Program-made: the position numbers and the translations under genes
The notes under the pieces: generated by a model
The model's input: the letters and a program-made list of their open reading frames with translations, nothing else
The model's database searches: none
What the model was told of the DNA's origin: nothing
Shown: in pieces, positions 1 to 64,000 of the stretch
Numbering within the stretch: the first letter of the stretch is position 1
How the letters are laid out: the number at the start of each line of letters is the position of its first letter
NCBI RefSeq assembly: GCF_003014495.1
Contig: NZ_PYGC01000001.1
Coordinates: forward strand, 433,594-497,593
DNA from: Prolixibacter denitrificans
Lineage (GTDB): Bacteria; Bacteroidota; Bacteroidia; Bacteroidales; Prolixibacteraceae
DNA length: 64,000 nt
Direction: 5' to 3'

Positions 1-2
1 GC

Positions 3-623
3 TCATTTGCCCGTTTTGTCAGAACCCATTTCGGTTTTATTTAACAAGTTAAACAGCATTTCGCGGGCACGAAAAAGCTGCACTTTGACGGTTCCAAGGG
101 GCAAATTTAACTCTTTTGCTATTTCGTCATACGAATACTCCTTGAAATATCGGAGTTCGACTAACATGCGGTAACGCGGCTTCAGTCGGCTCACCATCCG
201 GCGAAGAATGTTGGCGCGCTGCTGACGAATATATTTTTCTTCGGGCGAAAGTGTTTCTGATTTGAAATTGGGATTGTACTCCGAATCTTTCCGGTCGGTA
301 TCGGGATTCTCCAGCGGAACCGTATTGGCTCTTCGCTTCCGCAGAAAATCGATTCCATTGTTCGAGGCAATCCGGAACAACCAGGTACTAAAGGCAAATT
401 TGGGTGAATATTGATGAAGATTGGTAAAGGCTTTTCCAAAAGCCTCGATGGTTAAATCCTCGGCATCGGCTCGGTTATTAACCATTTTTAGCAACATGAA
501 ATAAATAGCATCTTTATAACGGTTCATCAGCCGCGCAAAAGCATACTCGTCCCCTTCCCTTGCCAGCTTTACAAGCTCAAGGTCTCTACGTGCATTCTCT
601 GACAAGTTGGGGTTTATTTCCAT
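3..623 (-). CDS. ECF-family RNA polymerase sigma factor
   Basis: A sigma-70 family protein of the extracytoplasmic-function type, which would direct RNA polymerase to a small regulon. Region 2 (starting LVKLAREGDEYAFARLMNRY, with AEDLTIEAFGKAF and FSTWLFRIASN after it) and region 4 (YRMLVELRYFKEYSYDEIA, then LPLGTVKVQLFRAREML) are both present, so it should bind both the -10 and -35 elements. The open frame reaches back to 665, but the ATG at 623 has a GAGAGGAAGAA purine tract just before it and is preferred; it then overlaps the stop of the upstream glycosyltransferase by 10 bases, which suggests translational coupling. No anti-sigma factor gene is visible on this side; one could lie beyond position 1. 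Confidence 0.93.
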   Translation of the reverse strand: MEINPNLSENARRDLELVKLAREGDEYAFARLMNRYKDAIYFMLLKMVNNRADAEDLTIEAFGKAFTNLHQYSPKFAFSTWLFRIASNNGIDFLRKRRANTVPLENPDTDRKDSEYNPNFKSETLSPEEKYIRQQRANILRRMVSRLKPRYRMLVELRYFKEYSYDEIAKELNLPLGTVKVQLFRAREMLFNLLNKTEMGSDKTGK

Positions 624-1741
624 TTCTTCCTCTCCGCCGCAATGTGCTGTCTCCAGCTCATCCAACCATTAATCAGCGGCAGGCAGGTTCTGTACAGAAA
701 GCTTCGCAACACCAATCCTTTATCACCCAAACGATTCGAGGCAACTATCATCAGGATAAATTCCAGCAAGAACCGAAATGCCCAAATACCCAGAATCCAA
801 AACCGATAAGGTGATATAACCAGAAGAACCAGTAAGGCAACATCTGTCAAAATCCTGCTTACCGTATCAAGCGATAAATAGAATCGCTGGGATACAGAAA
901 ATTTTCTTCTTAATAACAAATGTTTCTTTTTTAAGTTCATCCAGTCGTAGTACATCAGCGGACCTGAAATACCCACAGAAGTGGCAGCACCGAAGGCCAC
1001 TGCCGAATTCTTCTTACGCGATAATTTGTTGACGAACATTTCGTTTTCACCGAAAGGTGTATCCAGTTGGGCGGCAAATCCCCGCTTCTCCAGGAAATAT
1101 TTTCGGCGATAAGCCAGGTTAATATTCGAAATAGGCATTGGTAATCCGAAAAACCAGGCCGGACCGTATCGAAGTGCCAGTGTGAAATTCTCAATGCGTG
1201 TCCACCATTTGCCGTAGCCGGAAGTGCGGGAATAGTTGACGTATCCGAAAACAATATCCTTTACGGGCTCCAGATAGGAAGAATAAGCCTCAAGCCAGCC
1301 CATACCCGGCACCACCACCTGCGGATCGAGGAAAATCAACCAGTCATTGTCGGCAGCTCTGATTCCCACCGTCAGCGCCAACGCATTGGCGAAATCAGTT
1401 TCCTGTTTCACGATGGTTGTCTTCAACTGTGGATACTTGCTTTTCATCACCCTCAACACGGCATCCGTATGATCTGTAGAGCAATCGTCAACAACTATGA
1501 CTTCGTAATTCGGGTAATTTTGTTCCAACAGAGGCGGCAAAGTTTCCTTTAATTCTTCGGCATAGTTCCGGGAAGTAATAATCAGCGAAACCGATGGCTT
1601 CTCTGACGAAGGTTGTTGCTTCTTTCGAAAGATCAGTGAGGCGAGCGAAATCAGATAAACCAACTGAATAAGCGTTCCTATTGCCAAAACAGCCATTCCG
1701 ATAAGTTCCACCAAACTAAATGTAAGAGTATCTGTCAGCAT
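614..1741 (-). CDS. Membrane-anchored family 2 glycosyltransferase
   Basis: A GT-A fold glycosyltransferase, 375 residues, probably making a cell-surface polysaccharide or glycolipid. An N-terminal membrane segment (about residues 8-35) is followed by the catalytic domain with the family opening VSLIITSRNYAEEL and the nucleotide-sugar motif VIVVDDCSTDHTD. C-terminal hydrophobic segments (about 295-345) anchor it again. The position where the metal-binding DxD is expected reads FLDPQVVV, so the second acidic residue is absent; activity is likely but the donor site is atypical. It is the first gene of a two-gene unit with the sigma factor downstream. The acceptor and the sugar cannot be told from sequence. 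Confidence 0.9.
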   Translation of the reverse strand: MLTDTLTFSLVELIGMAVLAIGTLIQLVYLISLASLIFRKKQQPSSEKPSVSLIITSRNYAEELKETLPPLLEQNYPNYEVIVVDDCSTDHTDAVLRVMKSKYPQLKTTIVKQETDFANALALTVGIRAADNDWLIFLDPQVVVPGMGWLEAYSSYLEPVKDIVFGYVNYSRTSGYGKWWTRIENFTLALRYGPAWFFGLPMPISNINLAYRRKYFLEKRGFAAQLDTPFGENEMFVNKLSRKKNSAVAFGAATSVGISGPLMYYDWMNLKKKHLLLRRKFSVSQRFYLSLDTVSRILTDVALLVLLVISPYRFWILGIWAFRFLLEFILMIVASNRLGDKGLVLRSFLYRTCLPLINGWMSWRQHIAAERKKWK

Positions 1742-1766
1742 TATTCTTTTGGTTTTCCGAGTCTCC

Positions 1767-1774
1767 CAAAAATA
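1767..1774 (-). promoter_or_regulatory. -7 promoter box for the glycosyltransferase/sigma unit
   Basis: The minus strand reads TATTTTTG, matching the Bacteroidota -7 consensus TAnnTTTG, about 26 bases before the ATG at 1741. No clear -33 TTG was found. Confidence 0.6.
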
Positions 1775-1864
1775 GATAATGACGGAGTATAATACCTACA
1801 TATCGTTATTTTTTTTTCACATATCTCAATCATAAGCTTTCCGGGGATATTACACCATAATAAT

Positions 1865-1872
1865 TATCTTTG
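1865..1872 (+). promoter_or_regulatory. -7 promoter box for tgt
   Basis: TATCTTTG matches TAnnTTTG and lies 18 bases before the preferred ATG of tgt at 1891. It also covers the TTG at 1870 that would be the first codon of a longer reading, so that longer start is excluded. Confidence 0.7.
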
Positions 1873-1890
1873 TGCGTCAAATTTTTGGTA

Positions 1891-3021
1891 ATGAAGTTCG
1901 AACTACAATATACACTGCAGGGAACCAAAGCCCGTGCGGGAAAACTTTATACTGCTCACGGCGAAATTGAAACACCGATTTTTATGCCTGTCGGAACAGT
2001 GGGCTCGGTAAAAGGCGTCCATTTTCGTGATCTGAAAGATGATGTAAACGCCCAGATTATCCTGGGAAATACTTACCACCTGTATCTTCGCCCGGGTATG
2101 GATACCATCGAAAAAGCGGGAGGTTTACACAAATTCAACGGCTGGGACGGTCCCATCCTGACGGATAGTGGCGGTTTCCAGGTTTTTTCGCTGGGCGACA
2201 TTCGTAAACTATCGGAAGAGGGAGCTAAATTTCAGTCGCACATTGATGGTTCCCGGCATATGTTTACGCCGGAAAATGTGGTGGATATTCAACGGACCAT
2301 TGGCGCCGATATCATCATGGCTTTCGATGAATGCCCTCCGGGAGATTCCGATTTCGACTACGCAAAAAAGTCGCTGGAGCTAACCCAACGCTGGCTGGAA
2401 CGTTGTGTCAAACGTTTCGATGAAACGGAACCGAAATATGGTTACGACCAGACGCTCTTCCCCATTGTTCAGGGAGGAATTTATCCGGAATTGAGAAAGA
2501 AAGCGGCTGAGCACGTCATCTCTTTCGAACGCGACGGTTATGCCATTGGCGGTCTTTCGGTAGGAGAAAAAGAGGAAGATATGTATTCGACTATTGAGGT
2601 GGTAAACGAAATTCTTCCGAAAGATAAACCCCGTTACCTGATGGGAGTCGGTACGCCAGTCAATATTCTGGAAGCCATCGACAGAGGTGTGGACATGTTC
2701 GATTGCGTGATGCCCACCCGGAACGGACGGAACGGAATGTTATTCACCAGCGAGGGCATTATTAACATCAAGAATAAAAAATGGGAGAACGACTTTTCAC
2801 CAGTCGACCCGAATGGCACCTCGTTTGTTGATCACCATTACACTCGGGCTTATTTGCGGCACTTATTCCAGGCAAAAGAAATGCTGGGAGCCCAAATCGG
2901 AAGTCTCCACAACCTGGCCTTCTATCTTTGGCTGGTTGGTGAAGCCCGGGAACAGATTAAGGCAGGAACATTCAAACAATGGAAGAATGTTATGGTCGAA
3001 AAAGTGAGTCGTCGTTTGTAG
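1891..3021 (+). CDS. tgt: Queuine tRNA-ribosyltransferase
   Basis: Exchanges guanine 34 of tRNAs with GUN anticodons for the queuosine precursor. The core is typical: FMPVGTVGSVKG near the N-terminus, the substrate loop LTDSGGFQVFSL with catalytic Asp, GGLSVGEK, and DCVMPTRNGRNGMLFTS with the nucleophilic Asp. The zinc site is unusual: where bacterial enzymes normally carry CxCxxC before the AYLRHL motif, this one reads DPNGTSFVDHHYTRAYLRHL, with no cysteine; only the later His (SLHNLAF) remains. The start is the ATG at 1891, giving 376 residues; the TTG at 1870 falls inside the promoter box. It is followed after 46 bases by the LptF/LptG permease, likely in one operon. Confidence 0.96.
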   Translation: MKFELQYTLQGTKARAGKLYTAHGEIETPIFMPVGTVGSVKGVHFRDLKDDVNAQIILGNTYHLYLRPGMDTIEKAGGLHKFNGWDGPILTDSGGFQVFSLGDIRKLSEEGAKFQSHIDGSRHMFTPENVVDIQRTIGADIIMAFDECPPGDSDFDYAKKSLELTQRWLERCVKRFDETEPKYGYDQTLFPIVQGGIYPELRKKAAEHVISFERDGYAIGGLSVGEKEEDMYSTIEVVNEILPKDKPRYLMGVGTPVNILEAIDRGVDMFDCVMPTRNGRNGMLFTSEGIINIKNKKWENDFSPVDPNGTSFVDHHYTRAYLRHLFQAKEMLGAQIGSLHNLAFYLWLVGEAREQIKAGTFKQWKNVMVEKVSRRL

Positions 3022-3067
3022 TTTACTATTAAATTCGCAGAAAATTACGCTTAGTCGCATGCAGCTG

Positions 3068-4159
3068 ATGTCAAAACCATACTTAAAAAAAATTGACGTA
3101 TACATCATCAAAAAGTTTCTGGGTACCTTTTTTCTGGCAATTGCCCTGATTATTGGTATCTCGATTGTTTTTGACATCTCCGAGCACATCGACGAGTTCA
3201 TCAGTCGTCATGCTCCACTGCGCGCTATTGTTTTCGATTTCTACCTGAACTTCATTCCCTACTTTGCGAACCTGTTCAGTAGTCTGTTCACCTTCATCGC
3301 GGTTATTTATTTTACCTCGAAGATGGCTTACAACTCCGAGATTATAGCCATCCTTGCCAGTGGAGTAACTTACAAACGACTAATGCGCCCCTACATGATT
3401 GGCGCAGGAATTATCGCTTTGATGTCGTGGACATTGGGAAATTTTGTTATTCCGCCGGCCAATACTGTTCGCATCGATTTCACCAACAAATACCTGAAAG
3501 GAGAATACAATAACCAGGACCGAAACATCCACAGGCAGTTGGAACCGGGACTCTATATCTACATGCGGAACTACAACAATAAAAACGATGTAGGATATAA
3601 ATTCTCTATCGAGAAATTTAAAGACCATAAACTGGTTTCGAAACTGATTTCCGACTATGTGAAGTGGGACCGCGACAAGAAAAAATGGGTGATTCACAAC
3701 TACTACATTCGTGACCTGAGCGGACCGACAGAAAAAATCACATCAGGTGCTGTAATTGATACCACCCTCCGTATGAAGCCGGAAGATTTTGGCCGGCAAA
3801 AAAACCTCGAAGAGACGATGAACTATTGGGAGTTGAATCATTACATCGAGGATTTGAAGTTGCGCGGTGTGGACAATGTCGTGCAATACGAAATCGAGAA
3901 ACATAAACGAACATCCGGACCTTTTTCCACATTTATCCTCTCGATCATCGGTGCAGCACTCGCTTCGCGGAAAATCAGGGGTGGAATGGGACTCCACTTG
4001 GGTATCGGCTTGTTACTCAGCTTTTCTTACATCATGTTCCTCCAGGTATCGACCGTTTTCGCCACCAAAGGAGGGATGGATCCGTTTATTGCGGTCTGGA
4101 TACCCAACCTCCTGTATTCCATTATAGCTATCTTCTTATACAGGTGGGCATCCAAATAA
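3068..4159 (+). CDS. LptF/LptG family lipopolysaccharide export permease
   Basis: Inner-membrane permease of the YjgP/YjgQ family, which together with LptB extracts lipopolysaccharide from the inner membrane for transport to the cell surface. It begins KKIDVYIIKKFLGTFF, leading into the first membrane segment; two more segments follow around residues 50-115, then a periplasmic beta-jellyroll region (about 125-265), then three segments in the C-terminal third (from SGPFSTFILSIIGAALASRK onward). The ATG at 3059 is three codons upstream and cannot be excluded. It sits directly after tgt, and a terminator follows at 4219. Whether it plays the LptF or LptG part cannot be told, since only one copy is in the window. 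Confidence 0.88.
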   Translation: MSKPYLKKIDVYIIKKFLGTFFLAIALIIGISIVFDISEHIDEFISRHAPLRAIVFDFYLNFIPYFANLFSSLFTFIAVIYFTSKMAYNSEIIAILASGVTYKRLMRPYMIGAGIIALMSWTLGNFVIPPANTVRIDFTNKYLKGEYNNQDRNIHRQLEPGLYIYMRNYNNKNDVGYKFSIEKFKDHKLVSKLISDYVKWDRDKKKWVIHNYYIRDLSGPTEKITSGAVIDTTLRMKPEDFGRQKNLEETMNYWELNHYIEDLKLRGVDNVVQYEIEKHKRTSGPFSTFILSIIGAALASRKIRGGMGLHLGIGLLLSFSYIMFLQVSTVFATKGGMDPFIAVWIPNLLYSIIAIFLYRWASK

Positions 4160-4218
4160 TCGAACAATAAAAACTGTTATTCAATTTTTTGATATCTAAA
4201 TAGATAGAGATGTCATTT

Positions 4219-4253
4219 AATGTCGGGTCGTGCTCTTTCCCGGCATTTTTTTT
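4219..4253 (+). terminator. Terminator after the tgt-permease operon
   Basis: AATGTCGGG pairs with CCCGGCATT (one G-U pair) around an 11-base loop and is followed by a run of T. It ends where the promoter box of the next operon begins. Confidence 0.8.
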
Positions 4254-4254
4254 A

Positions 4255-4262
4255 TAATTTTG
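4255..4262 (+). promoter_or_regulatory. -7 promoter box for the carboxyltransferase operon
   Basis: TAATTTTG matches TAnnTTTG, giving a leader of about 70 bases. The leader holds an inverted repeat, GATCATC at 4292-4298 and GATGATC at 4311-4317, which could be an operator or an RNA hairpin. Confidence 0.6.
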
Positions 4263-4336
4263 ACCCCCGAAGTAGATGAACTTTATAGGTGATCATCCTG
4301 GCTTTTCAAGATGATCTTGAATTTAAATCGTAACCT

Positions 4337-5881
4337 ATGTCATTAAAAAGAAACATCCTGGACCTCCGTAAACGCAAGCAGGAGGTACAGCTGGGGGGTG
4401 GTGAAAAAGCCATCGAAAAACAAGTGGCCATGGGTAAAAAGACGGCCCGTGAAAGGATCATGTCAATTCTGGACGAAGATTCTTTCCACGAGTACGATCT
4501 TTTTGTTGAGCACACAGCTCGTGATTTCGACATGGACAAAAAGGTGTTACACGGCGATGGTGTTATCATCGGGACAGGTACTATTTACAATCAGCCTGTT
4601 TGTATTTATGCACAGGACTTCACCGTAGCCGGTGGTTCACTCGGTTTGATGCATGCCCGCAAAATCACCAAAATCATGGACCACGCCCTGAAAATGCGCG
4701 TCCCGCTTATCGGTATTAACGACTCCGGTGGTGCCCGCATCCAGGAAGGTGTCAATTCTCTCGCCGGTTATGGTGAGATTTTCTACCGGAACACCAAAGC
4801 TTCCGGTGTTATTCCGCAGATTTCAGTTATCCTCGGCCCTTGTGCCGGTGGAGCCGTTTATTCTCCCGCTTTAACCGATTTCGTATTTGTAGTGGAAAAC
4901 ATCTCCAAGATGTTTATCACCGGACCAAGTGTTATCAAAACAGTGCTTGGCGAAGAAATCAGTATGGAAGAGCTGGGTGGAGCCCGGGTACACAGCGAAA
5001 TTACCGGTAATGCCCATTTCTTCGCCGAAAGCGAGGATCAATGCTTCGACCAGATCAAAAGCCTGATTTCATTTATTCCGTGGAATAATACGCAGAAAGC
5101 ACGTAAATTCCCGCCCCAGGAGCCAACCTCTTCGCTCAATGTGGAAGAGATTGTTCCGTCCGATCCGAGGCGTCCGTATGACATCCGCGATATCATTCGC
5201 GCTGTGAGCGACAGTAGCGAGTTTCTCGAGATTATGGAGAATTTCGCCCGCAACATCGTTATCGGTTTTGGACGTATCAAAGGCGAGACAGTGGGTTTTG
5301 TAGCCAACCAGCCCAAATATCTGGCCGGGGTACTCGATTGCGACAGCTCGGATAAAGCCGCTCGTTTTATCCGCTATTGCGACTCGTTTAACATCCCGAT
5401 TGTCACCCTCGAAGATATGCCTGGTTATCTGCCCGGCGTCGATCAGGAACACGCTGGTGTCATTCGCCACGGAGCTAAACTGCTGTATGCCTATAGTGAA
5501 GCAACTGTTCCGAAAATCACCGTTATTCTGCGTAAAGCATATGGTGGAGGTTACATTGCCATGAACTCGCGCCACCTGGGTGCCGATTTCGTATTCGCAT
5601 GGCCAACTGCCGAGATTGCTGTGATGGGACCCGAAGGTGCTGCTAATATTGTCTTCCGTAAGGAAATTGCTGAAGCAGAAAATCCGGACGAAGTTCGGAA
5701 ACAGAAAATCGAAGAGTACAAAGAAAAATTCGCCAACCCGTTTGTGGCCGCTGCCAAAGGTTACATCGACGAGGTGATTGAGCCGGCTGAAACCCGTGCC
5801 CGATTGATTCACTCGCTGTCACTTTCCGACAACAAAGTGGATGCCCGTCCGGCGAAGAAACATGGTATTCCTCCGTTCTAA
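4337..5881 (+). CDS. Acyl-CoA carboxyltransferase subunit (propionyl-CoA carboxylase beta / methylmalonyl-CoA decarboxylase alpha type)
   Basis: Carboxyltransferase subunit of 514 residues that moves a carboxyl group between biotin and an acyl-CoA, most likely propionyl-CoA/methylmalonyl-CoA. The N-terminal half has KKTARERIMSILDEDSF, then the first oxyanion region (INDSGGARIQEGVNSLAGYG) and the ILGPCAGGAVYSPALTDFV motif. The C-terminal half has VTLEDMPGYLPGVDQEH and RKAYGGGYIAMNS, the second crotonase-fold site. The next gene is the biotin carrier. No biotin carboxylase and no membrane decarboxylase beta subunit lie nearby, so sequence alone does not decide between an ATP-driven carboxylase and a sodium-pumping decarboxylase. 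Confidence 0.93.
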   Translation: MSLKRNILDLRKRKQEVQLGGGEKAIEKQVAMGKKTARERIMSILDEDSFHEYDLFVEHTARDFDMDKKVLHGDGVIIGTGTIYNQPVCIYAQDFTVAGGSLGLMHARKITKIMDHALKMRVPLIGINDSGGARIQEGVNSLAGYGEIFYRNTKASGVIPQISVILGPCAGGAVYSPALTDFVFVVENISKMFITGPSVIKTVLGEEISMEELGGARVHSEITGNAHFFAESEDQCFDQIKSLISFIPWNNTQKARKFPPQEPTSSLNVEEIVPSDPRRPYDIRDIIRAVSDSSEFLEIMENFARNIVIGFGRIKGETVGFVANQPKYLAGVLDCDSSDKAARFIRYCDSFNIPIVTLEDMPGYLPGVDQEHAGVIRHGAKLLYAYSEATVPKITVILRKAYGGGYIAMNSRHLGADFVFAWPTAEIAVMGPEGAANIVFRKEIAEAENPDEVRKQKIEEYKEKFANPFVAAAKGYIDEVIEPAETRARLIHSLSLSDNKVDARPAKKHGIPPF

Positions 5882-5914
5882 AACGGGATTTTCTGTTAAC
5901 CAAATCCTTTCAAA

Positions 5915-6235
5915 ATGGAAGAAAGTACACCAAAATATCAAACCTTTGTGGTGAATAGCGCCAAGTACAAAACGCTTTACACGAAGAAGTTTGAAACTCG
6001 AAAAAAATGGGAACGCCCAAATCCGTTTGAGATTCGTTCCTATATTCCGGGAACCGTCTTAAAGATGTGTGTAAAAACCGGACAGGAAGTAAAAGAAGGT
6101 GAATGCCTTCTAATTCTTGAAGCCATGAAAATGGAAAACAAGATCGAGATGCCTTTTGATGGTAAAATCAAAGAGATTCACGTCGAAGAAGGTGTCAAGA
6201 TTCCGAAAGATGTTATCATGGTAACCATCGAATAA
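5915..6235 (+). CDS. Biotin carboxyl carrier protein
   Basis: A small biotin carrier of 106 residues. The C-terminal half is a complete biotinyl domain with the acceptor motif EAMKMENKI, the biotinylated lysine being K72; flanking IPGTVLKMCVKTGQEVKEGE and the closing VEEGVKIPKDVIMV strands are intact. The N-terminal 40 residues are charged and carry no recognised domain; the long Ala/Pro linker found in many carriers of sodium-pump decarboxylases is missing. It follows the carboxyltransferase by 33 bases and is the last gene of that operon, before a strong terminator. It presumably serves that carboxyltransferase. Confidence 0.93.
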   Translation: MEESTPKYQTFVVNSAKYKTLYTKKFETRKKWERPNPFEIRSYIPGTVLKMCVKTGQEVKEGECLLILEAMKMENKIEMPFDGKIKEIHVEEGVKIPKDVIMVTIE

Positions 6236-6240
6236 ACAAC

Positions 6241-6273
6241 AAAAGCTGCCTCAATCGGGGCAGCTTTTTATTT
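6241..6273 (+). terminator. Terminator after the biotin carrier gene
   Basis: AAAAGCTGCC pairs with GGCAGCTTTT around an 8-base loop, followed by T-rich sequence. Confidence 0.9.
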
Positions 6274-6369
6274 TTCCCTTCCGGGGAATAAATCCCCTTT
6301 CAAAATTCTTACCGCACATTTTCACAACGATAGATAAGTTTTCAGGCAAAAACAGCCAATCCTATCGAT

Positions 6370-6516
6370 AGCAAGGCATAACCAACACGTAGCAACACAC
6401 GACTGACGCGAAGAAATCCATAACGGACCTGTAGCAACACGTCACGCACCTGAAGCAATGCACGACCGACCTGTAGCAACTCACGCCGGACGCGAAGCAA
6501 CGCATCCAGAACGATT
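6370..6516. repeat. Degenerate 21-bp tandem repeat array (seven copies)
   Basis: The word AGCAA (AGAAA in copy 3) recurs at 6370, 6391, 6412, 6433, 6454, 6475 and 6496, always exactly 21 bases apart. A rough consensus is AGCAACNCACGACNGACCTG plus one base. The last base of successive units alternates T, A, T, A, T, A, T, so the true period may be 42. The array fills most of the space between the terminator at 6241-6273 and the 3' end of ispE. No gene is called in this stretch. Function unknown. Confidence 0.85.
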
Positions 6517-6545
6517 CGCAGCTGACCTCCCCTAAAAACAAAAAA

Positions 6546-7364
6546 CTAGAATACTTCCGTCCAGAGAAAACTCCCTTCCGGGAAATCGCTATCGCGCCAC
6601 ATAGGTTCCGCGCGGAATAATCCGAAAACCGACGAGCCACTCCCCGACATGGAGGTATAAACAGCTCCCCGCTCCTTCAGCTTTTCTTTTATAGTTTCTA
6701 TTTCCGGAAAACGTTGAAAAATTCCTACCTCAAAATCATTGACAACGCTTCCCTGCCAGTTGTTAACCGACAACTGAATGGCTTCTCTCAATCGAATATC
6801 CGGTATCCCGGGATGAACTCCGGCATAAGCCTCTTTGGTTCCTACTTCAACCGGAGGTTTCACCAGTAACAAATGCCATCCCGCCAAACTCAGCGGAAGA
6901 GTCTCCAGCTTCTCTCCGATTCCGGACGCAAACGAGGGGATATTTTCAAGGAAGAAAGGACAATCAGCACCAAGCCTTGCTGCATACGACATCAGCGTCT
7001 CTGAGGGGATATTCAGCCCGAAAAAGTCATTCAGCCCTTTTAACATAAAAGCAGCGTCGGAAGAACCACCGCCTAAACCAGCACCAAACGGTATGACTTT
7101 GTGCAGATGAATATCGACTCCCGGCAACGAATAATCGGCCGCCAGCATTCGGTATGCTTTCACCACCAGGTTATTCTCCGGGTTTCCTCCAACTTCAATT
7201 CCACTATTGCTGAAACAAACTTCTCCGGTATGGTTCTCAATAAACTCCAGACCGTCCTGCAGTTTCAACGGATAGAATACGGTTTCCAATTCGTGGTAAC
7301 CGTCCTCCCGCTTTCGCAGAATGTTCAGGCCGATGTTTATTTTGGCGTTAGGAAATACTATCAT
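6546..7364 (-). CDS. ispE: 4-diphosphocytidyl-2-C-methyl-D-erythritol kinase
   Basis: GHMP-family kinase of the non-mevalonate isoprenoid pathway; it phosphorylates the 2-hydroxyl of CDP-methylerythritol. At 272 residues it is normal length. The N-terminus FPNAKINIGLNI holds the catalytic Lys, the ATP-binding loop reads IPFGAGLGGGSSDAAFML, LGADCPFFL carries the catalytic Asp, and MSGSGSSVFGLF is the third GHMP motif. It is transcribed after gcvP, but a terminator hairpin lies in the 45 bases between them, so it may be expressed partly on its own. Confidence 0.96.
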   Translation of the reverse strand: MIVFPNAKINIGLNILRKREDGYHELETVFYPLKLQDGLEFIENHTGEVCFSNSGIEVGGNPENNLVVKAYRMLAADYSLPGVDIHLHKVIPFGAGLGGGSSDAAFMLKGLNDFFGLNIPSETLMSYAARLGADCPFFLENIPSFASGIGEKLETLPLSLAGWHLLLVKPPVEVGTKEAYAGVHPGIPDIRLREAIQLSVNNWQGSVVNDFEVGIFQRFPEIETIKEKLKERGAVYTSMSGSGSSVFGLFRAEPMWRDSDFPEGSFLWTEVF

Positions 7365-7373
7365 AGGTTAGCA

Positions 7374-7403
7374 AAATAAATCCGGGGAAGTTTCCCCGGA
7401 TTT
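7374..7403 (-). terminator. Terminator after gcvP
   Basis: A perfect 12-base stem, AAATCCGGGGAA with its complement, around a 2-base gap, followed on the minus strand by ATTTATTTTG. It separates gcvP from ispE. Confidence 0.75.
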
Positions 7404-7409
7404 ATGAGT

Positions 7410-10280
7410 TTATTCTTCCATATAACTTTCCAACGGTTCACAAGTACAAATCAGATTCCGATCGCCATAAGCGTCATCAACCCGGCCGACTGGCACCCAG
7501 AATTTATTATCTCTCAGCCATTCGAGTGCATAGGCTGCTTTTTCACGAGAGTAACTGTGCTTCCAGTCGTCTGTCATCAAAACTTCAGCCGTATGCGGTG
7601 CGTTTTTCAGCACGTTGTCATTTGCATCCGCTTTGCCTTCTTCAATCTCCTTAATCTCGCTGAAGATGCTGTTCATGGCTTCTACGAAACGATCGAGCTC
7701 TTCTTTCGATTCACTCTCTGTCGGTTCTACCATCAGTGTTCCGTGTACCGGAAATGAGAGCGTAGGTGCGTGGAATCCGTAGTCCATTAAACGCTTGGCG
7801 ATATCGGCTTCAGTTACACCAGCCGATGCTTTCAGGTGACGACATTCCAAAATCATTTCGTGCGCCACCCGATCTTTTTCGCCGGTATACAAAATACCGT
7901 AATTGTCTTTCAGCAACGAAGCGATGTAGTTGGCATTCAAAATCGCAATTTTGGTTGCCTGTGCCAGGCCGTCCGCTCCCAGCATTTTGATGTACCCGTA
8001 TGTAATAGGCAATACCGAAGCACTTCCCCACGGAGCCGCTGAAACGGCGTGCAAACCTACGTGTCCGTTATTCATTACCGGATGCGAAGGCAGGAATTCA
8101 ACCAGATGCTTAGCTACACCAATCGGGCCTACACCCGGTCCGCCACCTCCGTGTGGAATCGCAAATGTTTTATGTAAGTTCAGGTGACAAACATCAGCAC
8201 CAATCCGCTTCGGATTAGTCAGTCCCACCTGGGCGTTCATGTTGGCACCATCCATGTACACCTGACCACCATTTTTGTGAATGATGTCACACATTTCAAC
8301 AATCGCCGACTCGAAAACACCGTGTGTTGACGGATAAGTCACCATGAAGGCCGACAAATTATCCTTGTGTTCTTCGGCTTTCGCCCGAAGAGCTTCCACA
8401 TCGATGTTACCTTTATCATCGCAAGGAACCACTACCACTTTCATACCGGCCATTACTGCACTGGCCGGATTGGTTCCGTGTGCTGATGAAGGGATCAATA
8501 CTATATTCCGGTGTCCTTCGCCACGACTCTTGTGATATTCCCGAATCACCATCAAACCGGTGTACTCACCGGCTGCACCGGAATTCGGCATCAGCGAGAT
8601 ATCGTCGAAGCCGGTAATTTCCGACAAATCACGACGCAACTCTTCCATCATTTCGTGGTAACCCATCGCCTGGTTTTTCGGTACAAACGGGTGAATCCCG
8701 TTGAACTCAATCCAGCTGAGTGGAATCATTTCGGTAGCTGCATTCAGTTTCATGGTACACGAGCCTAACGAAATCATCGAATGTACCAGCGAAATATCTT
8801 TTTTCTCCAGCCGCTTGATGTAACGTGCCATCTCGGTTTCGGAGCGATACTTGTTGAAGACGTCCTGCCCCAGGTACTCCGATTTACGACTGTATTTCTT
8901 ATCAATCTTCGAATTCTCAGGAATCTCCTCGATAACCGGAATCCGCTTGTTAGCTGCCTTCGCAAAAACTTCCAAAATCCAGTTAATGTCCTCCAGGTTG
9001 GTCGTTTCATCAATACTCAGGCCCACTTCACCTGATTCGAAATAGCGGAAGTTCATTTCCAAATCAAGCGAAAGCCACTCAATATCTTCTTTCTTCACGT
9101 GTCGCGGAAGCGAGATACGAATGGTATCGAAGAAATTGGCATTTTCCTGCTTGTATCCAAGTTTGGTAATCTCATCTGCCAGCAAAACACCAATGCTGTG
9201 TGCTCTGTCGGCTATACCGCGAATGCCTTCCGGACCGTGGTAAACGGCATACATTCCGGCCATTGTCGCCAGCAGTGCCTGGGCTGTACAGATATTTGAA
9301 GTTGCGCGCTCACGCTTGATATGTTGCTCGCGGGTTTGCAGCGCCATTCGCAAGGCCAGTTTTCCGGTAGCGTCTTTCGACACGCCGATAATGCGGCCGG
9401 GCATATAACGTTTGTAATCTTCCTTAATGGCAAAGAAAGCAGCAGAAGGTCCACCATATCCCATCGGAACTCCGAAGCGCTGCGCTGAACCAAACACCAC
9501 ATCGGCATCCCATTCACCCGGAGGCGTAATCAAAGCCAACGCTAACAGATCGGACGCAACCGCAATTTTACAATCGTTGTCGTGCAGGCGGCTGGTGAAG
9601 TTGCTATAATCCTCGACTTCACCTTTCAAATTGGGATATTGCACGATGGCTCCAAACCAATTCTCTTCAATCTTATCGCGTGAAAAATCACCAACTTTCA
9701 ATTCAATTCCCAGCGGCTCGGCACGGGTTTGCAACACATCGAGAGTTTGCGGCCAGACGTTTTCATCGACGAAACAAACATTCGCTCCGGCTTTCTGCTT
9801 TCCACGACTACGGGTAGCATACATCAGCGACATGGCCTCTGCAGCTGCCGTAGCTTCATCGAGCAACGAAGCATTCGCCAAATCCATAGCCGTCATTTCG
9901 CACACCATGGTCTGGAAGTTCAGCAATGCTTCAAGGCGTCCCTGCGAAACTTCCGCCTGGTAAGGCGTATAGGATGTGTACCAAACCGGATTTTCCAGGA
10001 TATTACGCTGAATAACTGCCGGGGTAATCGTGTCGTAGTACCCCATTCCGATGTAGGTATTGAAGACCTTATTTTTGGCAGCCAGTTTTCTGATTTGTTT
10101 GAAATAGGCCCGTTCGGTCAAACCATTCGGCAAATTCAACGGTTTTTCCAAACGAATATTGGACGGAACCGTTTGTTCAATCAGCTCGTCCATTGATTTT
10201 ACGCCGATAACCCCAAGCATTTCGTCCAAATCACGATCGCGGGGTCCTATATGGCGGTTGACAAATTTATCGATTGCCAT
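7410..10280 (-). CDS. gcvP: Glycine dehydrogenase (decarboxylating), P protein of the glycine cleavage system
   Basis: The pyridoxal-phosphate subunit of the glycine cleavage system: it decarboxylates glycine and passes the aminomethyl group to the lipoyl arm of GcvH. It is the single-chain form (956 residues), with both halves in one protein: [10 protein letters not shown] near the start, then VYHGPEGI in the first half, [14 protein letters not shown] in the middle, and the cofactor lysine in [19 protein letters not shown] near residue 700. The C-terminus has [20 protein letters not shown]. gcvT and gcvH are not in the window. I looked in the 92-base upstream gap for a glycine riboswitch and see no room for one. 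Confidence 0.97.
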
Positions 10281-10372
10281 CGCTAGTCAATTTTAGTTTA
10301 TTATATCCCGACACAATTTTAAGGTCTTCTGTAATAGGAAAACATGATTTTTCCCTTTTTCCCAAACCGTTT

Positions 10373-11011
10373 TTACTGCAGAAAAGGATTGTTTTTTATT
10401 TCGTCTCCAATCGTCGTTTCCGGTCCGTGACCGGGAAACACTTTCGTGGCCGGATCAAGTCCCAGTAATTTCGATTTGATGCCAGTGATCAATGCTTCGT
10501 GCTCCCCTCCCGGAAGGTCAGTTCGACCGACAGAACCATAAAAGAGGATATCACCAGCAATCAACATTTTCTCTTTTGCGTTGTGAAATGCCACGCCGCC
10601 CGGCGAATGTCCCGGAACATGAATGACTTTCAACGTGGTGTTTCCAAATGTTATTTCATCACCTTCGTCGAAGAATTTGGCCGGTTTCGGAGGCTGGTGC
10701 ATTGCAATGCCAAACATTCCTCCCTGCTCCTTCGCATTCGAGACCAGTGAATTGTCGTCTTTATGCATTTCCACTTCCAAATCCCACTGACGCGCAGCAA
10801 AACCGTTCCCAATCACGTGATCGAAATGGCCATGAGTATTCAGTAGTTTGACCGGCGTCAATTCTTTTTCCTCAATGAAACCAGCGAGAGCTGCTTCTTC
10901 AGCAGGTTTCGAACACCCCGCATCAATTATGGCGCACTCACCTGTTTCATCCCATACCACATAGGTATTTACCGCTACCGGATTAAATGTAAACTTTCGA
11001 ATTTCCATCAT
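10373..11011 (-). CDS. Metallo-beta-lactamase-fold hydrolase (glyoxalase II-like)
   Basis: A cytoplasmic metal-dependent hydrolase of 212 residues with the dinuclear zinc motif NTHGHFDHVIGN, followed by VIHVPGHSPGGVAFH, IAGDILFYGSVGRTD and the late histidine in VFPGHGPETTIG. The pattern is that of the short glyoxalase II-like or persulfide dioxygenase-like group; it lacks the C-terminal substrate-binding helices of classic glyoxalase II. It lies 12 bases after pcm and is probably co-transcribed with it. The substrate is not certain. Confidence 0.9.
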   Translation of the reverse strand: MMEIRKFTFNPVAVNTYVVWDETGECAIIDAGCSKPAEEAALAGFIEEKELTPVKLLNTHGHFDHVIGNGFAARQWDLEVEMHKDDNSLVSNAKEQGGMFGIAMHQPPKPAKFFDEGDEITFGNTTLKVIHVPGHSPGGVAFHNAKEKMLIAGDILFYGSVGRTDLPGGEHEALITGIKSKLLGLDPATKVFPGHGPETTIGDEIKNNPFLQ

Positions 11012-11023
11012 AGCTTTCTTGTA

Positions 11024-11668
11024 TTATCCTGATTTTCCGCCAACGAGCGGGACAAAAATAAAACCTCCTTTATCTTCAGTTCTGTACTCAGTTTCCGACT
11101 CCCTCACCACCAGCTTCATTTCCTGGTGATGCTGTGAACCTACCGGAATTACCATACGTCCGCCGACCTTTAATTGTTCCAGAAGAGCTTCGGGAATGTA
11201 AGGTGCTCCGGCCGTGACTATTATCCTGTCGAATGGCCCGTACGTCGGCAATCCGGCATAACCGTCTCCGTGAAAAAACATGGGTTCGTAGCCGATGGAG
11301 GGTAACAATGCTCTTACCTTATCGTACAGCTCCCGATGACGTTCGATGGTAAAAACCGTGGCTCCCATCTCACAAAGTACGGCTGCCTGGTAACCTGAAC
11401 CGGTGCCAACCTCCAACACCTTGTCGAATTTTTTCACTTCGAGCAACTGCGTTTGAAAAGCGACCGTATATGGCTGCGAAATGGTTTGCCCCTTACCTAT
11501 CGGGAATGCTTTATCCCGGTAGGCAAACTGCACAAAGCTGCTGTCCATGAACAGATGGCGAGGTACATTACCGATGGCTTCCAACACATTGGCTTCCGTT
11601 ATTCCTTTCGATTGAATCTCGCTGACCAGCTTCCGTCGCAGACCACGATGTCGGTAATTATCTTCCAA
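11024..11668 (-). CDS. pcm: Protein-L-isoaspartate O-methyltransferase
   Basis: Repairs age-damaged proteins by methylating L-isoaspartyl residues with S-adenosylmethionine. The Rossmann motif VLEVGTGSGYQAAVL, the substrate segment GQTISQPYTVAFQTQ and the late RMVIPVGSQHHQEM are all present. The open frame extends to a TTG at 11698, but a perfect -7 box covers 11696-11703, so translation must start further in; the TTG at 11668 gives the usual family opening EDNYRHRGLRRKLV and a protein of 214 residues. No Shine-Dalgarno site is obvious. The gene faces the Gfo/Idh-like gene across a shared intergenic region. Confidence 0.93.
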   Translation of the reverse strand: MEDNYRHRGLRRKLVSEIQSKGITEANVLEAIGNVPRHLFMDSSFVQFAYRDKAFPIGKGQTISQPYTVAFQTQLLEVKKFDKVLEVGTGSGYQAAVLCEMGATVFTIERHRELYDKVRALLPSIGYEPMFFHGDGYAGLPTYGPFDRIIVTAGAPYIPEALLEQLKVGGRMVIPVGSQHHQEMKLVVRESETEYRTEDKGGFIFVPLVGGKSG

Positions 11669-11695
11669 GGGCCGTTTGTTTTTCAAATTCGCCAA

Positions 11696-11703
11696 CAAAA
11701 ATA
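11696..11703 (-). promoter_or_regulatory. -7 promoter box for pcm
   Basis: The minus strand reads TATTTTTG (TAnnTTTG). It overlaps the longest possible start of pcm, which argues for the start at 11668. Confidence 0.6.
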
Positions 11704-11782
11704 CCTTTCAATTGTGGGTTTTTCAACAAAAATGGTTGATAAATAAGACCGCCAAGAGATTCTTCCATACACTTAGCCTATG

Positions 11783-11790
11783 TACATTTG
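11783..11790 (+). promoter_or_regulatory. -7 promoter box for the Gfo/Idh-like gene
   Basis: TACATTTG matches TAnnTTTG and ends only 5 bases before the ATG at 11796. If it is used, the transcript would have almost no leader. Confidence 0.6.
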
Positions 11791-11795
11791 TGTAT

Positions 11796-12683
11796 ATGCT
11801 GAAACCCGGAATTATTTTACCCCCCAAATCAACGAAACACCTTATCGGGAAATTACCTGATAAGAAGAAATTACACTGGTATATTTTTGATAATCATCAA
11901 AAGTGGGATGCCGGTGAACATGCCCATTTCAGCTTATATGAGAGCGATGTAATCCCTTTGATCTCCGATGTTCTGTTCGTGCTCGATCCGGAATTCTGCC
12001 ATTTTGAATACCTGACCTTCGCCATTCGGAACTCATGTCACCTCTTTATCGAAACAATCGACAAGCTGACGATAACACAACAGGAGCAGTTGATCGAACT
12101 GGCCCACGAAGCCGGCACCCAAATTGTCGTGCGAGCCGACCAGCTGCACTTGCCGCTGACAAAGCAGTTGTTCCAGCTCAACCAATTTCCTCGTATGATA
12201 AAAAGCGAATACGCCTCGACCAGGCCGAACGAGGATCTTTTTACTCACATCCGCTGCTTTGTCCGGATTATTTTAAAATTGAATCCAACCGAAATAACGG
12301 AAATGGCGGTAGCTGGAGGTAACTTTCTATCCAAATCGACAGACTTTGTCGATATTCATCTGGATTTCGCCGATGGAATGGTGGCGTCAATGAATTTTAG
12401 CAATCTCGCCTCTGCCGAATCGTCCCGGCTGCTTGTTTTCCGCAATGGTGGACTGATGGATGCTAATTTTACGGCGAATCACCTGGAACTCGTTCCCGAA
12501 AACCGGACCTTTTCTTTTTCCGGCTCAGACACCGATGAGCTTCTGTTCCAGCAAGTTAACAATCTCCTGGTAAGCATTGACAATATGGACTTTTCGACTC
12601 ACTCACTGGAGGAAGAGAAAGAAGTTGTTTTTCTGCTCGACCGGATAAAAGAGCAACTCAGGCTCAAATCCGTTTCCATCTAG
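11796..12683 (+). CDS. Divergent Gfo/Idh/MocA-like protein, probably without catalysis
   Basis: A 295-residue protein that I place, by pattern, in the Gfo/Idh/MocA sugar oxidoreductase fold. Residues 58-115 follow the order of that family (SDVLFVLDPEFCHFEYL, an AIRNSCHLFIETID helix-strand, then an ELAHEAGTQIVVRAD strand), and residues 183-232 resemble the C-terminal sheet (FVDIHLDFADGMVASMNFS, RLLVFRNGGLMDANF). The N-terminal GxGxxG dinucleotide loop is absent and the catalytic EKP motif reads IETID, so neither cofactor binding nor catalysis is expected. The frame is open to 11676, but the ATG at 11796 follows a good promoter box. It is followed by a sugar-phosphate transferase, which suggests a role in surface polysaccharide synthesis. 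Confidence 0.75.
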   Translation: MLKPGIILPPKSTKHLIGKLPDKKKLHWYIFDNHQKWDAGEHAHFSLYESDVIPLISDVLFVLDPEFCHFEYLTFAIRNSCHLFIETIDKLTITQQEQLIELAHEAGTQIVVRADQLHLPLTKQLFQLNQFPRMIKSEYASTRPNEDLFTHIRCFVRIILKLNPTEITEMAVAGGNFLSKSTDFVDIHLDFADGMVASMNFSNLASAESSRLLVFRNGGLMDANFTANHLELVPENRTFSFSGSDTDELLFQQVNNLLVSIDNMDFSTHSLEEEKEVVFLLDRIKEQLRLKSVSI

Positions 12684-12787
12684 TCAAATTTTGTATTCAT
12701 TTGCATAAGTTTTTTAAAATCCAGGCGTTTTGTAATTTGAAAGCCCGAAATTCACAAAACCAATAGAAACCTAACCTCATCAGTCAA

Positions 12788-14203
12788 ATGAAAAGGAGAA
12801 AGTTCCTTGCCAGTTATATTATTTCTGACTATTTGGCCGCTCTTTGCGCCTGGATATTATTCTACCTGTACCGGAAACATTATGCCGAGGCTTTAATCTT
12901 CGGGCAAAACCATACCATCGATTTTACCCGCCAGTTTTATCTAGGAATTATTTTAATTCCACTCTTCTGGCTCGGCCTGTATACCATTTCGGGATTTTAC
13001 AACGATGTCCTGCGAAAGTCGCGCCTGCTGGAGTTAGGCCAAACTATCTTTTCAGCAGTATTGGGCTCACTTTTCATCTTTTTTATGTTTCTGCTCGATG
13101 ACTACATTCCCGACTATACTTTCTACTACAAACATATTCTGGCACTCTTGGGCATCCAATTTATACTAACTTACATCCCAAGATTGAGCATTTCCACCAT
13201 CATGGTGCACCAGTTCAAAACCGGACGTATCGGCTTCCCAACCTTGATTATAGGCACTAACGAAGTTGCTCACCGTATTACCCGTGAGTTGGAATCGCAA
13301 CCTGTCCCTACCGGGAATCAAGTGGTGGGATATGTTACAATCGATGAGGAAGACAAAGATGCAGAAGTGCCAAACGAACAGGTGTTGGGCTATCTGAACA
13401 ATATTCCCGAAGTCATCAATCAACACAAAATCGAAGAGGTCATCATTGCCACCGAATCGTCGGACCATAAAAAGCTGAACGACATCATTAACCGGTTGGC
13501 GGGTCGGAACATCATCATTCGCGGTATCCCCGATATTTATGATATCCTTTCGGGAGCAGTTAAGATGACGACGGTTTATTCAAGTCCCTTGATTCAGATT
13601 TCAAACGGAATTATGCCAGCCTGGCAGATGAACATCAAGCGTTTGCTCGATATATTTATTTCGATTATTGGACTGATTGTTTTATCTCCATTATCCCTTG
13701 CCTGTATCATTGGTGTGAGGTTCTCATCGCCGGGCCCTATTCTTTACCGGCAGGAACGCATCGGACGCTATGGAAAACCATTTATCATGTACAAATTCCG
13801 AAGCATGTACAACGATGCAGAGAAAAACGGACCGGACTTATCCAGCCATAATGACCAACGAATTACTCGCTTTGGTCGATTTCTCCGAAAATCACATTCC
13901 GATGAAATACCACAATTTATCAATGTGTTGAAAGGTGAGATGTCGGTCGTGGGGCCCCGTCCTGAGCGCGCTTTTTATATCAGTAAGATCGAGGAATCGG
14001 CACCACACTATCGCCATTTGCTACGCATTCGTCCGGGAATTACCAGCTGGGGACAGGTGAAATACGGCTATGCTGAAAATGTGACACAGATGATTGAACG
14101 CCTGCAGTACGACCTCATTTATTTACGAAATATGAGTTTGTATGTAGATTTCAAAATAATCATCTACACAGCGATTAATATCCTTCAGGGAAGGGGGAAG
14201 TAA
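12788..14203 (+). CDS. Exopolysaccharide polyprenyl glycosylphosphotransferase
   Basis: Membrane enzyme that starts polysaccharide synthesis by moving a sugar phosphate to undecaprenyl phosphate. The N-terminal half has four to five membrane segments (about residues 7-140) and a Rossmann-like domain (LIIGTNEVAHRI, then EEVIIATES). The C-terminal catalytic domain runs from KRLLDIFISIIGLIVLSPLS through GPILYRQERIGRYGKPF, YKFRSMYNDAE, the DEIPQFINVLKGEMSVVGPR core and RIRPGITSWGQVKYGYA. At 471 residues it is the normal WbaP/WcaJ-like length. The rest of a polysaccharide cluster is not present here, so this is an isolated initiating enzyme. Confidence 0.94.
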   Translation: MKRRKFLASYIISDYLAALCAWILFYLYRKHYAEALIFGQNHTIDFTRQFYLGIILIPLFWLGLYTISGFYNDVLRKSRLLELGQTIFSAVLGSLFIFFMFLLDDYIPDYTFYYKHILALLGIQFILTYIPRLSISTIMVHQFKTGRIGFPTLIIGTNEVAHRITRELESQPVPTGNQVVGYVTIDEEDKDAEVPNEQVLGYLNNIPEVINQHKIEEVIIATESSDHKKLNDIINRLAGRNIIIRGIPDIYDILSGAVKMTTVYSSPLIQISNGIMPAWQMNIKRLLDIFISIIGLIVLSPLSLACIIGVRFSSPGPILYRQERIGRYGKPFIMYKFRSMYNDAEKNGPDLSSHNDQRITRFGRFLRKSHSDEIPQFINVLKGEMSVVGPRPERAFYISKIEESAPHYRHLLRIRPGITSWGQVKYGYAENVTQMIERLQYDLIYLRNMSLYVDFKIIIYTAINILQGRGK

Positions 14204-14216
14204 AATAGAAATAGCG

Positions 14217-14780
14217 TCAGCCCTCCAGTTTGAATTTTTGTATGGGACGATAAACGGGACCAGCCGGCTTTAGGATACTTTCGTAGAAAACTACTTCATT
14301 TACGATTATCTGCTGAAAAACTACCTCTCGATAATCATCAAGCATCTTCTTCAAATTATCCGCCTCTTTGAGCCATTTAACGCGACCTAATGTCAGGTGT
14401 GGACGAAAACCCCGCTCTACCCCTTCGAAACCGGCGCTTTGTACCATCAATTCAGTTTCTGCAGCAAGTTCCGACAGGGCTTCATCTCCCTCCAGCCCTA
14501 TCCACAAAACCTTGGGACTTTGTGTTGAACCAAACTTTCCGAATCCCCTCAGCGCGATTTCAAAAGGTGCCTTTTGATTAAATATGCCGGGTGCTTCTTG
14601 CAAAATTTGCCCAATCTGTTCCTTCGTAGTATTTCCCAGGAAACGCAACGTCAAATGCATTGTATCCGGATTGACCCAATTTATCCTGCTTTTACTCAAT
14701 TTCCCCTGCAGCTCGTGTATGAACTTCAGCAACTTCTCTTCCGGACGGATATGTATGGCGATGAATGTACGTTTGCTCAT
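14217..14780 (-). CDS. thpR: RNA 2',3'-cyclic phosphodiesterase (2H family)
   Basis: A 2H phosphoesterase of 187 residues that opens 2',3'-cyclic phosphate ends of RNA; the family was first named 2'-5' RNA ligase. The two catalytic motifs are visible as MHLTLRFLGN (about residue 42) and PHLTLGRVK (about residue 127). Its start overlaps the stop of the DUF4294 gene by four bases (ATGA), so the two are translationally coupled. Confidence 0.93.
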   Translation of the reverse strand: MSKRTFIAIHIRPEEKLLKFIHELQGKLSKSRINWVNPDTMHLTLRFLGNTTKEQIGQILQEAPGIFNQKAPFEIALRGFGKFGSTQSPKVLWIGLEGDEALSELAAETELMVQSAGFEGVERGFRPHLTLGRVKWLKEADNLKKMLDDYREVVFQQIIVNEVVFYESILKPAGPVYRPIQKFKLEG

Positions 14781-15364
14781 ATCGTTCCCTGGTTGATTTG
14801 TTGCACAATATTCTCAATCATCCAGTCTTCTCCGTAAGGGTTGTAACGAACTTTCAAATCGTTTCCAAATATCCGGGCCACCGTCTGCCAGAAAAACGCT
14901 GTAAAGCCACCCCGGAACTCCTTGATGATTTGATATGACGAGTGCCCCGTCTCCCGGTCAATCAGCTTCATGAGTATTCTCCCTTCTGAAATTTTCATAT
15001 GCTTAATCTCATCGCCATACTCGTTCATCAGGTCTTCCTGCACCTGCTTAATATATTTCTTTCGCTGCCGATCGGTCTTTAATGTGACATACACCTTGTT
15101 GTATTCCTCCAACTTCTTAGCAGCCAATTTAGCCATCGGGTAAACCTTTTTTACAATTAGCACCATCCGGTTATAGCGCCGTTGCTGCCTGCGGTAATAC
15201 CTCCTGCTATGCGGCTTAATCTGAATAGGATCGAGGACCACATGAGGAATGGAATCGACTCTCCCGACAAGTGAATCCGGCAACTCCGGAGGTACTAAAA
15301 CCACCTGACTGTGTCCGGCTACCGCAATGAACAGAAAAACGAAAATGTACAACCACTTTTTCAA
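14777..15364 (-). CDS. DUF4294 family protein with signal peptide
   Basis: A family restricted, to my knowledge, to Bacteroidota and without a known function. The start is best placed at the TTG at 15364: a strong AAGGAGG lies six bases before it, and the protein then opens with a clean signal peptide, KKWLYIFVFLFIAVAGHSQ. The ATG at 15451 would put about 30 odd residues in front of the signal peptide. The mature part (about residues 60-170) is very basic and tyrosine-rich (SRRYYRRQQRRYNRM), followed by the conserved core with MNEYGDEIKHMKISEGRI and FWQTVARIFGNDLKVRYNP. It is 195 residues long and probably periplasmic, coupled to thpR. Confidence 0.85.
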   Translation of the reverse strand: MKKWLYIFVFLFIAVAGHSQVVLVPPELPDSLVGRVDSIPHVVLDPIQIKPHSRRYYRRQQRRYNRMVLIVKKVYPMAKLAAKKLEEYNKVYVTLKTDRQRKKYIKQVQEDLMNEYGDEIKHMKISEGRILMKLIDRETGHSSYQIIKEFRGGFTAFFWQTVARIFGNDLKVRYNPYGEDWMIENIVQQINQGTI

Positions 15365-15474
15365 CTCATCCTCCTTCTTTACCGTATAAAAATAACAATC
15401 AACAATAGAAAATGACACAATAAAAGACATTGCTAAACATATTTCCCGCAAAATTCAGTCCACTCATATTTAAC

Positions 15475-15482
15475 TATATTTG
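15475..15482 (+). promoter_or_regulatory. -7 promoter box for arginine deiminase
   Basis: TATATTTG matches TAnnTTTG, about 45 bases before the ATG at 15528. Confidence 0.65.
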
Positions 15483-15527
15483 CCTCACATTAACACAAAT
15501 GACACCACAATATTTATTATAGAGTCA

Positions 15528-16799
15528 ATGAAAAAATTTAACGTAAATGTCAGCTCGGAAATCGGGCAATTAGAGGGAGTTATTCTACATACTCCCGGGC
15601 AGGAGGTGGAGAATATGACTCCTCAAAATGCCGAGCGCGCCCTTTACAGTGATATCCTGAACCTATCGGTTGCCAGACAGGAATATGCGCAATTAAAAGG
15701 TGTTTTGGAAAAGGTTGCCAATACCTTTGAAGTAAGAGATTTGCTGACTCAAACCCTTCAAAATTCGCACGCAAAAGAGCGAATTATCAACCGCATATGT
15801 GAACGTGAAGATGCTTTTTGCGAAATATCAGCTTTGTATGACCTCCCGGAAGAAGAGTTGGCCCGGCAGCTCATTGAAGGTTCCATTTTAAAACGCGATA
15901 ACCTGACTAAATTTCTGAGCAAAGAGCGCTTCGCCCTTCGCCCGCTGCACAACTTTTTATTCACGCGCGATACTTCAATGACTGTCTATGATGAGGTTTT
16001 GATTGGAAAAATGGCGAGCCCGGTACGCGACCGAGAAGCCTTGATTATGGAGGCTATTTTCAAAGACCATCCACTCTTCGGAGTGAAGACCATCAACCCG
16101 ATCGTTCCCATTAAAAACATTCCATCCAGTCCCCTGGCCAGCATCGAAGGCGGTGACGTGGAGATTGCCAGGGACGATGTGATACTGATCGGAACGGGTG
16201 TTCGTACCACTTCACAAGGAATTGATTATCTGATTGAATCGATTAAAGAGAAGAAAACATCCGCCAAGCATATTATTGTCCAGGAACTGCCACATACGCC
16301 AGAATCATTCATTCACCTCGATATGACTTTTACATTCCTGAACAAGGATGAAGTAATGGTTTATGAGCCCCTGATTCTTGGAAACAATAAATACCAGACC
16401 ATTCACATTACCATCGATAACGGCGAGGTAACCAGCATCAAACTGCACGAAGATCTACTGCAAGCTTTGAAAGAAGTAGGCATGGATATGAAACCGATTC
16501 AGTGCGGAGGAACCAAGGATGATTGGACGATGGAACGGGAACAATGGCACAGCGGAGCCAACTTCTTCTCCATTGCACCTGGAAAAGTAATTGGCTACGA
16601 AAGAAATAACTACACCATCGAGGAGATGAGCAAAAATGGTTACGACATCATTAAAGCTCAGGACATTATCGAAAACAAGGCAGATATTCACGCATCGAAG
16701 AAAGCGGTTATTACCATTGCGGGTTCAGAACTGAGCCGTGGTGGAGGCGGTGCCCGTTGTATGACGATGCCTGTGGGACGGAAAAAAGTAGATTGGTAG
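15528..16799 (+). CDS. arcA: Arginine deiminase
   Basis: Hydrolyses arginine to citrulline and ammonia. The 423-residue protein has the guanidino-modifying fold: LEGVILHTPGQE near the start, LPLHNFLFTRD-like sequence (RPLHNFLFTRDTSM), SIEGGDVEIARDDVI, FIHLDMTFTFLN with the catalytic His, and the nucleophilic cysteine close to the end in GGGGARCMTMPVGR. The start is the ATG at 15528; a longer frame to 15480 overlaps the promoter box. No ornithine carbamoyltransferase, carbamate kinase or arginine/ornithine antiporter lies nearby, so the usual ADI operon is absent. The next gene starts right after its stop. Confidence 0.95.
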   Translation: MKKFNVNVSSEIGQLEGVILHTPGQEVENMTPQNAERALYSDILNLSVARQEYAQLKGVLEKVANTFEVRDLLTQTLQNSHAKERIINRICEREDAFCEISALYDLPEEELARQLIEGSILKRDNLTKFLSKERFALRPLHNFLFTRDTSMTVYDEVLIGKMASPVRDREALIMEAIFKDHPLFGVKTINPIVPIKNIPSSPLASIEGGDVEIARDDVILIGTGVRTTSQGIDYLIESIKEKKTSAKHIIVQELPHTPESFIHLDMTFTFLNKDEVMVYEPLILGNNKYQTIHITIDNGEVTSIKLHEDLLQALKEVGMDMKPIQCGGTKDDWTMEREQWHSGANFFSIAPGKVIGYERNNYTIEEMSKNGYDIIKAQDIIENKADIHASKKAVITIAGSELSRGGGGARCMTMPVGRKKVDW

Positions 16800-17333
16800 A
16801 TGACGAGAAAGCTGAAAACAAATGAACTGGGGAGATTATCTGTCGATGAGTTTAAAGAGGCGGATAAGCTCCCGGTAACTGTTGTTTTAGACAATATCAG
16901 GAGCGGAAACAATGTGGGCTCGGTATTTCGCACCTCGGATGCTCTTCGTGTTGAAAGAATCATTCTTTGCGGAATTACAGCTACGCCGCCAAACAAAGAG
17001 ATTCATAAAACAGCTATAGGTGCGGAAAAATCAATCGATTGGGAATACTTTAAGCACACCGAAGAGGCTGTTCAAAAACTAAAAGATGAAGGCTATAGAA
17101 TTGCCGGAGTGGAACAAGTGGAGAACAGCACTTTATTGCCTGATTTTAAAGCGAATGCTGACACTCCATTAGCTCTTGTTTTCGGCAATGAGGTAAAAGG
17201 TGTACAACAACAAATCATCGACATGTGCGATGAAAACATAGAAATCCCACAATACGGAACCAAGCACTCATTCAATATCTCGGTGAGTGCAGGTATCGTA
17301 TTATGGGATATCTGCAATAAAATGCGTCGGTAA
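16800..17333 (+). CDS. TrmH/SpoU-family RNA 2'-O-methyltransferase
   Basis: A short SPOUT methyltransferase of 177 residues, a single catalytic domain without the N-terminal substrate-binding domain. Motif 1 is NIRSGNNVGSVFRTSDALRV with the catalytic Arg, motif 2 is LALVFGNEVKGV, and motif 3 is IPQYGTKHSFNISVSAGIVL, which forms the knot. It begins at the base following the arcA stop (TAG then ATG), so the two are surely co-transcribed. The RNA target (tRNA or rRNA) is not clear from sequence. Confidence 0.93.
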   Translation: MTRKLKTNELGRLSVDEFKEADKLPVTVVLDNIRSGNNVGSVFRTSDALRVERIILCGITATPPNKEIHKTAIGAEKSIDWEYFKHTEEAVQKLKDEGYRIAGVEQVENSTLLPDFKANADTPLALVFGNEVKGVQQQIIDMCDENIEIPQYGTKHSFNISVSAGIVLWDICNKMRR

Positions 17334-17364
17334 TAACATACCGAACATATACAACAATCTCAGG

Positions 17365-17406
17365 GTGGATTCATTGTGCACTAAGCACGATAATCCACTT
17401 TTTTCT
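17365..17406 (+). terminator. Terminator after the arcA-TrmH operon
   Basis: Outer stem GTGGATT/AATCCAC and inner stem GTGC/GCAC, followed by TTTTTTCTTT on the plus strand. Confidence 0.85.
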
Positions 17407-17463
17407 TTGAAAGAAATAAAGGTTTTACCAGAGTAGAATTGTAAAAATGCAGATGCAGAAATT

Positions 17464-17499
17464 CTATTCCGAAGTAGTTTTCACACTACTCCGGAATAG
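17464..17499. terminator. Hairpin between convergent genes
   Basis: CTATTCCG and AGTAGT pair with ACTACT and CGGAATAG, each arm with one unpaired base. It lies 25 bases past the stop of the minus-strand TPR lipoprotein gene. The T-run is weak, so it may act as a 3' end stabiliser rather than a classic terminator. Confidence 0.5.
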
Positions 17500-17524
17500 T
17501 TTCTGAAATATTTTAAATTGAGTC

Positions 17525-19276
17525 TTACTCTACGATTGACTTGAACTGCTCGTCGTTGAAGTACTTCGAGAACTCGAGATCAACCTTGGCGATGTCTTTA
17601 TACTTGGCATCTTTGTTCACGGCAGCCTTCAGGCTATCGTACAACAGAGTTGTCTTAGCAGTACGTGCACCGATGATAGCTTTCAGGTAATCACCCAATG
17701 CTGACTCTTTCTTCAGGTTGTTCAAAGTGCGGAGTGCTCCATTGTTATCGCCGGTAAGCATCTGAGCAAGAGCTTTGTTGACACAAGTTCCGTCACCGAA
17801 ATATTTAACGGCTGCATCATAGTCACCTTTCAGAATACTTACAGTACCCAGGTTGTAGTTCACTTCCTGACCGGCACCACTAGCTGCACTGAAGAGTTCC
17901 TGAGCTTTGTCTAGATTTCCGTTCACCAGTGCTACTCCACCGAGGTTGTTCTGGATGATTGGGTTTTTCGGATCCAGTTTGTCAGCCTTTTCGAAGTTTG
18001 ACTGAGCATCGCTGGTGTTACCCTGATTCATTTCAACAACGCCGAGGTCATTGAATCCACGCCAATCTTCCGGGAACTGACGAGTGAAGCTGGTGTAAAT
18101 TGCTTTCTGCTTGTTCAGGTCTTCAGTAAGAGAAGCTGCGTAAAGCAATTCTGCCTGGTTGAGTTTGGAAGGATCGGTGTCTGCGAGATTAGCAATTTCC
18201 TCGTCAGTTTTACCAATCAAATCAACACTGGCAATAATTTTTGAACGACGCAGTTTCGGAAGAATTGTTTTTGCGATTTCCTGGAACGGACCAGTCAGGT
18301 TGCGAATCTCACGCTCGCGAACTTCCGGATCCTGGTACATTGAAAGTACACGCAAAATCATTTCCTTATCCTGGATATTGGATTTCTGCATCAATTCTTT
18401 GAAACCTTCCCAGTCTTCCGGAGTGTATTTTCCGGTAACTTCAGTTTCAACTTTATCTTTTTTCAGTTTTCTGTCAACAACTTTGGTAGCTGAACCTTCA
18501 CGTTTTTCAGCCAACTTGGTATTGAACTTCTCAGGTCCGTCCGGAGAAGCATAAGCTGAAACCTCAACGCCTTTCAGATCTTTGCGGTCTGCTTCAAATG
18601 CGTCTTTAATATACTGGTTCAACTTATCCATGTCTTCCTTCTTCAACTGAGAACCGCGAACATATGAACTGTTGATGAGATACATCAAATCTGCTTTGTA
18701 CTGATCGGGTACGACACGCTGAAATTTATCAATTGTCGGGTCATAAACGCCAGTAGTATTCTTTTCTTTCTGAATACCTACGATTGATGCGGGTTGGTCT
18801 TTAACCAAAGTTGAGGTTGCAATTACGCCGTCAGCAATCTTAACCGGATCGAAATCCAAAGTCTGGTCTCCTTGAGAAGCGGTGATGCGAACGACCAAAT
18901 CAGATTTACGCATGCCATCTACATAAGGTACGCTACCTTTATATGAGAAAGTTCCACCGTTGGTGTAGCTAATCACTTTGTTATTAGCTTCAACCTTTTC
19001 TCCCTGCAATTTGTAAGGAGCATACGCTTTTTCTCCACCCTGATAAGTCAGAACGGGAGTAGCTGTAATAGTAGCTTTCTTATTAAAGAACTTTTCAGGA
19101 ATACGCCCCTGAATCTCAACATCAACGTTACCACCTTTTGCTACAAGCACTTCAGGAGTAACCGTGTAGTTGATCTTATCGGCATTCTTCTTCATTTTCT
19201 GCAGACTGGCACAGCTTGACAGCATCATCGCGCCAACGAAGAACACAGCAACAGCCTTAAAATTGATTTTCTTCAT
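17525..19276 (-). CDS. Outer-envelope TPR lipoprotein with OmpA-like segment
   Basis: A 583-residue lipoprotein (signal peptide with Cys at residue 22, MMLSSCASL). After a beta-rich N-terminal part (about 35-220) comes a segment resembling the OmpA peptidoglycan-binding fold (LKGVEVSAYASPDGP, then KLAEKREGSATKVV). The C-terminal half (about 390-530) is a series of tetratricopeptide-like repeats, for example NDLGVVEMNQGNTSDAQSNF and NNLGGVALVNGNLDKAQELF. I read it as an abundant structural or scaffold protein of the outer membrane, anchored to peptidoglycan. It has its own promoter. The exact role is unknown. Confidence 0.85.
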   Translation of the reverse strand: MKKINFKAVAVFFVGAMMLSSCASLQKMKKNADKINYTVTPEVLVAKGGNVDVEIQGRIPEKFFNKKATITATPVLTYQGGEKAYAPYKLQGEKVEANNKVISYTNGGTFSYKGSVPYVDGMRKSDLVVRITASQGDQTLDFDPVKIADGVIATSTLVKDQPASIVGIQKEKNTTGVYDPTIDKFQRVVPDQYKADLMYLINSSYVRGSQLKKEDMDKLNQYIKDAFEADRKDLKGVEVSAYASPDGPEKFNTKLAEKREGSATKVVDRKLKKDKVETEVTGKYTPEDWEGFKELMQKSNIQDKEMILRVLSMYQDPEVREREIRNLTGPFQEIAKTILPKLRRSKIIASVDLIGKTDEEIANLADTDPSKLNQAELLYAASLTEDLNKQKAIYTSFTRQFPEDWRGFNDLGVVEMNQGNTSDAQSNFEKADKLDPKNPIIQNNLGGVALVNGNLDKAQELFSAASGAGQEVNYNLGTVSILKGDYDAAVKYFGDGTCVNKALAQMLTGDNNGALRTLNNLKKESALGDYLKAIIGARTAKTTLLYDSLKAAVNKDAKYKDIAKVDLEFSKYFNDEQFKSIVE

Positions 19277-19322
19277 GATGAACCTTTATTAATTTTCAAA
19301 ACCAATTGTTCGACACTTTTCA

Positions 19323-19330
19323 CAAAAGTA
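19323..19330 (-). promoter_or_regulatory. -7 promoter box for the TPR lipoprotein
   Basis: The minus strand reads TACTTTTG (TAnnTTTG), leaving a leader of about 40 bases. Confidence 0.65.
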
Positions 19331-19385
19331 AAATCTTTTGTTAATTAAGAAAAGCTTTAGAACGTTTTTTTATTATTGAATCTAA

Positions 19386-20021
19386 TTATAATATCACTCT
19401 GTTTACCCCCAAATTATAGGACTTATGAAAAATAACATCGATTAGTTTTTCATAATCTGCCTGGTTCTCCACGAAATCAATATTCCGGGTATCAATAATA
19501 ACAATCGGGAAGTCATTTTGCTGACGGAAAAAGCGAAAATATCCTTCACTAATTTTCTTGAGGTATTTTTCGTCGATTTCCTGCTCGTAATCCCGTCCTC
19601 TCTTCCTGATATTTTCAATCAGACGATTCTCAGGAAGGTGAAGATACACATACAAGTCAGGCTTGGGGTGTTTATCATATATGATTTCAAAGAACTTACG
19701 ATACAACTGATACTCATCTTCAGCGAGTGTATTCTGAGCAAAAATCAGCGATTTCATAAAAAAGTAATCGGCCACCGTCAACTGGTGAAAAAGATCGCGA
19801 TCAGAAAGCTCCCGCTTCAACTGATTATATCGTTCGGCCAGGAAGGATAACTCAAGAGGGAACGAATACCTTTCCGGATCTTTGTAAAATTTCGGCAGAA
19901 ACGGATTATCTGCAAACTTCTCAAGAATCAGTTTAGCCTGAAAATCCTGACTTATCCGATTTGATAATGAGGTCTTTCCCGACCCTATATTACCTTCTAT
20001 GACCAAAAAACTTATATCCAT
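19386..20021 (-). CDS. Deoxynucleoside kinase
   Basis: A P-loop kinase of 211 residues that phosphorylates deoxynucleosides in salvage. The P-loop is EGNIGSGKTSL (residues 9-19); the substrate site shows FLAERYNQLKR and the ERS-like segment reads SDRDLFHQLTVADYFF; the lid is RKRGRDYEQEIDEKYL. This matches the deoxyadenosine/deoxyguanosine kinase family. It lies 51 bases downstream of the prolyl oligopeptidase gene and could be in the same transcript. Which deoxynucleoside it prefers cannot be told. Confidence 0.92.
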   Translation of the reverse strand: MDISFLVIEGNIGSGKTSLSNRISQDFQAKLILEKFADNPFLPKFYKDPERYSFPLELSFLAERYNQLKRELSDRDLFHQLTVADYFFMKSLIFAQNTLAEDEYQLYRKFFEIIYDKHPKPDLYVYLHLPENRLIENIRKRGRDYEQEIDEKYLKKISEGYFRFFRQQNDFPIVIIDTRNIDFVENQADYEKLIDVIFHKSYNLGVNRVIL

Positions 20022-20072
20022 ACAAACCCGGGGTAAAAATTCCGGGAAAGATATCCAATAATTTGCGAAGGG

Positions 20073-22190
20073 TCAATTAAATTTTGGCTCAACCCCCATT
20101 TCGTAAAACACAAATGACCAGATATCGGTGTACTCATCTATTATCTTCGACGTTGGTTTTCCTCCTCCGTGTCCTGCCTTGGTTTCAATGCGAACCAACG
20201 TCGGATTTTTACCATCGTTATACTCCTGCATCCGCGCCATATATTTAAAGGTATGCGCCGGCACGACCCTATCATCATGATCGGCTGTCAATGCAAGAAT
20301 TGCCGGGTAGTGTCCTCCCTTTTTAATGTTATGATAGGGAGAATAAGCATACAGATACTTGAACATCTTCTCGCTATCGCTACTGGTACCGTAATCACCG
20401 GCCCACGACCAGCCAATAGTAAATTTGTTGTAACGAAGCATATCCATCACTCCCACCTGCGGAATCGCAACGCGGAATAAATCAGGGCGCTGATTGATGA
20501 CAGCACCTACCAGCAAACCACCGTTTGAGCCCCCCATCAAAGCCAGATGATTGGTGTCGGTGTATTTCTTTTCGACCAGATATTCCGCTGCCGCGATACA
20601 ATCGTCGAATACATTTTGTTTGTGCATTTTGGTGCCGGCTTCATGCCATGCTTCGCCATACTCTCCTCCTCCTCGCAAATTCGCGACAGCATAAACACCA
20701 CCTTGCTCAAGAAAAACCATTCGTGCCGGTGAGAAGTATGGTGTCAGACTAATATTAAAGCCGCCGTATCCATATAACAGAGCAGGATTCGTTCCATCCA
20801 GCTTGGTTCCCTTCTTCATGAAAATGAACATCGGAACCTTCGTACCGTCCTTGCTGGCATAAAAAACCTGCCTGGTTTCAAAGTCTTTCGGATTGAATTT
20901 CAACTCAGGTTGCCTGAATACTTTCGACTCACCTGTTACCACATTGTACTGGTAAATGGTATTCGGCATCGTCCATGATTCGAACGTGTAAAAAGCTTCA
21001 CTATCATTCTTCTCACCAATCAGCACCGAAGCGCTACCCATCTCGGGCAGCTCAATGTTCCCGGTCAGTTTTCCGTCGGGCTGGAATAACTGTAGAACAG
21101 TATGAGCATCTTTCATATAAGAAGCACATATTTTTCCTCCAACGACCGATGCATCACTCAACACATCGTCCGATTCAGGAATAATTTCCTTCCAGTTAGC
21201 TTCCTCCGTATGCTTTGGGTCTACTGCAATTAACCGGTATCGGGGTGCTTTGTAATTGGTCAGAACCAATAGCTTCCCATCCATATCATCGATAACCTGG
21301 AACTCTTTGTCAAACGAAGTATAAACCGGCTTCCACTTTCCATTCCTTTCATTATTCATCCTCACATAAAGCGAGTTACCAATAGACGCCTCGTACTCGG
21401 TGAGATATTTAATTTTTTCGTCTCTCGTTACGCTAACATCCGACAGCCGTTTCGGATGTTCCGGCGTGTCGTACACCATTTTATCATCCGACTGAGGTGT
21501 GCCGACCTTATGATAATACACCTTATGATACTCGTTGGATTGACTCAATTCATCGCCTGCCTTAGGCTTATTGTACCTCGAATAGTAAAAACCATCGCCA
21601 TCCCATCCAATGCCAGAGAATTTAATCCACTGCAAACGGTCGGATAGCTTCTCTCCGGTATTGATATCCAAAACATATCCCTCATTCCAATCGGAACCTG
21701 AGCGGGCCACAAAATAGGCGAGATACTTCCCGTCGTTGGAAACACGTGCGGCGCTAAGCGCTACGGTTCCGTCGTCGGACAGTTTATTGGGATCAAGTAA
21801 TACTCTTGGCTCAGCATCTAAATTATCCTGAACATAGAGTACACTTTGATTCTGCAATCCATCATTCTTGTAATAAAAATACTTACCTGCCCTTTTGAAA
21901 GGAGCCGAATATTTGGGGTAATTCCAGAGGTTGGTCAGTTGCTTCCGAATACTATCCCGGTAGGGAATCTTGGCCAGAAAAGCATTGGTTACTTTATTCT
22001 CTGCTTTCACCCACTCTGCCGTTTCTTCCGAATTATCATCTTCCAGCCAACGATACGGGTCACTTACTTTATGACCAAAGTAATCGTCAACAACATTGTC
22101 TTTATGCGCCACAGGATATTTTATTTTCTGATTGTTCGTACAGGAAAAGGCAAATAAAGCCAGACCTGCAAGTAGTATGGTCCCTTTCAC
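20073..22190 (-). CDS. Prolyl oligopeptidase family serine peptidase (lipoprotein)
   Basis: A 705-residue S9A peptidase that cleaves short peptides after proline. The signal peptide ends FAFSCTNN with the lipid-modified Cys at residue 17, so it is held in the envelope. The N-terminal family signature DPYRWLEDD is followed by the beta-propeller, and the C-terminal alpha/beta hydrolase has PALLYGYGGFNISLTP, the serine nucleophile in LMGGSNGGLLVGA, DHDDRVVPAHTFKY with the Asp, and the His in KAGHGGGKPT. All three catalytic residues are in place. Function is probably peptide breakdown in the periplasm. Confidence 0.95.
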   Translation of the reverse strand: MKGTILLAGLALFAFSCTNNQKIKYPVAHKDNVVDDYFGHKVSDPYRWLEDDNSEETAEWVKAENKVTNAFLAKIPYRDSIRKQLTNLWNYPKYSAPFKRAGKYFYYKNDGLQNQSVLYVQDNLDAEPRVLLDPNKLSDDGTVALSAARVSNDGKYLAYFVARSGSDWNEGYVLDINTGEKLSDRLQWIKFSGIGWDGDGFYYSRYNKPKAGDELSQSNEYHKVYYHKVGTPQSDDKMVYDTPEHPKRLSDVSVTRDEKIKYLTEYEASIGNSLYVRMNNERNGKWKPVYTSFDKEFQVIDDMDGKLLVLTNYKAPRYRLIAVDPKHTEEANWKEIIPESDDVLSDASVVGGKICASYMKDAHTVLQLFQPDGKLTGNIELPEMGSASVLIGEKNDSEAFYTFESWTMPNTIYQYNVVTGESKVFRQPELKFNPKDFETRQVFYASKDGTKVPMFIFMKKGTKLDGTNPALLYGYGGFNISLTPYFSPARMVFLEQGGVYAVANLRGGGEYGEAWHEAGTKMHKQNVFDDCIAAAEYLVEKKYTDTNHLALMGGSNGGLLVGAVINQRPDLFRVAIPQVGVMDMLRYNKFTIGWSWAGDYGTSSDSEKMFKYLYAYSPYHNIKKGGHYPAILALTADHDDRVVPAHTFKYMARMQEYNDGKNPTLVRIETKAGHGGGKPTSKIIDEYTDIWSFVFYEMGVEPKFN

Positions 22191-22333
22191 AAGCTAAGTA
22201 TTAAGTTTAGTTACTAAACATTTAATGTCTGTCTGGTATAAAAAGAAACACAAAAAGTACGCAAAGGTTTAATTCTTTGCAACTTAAACGAATAAAAAAG
22301 TTAGCTAAAATGGTTATTCCCCTTAACAAATCC

Positions 22334-22831
22334 TCAAAGGAGCTTCTTTTTCGCTCTCATATTATTGTCTTTTCGACCTCCGAGCACGTATCCAATCAAC
22401 ATTCCAATAATGGTTCCTCCAACAATGAAACCCCATTTCTGCCCATGAAATAACACCAAATCAATCAAGGCTCCCACCAATGCACCGGCTGGCAAACCAA
22501 GCGCTGACCACCTGTAGGTAAAATAATAAGGTGGAAGAAACCCGTGTTCTTCGGTCATGTGTGAGGCCAACGTCGAGAGTGCCCGATCAAATTTGCGCCT
22601 TCTCTTACCCGGATTCTTCACCGCATCGTTCATTCCGGCAATGGTTTCCCTGACGCCGGAGTGCATTTCCCGGCAAACCGGACAATCTTTTGAAAATTGG
22701 TCCAGGCGTTGAACATTGCGCCAAAACTCTTCCAGTCGATAAAATCGAACATCCTTTTCCGATATACCTTTCAGGTTTTCACGGAAAAGCTCCTCTGTCT
22801 CATTCAGCCACGCTGATTCTTTCGCTTCCAT
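22334..22831 (-). CDS. Hypothetical membrane protein with CPVC motif
   Basis: I do not recognise this 165-residue family. The N-terminal two thirds is soluble and helical, with CPVC at residues 50-53 and HMTEEH at 91-96; together these could form a zinc site. Two membrane segments follow (about 108-126 and 132-152; the second is glycine-rich, IVGGTIIGMLIGYVLGG), then a basic tail ending AKKKLL. The layout is that of a small inner-membrane protein with a cytoplasmic zinc-binding head. It stands alone between the peptidase and pnp, downstream of the pnp terminator. Confidence 0.75.
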   Translation of the reverse strand: MEAKESAWLNETEELFRENLKGISEKDVRFYRLEEFWRNVQRLDQFSKDCPVCREMHSGVRETIAGMNDAVKNPGKRRRKFDRALSTLASHMTEEHGFLPPYYFTYRWSALGLPAGALVGALIDLVLFHGQKWGFIVGGTIIGMLIGYVLGGRKDNNMRAKKKLL

Positions 22832-22874
22832 GTATAAAAAAAGATTGATTAAATATAGAAAAAACTGGCAGAGA

Positions 22875-22899
22875 TAAAAAAAGCCCGGTCACCCGGGCT
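22875..22899 (-). terminator. Terminator after pnp
   Basis: AGCCCGG pairs with CCGGGCT around a 4-base loop, followed on the minus strand by TTTTTTT. Confidence 0.9.
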
Positions 22900-22923
22900 C
22901 TTAAATATAGTATGAATATACAT

Positions 22924-25149
22924 CTATCGGTTGTTGTCACGACGCGGCGGACGACGGTCTCCACGGTCACGATTACGATCACCACCTCTGCGGTCGCCTC
23001 GACCACCCCGATCGTTCTCGTTTCCGGTACGCTCCGGACGAGGCAGCAATACCTTTCTCGAAAGTTTCAGTTTACCTGTACGTTGATCAACCTCAAGTAG
23101 TTTTACTTCTACTTCGTCGCCTTCTTTCAGCACATCGGCAGGATTCTCGACACGTTTCCAATCGAATTCCGAAACGTGGAGCAAACCTTCTTTACCCGGC
23201 ATGATCTCTACAAAAGCACCGAATGAAACGATTGACTTCACTTTACCTTTGTAAACTTCGCCTACTTCAGGTACAGCAACAATCGCACGCACGCGCTCTA
23301 AGGCAGCATCAATTGCTTCACGGTTGGGTGCGCTGATTTCAACGATACCCAAGTCATCAACTTCCTCAATTGCGATAGTTGATTGGGTATCTTCCTGAAT
23401 CTGCTGAATGATTTTTCCTCCAGGACCAATAACCGGACCAATCATCTCTTTCGGGATAGTGATGGTCACGATTCGCGGTACATTCGGTTTGTAATCTTCA
23501 CGAGGTTCTTCAATCACTTCGAGAATCTTACCCAGAATGTGTTCACGTCCTTCTTTGGCTTGCTGCAGTGCCTGAGCCATCACTTCATATGAAAGTCCGT
23601 CAACTTTAATATCCATCTGGGTAGCGGTGATTCCTTTTTCTGTTCCGGTTACTTTGAAGTCCATATCTCCCAGGTGATCCTCATCACCCAGAATATCGGA
23701 AAGAACAGCAAATTTATCTGAATCCTTATCGGTAATCAATCCCATGGCGATTCCTGAAACCGGGCGTTTCATTTTTACACCGGCATCCATCATGGCCATC
23801 GTTCCCGCACAAACCGTTGCCATCGATGACGAACCATTCGATTCAAGAATATCCGACACAATACGCATGATGTAAGGGAAATCGTCCGGAATCATTCCTT
23901 TCAAAGCACGGTGAGCCAAATTACCATGACCAATCTCACGGCGTGAAACACCTCTTGGTGTACGTGGTTCACCAACAGAAAAGGGTGGGAAGTTATAATG
24001 CAACAAGAAACGCTCACGTCCCTGAACAGTTACATTGTCGATAATCTTCTCATCCATTTTAGTTCCCAGCGTCAAACTAGTCAACGACTGTGTTTCACCA
24101 CGAGTGAAAATCGCGGACCCGTGTGCTCCCGGCAGGTAATTAACCTCGCCCCAGATAGGACGAATCTCATTGGTTTTCCGTCCGTCAAGACGAATCTGCT
24201 CATCCAGGATCATCCGGCGTACAGCTTCTTTTTCCACATCGTGGAAATAACGACCAATCAAGCTAAGCGGAACTTCTTCTTCCTCTTTTCCTTCACTGTA
24301 TTTCTCAATGAATTCTTCCTTAACCTTATCGAAGGCTTCGTAACGTTCCTGTTTGTTCTGTATCGTTGCCCGAGCTACATCGTATACTTTCTGGTAAGTT
24401 TCCTTTTTAACCAGTTCACGCAACTCTTCGTCGTTTATTTCGTGTGAGTACTCACGCTTTACCACCCCAAGTTCAGCAGCCAGTTCTTCCTGAACCTTAC
24501 AATGTTGCTTAATGGCATCGTGCGCAAATTTGATGGCTTCCAGCATTTCATCTTCGGAAACCTCATCCATTTCACCTTCTACCATCATGATGTTGTCATA
24601 CGATGCCCCCACCATAATATCGATATCAGCCTTTTCCAACTGCTCCAACGAAGGATTGATGACTAACTTTCCATCAACACGACCTACACGAACCTCTGAG
24701 ATAGGACACTCAAAAGGCACATCGGAAACAGCGATTGCTGCAGAGGCTGCCAATCCCGCTAACGAGTCCGGCATTTCATCTTTCCCTGTTGAAATCAGGG
24801 AAATCATCATAGCCGTTTCAGCATGATAATCTTCCGGAAACAGGGGACGCAGAGCGCGGTCGACCAGACGAGCTACCAAAATCTCATCATCAGAAGGACG
24901 TCCTTCACGCTTCAGAAAACCACCGGGGAAACGACCCGCAGCAGAAAATTTTTCACGGTAGTCAACCGACAGGGGCATAAAATCAACGTCTTCCTTAGCT
25001 TCCTTTGCCGAAACGACAGTGGCTAACAACATTGTATCACCCATTTTAACTACAACCGATCCGTCTGCTTGTTTTGCTAGTTTTCCAGTTTCGATAGTGA
25101 TGGACCTTCCATCACCCAGATCGATTGTTTTTTCAATAGCTTTGTACAT
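22924..25149 (-). CDS. pnp: Polyribonucleotide nucleotidyltransferase (PNPase)
   Basis: 3'-5' phosphorolytic exoribonuclease of RNA decay, 741 residues from the ATG at 25149 (a longer frame to 25167 adds six residues and is less like the family). Two RNase PH domains (first with [20 protein letters not shown], second with [18 protein letters not shown] and [13 protein letters not shown]) flank the helical linker; a KH domain ([20 protein letters not shown]) and an S1 domain ([18 protein letters not shown]) follow. The C-terminus is an Arg/Asp/Gly-rich tail of about 30 residues, which probably adds RNA affinity. It follows rpsO, as in many bacteria, with a terminator hairpin between them. Confidence 0.97.
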
Positions 25150-25210
25150 AATCTCTTCTTCAAACAATTAATAAGTTTCAAACAAATGGGTGGGGCTTTT
25201 TTAAAAAATA

Positions 25211-25240
25211 CCAAAAAAGGCAATTCGAAAATTGCCTTTT
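25211..25240 (-). terminator. Terminator or processing hairpin between rpsO and pnp
   Basis: AAAAGGCAAT pairs with ATTGCCTTTT around a short loop, followed on the minus strand by TTGG and a later T-run. In E. coli the rpsO-pnp gap also carries a terminator and processing hairpins. Confidence 0.8.
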
Positions 25241-25252
25241 AAGGTCGTTCGT

Positions 25253-25522
25253 TTATCTACGAAGATTAAGTTCTTTCAGAATAGCACGATAACGCTCAAT
25301 GTCTTTTCTTTTCAGATAATCGAGCAATGAACGGCGCTTACCAACCAGACGAATCAGTGCACGCTGGGTGCTGTAGTCTTTGCGGTTCTTTTTCAGGTGC
25401 TCAGTCAAGTGACTAATGCGGTATGAGAATAACGCAATCTGACCTTCGGTTGAACCAGTGTTGGTAGCACTTTTGCCGTGCTTTTCAAAAATCTCTTGTT
25501 TCTTTTCAGATGTTAAATACAT
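25253..25522 (-). CDS. rpsO: 30S ribosomal protein S15
   Basis: Small-subunit protein that binds 16S rRNA early in assembly and bridges to the large subunit. The 89-residue protein from the ATG at 25522 has all the expected features: LTSEKKQEIFEKHGKSATNT, GSTEGQIALFSYRISHLTEH, and RRSLLDYLKRKDIERYRAI. The longer frame to 25549 is not used by the family. A leader of about 85 bases lies between its promoter box and the ATG and contains a GTGT-ACAC hairpin; S15 often represses its own mRNA through such leaders, which is inference here. Confidence 0.97.
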   Translation of the reverse strand: MYLTSEKKQEIFEKHGKSATNTGSTEGQIALFSYRISHLTEHLKKNRKDYSTQRALIRLVGKRRSLLDYLKRKDIERYRAILKELNLRR

Positions 25523-25612
25523 TTTCTTAAAATAATTCGTGTGATACAATTATTACACCGCAGTATTCGAGTGCGATAGCAACGGCGTAACATTATCTGC
25601 AAAAATCAGCCC

Positions 25613-25620
25613 CAAAAGTA
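25613..25620 (-). promoter_or_regulatory. -7 promoter box for rpsO
   Basis: The minus strand reads TACTTTTG (TAnnTTTG), giving a leader of roughly 85 bases before rpsO. Confidence 0.65.
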
Positions 25621-25689
25621 AAGAAAAATATTGAAAAACTGTAATCTTTATTTGTGAATATTTCATTTAAACCATTTGACTAACAACCG

Positions 25690-26724
25690 CTAAAGCGATT
25701 CAGGCTCCTGCTCCAGAAATTCCTGTAATTTGGTTACCTGCGCATGCGAACCCAAAACGAATAATTTATCGCCCCGATTGAGCATATGCCCGGGGCCCGG
25801 ATTGAAGACATATTTTCCTTCGAAATTCTTCAGTCCCACAATGGTAGCTCCCGTCACATTTCCCACTAGTAAATCAGCAATGGTTTTTCCTTCGTACTCC
25901 TCAGCCATCCTGCTACAGGGAACCTCTGTGAGGCTTACCGATTTATTTCGCTGAAGCAGAACATACTCGACAAACTCCACTACATCAGGCTGTGTAACCA
26001 ACCGAGCCATACGCTGACCTCCCATGCGTTCGGGCATAATCACATTGGTTGCACCTGCCCGGCGAAGCTTCATATCCGAACCAATCTCCGAAGCACGACT
26101 AATAATCAACAAGTTAGGATTCATGCTTCGCGCCGTTAACACGACAAACACATTATCGGCATCATTTGGTGTTGTGGCAATCAATGCACGTGCATGGTCG
26201 ATTCGAGCCAACCTTAAATCATCCTCGTGAGTAGCGTCGCCGCGAACATATAGCAGGTTGGGATCTTCGCGAATGCGCTCAATCACATTATCGCGTTTTT
26301 CGATAATAACAAAATGTTGATTATGATCCATGAGCTCCAGCGCCGCTTGTTCTCCGTTTCGGCCAAAGCCACAAATAATCACATGATCGGTTAGCTTTTC
26401 AATCTTCTTGTTCACGCGATTCGTCTTTAAATAATTAATAAACTCTCCATCGAGGAAAAAACGCACCAAACTGGAACCAACGTAGGCAATATTACCCAGC
26501 GATAAGATAATCAAAATTGATACAAATATTTTCCCGGCAGGAGATAGAGGTTTTACCACCTCGAATCCTACGGTGGAAACCGAAATAATGGTCATATAAA
26601 ATGCATCAACCAGATCGAGGCCTTCAATAATCATAAACCCGAGGACGCCGAAAATAATCAGCGACAGCAGGAGGACGATCCCAATGCGTAATGTTCTGTA
26701 AGTTTGTTCCTCAAAGAGGTTCAT
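25690..26724 (-). CDS. Potassium channel protein with TrkA-N/TrkA-C (RCK) domains
   Basis: Two-membrane-segment ion channel fused to a cytoplasmic RCK gate, 344 residues. The first membrane segment is residues 12-33, the pore helix and filter lie at 43-57, and the second segment at 63-88. The filter reads TVGFEVV (51-57) rather than the usual TVGYGD/E. The RCK part starts with the Rossmann motif HVIICGFGRNGEQAALEL and ends with a TrkA-C domain (GDKLFVLGSHAQV). Its start overlaps the stop of the DUF2851 gene by 14 bases. Ion selectivity may differ from a plain K+ channel. Confidence 0.92.
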   Translation of the reverse strand: MNLFEEQTYRTLRIGIVLLLSLIIFGVLGFMIIEGLDLVDAFYMTIISVSTVGFEVVKPLSPAGKIFVSILIILSLGNIAYVGSSLVRFFLDGEFINYLKTNRVNKKIEKLTDHVIICGFGRNGEQAALELMDHNQHFVIIEKRDNVIERIREDPNLLYVRGDATHEDDLRLARIDHARALIATTPNDADNVFVVLTARSMNPNLLIISRASEIGSDMKLRRAGATNVIMPERMGGQRMARLVTQPDVVEFVEYVLLQRNKSVSLTEVPCSRMAEEYEGKTIADLLVGNVTGATIVGLKNFEGKYVFNPGPGHMLNRGDKLFVLGSHAQVTKLQEFLEQEPESL

Positions 26725-27988
26725 GCAAAATAATTTTATGCCCGATTCCGCAACTCAGACACCGCTTCAACTCGCAATACCTGCTTTTTAAGTGCAACAA
26801 GGCTTGTGATTCCAGGGCGTTGTCCGCTTCTATTCCGGACACGGTCCACTTTCGTATTACCATATTGTCCTCTGCCGGCAAATCTTCCAGCAGCTGCAGA
26901 GCCCTATTCTTCAAATATAGTTTATTTTGGTTTTCTCCATACAGGAAATAAAAGGGAACAATCACATTAATCACCAATAATCTCAGTGCCTGCTCCCCGA
27001 GTTTTTTCTTACGGCGAGGCGATTCCCGATTGAAATGATAATGCGTATCCCAGTACGGTGAAGCAACGACCTGAAACCAACCACGGATTTCGTCCATATT
27101 TTTTGCTTCCAGCAGTTTTCCCAATAACCCCTGCGAATTGTATATCAATCGTGCAAACTGAGCCAGGCGGATTGTCGGAAAATTGACCGGACGCATTCGC
27201 ATGAATTTCCACAGATGCCCTTCAATGGGACGCAAAGAGTATTTTCCGGCCAGAAACCGGTATTCCTTTCGCAACTGCAGATAATAATTATCGGCAAACA
27301 GCTCTTCGCCTAAAAGTCCGGCCTGACCGAAAAGCAATGCCTCGGTTTGCATGAGCGAATCGTGATGATGAGCCAGAACCTTCTGGGGCAACGACCGGAC
27401 AACCATCTCAAATGGCTGGGCATTCACTTTAAAACCAAAGCCCCGAGCCAACATCCGGTAAAAGGTTTCTCCCCAATCGCCATTCGTATCCTGAAGCAGT
27501 TCATCTACGACTCCCGTCTTTTCTTTCAGGCGTTCAATCATTACACTGTTCAGGAAAAACTTCACGCGAAAGGGATCTATGCGGAAAAGACGCGATGCAC
27601 AGGCTACCCAGTCCTTGCTTTCGGTTAATTCCTGGTAATTTCTTTCGATGGTATCCGCCCATTTCAAAACAAATGTGGGAAGTTCGGCATCCAGAGCATT
27701 TTTTACCGGTTCGTCATGTTCAGCGACGACATGCAGTATAACGTTGTTATAGGCCGGGTCTTCTTGATGACCGTGACGATTCCAATCGGAAGATTTTTGG
27801 TGTATTTCGACACTGCCCACCCATAACGTGTCGCCAATTTGGATACGTGCTTCTGAGAAATCAGGTCCGGCATGCAGGTTATGCATTCCGGGCTGAAGAA
27901 TTTCAACGGGTTCTCCGCCAATCGTTTTTTGCTGACGGGTTTGATATAAACGGTGTTTCCAGATAAAGTGGAGAAACTCTTCTTTCAT
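26711..27988 (-). CDS. DUF2851 family protein
   Basis: A 425-residue protein of a family known by domain number only. The N-terminal region has the conserved pattern LHFIWKHRLYQTRQ, NLHAGPDFSEARIQIGDTLW and GSVEIHQKSSDWNRHGHQ, which, with the later VILHVVAEHDE, looks like a nuclease-type or metal-binding core rich in His, Asp and Glu; that reading is inference. The C-terminal third ends with Cys residues (YCELKRCLSCGIG). It overlaps the potassium channel gene and sits 66 bases after the response regulator gene, so the three may be one transcript. Confidence 0.85.
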   Translation of the reverse strand: MKEEFLHFIWKHRLYQTRQQKTIGGEPVEILQPGMHNLHAGPDFSEARIQIGDTLWVGSVEIHQKSSDWNRHGHQEDPAYNNVILHVVAEHDEPVKNALDAELPTFVLKWADTIERNYQELTESKDWVACASRLFRIDPFRVKFFLNSVMIERLKEKTGVVDELLQDTNGDWGETFYRMLARGFGFKVNAQPFEMVVRSLPQKVLAHHHDSLMQTEALLFGQAGLLGEELFADNYYLQLRKEYRFLAGKYSLRPIEGHLWKFMRMRPVNFPTIRLAQFARLIYNSQGLLGKLLEAKNMDEIRGWFQVVASPYWDTHYHFNRESPRRKKKLGEQALRLLVINVIVPFYFLYGENQNKLYLKNRALQLLEDLPAEDNMVIRKWTVSGIEADNALESQALLHLKSRYCELKRCLSCGIGHKIILHEPL

Positions 27989-28053
27989 ACGGTTGGTGGA
28001 TAATATTCCTGAAATTACAAAATTCCAGCCTCATTAACCAACCATAATGTATA

Positions 28054-29418
28054 TCAAAGTTTATACTTCCGGATTTTGTTGTAGAGGGTTTGACGAGTGA
28101 TTCCCAACTGAGTAGCTGCCGCGCTGTGATTCATTTTGTGCCGTTCCAGCGCTTTTTTAATCATCGATTTTTCCATTTCTTCGATGGTATCCGGAATCTT
28201 GAATAACTGTGATTGTGCAGCCGACCGGAACATAAAATCTTCCGGACGCAGCACGTCTTTTTCACACAGGATTACAGCTTTCTCTATTGTCAGCTTTAAT
28301 TCGGAGATGTTTCCCGGCCAGGGATTCAGCTTTAATTCTTCCAGCGTCCGGGCACTCATCCGAAGCGGCCCTTTATGGTATTTGGCACTAAACTGCCCGA
28401 TGAAAAAATTAGCAATCTCTTCAATATCTTCCACCCGATGCCTTAATGCCGGAATTTCGATAGCCCTGGACGAAAGACGACGATAAAGCTCTTCGTGAAA
28501 AGCGCCTTCGTTTACCAAAGACCTTAAATCCTCTGCTGTCCCCAACAACAATTTAACATTTACCGGTACAGCTCTGACGGCGCCAACCGGCTCAACCGTA
28601 TTACGCTCCATGTAACGTAAAAACTGTTCCTGAACCGAAAGAGGTATTTTGGCGACCTCCGGAATATATAGTGTTCCGCCTTCAGCAATCTGAAACTTCC
28701 CGGGGAGATCGGGATCGGCAGTTGGGTAATTCCTTTTCTTCACTCCAAAAAGATAACCGCCCAATTCGGTTTCCCGCTCCAATAAACTGTTTGCCTCCAG
28801 GAATAATTCGTTCCGACGGGATGACTGACTATGAATGTAACGGGCTACTGATTTCTTGCCACTTCCGGTTTCACCCTGCAACAAAATAACATCAGGCGTA
28901 TCGATCACGCCCGCTAAGGCGTGCATCATCCGATTGTAAGGCACAGAACTTCCCTGAATGACTGGTTCAGTTTGCAACAACTCTTTTTTTATTCCATCGA
29001 AACGGGACTCAATTAGCTCACACCGCTCCTTCATCAGCTTCAATTGAACAACCGAACGAAGCGACGCAACAAGTTTTCGAGTATTTACAGGCTTGAAAGC
29101 AAAATTGGCGGCCCCTTCTTCAATCGCCCGGTCACCGAGCATCACGTCATCTTCGTTAAGTAGAATAACCACCTCTATCCGGGGATTGATCCGTTTTATT
29201 TCGCGCAACCAATAAAGGCCACGCTCTTCACCCTCCCTTACACCGGAAAAATCAACGTCTAAGATCGCCACATCGGCCTTCTCGGTCTTGAGATAAAACG
29301 GCAGCAGGTTAGGATTTGAAAAGGATTTCACCGATTCAAAGTCCATCCTGAGCGCCATCTCCAACGACCCGCCAGGACCTTTTGCGTCATCAATGATTAA
29401 TATTCGACCTTCAGACAT
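28054..29418 (-). CDS. NtrC-type response regulator with degenerate AAA+ domain
   Basis: A three-domain regulator of 454 residues. The receiver domain (1-120) has IIDD and the phospho-acceptor region VAILDVD (D54/D56) and FKP. The AAA+ domain (150-385) keeps a Walker A (GETGSGKK, 182-189) and the arginine-finger segment LYRRLS, but the GAFTGA loop that touches sigma-54 is replaced by KKRNYPTA (227-234), and Walker B reads GGTLYIPEV with Pro where the catalytic Asp belongs (253). The Fis-type helix-turn-helix at 418-452 is intact (SAAATQLGITRQTLYNKIRK). It therefore likely binds DNA but does not activate sigma-54. No histidine kinase is adjacent. Confidence 0.9.
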   Translation of the reverse strand: MSEGRILIIDDAKGPGGSLEMALRMDFESVKSFSNPNLLPFYLKTEKADVAILDVDFSGVREGEERGLYWLREIKRINPRIEVVILLNEDDVMLGDRAIEEGAANFAFKPVNTRKLVASLRSVVQLKLMKERCELIESRFDGIKKELLQTEPVIQGSSVPYNRMMHALAGVIDTPDVILLQGETGSGKKSVARYIHSQSSRRNELFLEANSLLERETELGGYLFGVKKRNYPTADPDLPGKFQIAEGGTLYIPEVAKIPLSVQEQFLRYMERNTVEPVGAVRAVPVNVKLLLGTAEDLRSLVNEGAFHEELYRRLSSRAIEIPALRHRVEDIEEIANFFIGQFSAKYHKGPLRMSARTLEELKLNPWPGNISELKLTIEKAVILCEKDVLRPEDFMFRSAAQSQLFKIPDTIEEMEKSMIKKALERHKMNHSAAATQLGITRQTLYNKIRKYKL

Positions 29419-29436
29419 TAATTATCTAATTTCTAA

Positions 29437-29467
29437 CAAAGATACGTCCACTTCTTTCTGAGAACAA
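29437..29467 (-). promoter_or_regulatory. Complete -33/-7 promoter for the NtrC-type regulator
   Basis: On the minus strand TTG (29465-29467) and TATCTTTG (29437-29444) are separated by 20 bases, the expected Bacteroidota arrangement, with a leader of about 12 bases. Confidence 0.75.
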
Positions 29468-29552
29468 CCTAATCTGTAAATTTTTTTTACACTTTTTTCG
29501 GTTTTATTCCCTACTTATATTACTTATCTTACAGTATGTTAATTTCGTCACT

Positions 29553-30299
29553 ATGAAACACATCAACCTAACCATTACTCTGATAGCTTTTCTGTCGGGG
29601 GTTTCCTTATTTTTTGCCTGCTCATCTTCAAAAAATGATAAATCCAATACTACCTCTTCGGGAAAAAATGTAAAGGGTGAATTAAAGGCTGTCCGGAATT
29701 ATCAAAACGGTAAACTTTCATCTATTGTTCATTTTAGGGACAGTGTCGCAGAAGGTGAAGCCCGTAATTTTTATTCCAACAGGAAGCTGGCTTCAGTATT
29801 TTACTACGAACACGGGAAACTGCACGGAAAAGCGGTTAAATACTATCCGGATGGAAAAGTTTATCGAATCCGCTGGTATGTTCACGGAAAACTCCAGGAC
29901 ACGGTAAAAAAATACTATGAATCGGGCAAACTCATGTCTAAGCAAACCTATAAGGATGGAATGCCTTCGAACGATTTAAAAGAATACAAGCAAAACGGGG
30001 AACTGATAACCAATTACCCCACCCTTGTATTTACGCTTAAAAATTCGGCCGATTTCTATAAACGAAAACTACTGGAATTTAGGTTATCGAATGGTTCCAA
30101 TGCGGTCCGATATTACTATGGTCCACTTACAGAAGGGAAATACCTGGACCCGGAAGCTACTCTTATCGGACAGCGGGGCAATACAGGACAAATTGCACTT
30201 CAACCGGAAGATCTAGGTAGAAAACTGGTAGTCATTGCTAAATACATCACTCCGTTTCAAAATGTCTACCCGATCCAAGCCAGTTACACTTATAAATAA
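29553..30299 (+). CDS. MORN-variant repeat lipoprotein (YwqK-like)
   Basis: A 248-residue lipoprotein (signal peptide ending SLFFACSSS, Cys 23). Residues 50-150 carry about five repeats of the MORN_2 type, built as YxxGKLxxxxxYxxGK, for example YYEHGKLHGKAVKYYPDGK. The rest is a beta-rich domain of about 90 residues with no recognised motif. Such repeats are found in proteins called YwqK antitoxin-like, but no toxin gene is next to it and a toxin-antitoxin role should not be assumed. It is probably exposed at the outer membrane. It converges on nhaD. Confidence 0.85.
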   Translation: MKHINLTITLIAFLSGVSLFFACSSSKNDKSNTTSSGKNVKGELKAVRNYQNGKLSSIVHFRDSVAEGEARNFYSNRKLASVFYYEHGKLHGKAVKYYPDGKVYRIRWYVHGKLQDTVKKYYESGKLMSKQTYKDGMPSNDLKEYKQNGELITNYPTLVFTLKNSADFYKRKLLEFRLSNGSNAVRYYYGPLTEGKYLDPEATLIGQRGNTGQIALQPEDLGRKLVVIAKYITPFQNVYPIQASYTYK

Positions 30300-30302
30300 A
30301 AA

Positions 30303-30338
30303 GGGCATCCCTTTCCCAGGAATGCCCCGTATTTATTT
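30303..30338. terminator. Bidirectional terminator between convergent genes
   Basis: GGGCAT pairs with ATGCCC, with an inner CC/GG pair. T-rich sequence follows on the plus strand (ATTTATTTTT) and on the minus strand (TTTTTATTTATAAG). Confidence 0.7.
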
Positions 30339-30355
30339 TTCAGAATAAAATATAA

Positions 30356-31744
30356 TCAGCTAAAAATAACCGATTGTAAATAGTAGGTTCCTGCACCAGC
30401 CAGATAGCCTAACGCCGCAATCCAGGTGATTTTTCGGGCATACCAACCAAAGTGTATCTGTTCCATTCCCATCGCAGCTACTCCGGCAGCAGACCCGATA
30501 ATTAACATCGAACCTCCGGTACCAGCACAGTAGGCCAGGAACGACCAAAACTGTCCATCCTGCACAAAAGAAGCCAGGTAACCTTCTGCTCCTGATGGTG
30601 CAATACCATACATTCCCATCGCACCAGCAACCAGCGGCACGTTGTCGACGATGGAAGACAGTGCTCCAATAATCAGGTTGATTCCAAATATATTCCCGAC
30701 ATGCACGTCCAGAAACTTAGAGACAATATCGAGTTGACCAGCTGACGACAAACTCGCCACTGCGGTCAGGATTCCCACGAAGAAAAGAATGGTCGGGGCA
30801 TCGAGATTTCGGACAACCCGACTTACGCTGAGAATTCGTTTATCTTCATGCGGACGATTCCGCAGCATGAAATCGGTTATCAACCAAATAACTCCCAAGC
30901 CAAGCAGCATACCAAGATACGGAGGCAGATGCGTAATGGTTTTAAATACCGGCACAGACAACAAGGCACCTACGCCAAGGAAGAAAATAAATTTCCGTTC
31001 ACCTGCAGAGGTAAACTCTTTCGTGTCTTCGTCGGTCAATTCCGGGCGCTCCGTCTCACCTTTCATGAATATTGAAGCGATGATAAGTGGTACCATCATA
31101 CTAACCAGGCTGGGCAAAAATACCGATTTCACAATATGTTCTGTGGTAATCTGTTCTCCAATCCACAACATAATGGTCGTAACGTCACCAATAGGCGACC
31201 AGGCACCTCCCGCGTTGGCTGAGATGACAATCATACTGGCAAAAATCCATCGGTTTTCAGGCTTTCGCAGAATTTTCCTGGTAAGCGTAATCATTACAAT
31301 CGTGGTCGTCAGGTTATCCAGTACTGCCGACATGAAGAAGGAAAGCACACTGATTAACCACATCAATTTCACCCGGTCGCGGGTCGTAATATGATCGGTA
31401 ATTACACGAAACCCCTGGAAACGGTCTACTACCTCAACAATCCCCATCGCACCAAGTAGAAAGAGCATGATGGATGCAATTTCAGACAGGTGATGGAAGA
31501 GCTCGTGTTCTGTTACAAACTCACGGATCACCTCGGGTGAAGTAGACTCCGGATGCTGAGAAATAAACTCGTGCCAACTATGGCTGTAACCTAACGAAAG
31601 AATATCGGAACCTCCGAGAGCATAAACTGCCCACATCAACGCACCGGTAATTAAGGCAGTACCTGCTTTATTTATTCGTATCTCGTGCTCAAAAATAATT
31701 CCAGCATATCCCACGAGAAAAATAATTGCCATTAATTCAAACAT
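30356..31744 (-). CDS. nhaD: NhaD-type sodium:proton antiporter (copy 1)
   Basis: A 462-residue Na+/H+ antiporter of the NhaD/ion transporter superfamily with about twelve membrane segments. Conserved stretches include LLGAMGIVEVVDRFQGF, SAVLDNLTTTIVMITL, ISANAGGAWSPIGDVTTIML, NVPLVAGAMGMYGI and GTGGSMLIIGSAAGVAAMG, which together form the family core. The second nhaD lies 170 bases upstream on the same strand and the two are close paralogues, though they differ in loops (for example ERPELTDEDTKE here). Sodium extrusion fits a marine or saline organism. Confidence 0.94.
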   Translation of the reverse strand: MFELMAIIFLVGYAGIIFEHEIRINKAGTALITGALMWAVYALGGSDILSLGYSHSWHEFISQHPESTSPEVIREFVTEHELFHHLSEIASIMLFLLGAMGIVEVVDRFQGFRVITDHITTRDRVKLMWLISVLSFFMSAVLDNLTTTIVMITLTRKILRKPENRWIFASMIVISANAGGAWSPIGDVTTIMLWIGEQITTEHIVKSVFLPSLVSMMVPLIIASIFMKGETERPELTDEDTKEFTSAGERKFIFFLGVGALLSVPVFKTITHLPPYLGMLLGLGVIWLITDFMLRNRPHEDKRILSVSRVVRNLDAPTILFFVGILTAVASLSSAGQLDIVSKFLDVHVGNIFGINLIIGALSSIVDNVPLVAGAMGMYGIAPSGAEGYLASFVQDGQFWSFLAYCAGTGGSMLIIGSAAGVAAMGMEQIHFGWYARKITWIAALGYLAGAGTYYLQSVIFS

Positions 31745-31914
31745 TCTGCAAAAGTTTAGTTTAGTAACAACTTATATAAATAATAAAAGTTTGGACATTT
31801 TTCTGAAATAAAACGTTACAAGCTGGTATTCATTACTTTTTATTGACTCTTTTTCCTTTCTTTCCAGCGCCCGAAGATACATATGCGATCTACTATTCAA
31901 AGTGTTTTATGTCA

Positions 31915-33297
31915 CTAAAGACCAAAATAGAATACCGCCGCACCCGACAAATACCCAAGAAATGCCAGGCCCGACATCCGTTTAAAGTACCATCCAAAAC
32001 TGATATTTTCCATACTCATAGCCGCGACACCCGCCGCTGAACCAATAATCAACATCGAGCCTCCCGTTCCGGCGGTATAAGCCAGAAACGTCCAGAAATT
32101 ACCATTCACGACAAAACTTGAAAGGTAACCGGTGGTATCGGGCGAGGCAATGTTGTACATTCCCATCGAGGCCGCTACCAGCGAGGCGTTATCGATAAGT
32201 GAGGATAACATTCCAATCAACATGTCAATGCCGTAAATGTTTCCTACTTCACTGTCCATCTTCATGGCAACAAGATCCAACAAACCAGAGGATGCCAATG
32301 CTGCCACCGCCGTCAGAATACCGGCGTAATAAAGAATCGTCGGGGCATCAAGCTGACGAACAATCCGGCTCACACTTAACACCCTCTTATCTTCACGCGG
32401 ATGTGCCCGCAACATAATATCAGTTGTAATCCACAGCACCCCCAGCCCGAACATCATGCCAAGATATGGCGGTAAGTGGGTAAATGTTTTAAATATTGGA
32501 ACAAATATTAACGCTCCAACTCCCAACGCCAAGATGAAACGCCTCTCCCACGGAGCTGTAAATTCCTTTGACTCGTCTCCTGCGTCTCCCGATCCTTCAT
32601 CAACTCCTTTTATAAAAAAGGAAGCGATAATCAGCGGAACCAGAATATTTACCAAACTCGGCAAAAAGATGGCCTTAATAATATACGCAGCTGTAATCTG
32701 TCCGCCAATCCAGAGCAGAATGGTGGTTACATCACCTATTGGCGACCAGGCACCACCGGCGTTGGCCGCAATAACAACAATGCTGGCAAAAATCCACCGA
32801 TCTTCGGCCTTGTTAATCAGCTTCCGGATGAGCGAAATCATGACAATGGTGGTCGTCAGATTATCGAGCACCGCCGAAAGGAAAAACCCCAACAAACCCA
32901 ACACCCACAGTAACTTTACTTTATTCCGGGTATGAATATGGTCGGTTAATACCCTAAATCCCTGGAAACGGTCGACAATTTCAACAATTCCCATGGCACC
33001 CAACAGAAAAAGCAAAATACTCGCGGTATCTGAAAGATGCGGCAACAATTCATGATTGACGATGAAGTTGGTGACAACCTCTTGCGTTACCGGACCATTG
33101 AATTGCGAAAGATAGTTATGCCAAGCATGACTATAGCCCACCGAAAGTATCTGGCTGCCTCCTGCTACATATACAATCCAGATCAGCACGCTCATTATAA
33201 GCGCCGAAGCCGCCTTATTTACTTTGATGTTATTCTCAAGGATAATTCCGGAATACCCGACGAGAAAAACCAATATCATCACAATCACCATGGCCAT
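31915..33297 (-). CDS. nhaD: NhaD-type sodium:proton antiporter (copy 2)
   Basis: A 460-residue paralogue of the next gene downstream. It has the same core: LLGAMGIVEIVDRFQGF, SAVLDNLTTTIVMISL, IAANAGGAWSPIGDVTTILL and GTGGSMLIIGSAAGVAAMS. The second half differs in IDNASLVAASMGMYNI, where copy 1 has VDNVPLVAGAMGMYGI; this is in the region that holds ion-coupling residues, so the two may differ in affinity or pH range. It follows pyrF by 50 bases and may be read from the purM-prfA-pyrF transcript. Confidence 0.94.
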   Translation of the reverse strand: MAMVIVMILVFLVGYSGIILENNIKVNKAASALIMSVLIWIVYVAGGSQILSVGYSHAWHNYLSQFNGPVTQEVVTNFIVNHELLPHLSDTASILLFLLGAMGIVEIVDRFQGFRVLTDHIHTRNKVKLLWVLGLLGFFLSAVLDNLTTTIVMISLIRKLINKAEDRWIFASIVVIAANAGGAWSPIGDVTTILLWIGGQITAAYIIKAIFLPSLVNILVPLIIASFFIKGVDEGSGDAGDESKEFTAPWERRFILALGVGALIFVPIFKTFTHLPPYLGMMFGLGVLWITTDIMLRAHPREDKRVLSVSRIVRQLDAPTILYYAGILTAVAALASSGLLDLVAMKMDSEVGNIYGIDMLIGMLSSLIDNASLVAASMGMYNIASPDTTGYLSSFVVNGNFWTFLAYTAGTGGSMLIIGSAAGVAAMSMENISFGWYFKRMSGLAFLGYLSGAAVFYFGL

Positions 33298-33347
33298 AAC
33301 AAAAATTCCTCTTTGCCGCCTTCAAATCGCCTGAGCAGAATTAACGA

Positions 33348-34181
33348 TTATATCAGCTTGTGAAGTTTTAGCGTTTCTTTCATCTCGCCCGCCACTTTCA
33401 ATGCATTTTCCCTTGCCTTTTCAGCAAAGTCTTCACCGTCCGAAGCATAAATGATTCCACGCGACGAATTCACCAGCAATCCACATTGCTCGTTCATTCC
33501 ATATTTCGCAACCTCTGCCAGACTGCCTCCCTGCGCTCCCACGCCCGGAACCAGTAAAAAGTGATTGGGAATAATCTGACGTATACCGGCCAACTCCTCC
33601 GCTTTAGTGGCACCTACCACATACATCATATTTTCGTTGGTTCCCCATTGACTGGAAGACTTCAATACCTTCTCGAACAGTCTCTCACCGGTTTCTTTGT
33701 CTTCCATAAACTGAAAGTCGAAAGCACCTTTATTAGATGTGAGTGCCAACAAAATAACCCACCGATCGAGATACATCAGGAACGGCTTTACGGAATCTTC
33801 GCCCATGTAGGGAGCCACCGTTACAGCGTCAAAATCGAGATGGTCGAAAAAAGCCCGGGCATACATAGAGGCAGTATTGCCAATATCGCCACGTTTGGCA
33901 TCAGCAATGATGAAAATGTCCGGATGATTGTGACGAATGTAATTAACGGTTTTCTCCAGGCTGCTCCATCCCTGAACGCCCAGCATTTCGTAGAAGGCCA
34001 GGTTAGGTTTGTAGGCAACGGCCACATCGGCTGTGGCGTCAATAATTTCTTTGTTGAAAGCAAATACCGGGTCGGTTGCATCAAGCAGGTAACGCGGAAT
34101 CTTGCGGATGTCAGTATCCAGTCCTACACACAAATAGGAACCTTTACGTTTAATGTTTTCAAATAGTTGTTCGGTAGTCAT
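33348..34181 (-). CDS. pyrF: Orotidine 5'-phosphate decarboxylase (long form)
   Basis: Last step of UMP synthesis. This is the longer bacterial form (277 residues) with [14 protein letters not shown], the catalytic KRGDIGNTA loop ([14 protein letters not shown]), [13 protein letters not shown] and the phosphate-binding [11 protein letters not shown] near the C-terminus. It belongs to a purM-prfA-pyrF row on the minus strand that, from what I recall, recurs in Bacteroidota. It comes 155 bases after prfA. Confidence 0.96.
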
Positions 34182-34336
34182 TCACTGAAATTTTGGCACG
34201 AAATTAATTTTATTAAGAATAAATCAATCCAGCGGGTTTAGGTTTTTACAAAAAACTTACATTTCACTATGTTATGATAATGAATTCCTAAAATATTTTT
34301 GCCTCTCAACCTTTTTCACCGGGATCAGATGATACC

Positions 34337-35422
34337 TTACAGCTCACTCTCTTTCATCCGTTGAGCATTTTCTTCTACCCGAAGCTTGTCGATCACTTCT
34401 TCGATATCACCATCCATGATGGCTGAAAGATTATACAAGGTCAACCCGATGCGGTGATCGGTTACACGTCCCTGCGGATAGTTGTAGGTCCGTATTTTGG
34501 CCGAACGGTCGCCCGTTGATACCATCGTCTTTCTGCGCGATGCCACATCATCGAGATATTTCTGGTACTCCATGTTGTATATCCGGGTACGTAATTCCGT
34601 CATGGCTTTAGCCAGGTTTTTCAACTGCGACTTCTCATCCTGACAGGTAACCACAATCCCGGTAGGAATATGCGTTAAGCGAATAGCCGAATACGTGGTG
34701 TTCACACTCTGTCCACCCGGTCCGGAAGAACAATACGTGTCTTTCCGAATATCGCTTTCCTTCACCTCCACATCAAACTCTTCAGCTTCGGGAAGAACAG
34801 CCACCGTTGCTGCCGAGGTATGCACACGCCCCTGCGTTTCGGTTTGCGGCACACGCTGCACCCGATGCACACCCGATTCGTACTTCAATACTCCATATAC
34901 GCCTTCACCGGACACTTTGGCCACCATCTCCTTGTAACCGCCAGATGTACCTTCGGTGTAGTGGGTAATCTCCATCCGCCAACCTTTGGCGTCACAATAT
35001 TTGGAGTACATACGGAAAAGATCGCCGGCGAAAATGGCAGCTTCGTCTCCTCCGGTTCCACCGCGAATTTCCAGGATGGCATTCTTGCTGTCTTCCGGAT
35101 CGGCCGGCACCAAAAGCAACTTGATGTCTTCCTCCATCTCCTCCACTTTGGCTTCGCTGCTTTCGAGCTCTTCGCGAGCCATTTCACGAACCTCCTCGTC
35201 ACTTTCTTCGGCCAGCATTTCGCGGGCATCTTTAATGTTCTGAAGCACCCGTGCGTATTCCGTAAATGCTTTCACCAACGATTCAAGCTGCTTGTATTCC
35301 TGATTCAGCTTGACGTATCGCTTCATATCCTTCATCACGTCCGGGTCAGTAATCTGTTTACCGACTTCCTCAAAACGTATCTGAATGCTTTCGAATTTAT
35401 CTAATAGTTTGTTATCTGACAT
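34337..35422 (-). CDS. prfA: Peptide chain release factor 1
   Basis: Releases finished proteins at UAA and UAG codons. From the ATG at 35422 the protein has 361 residues. The peptidyl-tRNA hydrolysis motif GGQ is at 236-238 (SSGPGGQSVNTT) and the codon-recognition motif PxT reads PQT at 192-194, which marks it as RF1, not RF2. A longer frame reaches 35467 but does not match the family start (MSDNKLLDKFESIQIRFEEV). Confidence 0.97.
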   Translation of the reverse strand: MSDNKLLDKFESIQIRFEEVGKQITDPDVMKDMKRYVKLNQEYKQLESLVKAFTEYARVLQNIKDAREMLAEESDEEVREMAREELESSEAKVEEMEEDIKLLLVPADPEDSKNAILEIRGGTGGDEAAIFAGDLFRMYSKYCDAKGWRMEITHYTEGTSGGYKEMVAKVSGEGVYGVLKYESGVHRVQRVPQTETQGRVHTSAATVAVLPEAEEFDVEVKESDIRKDTYCSSGPGGQSVNTTYSAIRLTHIPTGIVVTCQDEKSQLKNLAKAMTELRTRIYNMEYQKYLDDVASRRKTMVSTGDRSAKIRTYNYPQGRVTDHRIGLTLYNLSAIMDGDIEEVIDKLRVEENAQRMKESEL

Positions 35423-35487
35423 AGTCTTTAGCGTTTTGGCATTTCTTTCCCATTTAAAAATTCTCAATCAATAAATTATGGGAGAAG

Positions 35488-36660
35488 CTAATGGTATGCA
35501 AAAGTGCCAAATTCCGATTGAATGGTTAGTTTCTTTCCTTCATGTTTTTCAACACGCCCAACAATTTGCGCATCAATTTCGAACTCTTTGGAAATGGCAA
35601 TAATGGCATCGGCAACTTCAGGCTCGACATACAGTTCGAAACGATGCCCCATGTTGAATACTTTGTACATTTCCTGCCACTCGGTTCCGCTCTGCTCCTT
35701 GATGAGCTTAAAAAGCGGGGGAACCGGAAACATATTATCTTTAATTACGTGCACATTGTCGACAAAATGCAGGACTTTGGTTTGCGCTCCACCCGAACAG
35801 TGAATCATTCCGGAAACCTGCTTTCTGTATTTCTCCAGAATTTTCCGAATTACCGGAGCATAAGTACGCGTGGGCGAAAGCACCAGTTTCCCTGCATCCA
35901 GATCGACCTCTTCAATTGCGTCGGTTAGACGGCATCCGCCGGAATAAACCAAATCGTCCGGAACAGAAGGATCGAAACTTTCAGGATATTTTTCAGCCAG
36001 GTAATGGGCAAATACATCGTGACGGGCTGAAGTCAGTCCGTTGCTTCCCATTCCGCCGTTGTATTCTTTTTCGTAAGTAGCTTGTCCTGATGAAGACAAA
36101 CCAACAATTACATTACCGGGACGTATATTATCAGCTGAAATCACATCTTCTCGCTTCATCCGGCAAGTCACCGTGGAATCGACAATGATGGTGCGAACCA
36201 AGTCGCCTACATCGGCTGTTTCGCCACCAGTAGGATAAATGGAAATTCCCTGTTCGCGGAGTTCGGCACATAGTTCTTCTGTACCATTGATGATGGCTGA
36301 AATCACTTCGCCGGGAATGTTGTTTTTATTTCGTCCGATAGTGGATGAGAGCAGAATGTTGTCGGTGGCTCCCACACAAAGCAGGTCATCGAGATTCATG
36401 ATGATGGCATCCTGTGCAATGCCTTTCCAAACCGACAAGTCGCCGGTTTCTTTCCAGTAAAGGTAAGCCAGTGATGATTTGGTACCGGCTCCGTCAGCAT
36501 GCATAATGTTGCAATAATCGGGATCACCACTCAGGTAATCGGGTACTATTTTACAGAATGCTTTCGGGAAAAGCCCCTTGTCGATGTGCTTGATGGCGTT
36601 GTGCACATCTTCCTTCGATGCCGAAACACCGCGCCGGTTGTATCTGGTTTCGCTGCCCAT
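35488..36660 (-). CDS. purM: Phosphoribosylformylglycinamidine cyclo-ligase
   Basis: Fifth step of purine synthesis: closes the imidazole ring to give AIR, using ATP. The 390-residue protein is the longer Bacteroidota type. Motifs include MHADGAGTKSSLAYLYW, QDAIIMNLDDLLCVGA, PTGGETADVGDLVRTIIVD, VGLSSSGQATYEKEYNGGMG and MIHCSGGAQTKVLHFVDN. It is the first gene of the purM-prfA-pyrF row and has its own promoter box. Confidence 0.94.
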   Translation of the reverse strand: MGSETRYNRRGVSASKEDVHNAIKHIDKGLFPKAFCKIVPDYLSGDPDYCNIMHADGAGTKSSLAYLYWKETGDLSVWKGIAQDAIIMNLDDLLCVGATDNILLSSTIGRNKNNIPGEVISAIINGTEELCAELREQGISIYPTGGETADVGDLVRTIIVDSTVTCRMKREDVISADNIRPGNVIVGLSSSGQATYEKEYNGGMGSNGLTSARHDVFAHYLAEKYPESFDPSVPDDLVYSGGCRLTDAIEEVDLDAGKLVLSPTRTYAPVIRKILEKYRKQVSGMIHCSGGAQTKVLHFVDNVHVIKDNMFPVPPLFKLIKEQSGTEWQEMYKVFNMGHRFELYVEPEVADAIIAISKEFEIDAQIVGRVEKHEGKKLTIQSEFGTFAYH

Positions 36661-36715
36661 AGGTGAAAAATAGATTTTGCCGAGTGGGTAATCCCCTCCG
36701 GATGAAAAACAACCG

Positions 36716-36723
36716 CAAAATTA
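36716..36723 (-). promoter_or_regulatory. -7 promoter box for purM
   Basis: The minus strand reads TAATTTTG (TAnnTTTG), with a leader of about 50 bases. Confidence 0.65.
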
Positions 36724-36756
36724 ATATCTTTTTAGACTTTCACCTTTATGGAATTG

Positions 36757-38763
36757 TTACTCCTTGGGTGACGGCGCAAATTTCTCCCGGTAATCCGTCG
36801 AAAGCACCCTGAATTCGGTGCGACGATTAATTTGATGACAAATTTCCTGCTCTTCTTCGGTCGGCAATTTGTTAATGAAATCGCAGGTCAGTTCTTCTCC
36901 TCTTTTCAGGAAGTTGTATTTCTGGGCCAACTTCCGGTTGACCGTTTTGGGGGCTGTTTCACCATAGCCTTTTGCCACCAACCGCGCCGGTGAAATACCA
37001 TTCGCCACCAGGTAATTCACAACCGACTCCGCCCTTTTCTGCGAAAGCTCGAAATTGAATTTGGCATCTCCGCGACAGTCTGTATGCGCCATGAGCTCGA
37101 TTGTTACCGTTGGATTTTGCACCAGGATTTGAACTAAACTGTCCAACGCATTTTTCGATGCCGGTAACAGATCCCATTTCCCGAAATCGAAATAGATGTT
37201 GTCGACCCGGATGGGAGCATCAGTCGGAGTAAGTGCCAAACTAACATCAAATGTTTTACTATCCTTCAAACCAATGGTCGTTTCATTGGCTTTGGCATTG
37301 AGGTAGCCTTTCTTGAAGGCAGCCACCACGTACTCCGTTTCCGGATTGAGCCGGAATTTGAATTTCCCGTTATCGGCATTCAGCCGCAACATCGTTCCGT
37401 CGGTACCAATTAAACGGATGGTCGCGTTCTTCAATCGGTTACCGGTTTCCTTATCAACTACATTGCCATCGATTTCGAAAATCTTCGGCGGAAGCACAAA
37501 CGAGAAAATGTCATCACCGCGGGTTCCTTTCCTATTCGTCGTAAATAATCCCCGATCTTCTCCGGGAATAAAATAAATGGCAAAATCGTCACCGGGCGAA
37601 TTGATAGGCGACTTCATATTCTCGACTTCCCATTGACCTTTGTCGTTCTTAACGGCCTTAAAAATATCGAGACCGCCCATCCCGACGCGAAAATCGGAAG
37701 AAAAATACAACTCCCCGTTATCGCGAATGAAAGGGAACATTTCGTTACCAGGTGTATTGATGGCAGGTCCCAAATTCACAGGTTTTCCCCAGGCACCTGG
37801 AGCTCCTTCGGCTTTCCAAATATCTTTTCCACCAAAACCACCGGGCATATCCGAAACAAAATAGAGCGTCCGCCCATCCGCTGACAACGATGGATGAGCA
37901 ATCAACAAACTATCGCCGCCCAATTCCACTCGTACCGGATCTGACCAAGTCCCACCGGTTTCGGAACTCGTATATATTTCGGCCCCCATCGACTTCGTTT
38001 TGTCATAACGGCACCGGGTAAAGTACATCGTTGTGCCACGGGAATCGAAAGAAGCTGCTCCTTCATCATCGCCGGTGTCCACCGTCAGATTTTCATCAAT
38101 CAATGTTGGTTTTTCCCAGCGGCCTTTTTGCTTGTCGTAGTAGGAGTGAAAAATGTCGCCATACAATTGTCCCGTAATCGGGCTATCACGGCGACCGGTT
38201 GCGCCTTCGCGCGAAGAAGTAAACACAATCTGATTTTCGTGACCACCGGGATAAACACCGGCATAATCGCTCGCTTTCGAGTTCAGCGATTTAAGATCTT
38301 CTATCTGGAACCGGGTTGGATTATCCAACCATTTCGGCGTTCGGTCACACGACGCGATACCATTTAATGCATGCTGATCGCCCGGGCTTGTTTTGAGATA
38401 CTTCTGGTAATTGGCAATCGCCTCATCATACTCCTGGTCGGCCCGCAACACATCGGCGTAATGTAAAAAAACAATCGGATCGGAATAACCACGAACAATG
38501 GCTGTTTTGTAGAAAGTAGCTGCCCGCTTGTATTCGCCAATGTACTTGTAGGCTTCTGCAATCCGGAATTGTATTTCGGCCTTTACTGCCCGATTTTTGG
38601 TTTTTCGGTAGGTTTTCCGGTACTGTTCGATGGAGCGATAATATTCCCCAATTTCATAGGATTTATTCGATTTCGACAATTTCCCGGAGGCCTTGCAACC
38701 ACCCAGCACAAGAGTCAACATCAATACCGATATTAAAACAAAGATTGAGGACTTAGACTTCAT
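36757..38763 (-). CDS. porE: PorE-like OmpA family lipoprotein (type IX secretion)
   Basis: A 668-residue lipoprotein (Cys 23, VLGGCKAS) with the domain order known for PorE of the type IX secretion system: N-terminal TPR-like helices (about 35-150; SYEIGEYYRSIEQYRKTYRK), a PD40-type beta-propeller (about 165-420; SADGRTLYFVSDMPGGFGGK, NGELYFSSDFRVGMGGLDIF), a carboxypeptidase regulatory-like fold (about 428-515), and an OmpA peptidoglycan-binding domain (about 520-660; AHTDCRGDAKFNFELSQKRA). PorE links the secretion complex to peptidoglycan. Other Bacteroidota OmpA proteins share this layout, so the symbol is probable, not certain. No other por gene is in the window. Confidence 0.82.
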   Translation of the reverse strand: MKSKSSIFVLISVLMLTLVLGGCKASGKLSKSNKSYEIGEYYRSIEQYRKTYRKTKNRAVKAEIQFRIAEAYKYIGEYKRAATFYKTAIVRGYSDPIVFLHYADVLRADQEYDEAIANYQKYLKTSPGDQHALNGIASCDRTPKWLDNPTRFQIEDLKSLNSKASDYAGVYPGGHENQIVFTSSREGATGRRDSPITGQLYGDIFHSYYDKQKGRWEKPTLIDENLTVDTGDDEGAASFDSRGTTMYFTRCRYDKTKSMGAEIYTSSETGGTWSDPVRVELGGDSLLIAHPSLSADGRTLYFVSDMPGGFGGKDIWKAEGAPGAWGKPVNLGPAINTPGNEMFPFIRDNGELYFSSDFRVGMGGLDIFKAVKNDKGQWEVENMKSPINSPGDDFAIYFIPGEDRGLFTTNRKGTRGDDIFSFVLPPKIFEIDGNVVDKETGNRLKNATIRLIGTDGTMLRLNADNGKFKFRLNPETEYVVAAFKKGYLNAKANETTIGLKDSKTFDVSLALTPTDAPIRVDNIYFDFGKWDLLPASKNALDSLVQILVQNPTVTIELMAHTDCRGDAKFNFELSQKRAESVVNYLVANGISPARLVAKGYGETAPKTVNRKLAQKYNFLKRGEELTCDFINKLPTEEEQEICHQINRRTEFRVLSTDYREKFAPSPKE

Positions 38764-38847
38764 CGATTAGGAATTATGAGCCGTAAATTTAGACCTTTTC
38801 CGGCTAACGTAAAACCCTTGCGGCTATTTGATAACATCTGAGATAAA

Positions 38848-38881
38848 AGAAAGCCGTTTTCCCAAAAGAAAACGGCTTTTC
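38848..38881 (-). terminator. Terminator after glutamine synthetase
   Basis: AAAGCCGTTTTC pairs with GAAAACGGCTTT around a 6-base loop, followed on the minus strand by CTTTTATC. Confidence 0.85.
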
Positions 38882-38915
38882 AAATCTAATCTAAATGGAA
38901 TTTGTCCTTGTAAAA

Positions 38916-41105
38916 TTATCTTGCAAAAAGTAATTCACGATACTTAGGCAGCGGCCACAATTCGTCATCAACAATTAATTCCAGTTTATCGATGTGATAA
39001 CGGATATCATCGAGGAACGGACGAACTGTTTTATCGTAAGCATAAGCTTTTTCACGCTCGCTTTCGATAGCGTTAGCCACCTTACGGGTTTCAATCATTT
39101 CAGACACTTTAGCCTTAATGTTCGAAATATGTCCTGAAATGGTACGAATCATGTCCAAACGGGCACCAGCCAGTTTTTCAAATTCGCTGGCAGGGAAAAG
39201 ATCCTTCAATCCCTGAACATTCTCGATCAATGCAGTTTGATAGCGAATCGCAGTAGGAACGATGTGGTTAATAGCCAAATCACCCAACACACGTGCTTCA
39301 ATCTGAATCTTCTTGGTGAATTTCTCGAATTCAACTTCGGTACGGCCCTCCAGCTCCTTCGGTGTATAAATTCCCATTTCACCGAAAAGGTTAACCACTT
39401 TATCCGACAGGTAAGCGTCCAGTGCTTCCGGCACATTTTTCACGTTGGTCAAACCACGACGAGCTGCTTCTTCGACCCACTCTTCGCTGTAACCGTTACC
39501 ATCAAAACGGATGTCTTTACATTCAACAATGTATTTTTTCAACACCTGGAAGATAGCTTCGTCTTTCTTCACTCCGCTTTCGATGATGACATCCACATCC
39601 TTCTTGAACACAGTCAGCTGTTTTGCCAAAGCTGTATTCAGTGCAATCATCGCGGAAGCACAGTTAGCTGAAGAACCTACCGCGCGGAACTCAAAACGGT
39701 TTCCGGTGAAAGCAAAAGGTGAAGTCCGGTTACGGTCAGTATTATCGAGCAGAATCTCCGGAATACGACCAATATCCAGTTTCAACGCCGTTTTTTCGTC
39801 CGGAGTCATTTTCCGGTCAACCACTGCTTCTTCCAGGTAATCCAGCATCCTGTTCACTTCGGTACCGAGGAAAGCAGAGATAATAGCCGGCGGAGCTTCG
39901 TTTGCACCCAGACGGTGAGCATTAGCTGCTGTCAGAATCGATGCACGGAGCAAATCCTGGTTATCATGCAGCGTTTTCAACGTATTGACAACAAAAGTCA
40001 GGAACTGCATATTTGCTTTCGGATTCTTTCCGGGAGAATACAGGTTTACACCGGTATCCGTTGAAAGCGACCAGTTGTTATGTTTTCCGGAACCGTTAAT
40101 TCCGGCAAATGGTTTTTCATGAAGGAGGACACGGAAACCGTGGTGACGCGCAATGCGGCTCATGGTATCCATGATGAGCTGGTTGTGATCGTTCGCCAGG
40201 TTCACTTCCTCGAAAATCGGAGCTACCTCGAACTGATTCGGAGCGACCTCGTTGTGACGGGTTTTCACCGGGATACCCAATTTATACGCCTCGTTTTCCA
40301 GATCACGCATGAAGTAAGAAACCCTCTCCGGAATGGAACCGAAATAGTGGTCATCCAACTGTTGATCTTTAGAAGATGAGTGTCCCATCAACGTACGACC
40401 AGTCAAAATCAGGTCAGGACGTGCATTATACAATGCCTCGTCGATCAGGAAATACTCCTGCTCCCACCCCAGGTTAGCCTGTACTTTGGAAACGTTTTTA
40501 TCGAAATACTGACAAACAGCAACAGCAGCTTTATCGACAGCGTTAAGCGCCTTCAGCAACGGTGCTTTGTAGTCAAGAGCTTCACCGGTATATGAAATAA
40601 ATACAGTAGGAATACACAGAGTCGTTCCAACAATAAATGCCGGAGACGAAACATCCCATGCCGTATAACCACGTGCTTCAAAAGTATTCCTCAAACCACC
40701 ACTTGGGAAAGAAGATGCATCAGGTTCCTGCTGAGCCAGTAATTTTCCTGAGAAATTCTCAACAACGCCACCCAATTCCGAATACTCGATAAAAGCATCA
40801 TGTTTCTCTGCAGTACCATCGGTCAACGGATGAAACCAGTGAGTGTAGTGAGTTGCACCATTTTCAAGTGCCCATGCTTTCATGCCTACAGCTACCAAAT
40901 CAGCCGATTTACGATCGATGGTCGTACCCTTATCAATCGCATCGGTCACGGCTTTGTAGCCTTCTTTAGACAAATACTTTTTCATCTTCTCCCGATCGAA
41001 AACTAATTTTCCGTAATAATCGGAAGTGAGATTTGCTTCACGGGGGACACAAACAGGTTTTCTTTCCAGAAGTGTCTCGAGGGCTTTAAATCTAAATGTC
41101 GCCAT
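38916..41105 (-). CDS. glnN: Glutamine synthetase type III
   Basis: Makes glutamine from glutamate and ammonia with ATP. At 729 residues it is the large type III enzyme. The N-terminal part has THYTHWFHPLTDGTAEKHDAF; then QANLGWEQEYFLIDE, KTRHNEVAPNQFEVAPIFEE, ANDHNQLIMD, LHEKPFAGINGSGKHNNWSL and RTSPFAFTGNRFEFRAVGSS, which form the active site. The C-terminal helical region (about 600-725) is specific to this type. It has its own promoter and terminator. Two copies of a TTTTTTGACATAYATC word upstream may be a regulator's site. Confidence 0.97.
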   Translation of the reverse strand: MATFRFKALETLLERKPVCVPREANLTSDYYGKLVFDREKMKKYLSKEGYKAVTDAIDKGTTIDRKSADLVAVGMKAWALENGATHYTHWFHPLTDGTAEKHDAFIEYSELGGVVENFSGKLLAQQEPDASSFPSGGLRNTFEARGYTAWDVSSPAFIVGTTLCIPTVFISYTGEALDYKAPLLKALNAVDKAAVAVCQYFDKNVSKVQANLGWEQEYFLIDEALYNARPDLILTGRTLMGHSSSKDQQLDDHYFGSIPERVSYFMRDLENEAYKLGIPVKTRHNEVAPNQFEVAPIFEEVNLANDHNQLIMDTMSRIARHHGFRVLLHEKPFAGINGSGKHNNWSLSTDTGVNLYSPGKNPKANMQFLTFVVNTLKTLHDNQDLLRASILTAANAHRLGANEAPPAIISAFLGTEVNRMLDYLEEAVVDRKMTPDEKTALKLDIGRIPEILLDNTDRNRTSPFAFTGNRFEFRAVGSSANCASAMIALNTALAKQLTVFKKDVDVIIESGVKKDEAIFQVLKKYIVECKDIRFDGNGYSEEWVEEAARRGLTNVKNVPEALDAYLSDKVVNLFGEMGIYTPKELEGRTEVEFEKFTKKIQIEARVLGDLAINHIVPTAIRYQTALIENVQGLKDLFPASEFEKLAGARLDMIRTISGHISNIKAKVSEMIETRKVANAIESEREKAYAYDKTVRPFLDDIRYHIDKLELIVDDELWPLPKYRELLFAR

Positions 41106-41149
41106 AGTTATTCAGGGATATTTGTGAATGATTTTCTATATTTCAAAAT

Positions 41150-41157
41150 CAAAAGTA
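41150..41157 (-). promoter_or_regulatory. -7 promoter box for glnN
   Basis: The minus strand reads TACTTTTG (TAnnTTTG), with a leader of about 40 bases before the ATG at 41105. Confidence 0.65.
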
Positions 41158-41158
41158 A

Positions 41159-41249
41159 TTTTTTTGACATACATCCTTGCTTTTTGCGACTATTTTGTGT
41201 TTCATTTTCACAATTTCTTAATATTCCCCCTCGTTTTTTGACATATATC
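41159..41249. promoter_or_regulatory. Pair of direct repeats upstream of glnN, possible operators
   Basis: TTTTTTGACATACATC (41160-41175) and TTTTTTGACATATATC (41234-41249) differ at one base and are 74 bases apart, close to seven helical turns. The first touches the upstream edge of the -7 box. A nitrogen-responsive regulator is a reasonable guess. Confidence 0.45.
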
Positions 41250-41394
41250 TGCAATTTTTACCATTTTTTTAATCAAAAAGATGTTTTTCGATTTCCAGAA
41301 GCCGAAATTCATTTTCAAATCATCGTATTTTCAGCAATTTCCGTAATCAAATGTTATCATTTAACCTTTTTCACCAATAGTTTTTGTATTGTTT

Positions 41395-41434
41395 TAACAA
41401 AAAAGGGGAATACAAAGACTGTATTCCCCTTTTG
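41395..41434 (-). terminator. Terminator after the M20 dipeptidase
   Basis: A 14-base perfect stem (AAAAGGGGAATACA and its complement) around AAGAC/its complement, with TTTTTTG following on the minus strand. Confidence 0.9.
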
Positions 41435-41471
41435 GATAATTGTTTGAGTAATGCTATGTAGTCATCTTCTT

Positions 41472-42842
41472 CTACTTTTCACCTTCTGCAAAATATTTAT
41501 AGAAAAGTGGAATAGTCCTAATTCCATTATAGAAGTTTTCCAATGGGAAGTTTTCGTTGGGCGAATGGATCGCATCCGACTCCAGGCCAAATCCCATCAG
41601 GATGGTTTTAATTCCTAAAATCTCCTCAAACGTCGAAATAATCGGAATACTACCTCCACTGCGTACAGGTACCGGTGTACGACCAAATACATCCTCACAG
41701 GCTTTTTCGGCTGCACGGTATGCAGGCAAATCAATCGGGCAAACATAAGCTTTACCTCCGTGCAACGGGGTCACCTCAACGGTTACCGTATCGGGAGCAA
41801 TGGATTCGAAATATTCTTTAAATACAACCGCCATCTTTTCATGATCCTGATTCGGAACCAAACGGCTGCTGATTTTCGCGTATGCTTTGGACGGTAGAAC
41901 CGTTTTTGCTCCTTCTCCAGTATAACCACCCCAGATACCGCATAAATCGAACGATGGGCGAATTCCTGTCCTTTCATTGGTCGAAAAACCGGTTTCACCA
42001 TCAAGTTCTTTTACTCCGATTGATTTTTTATACTCCTCTTCATCGAAGGGAGCTTCCGCCAGCTTGGCCCGTTCTTCATCCGAAACCTCCAAAACATCGT
42101 CATAGAACCCCGGAATGGTGACACGATTGTTCTCGTCAATCATACCCGCAATCATCTTACTCAGAACATTAATCGGATTGGCTACAGCTCCGCCAAACAG
42201 TCCGGAGTGTAAGTCGCGGTTGGGGCCGGTCACTTCCACCTGCCAGTAAGCCAAGCCACGCAAACCGGTCGTAATCGAAGGAATATCACGGGCAATCATG
42301 CTGGTATCCGAAACCAGGATAATATCGGCTTTCAGCATCTCTTTATTCTCTTCACAGAATTTGCCCAGATTAGGGGAACCCACCTCTTCTTCTCCCTCAA
42401 TCATGAACTTCACATTGCAAGGAAGGGTGTTGTTCTTTACCATGAGCTCAAAAGCTTTGGCGTGCATGAACGATTGTCCTTTATTATCTTCAGCTCCGCG
42501 GGCCCATATTTTTCCGTCTTTGATTTCTGCTTTAAATGGATCGGTATTCCATTTTTCGATCGGATCGACCGGCATTACATCCATGTGACCATAAACCAAT
42601 ACGGTTGGTTTGGCCGGGTCGATAATCTTTTCTCCGTAGGTAACGGGATTACCATCCGTTTCGAATACTTCTGCTTTGTCAGCACCTGCATCCAGCATCA
42701 GCTTTTTCCAGTACTCGGCCGCTTTGTACATGTCAGGCTTGTGCTGAGCGATGGAACTGATAGATGGAATACTAATCAGCTCGAACAGTTCTTCGAGGAA
42801 CCGCTCCTTGTTCTCGTCGATATATTTATTAATATAATCCAT
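41472..42842 (-). CDS. M20 family dipeptidase
   Basis: Zinc-dependent exopeptidase of 456 residues, of the M20 (PepV/carnosinase-like) group. The metal ligands are visible in VYGHMDVMPVDP (His, Asp), WARGAEDNKGQ (Asp), MIEGEEEVGSPN (catalytic Glu and ligand Glu) and GLESDAIHSPNENF (late His). The middle lid domain for dimer contact starts near GLRGLAYWQVEVTGPNRDLH. No signal peptide is seen, so it acts on dipeptides inside the cell. It has its own terminator. Confidence 0.94.
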   Translation of the reverse strand: MDYINKYIDENKERFLEELFELISIPSISSIAQHKPDMYKAAEYWKKLMLDAGADKAEVFETDGNPVTYGEKIIDPAKPTVLVYGHMDVMPVDPIEKWNTDPFKAEIKDGKIWARGAEDNKGQSFMHAKAFELMVKNNTLPCNVKFMIEGEEEVGSPNLGKFCEENKEMLKADIILVSDTSMIARDIPSITTGLRGLAYWQVEVTGPNRDLHSGLFGGAVANPINVLSKMIAGMIDENNRVTIPGFYDDVLEVSDEERAKLAEAPFDEEEYKKSIGVKELDGETGFSTNERTGIRPSFDLCGIWGGYTGEGAKTVLPSKAYAKISSRLVPNQDHEKMAVVFKEYFESIAPDTVTVEVTPLHGGKAYVCPIDLPAYRAAEKACEDVFGRTPVPVRSGGSIPIISTFEEILGIKTILMGFGLESDAIHSPNENFPLENFYNGIRTIPLFYKYFAEGEK

Positions 42843-43188
42843 GATGTAATTTTGTTTTTTGAATGCCTAAGGTACATTTTTTTCCTGTTGCGGACTGAAT
42901 CCGCTTTTCGGAAAATCATCGATTTAAGCATAGAATATCCGAAAACAAAAACAATCCCGTTTCCGAAATATCGGACAAGCGTTCACATTTTGGACATCGA
43001 ACCGGACCTTTTTAATCCCATCGTTATCAAAAGCAGGCAGGTTAATCAGACTATTTGTTATCTGCCTGTTTGTTTAAAAACAAATTGACAATGCCCCAAA
43101 TCAGTTGTCTACTGCCGAACGGAAAATCACCTCAACGTATTTCATGTTTAGTTCTATCTCACTAACTTTATATGTAAACCGAATAGCT
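42843..43188. other. Gap between the dipeptidase and MarR genes
   Basis: No gene supported. It holds a hairpin at 43034-43068 (CAGGCAG pairing with CTGCCTG) followed by TTTGTTT on the plus strand, and a short CCGA-AATA-TCGG inverted repeat at 42974-42985. The second could be a site for the MarR regulator that follows. Confidence 0.5.
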
Positions 43189-43602
43189 ATGACACTGGAA
43201 GAAACAATCAATCATTTCCTATCCCGCGCAAAACAAATCGAAGAACAAGCCAGGCAGCAATCCGAACTGGGTGACCTCACCCAGCATCAGCTAAGTTGCC
43301 TCAGAAAAATCGACAAACTAAAACATCCCCTGCCTTCGGTTTTGGCCGAAGAGTTATCTATCACCAAACCAACGACAACTGCGCTAGTTGAAAAACTGGC
43401 AAAAAAGAACGTGATAAAGAAAGTTCCGTCGAAAAAGGATAAAAGGGCTTTCCATTTGCATTTAACCGGAGCTGGCAAAAAATTAATTCGGCTACACGAA
43501 TCTGTTCAGGCAGAAGTAATCAGCCAGCTAACCAAAAATCTCAACGAATCGGAGAAAGACATTCTTGGGTACCTCCTGGCAAAAACACTGTCAGAAGAAT
43601 AG
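43189..43602 (+). CDS. MarR family transcriptional regulator
   Basis: A winged-helix repressor of 137 residues from the ATG at 43189; the frame is open to 43105 but those 28 residues have no family match. The DNA-binding part reads LTQHQLSCLRKIDKLKHPLP, then LAEELSITKPTTTALVEKLA (recognition helix) and KKVPSKKDKRAFHLHLTGAG (wing). N- and C-terminal helices form the dimer. It is followed after 41 bases by a VOC protein, a common pairing in which the small enzyme is the regulated gene; the signal is unknown. Confidence 0.92.
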   Translation: MTLEETINHFLSRAKQIEEQARQQSELGDLTQHQLSCLRKIDKLKHPLPSVLAEELSITKPTTTALVEKLAKKNVIKKVPSKKDKRAFHLHLTGAGKKLIRLHESVQAEVISQLTKNLNESEKDILGYLLAKTLSEE

Positions 43603-43643
43603 AGCAAAATACCAGTTCAACCAAACCTATAAATACTCATTTT

Positions 43644-44015
43644 ATGAAAACATTCGAGTTTCGATATCATCACCTTGGCATTCCCACAAAAGAGAAAAAG
43701 GAAAATGAAGTCTATCATGAAGGACTAAAATTCTTTCATTCCGGTTACGAATCGAGTGAATTCGGAATTGAATGGATGCGTTTTGAAGATGATTCACCGA
43801 TGCCGGAACTCGTCAAAACGGTACCTCACGTTGCGTTTGTGGTACACGATATGGACGAGGCATTGAAAGGACGAAATATTATAGTGGAACCCAACAGTCC
43901 TTCGGAAGGCATATTGGTAGCTATGATTGAAGAAAACGGTGCCCCCGTCGAGTTCCTCCGGTTTACGTCTCCGGACGAGGGTAGAAAAACCCACACATCC
44001 ATGAGTCATGGCTAA
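43644..44015 (+). CDS. VOC superfamily protein (glyoxalase/bleomycin-resistance fold)
   Basis: A 123-residue protein with the paired beta-alpha-beta-beta-beta fold. It starts FRYHHLGIPTKEKKENEVYH, with the first metal-ligand His, and has VPHVAFVVHDMDEALKG (second His) and AMIEENGAPVEFLRF (a Glu in the final strand), so a complete metal site is likely. The C-terminus adds a short HTSMSHG tail. Substrate unknown. Probably co-transcribed with the MarR gene. Confidence 0.85.
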   Translation: MKTFEFRYHHLGIPTKEKKENEVYHEGLKFFHSGYESSEFGIEWMRFEDDSPMPELVKTVPHVAFVVHDMDEALKGRNIIVEPNSPSEGILVAMIEENGAPVEFLRFTSPDEGRKTHTSMSHG

Positions 44016-44053
44016 AAAAAGAAAGGGAGATGGACGCTTCCACTCTCCCTTTC
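44014..44053 (-). terminator. Terminator of the sulfur operon
   Basis: GAAAGGGAG pairs with CTCCCTTTC, with an inner TGGA/TCCA stem; on the minus strand TTTTTTT follows. It lies 46 bases past the DsrE stop. Confidence 0.8.
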
Positions 44054-44098
44054 CAAATGTTTAAATGTCTAAAAGCCTAAATTAAGGCCAGAGCCAAA

Positions 44099-44605
44099 TC
44101 AGGTAAAGATGATTTGGGTATTTTCCCCACCAGCCATTTCATAGAATTGACCAATGGTAATGATATCTTTTACCTCATCGCTCAAATCCTCCTTCTTGAG
44201 TTTGAACATATCTACGGCCAGCTTGCAGGCAAACACTTCGCCTCCACCGGCTGTAATCATCTCCAAAAACTCATCAACCGGCGGCATATCGAGCGCATCC
44301 ATTTCTTTGCGCATCATCGACGATACACCACTCTCTACTCCTGGCAATACGCCCAGCAACGACGGGAACTGTAAACCTCCCGGCATCCGCATAGCCGGAT
44401 TACCCAATGTAGCGGTATGTAATTTATTCATTCGCTTTTTGGTAATTCCATCGAGCCCGAAGAAGGTGAAAAACAGTTTTGCTTCAATACCTTCCATCAC
44501 AGCTCCATTGGCCATTACCAATGCAGCGTATACATCTTCCAATGATCCCTTGGCACAAATAACCAGTACCTTTTTCAGGGGTGTTTCTGCATGTTCACTC
44601 ATCAT
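44099..44605 (-). CDS. DsrE/DsrF-like sulfur relay protein
   Basis: A 168-residue protein of the DsrE2 kind. The N-terminus has VLVICAKGSLEDVYAALVMA, the middle KLFFTFFGLDGITKKR, and the conserved cysteine lies in VFACKLAVDMFKLKKEDL, which is the position of the sulfur-binding Cys in DsrE proteins. A hydrophobic GLQFPSLLGVLPGVESG segment is typical of the group. Such proteins carry persulfide sulfur from one partner to the next. It is the last gene of the operon, 16 bases after DsrC/TusE. Confidence 0.88.
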   Translation of the reverse strand: MMSEHAETPLKKVLVICAKGSLEDVYAALVMANGAVMEGIEAKLFFTFFGLDGITKKRMNKLHTATLGNPAMRMPGGLQFPSLLGVLPGVESGVSSMMRKEMDALDMPPVDEFLEMITAGGGEVFACKLAVDMFKLKKEDLSDEVKDIITIGQFYEMAGGENTQIIFT

Positions 44606-44621
44606 TCAAGGAATTAATTGG

Positions 44622-44933
44622 TTAAACACAACTGGTAGGTTTCGGTATACCGGCCAGCTTCGATGAAATCTTTAACGGACCACCAGGAAACAGTTGATAG
44701 AGTCCTTTAATATCGACAATACCCGACTTACCGACCTTGCGAATAGTCAAGGCCTCTCCGGTTTCAAATTGTTCACGAAGATATTTCAATACCTCCAGGT
44801 GCTTATCTGTCAGCTCAATTCCAACTTCCGCTGCCATCTCCTTGGCAATCTCTTCATTCCAGTCAGCCGGATTCACGAAATAACCTTCGTCACTCACTTC
44901 AACTGTTTTGCCTGCATAATTTTTCTCAGCCAT
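44622..44933 (-). CDS. DsrC/TusE family sulfur carrier
   Basis: A 103-residue sulfur carrier. The fold markers are clear: DEGYFVNPADWNEEIAKEMA, ELTDKHLEVLKYLREQF and FPGGPLKISSKLAG. The flexible C-terminal arm ends PKPTSCV with the conserved penultimate cysteine; the second cysteine about ten residues earlier, required for the DsrC trisulfide mechanism, is missing (that stretch reads SKLAGIPKP). It is therefore a TusE-like or one-cysteine form that can carry but not cyclise sulfur. It lies between DUF1641 and DsrE genes. Confidence 0.93.
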   Translation of the reverse strand: MAEKNYAGKTVEVSDEGYFVNPADWNEEIAKEMAAEVGIELTDKHLEVLKYLREQFETGEALTIRKVGKSGIVDIKGLYQLFPGGPLKISSKLAGIPKPTSCV

Positions 44934-44969
44934 TGTTCTATTGTTTTTTTATTGATTTATTAACTATAA

Positions 44970-45632
44970 TTATTGAGTAGAAAAATTCTTCATAAATGTT
45001 ACCATAAACCCAAGTGCCTTTTTCATCTCAGGTTTATTGAGTTCGCGCATCATGCGGAAGACAGATACCTCAGGAACTTTCTGATTGCTGGTTTCGGCCA
45101 GAGCCTGGGTCGCATTCTTCATACCCTGAATCACTTCGGGACGGCCCAAAGCCTTCAGCATTTCCAGCATCGGCTCAACGTTCTCGCCCAATTGTTTCAA
45201 ATCTTCAACTGAAACTTTGGTGATAACTTTGTCCAATACATTTCCGCTTTCGCGCAGAAATTCGAAATACCCTTTCCGGTCAAACTCATCGAGCTTATCG
45301 GTGAAATCCATGATGGTTTCATTCACGATAGGAGTAACATCCTTAACCAAATCGGCCATGCTCTCGAACGTGATAAGTAAATCGCGGAAATTCCCGATGT
45401 TACGCAGCAACCGCAATCCCATTCCTTTTAACTGTTCGGGATCAAGTTCTACCTGACGGTTTTCCAGTTCCACCACGGCCGTATCGTACACATCCTTTCC
45501 CACGATGGAAATATCAGATACCAAATCTTCCAGCTGATTGGTTTTGAGCCGCTGTTCGTTCACGTGCTCCAACAACAGATCAACTTTCGCATTCAGTTCC
45601 GAAATTTGAACTTGTAGTGCTTTATCGTCCAT
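44970..45632 (-). CDS. DUF1641 family protein
   Basis: A 220-residue, mostly helical protein. The N-terminal third is a probable coiled coil (ISELNAKVDLLLEHVNEQRL). The C-terminal half has the conserved DUF1641 stretch (ENVEPMLEMLKALGRPEV, then KPEMKKALGFMVTFMKNF). Members sit beside SQR-like flavoproteins and sulfur carriers in many bacteria and archaea, but their activity is not established. It starts 8 bases after the flavoprotein stop, so they are tightly coupled. Confidence 0.88.
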   Translation of the reverse strand: MDDKALQVQISELNAKVDLLLEHVNEQRLKTNQLEDLVSDISIVGKDVYDTAVVELENRQVELDPEQLKGMGLRLLRNIGNFRDLLITFESMADLVKDVTPIVNETIMDFTDKLDEFDRKGYFEFLRESGNVLDKVITKVSVEDLKQLGENVEPMLEMLKALGRPEVIQGMKNATQALAETSNQKVPEVSVFRMMRELNKPEMKKALGFMVTFMKNFSTQ

Positions 45633-45640
45633 GGTTCTCC

Positions 45641-46876
45641 TTATTTTATCATTTTCTTACCAGCCATCGTCATTAACGGATCGATGGGCAACTCTTTCCC
45701 GCGAAGGAGAATATGCCAGTACATCCAGCGGAACATTACTTTTCCGTAGTGATTAATCTTGGTATTTTTCAGCAAACCAAACGGCCCGATTCCCGGCAAC
45801 GGGAATGTACCCGGAAGTGGTTCGGTATCGTAGTTGAAATCGATGAGTGCACCTTTTCCGAAACCGGTTTCGATGTAACAGTTGGCGTGTCCATCAAATT
45901 TGGCCATCAACGGGCGACCTTCGATAGCGCTCATCAGGTTCTCGAAAAGTATCTCGGCAGCAAAGTGAGCCACACTACCAGCTTTTGATGTAGGCAGATT
46001 GGCTGCATCACCCAACACAAATATATTCTCGTATTTCTCCGACCGCAAAGTGTGTTTATCGGTAGGAACATAATTCATATCATCGCCCAGGCCACTTCGT
46101 TCGATAACCGAATTCCCCATGTTCATCGGAACAATGGTTAATACATCGAAAGGAATTTCCTGCTCGTCGTATGATACAATGGCTTTTTTCTCGTTATCGA
46201 CTTTTTCGAGATAAAAATCCGGAACAACCTTGATATTTTTCTCTGCCAATAACTCACTCAACATCTTGGTAGCAATCGGCTTGGTGAATGCTCCGGCCAG
46301 AGGTGTTACAAAGGTAATGTCGACTTTGTCACGAATTCCTTTTTCGGTGAAGTAAGCATCGGCCAGACAAACAAACTCGATTGGGGCAACCGGACATTTG
46401 TATGGCAGCTCAGTAATGGCCAGAACCAGTTTTCCACCTTCCCACTGCTTAAAGAATTTCTGCAACTCGACAGCGCCATCAACTGTGTAGAAATCAAAAA
46501 TTTCTTTTCTCCACAATTTGTCTACCAATCCCGGAGTTTGGTCCGGACGGGTTTCTGTACCGGTTGCAATAATAAGGTAGTCATATAATAAAACGCTTCC
46601 ATCAGCCAGGCGAACTTTACTTTCTTCCGCTTCGACTTTGTCGACTTCGGAAAAAACCATTTTTACGCCCGGTGGAATAAAATCGGCTTTCGGTTTGACA
46701 ACATCCTGCTTATTGTAAATCCCAAAAGGAATAAACAAAAAACCTGGTTGATAATAGTGAGTGCGGTGCTTATCAACAATGGTAATCTCCCACTCATCCC
46801 TGTCGAGGACTTTTCTCAGCTTGTTGGCCATCATTGTGCCAGCAGTACCCGCTCCTAATATTAATATGCGTTTCAT
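45641..46876 (-). CDS. SQR-like FAD-dependent oxidoreductase
   Basis: A 411-residue flavoprotein of the sulfide:quinone oxidoreductase/FCSD group. The FAD-binding Rossmann motif opens the protein (ILILGAGTAGTMMANKL), the ATG motif is LIIATGTETRPDQTPG, and the second FAD site is NIFVLGDAANLPTSKAGSVA. Two cysteines fit the catalytic pair of SQR: C161 in LPYKCPVAPIEF and C333 in HANCYIETGFGKG. The C-terminal helices are amphipathic, as expected for membrane attachment. It likely oxidises sulfide and feeds sulfur to the carriers downstream. The start is the ATG at 46876; a longer frame to 46936 runs into the promoter region. Confidence 0.9.
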   Translation of the reverse strand: MKRILILGAGTAGTMMANKLRKVLDRDEWEITIVDKHRTHYYQPGFLFIPFGIYNKQDVVKPKADFIPPGVKMVFSEVDKVEAEESKVRLADGSVLLYDYLIIATGTETRPDQTPGLVDKLWRKEIFDFYTVDGAVELQKFFKQWEGGKLVLAITELPYKCPVAPIEFVCLADAYFTEKGIRDKVDITFVTPLAGAFTKPIATKMLSELLAEKNIKVVPDFYLEKVDNEKKAIVSYDEQEIPFDVLTIVPMNMGNSVIERSGLGDDMNYVPTDKHTLRSEKYENIFVLGDAANLPTSKAGSVAHFAAEILFENLMSAIEGRPLMAKFDGHANCYIETGFGKGALIDFNYDTEPLPGTFPLPGIGPFGLLKNTKINHYGKVMFRWMYWHILLRGKELPIDPLMTMAGKKMIK

Positions 46877-46949
46877 CGTTACTGGGTTTAGAACATCATT
46901 AAAAATCTCAGAAGCGAAAATACCTACCCTCCTCATGTTATTTTAAAAA

Positions 46950-46961
46950 TGTCGTGTGACA
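46950..46961. promoter_or_regulatory. Inverted repeat between the sulfur operon and the Crp/Fnr gene
   Basis: TGTC-GTGT-GACA is a perfect 4+4 inverted repeat with a 4-base spacer. It lies nearly midway in the 155-base divergent gap, about 75 bases from each start codon, and so could serve both promoters as a site for the Crp/Fnr protein. Confidence 0.5.
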
Positions 46962-47031
46962 ATTATCATCAGCTAATATTTATCATATCTTTTTAATACC
47001 TTACAGTCCTAAATAATCAGGGAAAATAAAT

Positions 47032-47721
47032 ATGAGCACCTTTGAATGCACCTGTGAACGATGTCATCTCAAAACGCTGTTTTTCAGACACATTACAAAG
47101 AATGAGATTCGTTCAATCTGCACTCAGAAAGTTGAACACAACTACGAAAAAGGCGATGTGATCCTCCGTGAAGGGGATCCCATCAAGAATTTTCTTTATC
47201 TCAAAGAGGGATTGGTCAAGCTTTCAAGAACAACTGGCGACGACAAAGAGCAGATTATCAGTTTTGCCAAACCATTTGATTTTGTCAGCCTGCTGAGTGT
47301 TTTCTCATCGGAAAGTTACCATTATACGGTTACTGCCATCGAAGATTCGACAACCTGCGAACTCGATCTCGAACAAGTGAAAGAAATTGCCCGTGAAAAC
47401 GGTGTTTTCACCCTCGATTTGATGACGCGCGTCAGCGAAGCGACCGATCGAATCATCCTGGACAATTTGGAAATAAAACAAAAACACCTTCACGGCAGGG
47501 TTGCCTACGTTCTTTTGTTTTTCGCCAACAAGGTTTATGAACGAGACGACTTCGAATTACCCATTTCCAGAAAGGAGATTGCTGAATACATCGGCATGAC
47601 CACCGAAAATGTCATCCGCACGCTTTCTGAATTTAAAAAAGATAAAATCATTCGGATCTTCGGGAAAGAGATTGACATCGTCGACAAAGAACGGCTGGAA
47701 AGTATTTCGCTCCACGGGTAA
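47032..47721 (+). CDS. Crp/Fnr family regulator with N-terminal cysteines
   Basis: A 229-residue regulator with a cyclic-nucleotide-binding fold (about 35-150; YEKGDVILREGDPIKNFLYL, SFAKPFDFVSLLSVFSSESY), a dimer helix, and a winged helix-turn-helix (PISRKEIAEYIGMTTENVIR, then SEFKKDKIIRIFGK). The N-terminus holds Cys 6, 8, 11 and 30 (FECTCERCHL), reminiscent of Fnr iron-sulfur regulators, although the spacing differs. The cAMP-contact residues of Crp are not evident. It faces the sulfur operon, so redox or sulfur control of that operon is the natural guess. Confidence 0.92.
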   Translation: MSTFECTCERCHLKTLFFRHITKNEIRSICTQKVEHNYEKGDVILREGDPIKNFLYLKEGLVKLSRTTGDDKEQIISFAKPFDFVSLLSVFSSESYHYTVTAIEDSTTCELDLEQVKEIARENGVFTLDLMTRVSEATDRIILDNLEIKQKHLHGRVAYVLLFFANKVYERDDFELPISRKEIAEYIGMTTENVIRTLSEFKKDKIIRIFGKEIDIVDKERLESISLHG

Positions 47722-47805
47722 AAACCAATCATTCTTTTTTTCATTCGGAAACAACTCCCAACACCGGATTTGTTGTACCTTCATGTGATTTTAAATCGTG
47801 AAGAG

Positions 47806-48378
47806 ATGAAAGAAGCGGAGCATGACAATCAAGTGTTCGACGGCATCGATTATAGCCGGCAAACCATCGGTGGAGAAGAGTATTACGATTGTACATTCAG
47901 GAACTGTAATCTTTCGGAAGCCAATCTTTCGAACAGCGATTTCAACGACTGCTTTTTTGAAAATTGCAATCTCAGCCTGGTCAAATTAACCAATACCGGC
48001 CTGAAGACGGTTTCATTCAGAAATTGTAAGCTAATTGGCATCGATTTTAATTCTTGCAATTCTTTCCTGCTCAGCGTAAAATTCTCGAAATGCCAGCTCG
48101 ATTACGCCGGATTTTATCAAATGAAACTCAAGGAAACCTCATTTGAGGAATGTTCACTGGTTGAAGCCAATTTCTCGGAAAGTGACTTATCCAACGCCTC
48201 CTTCCGGGAATCTGATTTGACGAATGCTGTATTTGACTTCACTGATTTAACCAACGCTGATTTCCGGAGCGCGCACCATTACTCCATCGATCCGGAACGA
48301 AATAAACTGAATCAGGCAAGGTTCTCGCATTTTGGACTTGCCGGGTTGCTCGGGAAATACAACCTGCGCATCGAATAG
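47806..48378 (+). CDS. Pentapeptide repeat protein
   Basis: A 190-residue protein from the ATG at 47806, mostly of A(D/N)LXX-type pentapeptide repeats that form a right-handed quadrilateral beta-helix; examples are CNLSEANLSNSDF and ESDLSNASFRESDLTNAVF. Cysteine is common in the outward position (NCNL, ECSL). The last 30 residues (RNKLNQARFSHFGLAGLLGK) form a non-repeat cap. Some relatives, such as Qnr, protect DNA gyrase, but nothing here shows that role specifically. It stands alone after the Crp/Fnr gene. Confidence 0.88.
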   Translation: MKEAEHDNQVFDGIDYSRQTIGGEEYYDCTFRNCNLSEANLSNSDFNDCFFENCNLSLVKLTNTGLKTVSFRNCKLIGIDFNSCNSFLLSVKFSKCQLDYAGFYQMKLKETSFEECSLVEANFSESDLSNASFRESDLTNAVFDFTDLTNADFRSAHHYSIDPERNKLNQARFSHFGLAGLLGKYNLRIE

Positions 48379-48424
48379 CCAGGTGTACATTCTTTGCGAT
48401 ACGGTTAACTGAATAAAAAGATTG

Positions 48425-48432
48425 TATTTTTG
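48425..48432 (+). promoter_or_regulatory. -7 promoter box for the cyclophilin gene
   Basis: TATTTTTG matches TAnnTTTG, 21 bases before the ATG at 48454. Confidence 0.65.
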
Positions 48433-48453
48433 TGATCAAAAATTAAAGATATT

Positions 48454-48894
48454 ATGACAAAACGTGCTGAGATTCATACCGAGAAAGGGGTAATGAAAGT
48501 AAATTTTTACGAAGAGGATGCGCCAAACACCGTGGCTAATTTCATCAAGCTGTCGAAAGAAGGATTTTATGACGGACTGACTTTCCACCGTGTGATCCCG
48601 GATTTCGTTATTCAGGGTGGTTGCCCCATTGGCGATGGTACCGGAGGACCAGGCTACAAAATCAAATGTGAACTGAACGGGAACAACCAATACCACGATC
48701 GCGGTGTATTGTCGATGGCTCATGCCGGCCGCGACACCGGTGGTTCGCAATTCTTCATTTGTCACAACCGGCAAAATACACAACATCTCGATCGCCAACA
48801 TACCTGTTTCGGTAAAGTGTACGAAGGTCTTGATGTTATCGATGATATTCGTCCTGGCGATGTCATTGAAAAAATTGTCATCATCGAAGACTAA
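48454..48894 (+). CDS. Cyclophilin-type peptidylprolyl isomerase
   Basis: Cytoplasmic peptidyl-prolyl cis-trans isomerase of 146 residues without signal peptide. Catalytic residues are visible: [15 protein letters not shown] (Arg, Phe, Gln), [19 protein letters not shown] and [12 protein letters not shown]. The tryptophan of the cyclosporin site is replaced by histidine ([11 protein letters not shown]), as in many bacterial members. It helps protein folding. A strong terminator follows. Confidence 0.95.
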
Positions 48895-48914
48895 ACGATT
48901 TTCATATGAAAATG

Positions 48915-48947
48915 AAGCCCGGCTGAATTCAGCCGGGCTTTTTTATT
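48915..48947 (+). terminator. Terminator after the cyclophilin gene
   Basis: A perfect palindrome of 13+13 bases (AAGCCCGGCTGAA and its complement) followed by TTTTTTATT. On the plus strand only the T-run is strong, but it also lies at the stop of the convergent NagX-like gene. Confidence 0.9.
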
Positions 48948-50142
48948 ACAGCTTCAGCTTTATTTTGTTCTTTTCCAACCATCCGGTTAACATCACAACC
49001 AAAAGTGCAAAAATCAACGATTTCAGGATGCCGACGAAACCAGTCCTCAGGGCAATTGGCAGCACTAGGCCCAAAATGCTTCGTATCGGATAAATAAAAT
49101 AAGGTAACAGGTACGCCGTTAAAGTGGCTGTTCCAGCCGGTCGGATTATATTGGCCCAGTTGGTTTTTCCTTTTTTATCGGCAACGAAATACAGCAATCC
49201 GAACAGCGCAAACCCCATTCCCGAGCAGATACCGACCCATGCCGGTGTCGCCTGAATTTTTGAAATACCCCATTCAGGCTTTAAGCTGAAACCATATACA
49301 AAAGCCACAACACCGAGTATCGTCATCCACATGTAGAATAACTTTTCTTTTCCCGATGACATCAACTTCCGCAAAACAACGGCGGCAACCAATCCTCCTG
49401 CCGTTAGGGCCGGATTAGAACCCGTTACAAACGGACCGGCAACACTCCTGAGAAACGCCCATCCGGAAGTCCACCCGGCAAGATCGGCGATATTCAGTAA
49501 GTTGAAAAACATCCAACCGGCAATAACGAACCAAAGATTTCCGCGGGAAGCGACATAAAGCAATGCGTTCAACAGGTAAGCCCAACCAATCAGACCTAAA
49601 ATTCCCCACCAATGAACCTGCATCCATGACTCACCGTTTTCACCTCCGTGATAAATGGCCGCCAGAAAAATGAAAATAGCAACACCTATTCCCTGCATTA
49701 CATACACGGTTCGTTTCGATAAACCGGTTCGCTTCCAGTTAAGCCAAATCAACATAATGCCAGCTCCCATTAACAGTTCCCAACCAAAACGGCCGACAAT
49801 TACACGGTTACCAGCTATTTCTTCGAGATTCATCATATAGAATCCCATCAAAATGAGGGACACTGAACGAATGAATATGTGCCAGACAATTTTCCCGGTC
49901 GAATCTCCTTTCTTCCGGCGATTCGCTACCGCGAACGGAATACTCAGTCCAACGATAAAAAGAAAAAGTGGAAATATGATATCCGAGAATCCGAGATAAT
50001 CTTCGGTAGCAGAGGCATGTTCCAACCATTTGGGAACACCTTTCAAAGACCACAAATCGTTTACAAAAATCATGAAATACATGGTCAGGGCACGCAGAAT
50101 ATCAATAGCAGCCACCCGACCTAAGGAAGTTGGTTTTGTCAT
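48946..50142 (-). CDS. NagX/DUF5009-type membrane acyltransferase
   Basis: A 398-residue inner-membrane protein with about eleven membrane segments, related to heparan-alpha-glucosaminide N-acetyltransferase. The signature is near the N-terminus: AIDILRALTMYFMIFVND, then FSDIIFPLFLFIVGLSIPFA with the conserved Asp. The family moves acyl groups across the membrane onto sugars, often in amino-sugar pathways. It follows the GH20-like hydrolase gene by 41 bases, and a shared role in amino-sugar use is plausible. Confidence 0.88.
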   Translation of the reverse strand: MTKPTSLGRVAAIDILRALTMYFMIFVNDLWSLKGVPKWLEHASATEDYLGFSDIIFPLFLFIVGLSIPFAVANRRKKGDSTGKIVWHIFIRSVSLILMGFYMMNLEEIAGNRVIVGRFGWELLMGAGIMLIWLNWKRTGLSKRTVYVMQGIGVAIFIFLAAIYHGGENGESWMQVHWWGILGLIGWAYLLNALLYVASRGNLWFVIAGWMFFNLLNIADLAGWTSGWAFLRSVAGPFVTGSNPALTAGGLVAAVVLRKLMSSGKEKLFYMWMTILGVVAFVYGFSLKPEWGISKIQATPAWVGICSGMGFALFGLLYFVADKKGKTNWANIIRPAGTATLTAYLLPYFIYPIRSILGLVLPIALRTGFVGILKSLIFALLVVMLTGWLEKNKIKLKL

Positions 50143-50183
50143 GGTATCGTTCGATTGTTAGAATAAAGAATGGTTGTTTTACA

Positions 50184-51275
50184 TTATTTCCCGGTCCATG
50201 CTTTGGACAAAGCTTTAAAGCACCCGATGTCACTTAAGCCATTTTCCGGCTGTTCATTTTCTTTCCAACGACGAAGAAAACTTTCGGCCGGAGTCCAAAC
50301 GGTATGCATTACCCCCAAAAAATTCTGATTCATTGGCGACGGCGACTGCTGACGGAAATTCTTCATATCGTCCAGTTGCTGCAGAGCGACATCCGCCTTT
50401 CTCCACGGACAACTGACAACCCGCAATCCCTTTTGTGCAAAATAAGGTGCAGTGGGAACTGCTTTCACATAATGCCAATCGCAAATAACCACATCTTTCG
50501 GAATCATATCGACTGCAGGCCAGGTATTATTAAAACTGCCTTCCCACATACCAATTCCACTGGTTTTACCATCGATTAGCCGATCGCCCCAAATCCACAA
50601 TTCCGTTCCGCTTTTCGCCAGATGGTCATCAATGCGTTTCACCTCGTCGGCAAATAATTTAGCTTTCGATTTCCCTGCACAGCGGGGACAATCCGGGTCG
50701 CCAATGTAGAACACTTCATCCATACCTGCATGAAATGCTTTGGCATGAAAAGCGGCGACAATTTCATCCACAACATCAAAAACCACCTTATGAACTCCCG
50801 GGTGCAACGGGCAATAACTTTTACAATACAGGCTATCGCTATTCGGCCACTTGTATTCTTCCGGCATTTTTACTTCCGGTGTTTCATCGAACTGTGGATA
50901 CACTTTCAGCAAATTTCCCAAATCGGATGCCCAGGACTGATGCCCCAGTAAATTAACCTGTGGAATAATAGCTATCTCATGATTGTGACAAGCCTCAACT
51001 ATTCGATCTACATCATTCTGCGAAAGCGCATCTTCATCCCGCAATTCAGGGTGACTCTTATACTGATAATTATAATCGACGCGCAGAACCAACGTATTGA
51101 CACCTGCCGGGCCTAATACATCGTTAATAAATTCCAAAAATGTATCCAGATCGGCCGGCTTGGGTGCTGCGATGCAGAAGCCACGTACAGGTGGTTCAGG
51201 ATTCAATTTCTCCTGTTGTGCAAAAACCGGAGAGAGCAGAAAAACAAGCAGAAGTAACGCGGTAATCCTTTTCAT
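50184..51275 (-). CDS. GH20-like glycoside hydrolase (secreted)
   Basis: A 363-residue protein with a cleavable signal peptide (TALLLLVFLLSPVFAQ, cut after residue 19). The rest is a TIM-barrel of the family 20 (beta-hexosaminidase-like) type without the usual N-terminal beta domain: VRGFCIAAPKPADLDTFLEF, IIPQVNLLGHQSWASDLGNL, and AFHAGMDEVFYIGDP with the D-E pair that forms the active site in GH20. A CPRCAGKSK motif may bind zinc. It is short for a full GH20 enzyme, so hexosaminidase activity is likely but not shown. It pairs with the NagX-like gene. Confidence 0.85.
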   Translation of the reverse strand: MKRITALLLLVFLLSPVFAQQEKLNPEPPVRGFCIAAPKPADLDTFLEFINDVLGPAGVNTLVLRVDYNYQYKSHPELRDEDALSQNDVDRIVEACHNHEIAIIPQVNLLGHQSWASDLGNLLKVYPQFDETPEVKMPEEYKWPNSDSLYCKSYCPLHPGVHKVVFDVVDEIVAAFHAKAFHAGMDEVFYIGDPDCPRCAGKSKAKLFADEVKRIDDHLAKSGTELWIWGDRLIDGKTSGIGMWEGSFNNTWPAVDMIPKDVVICDWHYVKAVPTAPYFAQKGLRVVSCPWRKADVALQQLDDMKNFRQQSPSPMNQNFLGVMHTVWTPAESFLRRWKENEQPENGLSDIGCFKALSKAWTGK

Positions 51276-51498
51276 GTCAGTTAGTTTTATCGATTTATGC
51301 TAAATTTATACGATAAACACCCAACCGCAAAAACTCTTTAAAAGTTTACCGTTGTCCTACATGCTATTCTTCTCCGAAATAATAAAATATATTGTATAAC
51401 AGCTGACAAAACAAACCGACATCGGAATAATCCGGCTATATTGCACCCGATCCTTTTACTATAGTAACCACGAAACCGTATACAAAGGTTTTCAACCA

Positions 51499-51548
51499 GA
51501 AACCGGGTTCTTCCCCTGCAATAGGGCCAGAACCCGGTTTCTTTTTTT
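51499..51548 (+). terminator. Strong hairpin with T-run on the plus strand, no plus-strand gene upstream
   Basis: GAAACCGGGTTCT pairs with AGAACCCGGTTTC, with an inner CCCT/AGGG stem, and TTTTTTT follows on the plus strand. It lies just past the stop of the minus-strand GH15 gene, where the minus-strand T-run is weak. A small plus-strand RNA may end here. Confidence 0.7.
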
Positions 51549-51562
51549 ACATAAACTAAAGT

Positions 51563-53368
51563 TTATTTTATGGCTTCCCTAATGACTTCCTCGAGACTCA
51601 ATTCACCTTCAGAAATGGTTATAGCCGATTCAATCATCGCCAGGTGAGAGTACGCCTGCGGGAAGTTCCCCAACATGCGCTTGGTTTTAAAATCCAAATC
51701 TTCGCTGAATAACCCCAAATGATTCGAATAGGATAACAAACGGTTAAACCGCTCGCGCGCCTCTTCTTTATATCCGATTTTGTACAAGCTGTTTATCAAC
51801 CAGAATGAACAAATCGTAAATGCCGATTGAGGCTCTCCAAAATCATCTTCATTTTTATACCGGTACATCAGTCCGTCGTGTTCCAATTCGCGTTGTACAG
51901 CCAACACGGTGCTCTTAAAGCGCGGATCGGATGCCTGGATAAAACCATAAGATTCCATCAACAAAACAGATGCGTCCAAATCATCGCTCCCATAAGCCTG
52001 GGTAAAGGATTGTTTTTCTTCCGACCAGGCATTTTTCAATATGCTATCGCGAATACGGTCCCTCAACTTTTCCCACTGGGTGAACACTTCTTCCTGCTTC
52101 AACAAATTTCCAATCTTCACCGCCCGATCGATGGCCACCCAACAAAGCACTTTACTAAATGTGAAATGCCGGCTCTCATTCCTAAACTCCCAAATTCCCT
52201 TATCGGGCTTTTGCCAGTTTCGCTCTACCATCTTCACAATATTCCGGACCAACGTCCACAACTCCTCGCTATACTCCAGGCTGGCCGGGAAGAGTTTAAA
52301 CTGCTGGTAAACAACATCGACCAAAATACCGTAAATATCGTTCTGCTTCTGCTTATAAGCTGCATTTCCAATCCGAACCGGGCAGGAGCCTTCATAGCCT
52401 TTCAAGTGCTTCAACACCTTTTCTGAAAGCTTTTTCTCGCCACTGATGCCATACATGATTTGAATACGCTCATCTTTCTCCGGCAGCAGGCTGATGATAA
52501 AATCGAGGTACCGCTGGGTTAAACTTAGATGACCGAGTCCCGTCATGATACGAACCACCATCGATGCATCGCGAATCCAACAGAAACGGTAGTCCCAGTT
52601 TCGTTCTTCACCAATGGTTTCCGGTAGCGAAGTAGTAAGGGCTGCCAGCACAGCTCCTGTTTTTTCGTAACTCAGCAATTTCAGCGTAAGCGCGCTCCGG
52701 TTAATTTCGTCATTGTATTCCTTGAACCGCGTCGTTCGCTCCGACCAGTTTAACCAGTACACCTGTGTCCGCATCAACTTCAGGTAGGCTCGTTTCACAT
52801 CCTGTCTTAACAGTTTCTGGTTATAACTCACCAGGATAAACTGATCTTCCGGAAGATGAAGGATTTCACCCGCTACTAATTTCTGCTTATCGAAACTGGT
52901 ATACAGGTAGAGCGAGTCATAGGGACCTTTGGTGGTGTTAGATTTTATGTAATGGTCGCTTACTACCGTCTTGGTTTCAAACTCGGCATATTCGAGTCTC
53001 GGATCGTACACAATCCGAAAAGAAGGATTACCAGTAATATGTTTGAAGTAACGGATAATATCGGGCGGAGAATAGTATTTCTCCTTTTGATTCTCATACC
53101 GGGGCATGAAATCATGCACCTCGAAAATACCGTCTTCACACTCGAACCGGGTACAAAGTATATTGGTTCTGGGAAGATAGAACTGTTTCGATTCGTTTAG
53201 CTTTTCAGGCAGGATGGCCATGTGCCCTCCCTTTTCATCATCCAGTAACCGTCCAAAGACTGACGAGGAATCAAATTTGGGCAGACATAACCAATCGATT
53301 GAGCCATCTTTGGATATCAATGCCGCACTTTTACAATTCCCTACAATTCCATAATTCAAATTATCCAT
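51563..53368 (-). CDS. Glycoside hydrolase family 15 protein (glucoamylase/trehalase type)
   Basis: A 601-residue cytoplasmic protein: N-terminal beta-sandwich (about 1-250; begins YGIVGNCKSAALISKDGSID WLCLP), then an (alpha/alpha)6 barrel with the family signature RNWDYRFCWIRDASMVVRIM near residue 260 and the catalytic acid/base regions further on (KPDKGIWEFRNESRHFTFSK). It faces the trehalose synthase/phosphatase gene across 86 bases. GH15 contains trehalases as well as glucoamylases, and this context favours trehalase; that is inference. Confidence 0.92.
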   Translation of the reverse strand: MDNLNYGIVGNCKSAALISKDGSIDWLCLPKFDSSSVFGRLLDDEKGGHMAILPEKLNESKQFYLPRTNILCTRFECEDGIFEVHDFMPRYENQKEKYYSPPDIIRYFKHITGNPSFRIVYDPRLEYAEFETKTVVSDHYIKSNTTKGPYDSLYLYTSFDKQKLVAGEILHLPEDQFILVSYNQKLLRQDVKRAYLKLMRTQVYWLNWSERTTRFKEYNDEINRSALTLKLLSYEKTGAVLAALTTSLPETIGEERNWDYRFCWIRDASMVVRIMTGLGHLSLTQRYLDFIISLLPEKDERIQIMYGISGEKKLSEKVLKHLKGYEGSCPVRIGNAAYKQKQNDIYGILVDVVYQQFKLFPASLEYSEELWTLVRNIVKMVERNWQKPDKGIWEFRNESRHFTFSKVLCWVAIDRAVKIGNLLKQEEVFTQWEKLRDRIRDSILKNAWSEEKQSFTQAYGSDDLDASVLLMESYGFIQASDPRFKSTVLAVQRELEHDGLMYRYKNEDDFGEPQSAFTICSFWLINSLYKIGYKEEARERFNRLLSYSNHLGLFSEDLDFKTKRMLGNFPQAYSHLAMIESAITISEGELSLEEVIREAIK

Positions 53369-53454
53369 TCTGCCGTTTTTGTTTCTGCCAAATTTGTTTA
53401 ATCGCCAAAAAAGGGCTATTATCAGTAAAAATCCAAAAAAAATAAACTAATTAT

Positions 53455-55671
53455 ATGAGCAAAATTCATATTGTTTCAAACCGGCTACCGTACAGCATCA
53501 AAGATACGGAAAACGGTTTTTCTCTGAAACCGAGCGTTGGAGGACTGGCCACCGGGATGAAATCAATTTACAAAGACTATCATGGCTCATGGATTGGTTG
53601 GCCCGGAGTGGCCAAAGAAGACCACTCAACAAAAGAACTCGACCAAATTGATGCTCTACTGGAAAAAGAAAATTGCATTCCGGTACATTTGAGTCACGAA
53701 GAGATCAATCTTTATTACGAAGGCTTTAGCAACCGAACCATTTGGCCCCTCTTTCACTATTTCACCCAGTTCGCTGATTTCAACGCTGAAACCTGGGAAG
53801 TATACAAAGCCGTTAACCAAAAAATGGCCGATGCGACCATTTCCATCCTGGAAGACGGCGACTCAGTCTGGGTACACGATTATCAGTTACTTCTCGTACC
53901 CGAAATGATTAAGTCGAAGATGCCTAATGTTACAATAGGCTTTTTCCTTCACATCCCTTTCCCTTCATTCGAGGTTTTCAGGACGTTGCCGTGGCGTAAA
54001 GAACTTATAAAAGGTATGTTGGGAGCCGATTTGGTCGGTTTCCATGTATACGATTACGAACGACACTTTTTCAGTACGGTTCGCCGGCTGTTCGGTTACG
54101 AAATATCGTTCAATCAAATTCACGTTGAAGACCGTATTATCCTGGCCGACGCTTTCCCGATGGGAATCGATTACGACAAGTTCCACGATGCGGCATTGGC
54201 CACTCATCAAAAGCCATTGCAAGAAAAGTCAAGGTTACACCAGGAGCTGGAGAAGTATTTCCTCACCTCACCCGATCGTCGCCTGATACTCTCCATCGAT
54301 CGTCTCGATTACACGAAGGGAATACCGAACCGCTTGAAAGCTTTTGCGCGCTTCCTGGAAAAGTACCCCGAATTTCGATACAAAGTAACGCTGGTTATGC
54401 TCGCCGTTCCTTCCCGCGGACAAGTTGACCATTACCAGCAATTGAAAAAAGAAGTGGACGAGTTGGTAGGTAGCATCAACGGGCTTTACGGTAGCATTAA
54501 CTACACGCCTGTCTGGTATTTCTATCGCTCGTTACCTTTCGAGAACCTTATCGAGTTATACAGTTCCTGTGATGTGGCGTTGATTACGCCAGTTCGCGAC
54601 GGAATGAACCTGGTAGCTAAAGAATATGTCGCCTCCCGGACCAATAAAAGTGGAGTCATCATTCTCAGCGAGATGGCTGGTGTTGCTAAAGAGATGGGCG
54701 AAGCCATCATTATTAACCCAAATGACGAGAACGATACAGCCGAGAGCATTTACCAGGCGCTAACGATGCCGTTGGACGAGCAACGCGAACGCATGAGTTA
54801 TCTGCAGGATCGTATCAAACGCTATGATATTTTTAAGTGGGCAAATGAGTTCGTGAAATCGCTGAACACTGCCCGTGATATTCAATCTGACTTCCTGGCA
54901 AAGCGTATCAATTCCAAAATCCAGAAACAACTTGTTGCTGATTACAGGAAAAGTAAGAAAAGAGCCATTTTCCTCGATTATGACGGAACATTAACTAATT
55001 TCCGGAAAAATCCACAGGATGCTTCACCTGATGAAGAACTTCACAACCTGCTCAAACAGCTTGAACAAGACGAGCATAACGATGTCACGCTGATCAGTGG
55101 CCGTGACCGGGCAACGTTGGAAAAATGGATGGAAGGACACAAAGTCAATCTCATCTGCGAACACGGTGTTTGGGTCAAGAATCTCGGTGGCACCTGGAAA
55201 ACGCTGACCAACATCAGTAACTCATGGATTGATATGGTCCGACCGATTCTGGAAAACTTTGTCGACAGAACACCCGGTTCATTCATCGAGGATAAAAACT
55301 ATTCTATTGTCTGGCATTACCGCAAAGCGGAACCCGAACAAGGTGAGTTGCGTGCCAACGAACTGAAAGACGAGTTAACCAACCTGGTCTCGAATCACAA
55401 CCTGGAGATCATGGAAGGAAATAAAGTGATTGAAGTGAAGAACGGAGGTATCAATAAGGGTGTCGCAGCTCTCAATTTCCTCCATGGGAAGGATTATGAT
55501 TACGTGTTGGCAATGGGAGACGACTGGACGGATGAATACATGTTCCGAGAACTTCCGCGTGAAGCGATCACCATCAAGGTTGGTTTAAAACACACGAGTG
55601 CCGCCTACAACCTCGAATCGGTGGCTGCAGTCAGGGAATTCCTGGGAAACCTGGTCAACGCATCGAAATAA
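53455..55671 (+). CDS. otsBA: Bifunctional trehalose-6-phosphate synthase/phosphatase
   Basis: A fused OtsA-OtsB enzyme of 738 residues that makes trehalose from UDP-glucose and glucose-6-phosphate. The synthase domain (1-480) has IVSNRLPYSIKD, GGLATGMKSIYKDYHGSWIGW, VWVHDYQLLLVPEMI, ILSIDRLDYTKGIPNRLKAF and RDGMNLVAKEYVAS. The phosphatase domain (about 495-735) is of the HAD type with the nucleophile motif FLDYDGTLTNF and LAMGDDWTDEYMF. Domain order and length are normal for this group of fusions. With the GH15 gene it could form a complete trehalose synthesis/breakdown pair, useful as an osmoprotectant. Confidence 0.96.
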   Translation: MSKIHIVSNRLPYSIKDTENGFSLKPSVGGLATGMKSIYKDYHGSWIGWPGVAKEDHSTKELDQIDALLEKENCIPVHLSHEEINLYYEGFSNRTIWPLFHYFTQFADFNAETWEVYKAVNQKMADATISILEDGDSVWVHDYQLLLVPEMIKSKMPNVTIGFFLHIPFPSFEVFRTLPWRKELIKGMLGADLVGFHVYDYERHFFSTVRRLFGYEISFNQIHVEDRIILADAFPMGIDYDKFHDAALATHQKPLQEKSRLHQELEKYFLTSPDRRLILSIDRLDYTKGIPNRLKAFARFLEKYPEFRYKVTLVMLAVPSRGQVDHYQQLKKEVDELVGSINGLYGSINYTPVWYFYRSLPFENLIELYSSCDVALITPVRDGMNLVAKEYVASRTNKSGVIILSEMAGVAKEMGEAIIINPNDENDTAESIYQALTMPLDEQRERMSYLQDRIKRYDIFKWANEFVKSLNTARDIQSDFLAKRINSKIQKQLVADYRKSKKRAIFLDYDGTLTNFRKNPQDASPDEELHNLLKQLEQDEHNDVTLISGRDRATLEKWMEGHKVNLICEHGVWVKNLGGTWKTLTNISNSWIDMVRPILENFVDRTPGSFIEDKNYSIVWHYRKAEPEQGELRANELKDELTNLVSNHNLEIMEGNKVIEVKNGGINKGVAALNFLHGKDYDYVLAMGDDWTDEYMFRELPREAITIKVGLKHTSAAYNLESVAAVREFLGNLVNASK

Positions 55672-55691
55672 GAAGACAAATAAAAATGCAG

Positions 55692-55722
55692 AAACGGGGA
55701 GCCAGACGCTTCCCGTTTTTTA
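55692..55722 (+). terminator. Terminator after otsBA
   Basis: AAACGGG and AGC pair with GCT and CCCGTTT (one mismatch), followed by TTTTTTATA. It overlaps the stop codon of the convergent SDR gene. Confidence 0.8.
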
Positions 55723-56469
55723 TAGGTAAATCATTTTCCGGGTCATCCCTCCGTCGACCACAAAATTCTGACCTGTGATGAAACTGTTTTCAGACTGAGC
55801 AAGAAAAAAAGCCATGGCAGCGATATCCTCTACCTTCCCAACTCGGCCAGCCGGATGCTGCCAATGATCTTCCTTCGTCAGTTTTTCCTCACTGGCAACT
55901 GATTTCTTTTTCAATGCTGAAACATCGATCCAGCCCGGCGAGATACTGTTTACCCTGACTTCAGGGCCTAAGCTCATCGCCAGCGAGTGCGTTAAAGCAT
56001 ATACGCCGCCCTTCGACGCCGAATAAGCTTCCGTATCCGGCTCTGACTGAAATGCCCGCGTTGAGCACAGATTAATAATAACACCTCTGTTCTTCTTCAG
56101 CTCCCCGGCACAATATTTTGAGCAAAGAAAGGGACCATTCAGGTTAACGTCAATAACGTGCTGCCACTCTTCCAGCGAAAGCTCCGTGACTGGTTTGTTT
56201 TTCGCTACCGCTGCATTATTGACCAACACATCAATCCGCCCGAATAGCGAGACCGTTTTCTGAACAGCCGACCGGACCGCTGCTTCATGAGCGACATTAC
56301 ACAACAAATACGCAAAATCATCTGAGTTTTGTTGCTCCTTCATTTCGCGTCCGGCTTCATCATCTACTTCCCAAATGACAACTTTCCAGCCCTCCTTCAG
56401 AAATTTCTCCGCTATTCCGCGTCCAATTCCCTGGGCGCCACCGGTAACTACAACAACCTTTTGCTTCAT
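55720..56469 (-). CDS. SDR family oxidoreductase
   Basis: A classical short-chain dehydrogenase/reductase of 249 residues from the ATG at 56469 (a longer frame to 56562 adds 31 residues before the Rossmann strand and is unlikely). It has the cofactor loop TGGAQGIGRGIAEKF, the NNAAV stretch after DVLVNNAA, the active-site YSASK (with the Ser at ICSTRAF-like NLCSTRAF) and PGWIDVSA. An acidic residue after the second strand (WEVDDE) suggests NAD over NADP. Substrate unknown. Confidence 0.93.
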   Translation of the reverse strand: MKQKVVVVTGGAQGIGRGIAEKFLKEGWKVVIWEVDDEAGREMKEQQNSDDFAYLLCNVAHEAAVRSAVQKTVSLFGRIDVLVNNAAVAKNKPVTELSLEEWQHVIDVNLNGPFLCSKYCAGELKKNRGVIINLCSTRAFQSEPDTEAYSASKGGVYALTHSLAMSLGPEVRVNSISPGWIDVSALKKKSVASEEKLTKEDHWQHPAGRVGKVEDIAAMAFFLAQSENSFITGQNFVVDGGMTRKMIYL

Positions 56470-56546
56470 GTCATCTACGTTCGTTTTTTTCAAAATAGAA
56501 AAAATATCCTCTTCCTGTAAAGAAAAAACAGTTGCAGATTTTATGA

Positions 56547-56586
56547 AAAAGAAAAGGGACACCTTTTTGCGAAGGCATCCCCTTTT
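56547..56586 (-). terminator. Terminator after the acyl-CoA ligase
   Basis: AAAAGGGG pairs with CCCTTTT and an inner CCTT pairs with AAGG; CTTTTTC follows on the minus strand. Confidence 0.75.
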
Positions 56587-56606
56587 ATCTTGTTCACTTT
56601 TCCTTA

Positions 56607-58271
56607 TCAGGAATAAAGGAAGCGTTTAATTTTTTGCGTTGGTGTACGCTCAAAAGGTGTCGGTTGAACCAGTACCAACTGAACCTGGGCAAACTTGCTC
56701 ACCCGGGAATTTACGTAGGACTGCAATTCTTTCAACGTCTCATCGACTTTTTCGTTGATAAACTGTTCCGCCTGGTCCCGCATCATATGATACTTCTCTT
56801 CCAGTTCTTCTACATTTAAATGCACCAAAGCTACCAGTTTGCCTTTTCGCTGTACTACCAGCGATTCTACCACATGGCGGAAGTTGTTAATCACCGACTC
56901 TATTTCTTCCGGATAGATATTCTCGCCCGAAGCACCCAGAATCATGTTCTTAATCCGCCCTTTCATGTGCAGATAGCCCTCCTTGTCAAAGACTCCCAAA
57001 TCGCCGGTACGGAACCAACCATCTTCGGTTAATACTTCCTTCGTCAACTCGGGTTCCTTAAAATATCCTTTCATTACATTGGGCCCTTTGGCCAAAATCT
57101 CGCCTTCCCCGGTTCTGGGATCGATATTATCGAGCTTTATTTGTACACCTTCCAACGCCGGACCCACTCCCTGCAGTTTGGTCCACCCGGGACCTGCACC
57201 GGCCAGCAATGGCGCAGTTTCGGTCAATCCATAACCAATTGCATAAGGGAATTTTGCTTCGCGCAGAAAAATTTCTGCCTGGCGGTCAAGCTTGGCTCCG
57301 CCAATTCCAAAAAACTCCAGCTTCCCACCAAAAGTTTCATACAGCTTTTTACCTGCAATCTGATGTAACTGTTTGCGGATAAAAGGAACTTTATACAATG
57401 CCCGAATTATTCCGTTCTTCTGGAATTTCGGCAAGATTTGCTGCTTGTATATCTTTTCGATGATTAACGGAACTGATAGCATCAACGTTGGTTTTACCTC
57501 CTGCAACGCAGGCAGCAATACTCTTGCTGTCGGTGGCTTCTTCAGGTAATAAACCGAAGCACCATACATTATCGGAAGTAATAAGCCCAGCGTATTTTCA
57601 AACGTATGTGATAACGGAAGCAGCGAAAGGAAACGATCGGTTGAACGTACCTCCTGAATCGTATGACACTGGCGGGCATTCCAAACCAGGTTGCGGTGTG
57701 TCAGCATCACTCCTTTTGATTTTCCGGTAGTACCGGAAGTATAAATAATCGATGCCAGATCGTCCTCACCAACCTCCACTGATGTCTCACAAACGACTTC
57801 GTCTGACAAAGCCGACGGAATATTCGTTATCTCCTCCTTGGCTTGGTTTTCAGGAATAAGTGCAAATGTATCGACCAGAATCACATGATTCAGTTTAATC
57901 GATTCAAATTCCTGAACCTTATTGTACAGATTTTCAGACACAAAAAGTGTTTTTGCATCCGAATGCTTTAAAATATTCTCTATTTCCGCCGGTGAAAAAT
58001 CAGGCAAAATGGGGACTGCAACCGCGCCAATCCATGATATGGCAAAAAATGTAATTCCCCAGTTGGGCATATTGTTGCTCAACAATCCTATTTTATCACC
58101 TTGTTCAATTCCTAAATCACGCAGCAATCCTGCTACTCTCTGTACTTCAGATTTCAATTGAGTATAGGTGCGGTAGTCTTCACCAATAAAAACAAGCGAT
58201 TTCTCGTCTTTAAATTCAGCAAAACTACTCCGAAGCATTTCCGGAATAGTTAGTTTATCCAGTTTTCTCAT
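56607..58271 (-). CDS. Long-chain acyl-CoA synthetase-like AMP-binding protein
   Basis: An adenylate-forming enzyme of 554 residues that activates a carboxylic acid, probably a fatty acid, to its CoA thioester. The ATP loop is IIYTSGTTGKSKGVMLTHRN; later motifs are GYGLTETAPLLAGA, GEILAKGPNVMKGYFKEPEL, DGWFRTGDLGVFDKEGYLHM and KGRIKNMILGASGENIYPEE, and the C-terminal lysine region ends TPTQKIKRFLYS. The ATG at 58271 follows GGAGAAGAAAAA; the longer frame to 58400 adds a cysteine-rich 43 residues with no family match. Two perfect inverted repeats lie upstream. Confidence 0.93.
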   Translation of the reverse strand: MRKLDKLTIPEMLRSSFAEFKDEKSLVFIGEDYRTYTQLKSEVQRVAGLLRDLGIEQGDKIGLLSNNMPNWGITFFAISWIGAVAVPILPDFSPAEIENILKHSDAKTLFVSENLYNKVQEFESIKLNHVILVDTFALIPENQAKEEITNIPSALSDEVVCETSVEVGEDDLASIIYTSGTTGKSKGVMLTHRNLVWNARQCHTIQEVRSTDRFLSLLPLSHTFENTLGLLLPIMYGASVYYLKKPPTARVLLPALQEVKPTLMLSVPLIIEKIYKQQILPKFQKNGIIRALYKVPFIRKQLHQIAGKKLYETFGGKLEFFGIGGAKLDRQAEIFLREAKFPYAIGYGLTETAPLLAGAGPGWTKLQGVGPALEGVQIKLDNIDPRTGEGEILAKGPNVMKGYFKEPELTKEVLTEDGWFRTGDLGVFDKEGYLHMKGRIKNMILGASGENIYPEEIESVINNFRHVVESLVVQRKGKLVALVHLNVEELEEKYHMMRDQAEQFINEKVDETLKELQSYVNSRVSKFAQVQLVLVQPTPFERTPTQKIKRFLYS

Positions 58272-58394
58272 TTTTTCTTCTCCAACCCCAAAAATAATAT
58301 TTCTACATGCTCTGCAATTTCCGTTCCACGATTTTTCATCTTTAACATACCTGATTTCGTTAGACTTCAGGTGTAATTCATTCATTGAAAAGCA

Positions 58395-58412
58395 GTTCAA
58401 ATCTATTTGAAC
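58395..58412. promoter_or_regulatory. Perfect inverted repeat in the acyl-CoA ligase leader
   Basis: GTTCAAAT-CT-ATTTGAAC, 8+8 bases with a 2-base spacer, about 20-40 bases downstream of the probable transcript start of the acyl-CoA ligase gene. Confidence 0.55.
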
Positions 58413-58432
58413 GAATTATAAATTGCACAGGC

Positions 58433-58451
58433 ACAAATATACGATATTTGT
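58433..58451. promoter_or_regulatory. Perfect inverted repeat over the acyl-CoA ligase promoter
   Basis: ACAAATAT-ACG-ATATTTGT, 8+8 bases with a 3-base spacer. The left arm contains the minus-strand -7 box at 58434-58441, so a protein bound here would block that promoter. Confidence 0.55.
58434..58441 (-). promoter_or_regulatory. -7 promoter box for the acyl-CoA ligase
   Basis: The minus strand reads TATATTTG (TAnnTTTG), giving a leader of about 155 bases to the ATG at 58271. Confidence 0.6.
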
Positions 58452-58559
58452 CTAAATATCAATAACTTCAGGATTTTTCAAACATTTAGGTCAAATGATC
58501 GGCAATAATATGTATTTTCCCTGTGAATACAATCCGAACTTTACTCAATAGTTGATATA

Positions 58560-59207
58560 ATGAATCGCCACAATAAGGAAGAGATTGTTAAACAAACAGA
58601 AGTTTTCATTCAATCGCGCTTCTCGGGCGACAGCTCAGGACATGATTGGTGGCATATCCATCGGGTAAGGAATCTTGCTCTTGAACTGGCCAAAAGAGAA
58701 CATGCCAACACTTTTGTCGTGGAAATGGCTGCATTGCTACACGATTTAGACGACTGGAAACTGAATCGCAACAGGAACCAGGTCGAAAAGTGGCTGAGCA
58801 ACCTTCCTCTTTCCGGCGATGAGAACTCACAAATACTGGATATCACCCGGAATGTTTCGTTTAAAGGAGCCGGAGTACCAACGCCAATGACCAGTATTGA
58901 GGGCAAAGTTGTGCAAGATGCAGACAGGCTCGATGCCATTGGCGCTATCGGGATTGCGCGAACGTTTGCTTACGGCGGAAGCCGCGATCGATTGATTTAC
59001 CACCCGGATGCAAAGCCCGAAATGCACCAAAGCTTTGAAAGCTATCAGCAAAACCAATCGCATACCATCAATCATTTCTATGAAAAATTGCTTTTGTTAA
59101 AAGATCGGATGCAAACACAAAGTGGTTATGAGATGGCTCTACGTCGTCATCAGGTGATGGAAGACTTTCTTGATGAGTTTTTCAAAGAATGGGACGGCGT
59201 AAAATAA
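58560..59207 (+). CDS. HD domain phosphohydrolase
   Basis: A metal-dependent phosphohydrolase of 215 residues of the YedJ/YpgQ kind. The ligands are in HDWWHIHRVRNLALELAK (first His), ALLHDLDDWK (the His-Asp pair) and VQDADRLDAIGAIGIARTFA (last Asp). It likely acts on a nucleotide, but the substrate is not known. It faces the acyl-CoA ligase gene across a 288-base gap that holds two inverted repeats. Confidence 0.92.
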   Translation: MNRHNKEEIVKQTEVFIQSRFSGDSSGHDWWHIHRVRNLALELAKREHANTFVVEMAALLHDLDDWKLNRNRNQVEKWLSNLPLSGDENSQILDITRNVSFKGAGVPTPMTSIEGKVVQDADRLDAIGAIGIARTFAYGGSRDRLIYHPDAKPEMHQSFESYQQNQSHTINHFYEKLLLLKDRMQTQSGYEMALRRHQVMEDFLDEFFKEWDGVK

Positions 59208-59494
59208 CAACCAGGGCATTGAGCAAATAACTCCAAACGATTCTGATTTTCGTTGCCCATTTTTTCGGTATTTTGAGTCAATTCTGATTGAACTCTGCTG
59301 TCTATAATTATTATGTTTTTAAATACTTACCGGTTTTCTCCCGTTTTCAATGTTTTTTTATTTCCTAATCCGTAAATTTATATTAAAAGAAAACCAGAAC
59401 TGCCTAAGGACTAACAGGTCCTCTGCTTACTTCTAAAGAACATTTCGCGTTCTGTACCTGATTCTTGTTTGATAACTTTTTTAAATATCTAGTC

Positions 59495-60490
59495 ATGAAA
59501 AGTACACTGCGGTTTTTCATTCTTTTCATTGGATTGATATTAGCTGGTTGCTCGAGCGATAAAGTTAAGGTTGGTTTGCTGATACACAGTCTGGACAAAG
59601 AACGTTGGGAGAATGATCAAAAATATTTTATTGAATCTGTAAACGAACTGGGGGGGAAAGTATTCGTTGCTATCGCAGATAACGACGAACAGAAACAAAT
59701 ACAACAGGCTCAGGACCTTCTAAAAAGAAAGATTCAAACCCTTGTTGTCATTCCTGTCAATCAGTATAGTGCCGCCAATATTGTCGATTTGGCTCACAAC
59801 CGCTCAGTCCCGGTTATTTCGTATGACCGCCTTATCAACAACAGTCGTGTTGATTACTATGTCTCTACCGACAACATCAAAATCGGTGAAATGCAGGCCA
59901 ATTACATGGTCAACCTCGTTCCGGAGGGAAATTATGCCTTGATTGGAGGTTCGGAAAATGACAACAACAGCCGGATGCTGTACCTCGGTCAGATGAACAT
60001 TTTGCAACCCTACATCGAACGGAATGAAATATACCTGGTATACCGAAAATTCACCAAATTCTGGTCGGAAGATGAAGGTTACCAAATGGCAAAAGAATGC
60101 CTGGATGAAAACAACAACCAGATAGATGCCATTGTTGCCGGTAATGACGCGATTGCATACGGGGTTCTGCGGGCATTAAAAGAGCAGGGACTGGAAAAGA
60201 AAATCGCTGTAGCCGGAATGGATGCCGATCTCCGAAACGTACGTGAGATTGTGAAAGGCAACCAGGTAATGACGGTTTATAAACCGATTAGAACAATGGC
60301 TTCTACTGCAGCCGAAATTGCGGTCAAACTCGCCAGAGGAGAAAAATTCGAAGGCTGTAATAACCGCGTTAGTAATGGCAAACGACTCGTACCGGCCGTT
60401 TTACTCGATGCTCTCCCGGTGACAAAAGACAACATTGAACAAACCGTTGTCGCTGACGGCTATTTAAAAGGAAAGGACATTTACCAATAA
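59495..60490 (+). CDS. Sugar-binding lipoprotein of the periplasmic binding protein type 1 family
   Basis: A 331-residue lipoprotein (signal peptide with Cys 19, LILAGCSSDK) like the xylose-binding XylF/ribose-binding RbsB proteins. Two lobes are recognisable: VKVGLLIHSLDKERWENDQK with VIPVNQYSAANIVDLAHNRS and PVISYDRLINNSRVDYYVS in the first, and AIVAGNDAIAYGVLRALKEQ with VAGMDADLRNVREIVKGNQV in the second. No ABC permease or ATPase gene lies in the window, and it is flanked by convergent or unrelated genes. The start is the ATG at 59495. It could feed a distant transporter or work as a sensor. Confidence 0.88.
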   Translation: MKSTLRFFILFIGLILAGCSSDKVKVGLLIHSLDKERWENDQKYFIESVNELGGKVFVAIADNDEQKQIQQAQDLLKRKIQTLVVIPVNQYSAANIVDLAHNRSVPVISYDRLINNSRVDYYVSTDNIKIGEMQANYMVNLVPEGNYALIGGSENDNNSRMLYLGQMNILQPYIERNEIYLVYRKFTKFWSEDEGYQMAKECLDENNNQIDAIVAGNDAIAYGVLRALKEQGLEKKIAVAGMDADLRNVREIVKGNQVMTVYKPIRTMASTAAEIAVKLARGEKFEGCNNRVSNGKRLVPAVLLDALPVTKDNIEQTVVADGYLKGKDIYQ

Positions 60491-60502
60491 ACCCCTGAAA
60501 AG

Positions 60503-60552
60503 AAGAGAGGCAATTCCCATGAGCACTGATAAATGGGGACTGCCTCTTTTTA
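60503..60552 (+). terminator. Terminator after the sugar-binding lipoprotein
   Basis: AAGAGAGGCA pairs with TGCCTCTTTT, with an inner CCCAT/ATGGG stem, followed by TTTTATG. Confidence 0.75.
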
Positions 60553-60572
60553 TGTCTTTATTTTCCGGAGAA

Positions 60573-61145
60573 TTACTCGCGTGGCATATTTTCAGCTGCA
60601 TATTGCAACTCTTCGTACCACTCTTTTCCGTATTTACGAATCAAAGGCTCTTTCAGAAACTTCCACAAAGGCAACTGTTCCTTTTGTCCACAGGCTTTTC
60701 CCGGCTTACAAATATCCAGTTCCTGATAATTCACCGCATCAAAGCGTTTGTATTCGGTTATCCGAATGGGGAAAAGATGACAGGATACCGGCTTTCGGAA
60801 ATCGATTTTCCCATCAAGATAAGCCCGTTCAATTCCACACTTCACTACACCGGCTTCATCACGGTAGGTATAAACACATTCTTTATTACCGATAATGGGT
60901 GTTACCAAATCACCGTCGGAATCGATAATGGAAAAACCCTGTCGCTTTACCTGGGCCTTGTTTTCTTCCGAAAGGTAAGGCTCAACTTCGGGATATATCC
61001 GCTCGATAATCTTTGCCTCTTCTTCTGTTAATGGTGCGCCACTATCGCCTTCCACACAACAAGCTCCCTTGCATTTCGACAAATCGCAAAGAAAATGTTG
61101 ATCCAACACATCAAAACTAATCAGTGCTTTTCCTATCTCAATCAC
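60573..61145 (-). CDS. DUF3109 family cysteine-rich protein
   Basis: A 190-residue protein related to the YkgJ-type zinc/iron-binding family. Cysteines occur in the arrangement CDLSKCKGACC near residue 21-31, NKECVYTY, VVKCGIERA, PVSCHLFPI and DICKPGKACGQ; this is nine or more, enough for one or two metal centres. No other domain is present. Its function is not known. It converges on the binding-protein gene, and its own upstream neighbour gpmI carries a terminator. Confidence 0.88.
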   Translation of the reverse strand: MIEIGKALISFDVLDQHFLCDLSKCKGACCVEGDSGAPLTEEEAKIIERIYPEVEPYLSEENKAQVKRQGFSIIDSDGDLVTPIIGNKECVYTYRDEAGVVKCGIERAYLDGKIDFRKPVSCHLFPIRITEYKRFDAVNYQELDICKPGKACGQKEQLPLWKFLKEPLIRKYGKEWYEELQYAAENMPRE

Positions 61146-61211
61146 CTGTTTATTATTTAGCTGTTAGTCACCTGCAGGGATTCAGTCCCAGAGATGAACG
61201 TCGGCAAAAAT

Positions 61212-61247
61212 AAAAAAAGAACCGGGAAAGCAACACTCTCCCGGTTC
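61212..61247 (-). terminator. Terminator after gpmI
   Basis: GAACCGGGA pairs with TCCCGGTTC around an 11-base loop; on the minus strand TTTTTTTATTTTTG follows. Confidence 0.9.
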
Positions 61248-61271
61248 GTTATTTATTCGTGTAAGAACAAT

Positions 61272-62807
61272 TTATGCATTCTCTATCAGAACTTTTCCTG
61301 TCATTTCTTTCGGAACATTAATTCCCATGATAGTCAACAATGTGGGTGCCACATCCGCAAGGATACCGTTGTTCAGCTTCCTGTCCTTGCTGTCAGTTAC
61401 CCAAATGCAGGGAACCGGATTGAGTGAGTGGGCCGTGTTTTCACTGCCGTCTTCATTTAATGCATTATCGGCATTACCATGATCAGCAATGATAACGACA
61501 TCGTAATCATTCGCACGAGCGGCCTCAACCACTTCCTTCACACATGCATCCACAGCTTTTACCGCAGTTTCAATAGCTGAATAAACGCCGGTATGACCAA
61601 CCATGTCGCCGTTTGCAAAGTTCAGACAAACGAAATCGGCTGATTTATCATTCAATTCTTTCACGATGGCATCTTTCACTTTCGGAGCCGACATTTCGGG
61701 TTGCATATCGTAAGTAGGTACTTTCGGCGATGGAATCAGGATGCGTTTCTCTCCGTCGAATTCTTGTTCGCGTCCGCCGGAAAAGAAGAAGGTTACGTGT
61801 GCATATTTTTCGGTTTCAGCTATGCGGATTTGCTTCAAACCTTCATTGGCAACCACCTCACCCATGGTGTTGGCCACATTATCTTTGTCGAACAAAACGT
61901 GAACGCCTTTGAAGCTGGCATTGTAATTGGTCATGGTATACCACTCAACCGGCATGGTATGCAAACCGGCTTCCGGATGTTCTTCCTGGGTAAATGCCAT
62001 GGTCAGTTGACGCAAGCGGTCGGTGCGGTAGTTGAAACAAATCACTACATCACCTTCCTGAACTGTAGCTAGTGGAGCGCCATTTTCGTCGACCATTACG
62101 ACTGGCTTAATGAACTCGTCTGTTACCCCTTCGTCATATGATTCCTGTATAGACTTTAGAATATCTTTGCTCTTCTTACCTTCGCCTTTTACCAACAGGT
62201 CGTATGCCAGTTTGATACGCTCCCAGTTTTTGTCGCGATCCATTCCGTAATAACGCCCAACCAGTGAAGCAAAACGGGCATTGGTTTTTTCCAGGCCTTT
62301 CAAATCGCTTTCCACAAATCCGTAACCGGAACGGGGATCTGTATCCCGACCGTCGGTCAGGCCATGAACAAATACCTTTTCCAATCCTTTCTCAGTAGCA
62401 ATCTGAGCCAGGGCAATCATGTGATCGCTCAGGGCATGCACACCGCCGGGGCCAATCAGGCCAATGAGGTGAACCTGCTTGTCATTCGCTTTAGCATAAT
62501 CATAAGCTTTGAGCAGTTCCGGATTACTCCACAGGGATTTATCCCTGATCGCCTTATTGATTTTCACCAAATCTTGGTAAACGACACGGCCGGCACCAAT
62601 ATTAAGGTGTCCGACTTCGGAGTTTCCCATTTGGCCGTCGGGCAGACCAACATTTTCGCCGGAGGTTAATAATTCGCTGTGAGGATAATTATTCCAAAGC
62701 TCATCGATAAATGGTGTGGGAGTACTGTAAATTACATCGCCTTTCGATTTGTCACCAATCCCCCATCCATCGAGGATCATGAGCATGGTCTTTTTAACGT
62801 TTGCCAT
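61272..62807 (-). CDS. gpmI: 2,3-bisphosphoglycerate-independent phosphoglycerate mutase
   Basis: Glycolytic mutase that interconverts 3- and 2-phosphoglycerate through a phosphoserine. From the ATG at 62807 it has 511 residues, the normal length. It has [12 protein letters not shown] with metal Asp, [19 protein letters not shown] with the catalytic Ser, [23 protein letters not shown] and, near the end, [17 protein letters not shown] with the manganese ligands. A longer frame to 62864 adds 19 residues over the promoter and is not used. Confidence 0.97.
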
Positions 62808-63064
62808 CTTGAATTCTACTTGTTTAATTAACGACTTTAATCGTCGCAAAATTATGATTTTCAAGCGAGGAATAAAACCAGCATATTGGACCGAATGAAC
62901 AAATTAAGGATTTATTAAACGTAATCTGAAAGCATAATAACGAGCAATTTAAATCGAATGATCTGGAAGAAAATTGGTTGATAAATTCATAAGACAAAAG
63001 AGTTTCCAATCTAACGCTTTCTTGCTATAAGCATTCTGGTAATAACCGCTACATAGAGAAGATT
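62808..63064. other. Gap between gpmI and the GIY-YIG array
   Basis: About 260 bases with no gene. It contains the gpmI promoter box and is otherwise AT-rich with no clear structure. The array begins near 63065. Confidence 0.6.
62847..62854 (-). promoter_or_regulatory. -7 promoter box for gpmI
   Basis: The minus strand reads TAATTTTG (TAnnTTTG), with a leader of about 35 bases. Confidence 0.65.
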
Positions 63065-63164
63065 CATACAATCAACTTCGATAAAAACAAAAGAGGGAAA
63101 GATTCTCACCTTCCCCTCTTTGTGGTGCCACCTGGCTCCGAAGCATCGGAGGAACCAGGACACA

Positions 63165-63458
63165 CTATTCAGAAAATCTTTTCAGCAAACTATTTACCAA
63201 TTCAGAGTCCTCTTTCAGCTTATTAATAAACTTTCTGCTTTTCATTTGCTTGATAAAACGCTCCAACTTCAAGGCCTGTATTCTGTTTTCACACCGTATC
63301 GATAAGTACAACGACCAGTCGTTGGCATATTTCGTACTTGAACCTTCATAAAATCCTGTATTATGCCGACTGATTCGTCCAGCAACATCTACTGTTTCAC
63401 CAACATAAAAACGGTCAAAGGATTCTGAGTAAATGATATATACATAGTGAAGGCCCAT
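63165..63458 (-). CDS. GIY-YIG family nuclease, copy 1
   Basis: A 97-residue single-domain protein of the GIY-YIG endonuclease superfamily (the short YhbQ/UPF0213-like class). The motif is HYVYIIYSESFDRFYVGET (Y5-Y18 region); the catalytic arginine is R28 in VDVAGRISRHNTG, and the metal-ligand glutamate is E67 in KLERFIKQMKSRKF. The start is the ATG at 63458. A frame open to 63554 would include the terminator of the neighbouring unit and is not credible. It is the last complete gene of a tandem array. Host function is unknown; the small class may act on branched or damaged DNA. Confidence 0.88.
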   Translation of the reverse strand: MGLHYVYIIYSESFDRFYVGETVDVAGRISRHNTGFYEGSSTKYANDWSLYLSIRCENRIQALKLERFIKQMKSRKFINKLKEDSELVNSLLKRFSE

Positions 63459-63555
63459 ACCATCAACTTCGATAAAAACAAAAGAGGGAAAGATTCTCAT
63501 CTTCCCCTCTTTGTGGTGCCACCTGGCTCCGAAGCATCGGAGGAACCAGGACACA

Positions 63556-63849
63556 CTATTCAGAAAATCTTTTCAGCAAACTGTTTACTAATTCAGAGTC
63601 CTCTTTCAGCTTATTAATAAACTTTCTACTTTTCATTTGTTTGATAAAACGCTCCAACTTCAAGGCCTGTATTCTGTTTTCACACCGTACCGATAAGTAC
63701 AACGACCAGTCGTTGGCATATTTCGTACTTGAACCTTCATAAAATCCTGTATTATGCTGCCTGATTCATCCAGCAACATCTACTGTTTCACCAACATAAA
63801 AACGGTCAAAGGATTCTGAGTAAATGATATATACATAGTGAAGGCCCAT
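63556..63849 (-). pseudogene. GIY-YIG family nuclease, copy 2, interrupted
   Basis: The same gene as copy 1, displaced by exactly 391 bases. Codon 28, CGA for the catalytic Arg in copy 1, is TGA here (63766-63768), so translation would stop after 27 residues, just before the key residue. Another change nearby turns R31 into Gln and S30 into Arg. Start, stop and the rest of the frame are otherwise intact. A sequencing error is possible, but there are three changes within nine codons, which looks like real decay. Confidence 0.85.
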
Positions 63850-63946
63850 ACCATCAACTTCGATAAAAACAAAAGAGGGAAAGATTCTCACCTTCCCCTC
63901 TTTGTGGTGCCACCTGGCTCCGAAGCATCGGAGGAACCAAGACACA

Positions 63947-64000
63947 CTATTCAGAAAATCTTTTCAGCAAACTGTTTACTAATTCAGAGTCCTCTTTCAG
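63947..64000 (-). CDS. GIY-YIG family nuclease, copy 3 (partial, C-terminus only)
   Basis: The last 18 codons, including the stop, of a third copy lie inside the window and match copy 2 base for base over this stretch. The rest lies beyond position 64000, so it is not known whether this copy is whole. Confidence 0.75.
   Translation of the reverse strand: MKEDSELVNSLLKRFSE

Follow-up and report, generated by a model that had tools for sequence, protein, structure and literature searches.

The tandem array at the end of the window, the 64,000-nucleotide stretch of Prolixibacter denitrificans DNA that was analyzed (G000:C1:433594-497593), is a row of tRNA-linked GIY-YIG nuclease units, which probably spread in the manner of a homing element, with tRNA genes as the targets. 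We put the probability of this reading at about 60%; the cutting of tRNA genes and the transfer of the units are inferred from sequence comparisons. The "unusual hairpin" that the first-pass annotation had reported next to each nuclease gene is the T-arm of a 3' piece of tRNA-Phe. Units of the same kind are found beside tRNA genes of many types in Bacteroidota.

TRF reported a tandem repeat at positions 63050-64000 with a period of 391 bases, 2.4 copies, 97% matches, and 0% indels. The units stand head to tail at an exact spacing of 391 bases, as was noticed earlier, and contain three hairpins (starting at 63131, 63522, and 63913) and three terminators, each of the latter a stem with a T tail on the minus strand (Table 1). 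Five terminator-like sites were counted in the array region vs. 0.9 in shuffled sequences, and no promoter-like site was found in this region. The near-identity of three units was also recognized correctly, but units 1 and 2 differ at 10 of the 391 positions rather than at about nine, and unit 3 is only partially present, as the window ends within the array; the 154 bases of unit 3 inside the window show two differences with unit 2. One nuclease gene had been assigned to each unit. This is true for unit 1, the gene of which is intact, but an in-frame TGA disrupts the gene in unit 2, and the one in unit 3 runs past the window end. The assignment of the small protein to the GIY-YIG family was corroborated (PF01541, E 4.7e-11). 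The 391-base unit offers space for the GIY frame alone and not for any further gene. Elsewhere in the window, at positions 6370-6504, an imperfect tandem repeat with a 42-base period is present.

Table 1. Positions in the window of the components of the 391-base units
Feature	Position	Strand	Remarks
GIY-YIG gene, unit 1	63165..63458	-	97 aa, intact; stop codon TAG within tRNA-Phe piece
tRNA-Phe 3' piece, unit 1	63122..63171	-	anticodon loop to 3' end; T-loop replaced by hairpin
Hairpin, unit 1	63131..63159	-	T-stem CCTGG/CCAGG enclosing 6-bp palindrome stem
Terminator, unit 1	63090..63121	-	stem and T tail; type shared with terminator of second tRNA-Phe gene
GIY-YIG gene, unit 2	63556..63849	-	broken by in-frame TGA
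tRNA-Phe 3' piece, unit 2	63513..63562	-	own hairpin at 63522-63550
Terminator, unit 2	63481..63512	-	terminator-like stem and T tail
GIY-YIG gene 3' end, unit 3	63947..64000	-	gene continues past window into 211 N
tRNA-Phe 3' piece, unit 3	63904..63953	-	hairpin 63913-63941, one mismatch to other two
Terminator, unit 3	63872..63903	-	terminator-like stem and T tail
Distal end of array	63041..63089	-	resembles decayed start of another GIY gene (by eye)

The tRNA-Phe piece aligned to the intact tRNA-Phe with a score of 38, as compared with a maximum of 21 for shuffled sequences. The T-stem and the acceptor end are kept, but a 16-base palindrome takes the place of the T-loop bases that follow TTC. 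The stop codon of the GIY gene falls in the anticodon-loop part of the piece. Thus, the hairpin is not a free-standing structure. A possible existence as a dispersed free element was rejected as well, since a genome search for the 29-mer allowing up to 3 mismatches yielded only the three sites in the array, two of them exact and one with 1 mismatch.

The tRNA genes themselves, which are the common factor of all these loci, are located here outside the window. In the extended locus (L007), a run of 211 N (positions 2595-2805) starts exactly at the window end, and its length matches the missing remainder of one 391-base unit, i.e., of the unit of which 154 bases are inside the window. It is followed by the start of a GIY gene, a terminator, and then two intact tRNA-Phe genes with anticodon GAA on the same strand. 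Hence, each unit consists, in this order, of a GIY gene, an altered tRNA 3' end, and a terminator, and the units are stacked behind an intact tRNA gene.

The corresponding locus in relatives of the same genus was located via the neighboring phosphoglycerate mutase gene (G000-G003, where G000 is the present genome), and alleles with and without the element were found at the same site. Both tRNA-Phe genes (Phe1 and Phe2) are bare in G002. In G003, Phe1 is accompanied by a mini-unit that lacks a GIY gene, and Phe2 is bare. In G001, Phe1 has one mini-unit; five more are found at Phe2, together with an intact GIY unit and a truncated one. In G000, Phe1 is bare, and the array of three GIY units is found at Phe2. 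Copy number at this locus differs between the species of the genus, with none in G002 and, for example, three GIY units in G000. An assembly artefact, a reservation voiced in the first-pass annotation, is less likely, since the units differ from each other and arrays of like kind are present in G001 and G003, each of which was assembled as one contig. The insert at Phe1 of G003 starts with a terminator of the Phe2 type and extends to a tRNA 3' end, behind which the native flank of Phe1 resumes; the insert in G001 is alike. Repair of a break in the 3' part of Phe1 with a unit-bearing Phe2 as the template would be expected to yield such an insert, but so would ordinary, nuclease-free gene conversion.

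Elsewhere in G000, two tRNA-Asn genes precede another GIY gene at a distance of 70 bp. On the far side of this gene, a tRNA-Asn copy is found in which both the anticodon arm and the T-loop carry hairpins, and a terminator-like sequence comes next. At the tRNA-Asn locus of G003, seven GIY copies are present, none of which contains stops. A clean empty site for the tRNA-Asn unit was sought in G001, but this candidate was rejected as the region is rearranged.

For a broader survey, a profile (A2) was built from 24 tRNA-linked GIY proteins. At E 1e-8, it matched in 196 of 295 genomes of the class and in 126 of 198 genomes of a sample of the phylum, two samples that overlap. The linkage to tRNA genes was checked for the best-listed loci only rather than for all genomes with matches. 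The first set comprised 89 loci, taken from the best-scoring listed class matches, which contain 91 GIY chains. An intact tRNA gene on the same strand flanks or lies inside 79 of the 91 chains: it is located upstream within 500 bp in 64 cases, downstream only in 13, and inside the chain in two. An antisense tRNA was found in none of the 91 chains. The remaining 12 chains are without an intact tRNA in the stretch examined, and several of them are near contig or locus ends. The distance between the upstream tRNA and the unit was 21-72 bp in 56 of 64 cases, whereas in the flanks 500-1500 bp away just 2 tRNAs were found in 162 kb. The loci represent 23 anticodon types, distributed over many families, and the layout of tRNA, terminator, GIY gene, tRNA piece, and terminator is frequent in this GIY subfamily in Bacteroidota. 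In a second set of 26 further loci of the phylum sample, 22 have an intact tRNA, again never antisense, and tRNA-like ends were seen by eye in the flanks of the other four. The two confirmed loci in named relatives, i.e., Confluentibacter (L011) and a Bacteroidetes MAG (L012), both adjoin a tRNA gene. In a looser set of GIY matches in the first 61 genomes, a same-strand tRNA was found within 500 bp for only 53 of 94 matches and an antisense one for none; the lower rate is due to the inclusion of other kinds of GIY genes, which are not located beside tRNAs. Since the loci are the best matches to a profile that was built from tRNA-linked proteins, the linkage rate is valid for this subfamily and not for all GIY-YIG genes.

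Among these best-scoring loci, at least two GIY copies are present in 24 of the 91 chains of the first set. An array of ten copies was found at locus L159, in which the nine units that were compared are identical over 457 bases. The earlier suggestion of a recent amplification or a nuclease-driven spread is supported in part by these identical units and by the variation in copy number between species of the genus, with the nuclease as the presumed driver. Units were also observed at contig ends in several of the loci L044, L046, L048, L053, L065, L075, L215, L216, and L294. Assemblies thus tend to end at such units, and the true copy numbers may be higher. In L051 (G038), a row of tRNA-Val-like copies (positions 205-820 and 1246-1946), several with altered anticodon loops, surrounds two GIY genes.

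Seventy-seven loci have a flanking tRNA, and at 63 of them another copy of this tRNA, scoring above shuffled sequences, was found across the GIY gene (62 or 63 copies are significant, depending on the random shuffles). The unit, therefore, has flanks that are homologous to its presumed target. When all significant second copies plus 30 flanking bases were considered, a perfect stem of at least 6 bp was present in 54 of 63, as compared with 13 of 63 intact cognates and 16.5% of dinucleotide shuffles; nine second copies are without such a stem. When both sides were required to be anchored in the tRNA, a hairpin with a stem of at least 6 bp was detected in 49 of 79 chains, although at least one of these hits (L119) resembles an ordinary T-arm. 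The hairpin is located in the anticodon arm in 35 chains, in the D-arm in 10, in the T-arm in 8, and in the variable region in 3, with some chains having more than one. Clean insertions without loss of tRNA bases were seen as well, such as a 20-base palindrome before TTC in Ser copies and a palindrome after GGTTC in a Glu copy. Hairpins at other loci next to GIY genes, which the first-pass annotation had named as possible support for a mobile unit, were encountered many times.

Many second copies are mere 5' or 3' pieces. Often, the acceptor and the T-arm are kept, with the anticodon arm exchanged for another stem. Twelve of 62 second copies are located upstream of the GIY gene, and these are 5' pieces or copies that start at or next to base 1. 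At loci with a downstream intact tRNA, most of the upstream copies are 5' pieces that carry the hairpin in the D-loop. Destruction of the T-loop was considered as a universal mark but rejected, as the T-loop is unchanged in 26 of 50 downstream second copies. In 10 of 62 second copies, every loop covered by the alignment is unchanged. Five of these ten were inspected by eye; in all five, a stretch that could form a hairpin is located in the piece or next to it, the stem being only short in L159.

In the GIY-YIG protein, Y, Y-x-G, R, H, E, and K, residues of the catalytic type, are invariant across the 24 alignment rows. Profile A2 matched the UPF0213 chains 1zg2 and 1ywl and Slx1 chains with E-values from 7.7e-15 to 5.5e-7; values of 7.7e-15 for UPF0213 and 1e-9 for Slx1 were among them. 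No NCBIfam family was found for the unit protein. In a quick tree of 115 GIY proteins, based on 81 columns and with half of the forks open, the isoacceptor label changed 40 times, vs. a mean of 82.4 when the labels were shuffled, and a value as low was reached in 0 of 200 shuffles. In this tree, a single branch separates the Asp proteins from the others, a common group contains a partial mixture of Leu and Ser, and large groups that span several families are formed by Val, Met, Asn, Ala, and Arg. The isoacceptor clades may also reflect old vertical descent at orthologous tRNA loci.

A related system is known from phages. SegB of phage T6 is a free-standing GIY-YIG homing endonuclease encoded beside tRNA genes of many isotypes; its cuts were mapped inside tRNA genes, with the motif RAWTSGAAC in 23 of 83 sites, and it is required for the tandem amplification of segB with tRNA genes (PMC13096335). 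The units described here have in common with this system the location of a GIY-YIG nuclease gene next to tRNA genes of many isotypes and the organization of nuclease and tRNA in tandem repeats. The reverse complement of the motif, GTTCSAWTY, corresponds to what we take to be the consensus of the T-loop. The bases in the T-loop that a SegB-type motif needs are those that are replaced by the hairpin in the units, and we therefore read the hairpin as an alteration of the target in the tRNA copy that belongs to the element. The assignment of the complement to the T-loop is our own reading, the terms "T-loop" and "T arm" being absent from the text of the SegB paper (PMC13096335).

A homing-like mechanism would combine these features as follows. 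The nuclease is predicted to cut the tRNA gene within one loop, which would be the loop that carries the hairpin, i.e., the T-loop in the present array and the anticodon arm or D-loop in other lineages; since the altered loop differs in these lineages, other cut sites are predicted for them, such as the anticodon arm for Val-linked proteins and the D-loop for Arg-linked ones. Repair off a copy that carries a unit would insert this unit, which would then have the intact tRNA on one side and, on the other, an additional piece of this tRNA with the hairpin. The hairpin would make the element's own tRNA copy uncuttable, and it may additionally hinder recombination between the two tRNA copies. Further repair or unequal exchange after cuts would build the arrays, as was shown by others for phage SegB. 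Several observations do not fit easily. The intact tRNA that adjoins each unit retains the presumed target, and the SegB motif is not destroyed everywhere, considering the downstream copies with an unchanged T-loop. The 12 chains without intact tRNA and the nine second copies without a stem of 6 bp are exceptions, and ordinary gene conversion could account for the transfer between Phe1 and Phe2.

If extended to the phylum, the homing reading describes a class of chromosomal mobile elements across Bacteroidota. Each GIY-YIG lineage would be matched to one tRNA isoacceptor, the gene of which would serve it as an address; a hairpin in the loop that is cut would mark its own target copy as immune; the units would grow in tandem at the tRNA, and hairpin-plugged tRNA relics would be left after loss of the nuclease. 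For this generalization, we consider the chances slightly less than even.

Alternatively, a GIY gene may once have landed near tRNA genes, after which RecA-dependent unequal exchange and gene conversion multiplied, moved, and deleted the units, with no part for the nuclease. The nine identical units in L159 could have arisen in this way. Moreover, GIY-less mini-units still multiply, as the five in a row in G001 illustrate, and the broken GIY gene did not prevent unit 2 from being part of an array. The two tRNA-Phe genes are located only ~250-340 bp apart, and transfer between them needs no nuclease. However, such passive growth leaves unexplained why one nuclease subfamily is found at 23 anticodon types in many families, and always on the tRNA strand, why the protein lineage follows the isoacceptor, and why hairpins are present. 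Therefore, we consider it rather unlikely.

Another possibility is that the GIY gene is a resident that is expressed from tRNA promoters, and that the tRNA copy with the hairpin has a use as an RNA, e.g., as a guard of the 3' end of the GIY mRNA or as a decoy for tRNA-cutting toxins. The frequent retention of the acceptor and the T-arm next to an exchanged anticodon arm would suit such a role, as would the lack of a promoter-like site in the array region. Also the dN/dS ratios, all below 1 in four pairs, are consistent with a function in the host: the Phe gene gave 0.20 (G000-G001), and the three pairs of the Asn gene gave 0.58, 0.11, and 0.15. On the other hand, the gene is missing at the tRNA-Phe locus in two of the four genus members, broken and truncated copies are common, and many second copies are reduced to 5' or 3' pieces, which makes a host function improbable.

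The first-pass annotation had suggested that the hairpin would be a recognition site. In an extended form of this suggestion, the nuclease, as a member of the structure-reading Slx1/UPF0213 branch, would recognize the hairpin as its target, and GIY genes would help to disperse short palindromes. The profile matches to UPF0213 and to Slx1, a structure-specific endonuclease, are in line with this idea. Furthermore, TCCCGA-n-TCGGGA palindromes, including the units' own, are abundant in 61 genomes, with 1047 matches vs. 92 for the control, and in G006 117 were found vs. 2 for the reversed control. Their count per genome tracks the count of GIY matches, which includes kinds not beside tRNAs (Spearman 0.72 vs. 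0.12 for the control pattern), but a shared cause could raise both counts. The sequence of the hairpin and the arm in which it resides vary between loci, and the hairpins lie inside second tRNA copies; an altered target site thus fits better than a fixed signal. Outside the units, the placement of the palindromes follows no clear rule. They are barely enriched between complementary flanks, i.e., in 6 of 46 cases vs. 3.5% expected for flanks of at least 6 bases, and in 4 of 46 vs. 1.75% for at least 7. This enrichment is too weak for the palindromes to be general insertions into the loops of inverted repeats, and that idea was rejected. Recognition of the hairpin by the nuclease is accordingly quite improbable.

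Other kinds of GIY-YIG genes were observed in the same genomes. One kind, most members of which have KNKTVLYIGVT-like starts, is located away from tRNAs (L083, L087, L088, L091, L093, L096, and L081). These genes are flanked by interspersed palindromic repeats, such as GTCATTTCGAAGGAGGCACGACTGAGAAATCT, and represent another pairing of a nuclease with repeats. Within G000, a GIY-YIG gene without an adjoining tRNA (G000:C15:56477-56695; L001) is located between frames that, by eye, resemble type I restriction-modification genes, and many GGCTTCGA..CTCAGCC repeats were seen by eye in its vicinity.

Many genomic islands are bordered by an intact tRNA at one end and by a displaced tRNA 3' piece at the opposite end, the configuration also seen here, but insertion of the units into tRNA 3' ends by an integrase from elsewhere is very improbable, as the 391-base unit contains the GIY frame alone and no integrase gene, as loci with a downstream tRNA carry an upstream 5' piece, unlike the product of a 3'-end att site, and as the hairpins would be left unexplained.

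In comparison with known systems, the units show partial resemblances only. They differ from SegB in being chromosomal, ~0.4 kb in size, and matched in lineage to an isoacceptor, and there is no direct sequence match: tblastn at E 1e-3 yielded no match in 50,697 phage records, so that the protein is not close kin of SegB, and a search of PHROG gave a weak match alone (E 5.2e-4). Conversely, segB is a phage gene, for which no hairpin-bearing second tRNA copy is described in the available text (PMC13096335). Group I introns with a homing endonuclease in tRNA genes also tie an endonuclease gene to tRNA genes (PMC3984707). An Rfam cmscan of L007 at the gathering threshold, however, detected seven tRNAs only and no group I intron, and the tRNA-Phe genes are intact and uninterrupted. 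The proteins resemble those of the UPF0213/YhbQ type and Slx1 in their profile matches. Whereas these relatives are known as single-copy genes or repair nucleases, the units are multicopy and tRNA-linked. Integrative elements at tRNA 3' ends share with the units the location between an intact tRNA and a displaced tRNA piece, but the units have no integrase, include 5' pieces too, and carry hairpins in loops. REP/RAYT and other short palindromic repeats are palindromes dispersed in the genome, whereas those of the units are located within the second tRNA copy of a GIY-YIG unit that contains no transposase. In the literature, as covered by titles and the beginnings of abstracts in a collection of open-licence papers, no tRNA-linked GIY units in bacterial chromosomes and no such hairpin-bearing tRNA copies were found. 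Thus, a tRNA-associated, homing-like GIY-YIG gene is known from phages, whilst its chromosomal form, with the match to an isoacceptor and the hairpin-bearing tRNA copy, appears to be new.

If the homing reading is correct, it would explain many small GIY-YIG genes that are annotated without a function, as well as pseudo-tRNAs and some of the assembly breaks at tRNA genes. The units would also constitute a natural set of small nucleases, the targets of which can be read from the adjoining tRNA, and a chromosomal counterpart of the amplification by phage SegB. The tRNA genes of a major bacterial phylum would then host their own homing elements.
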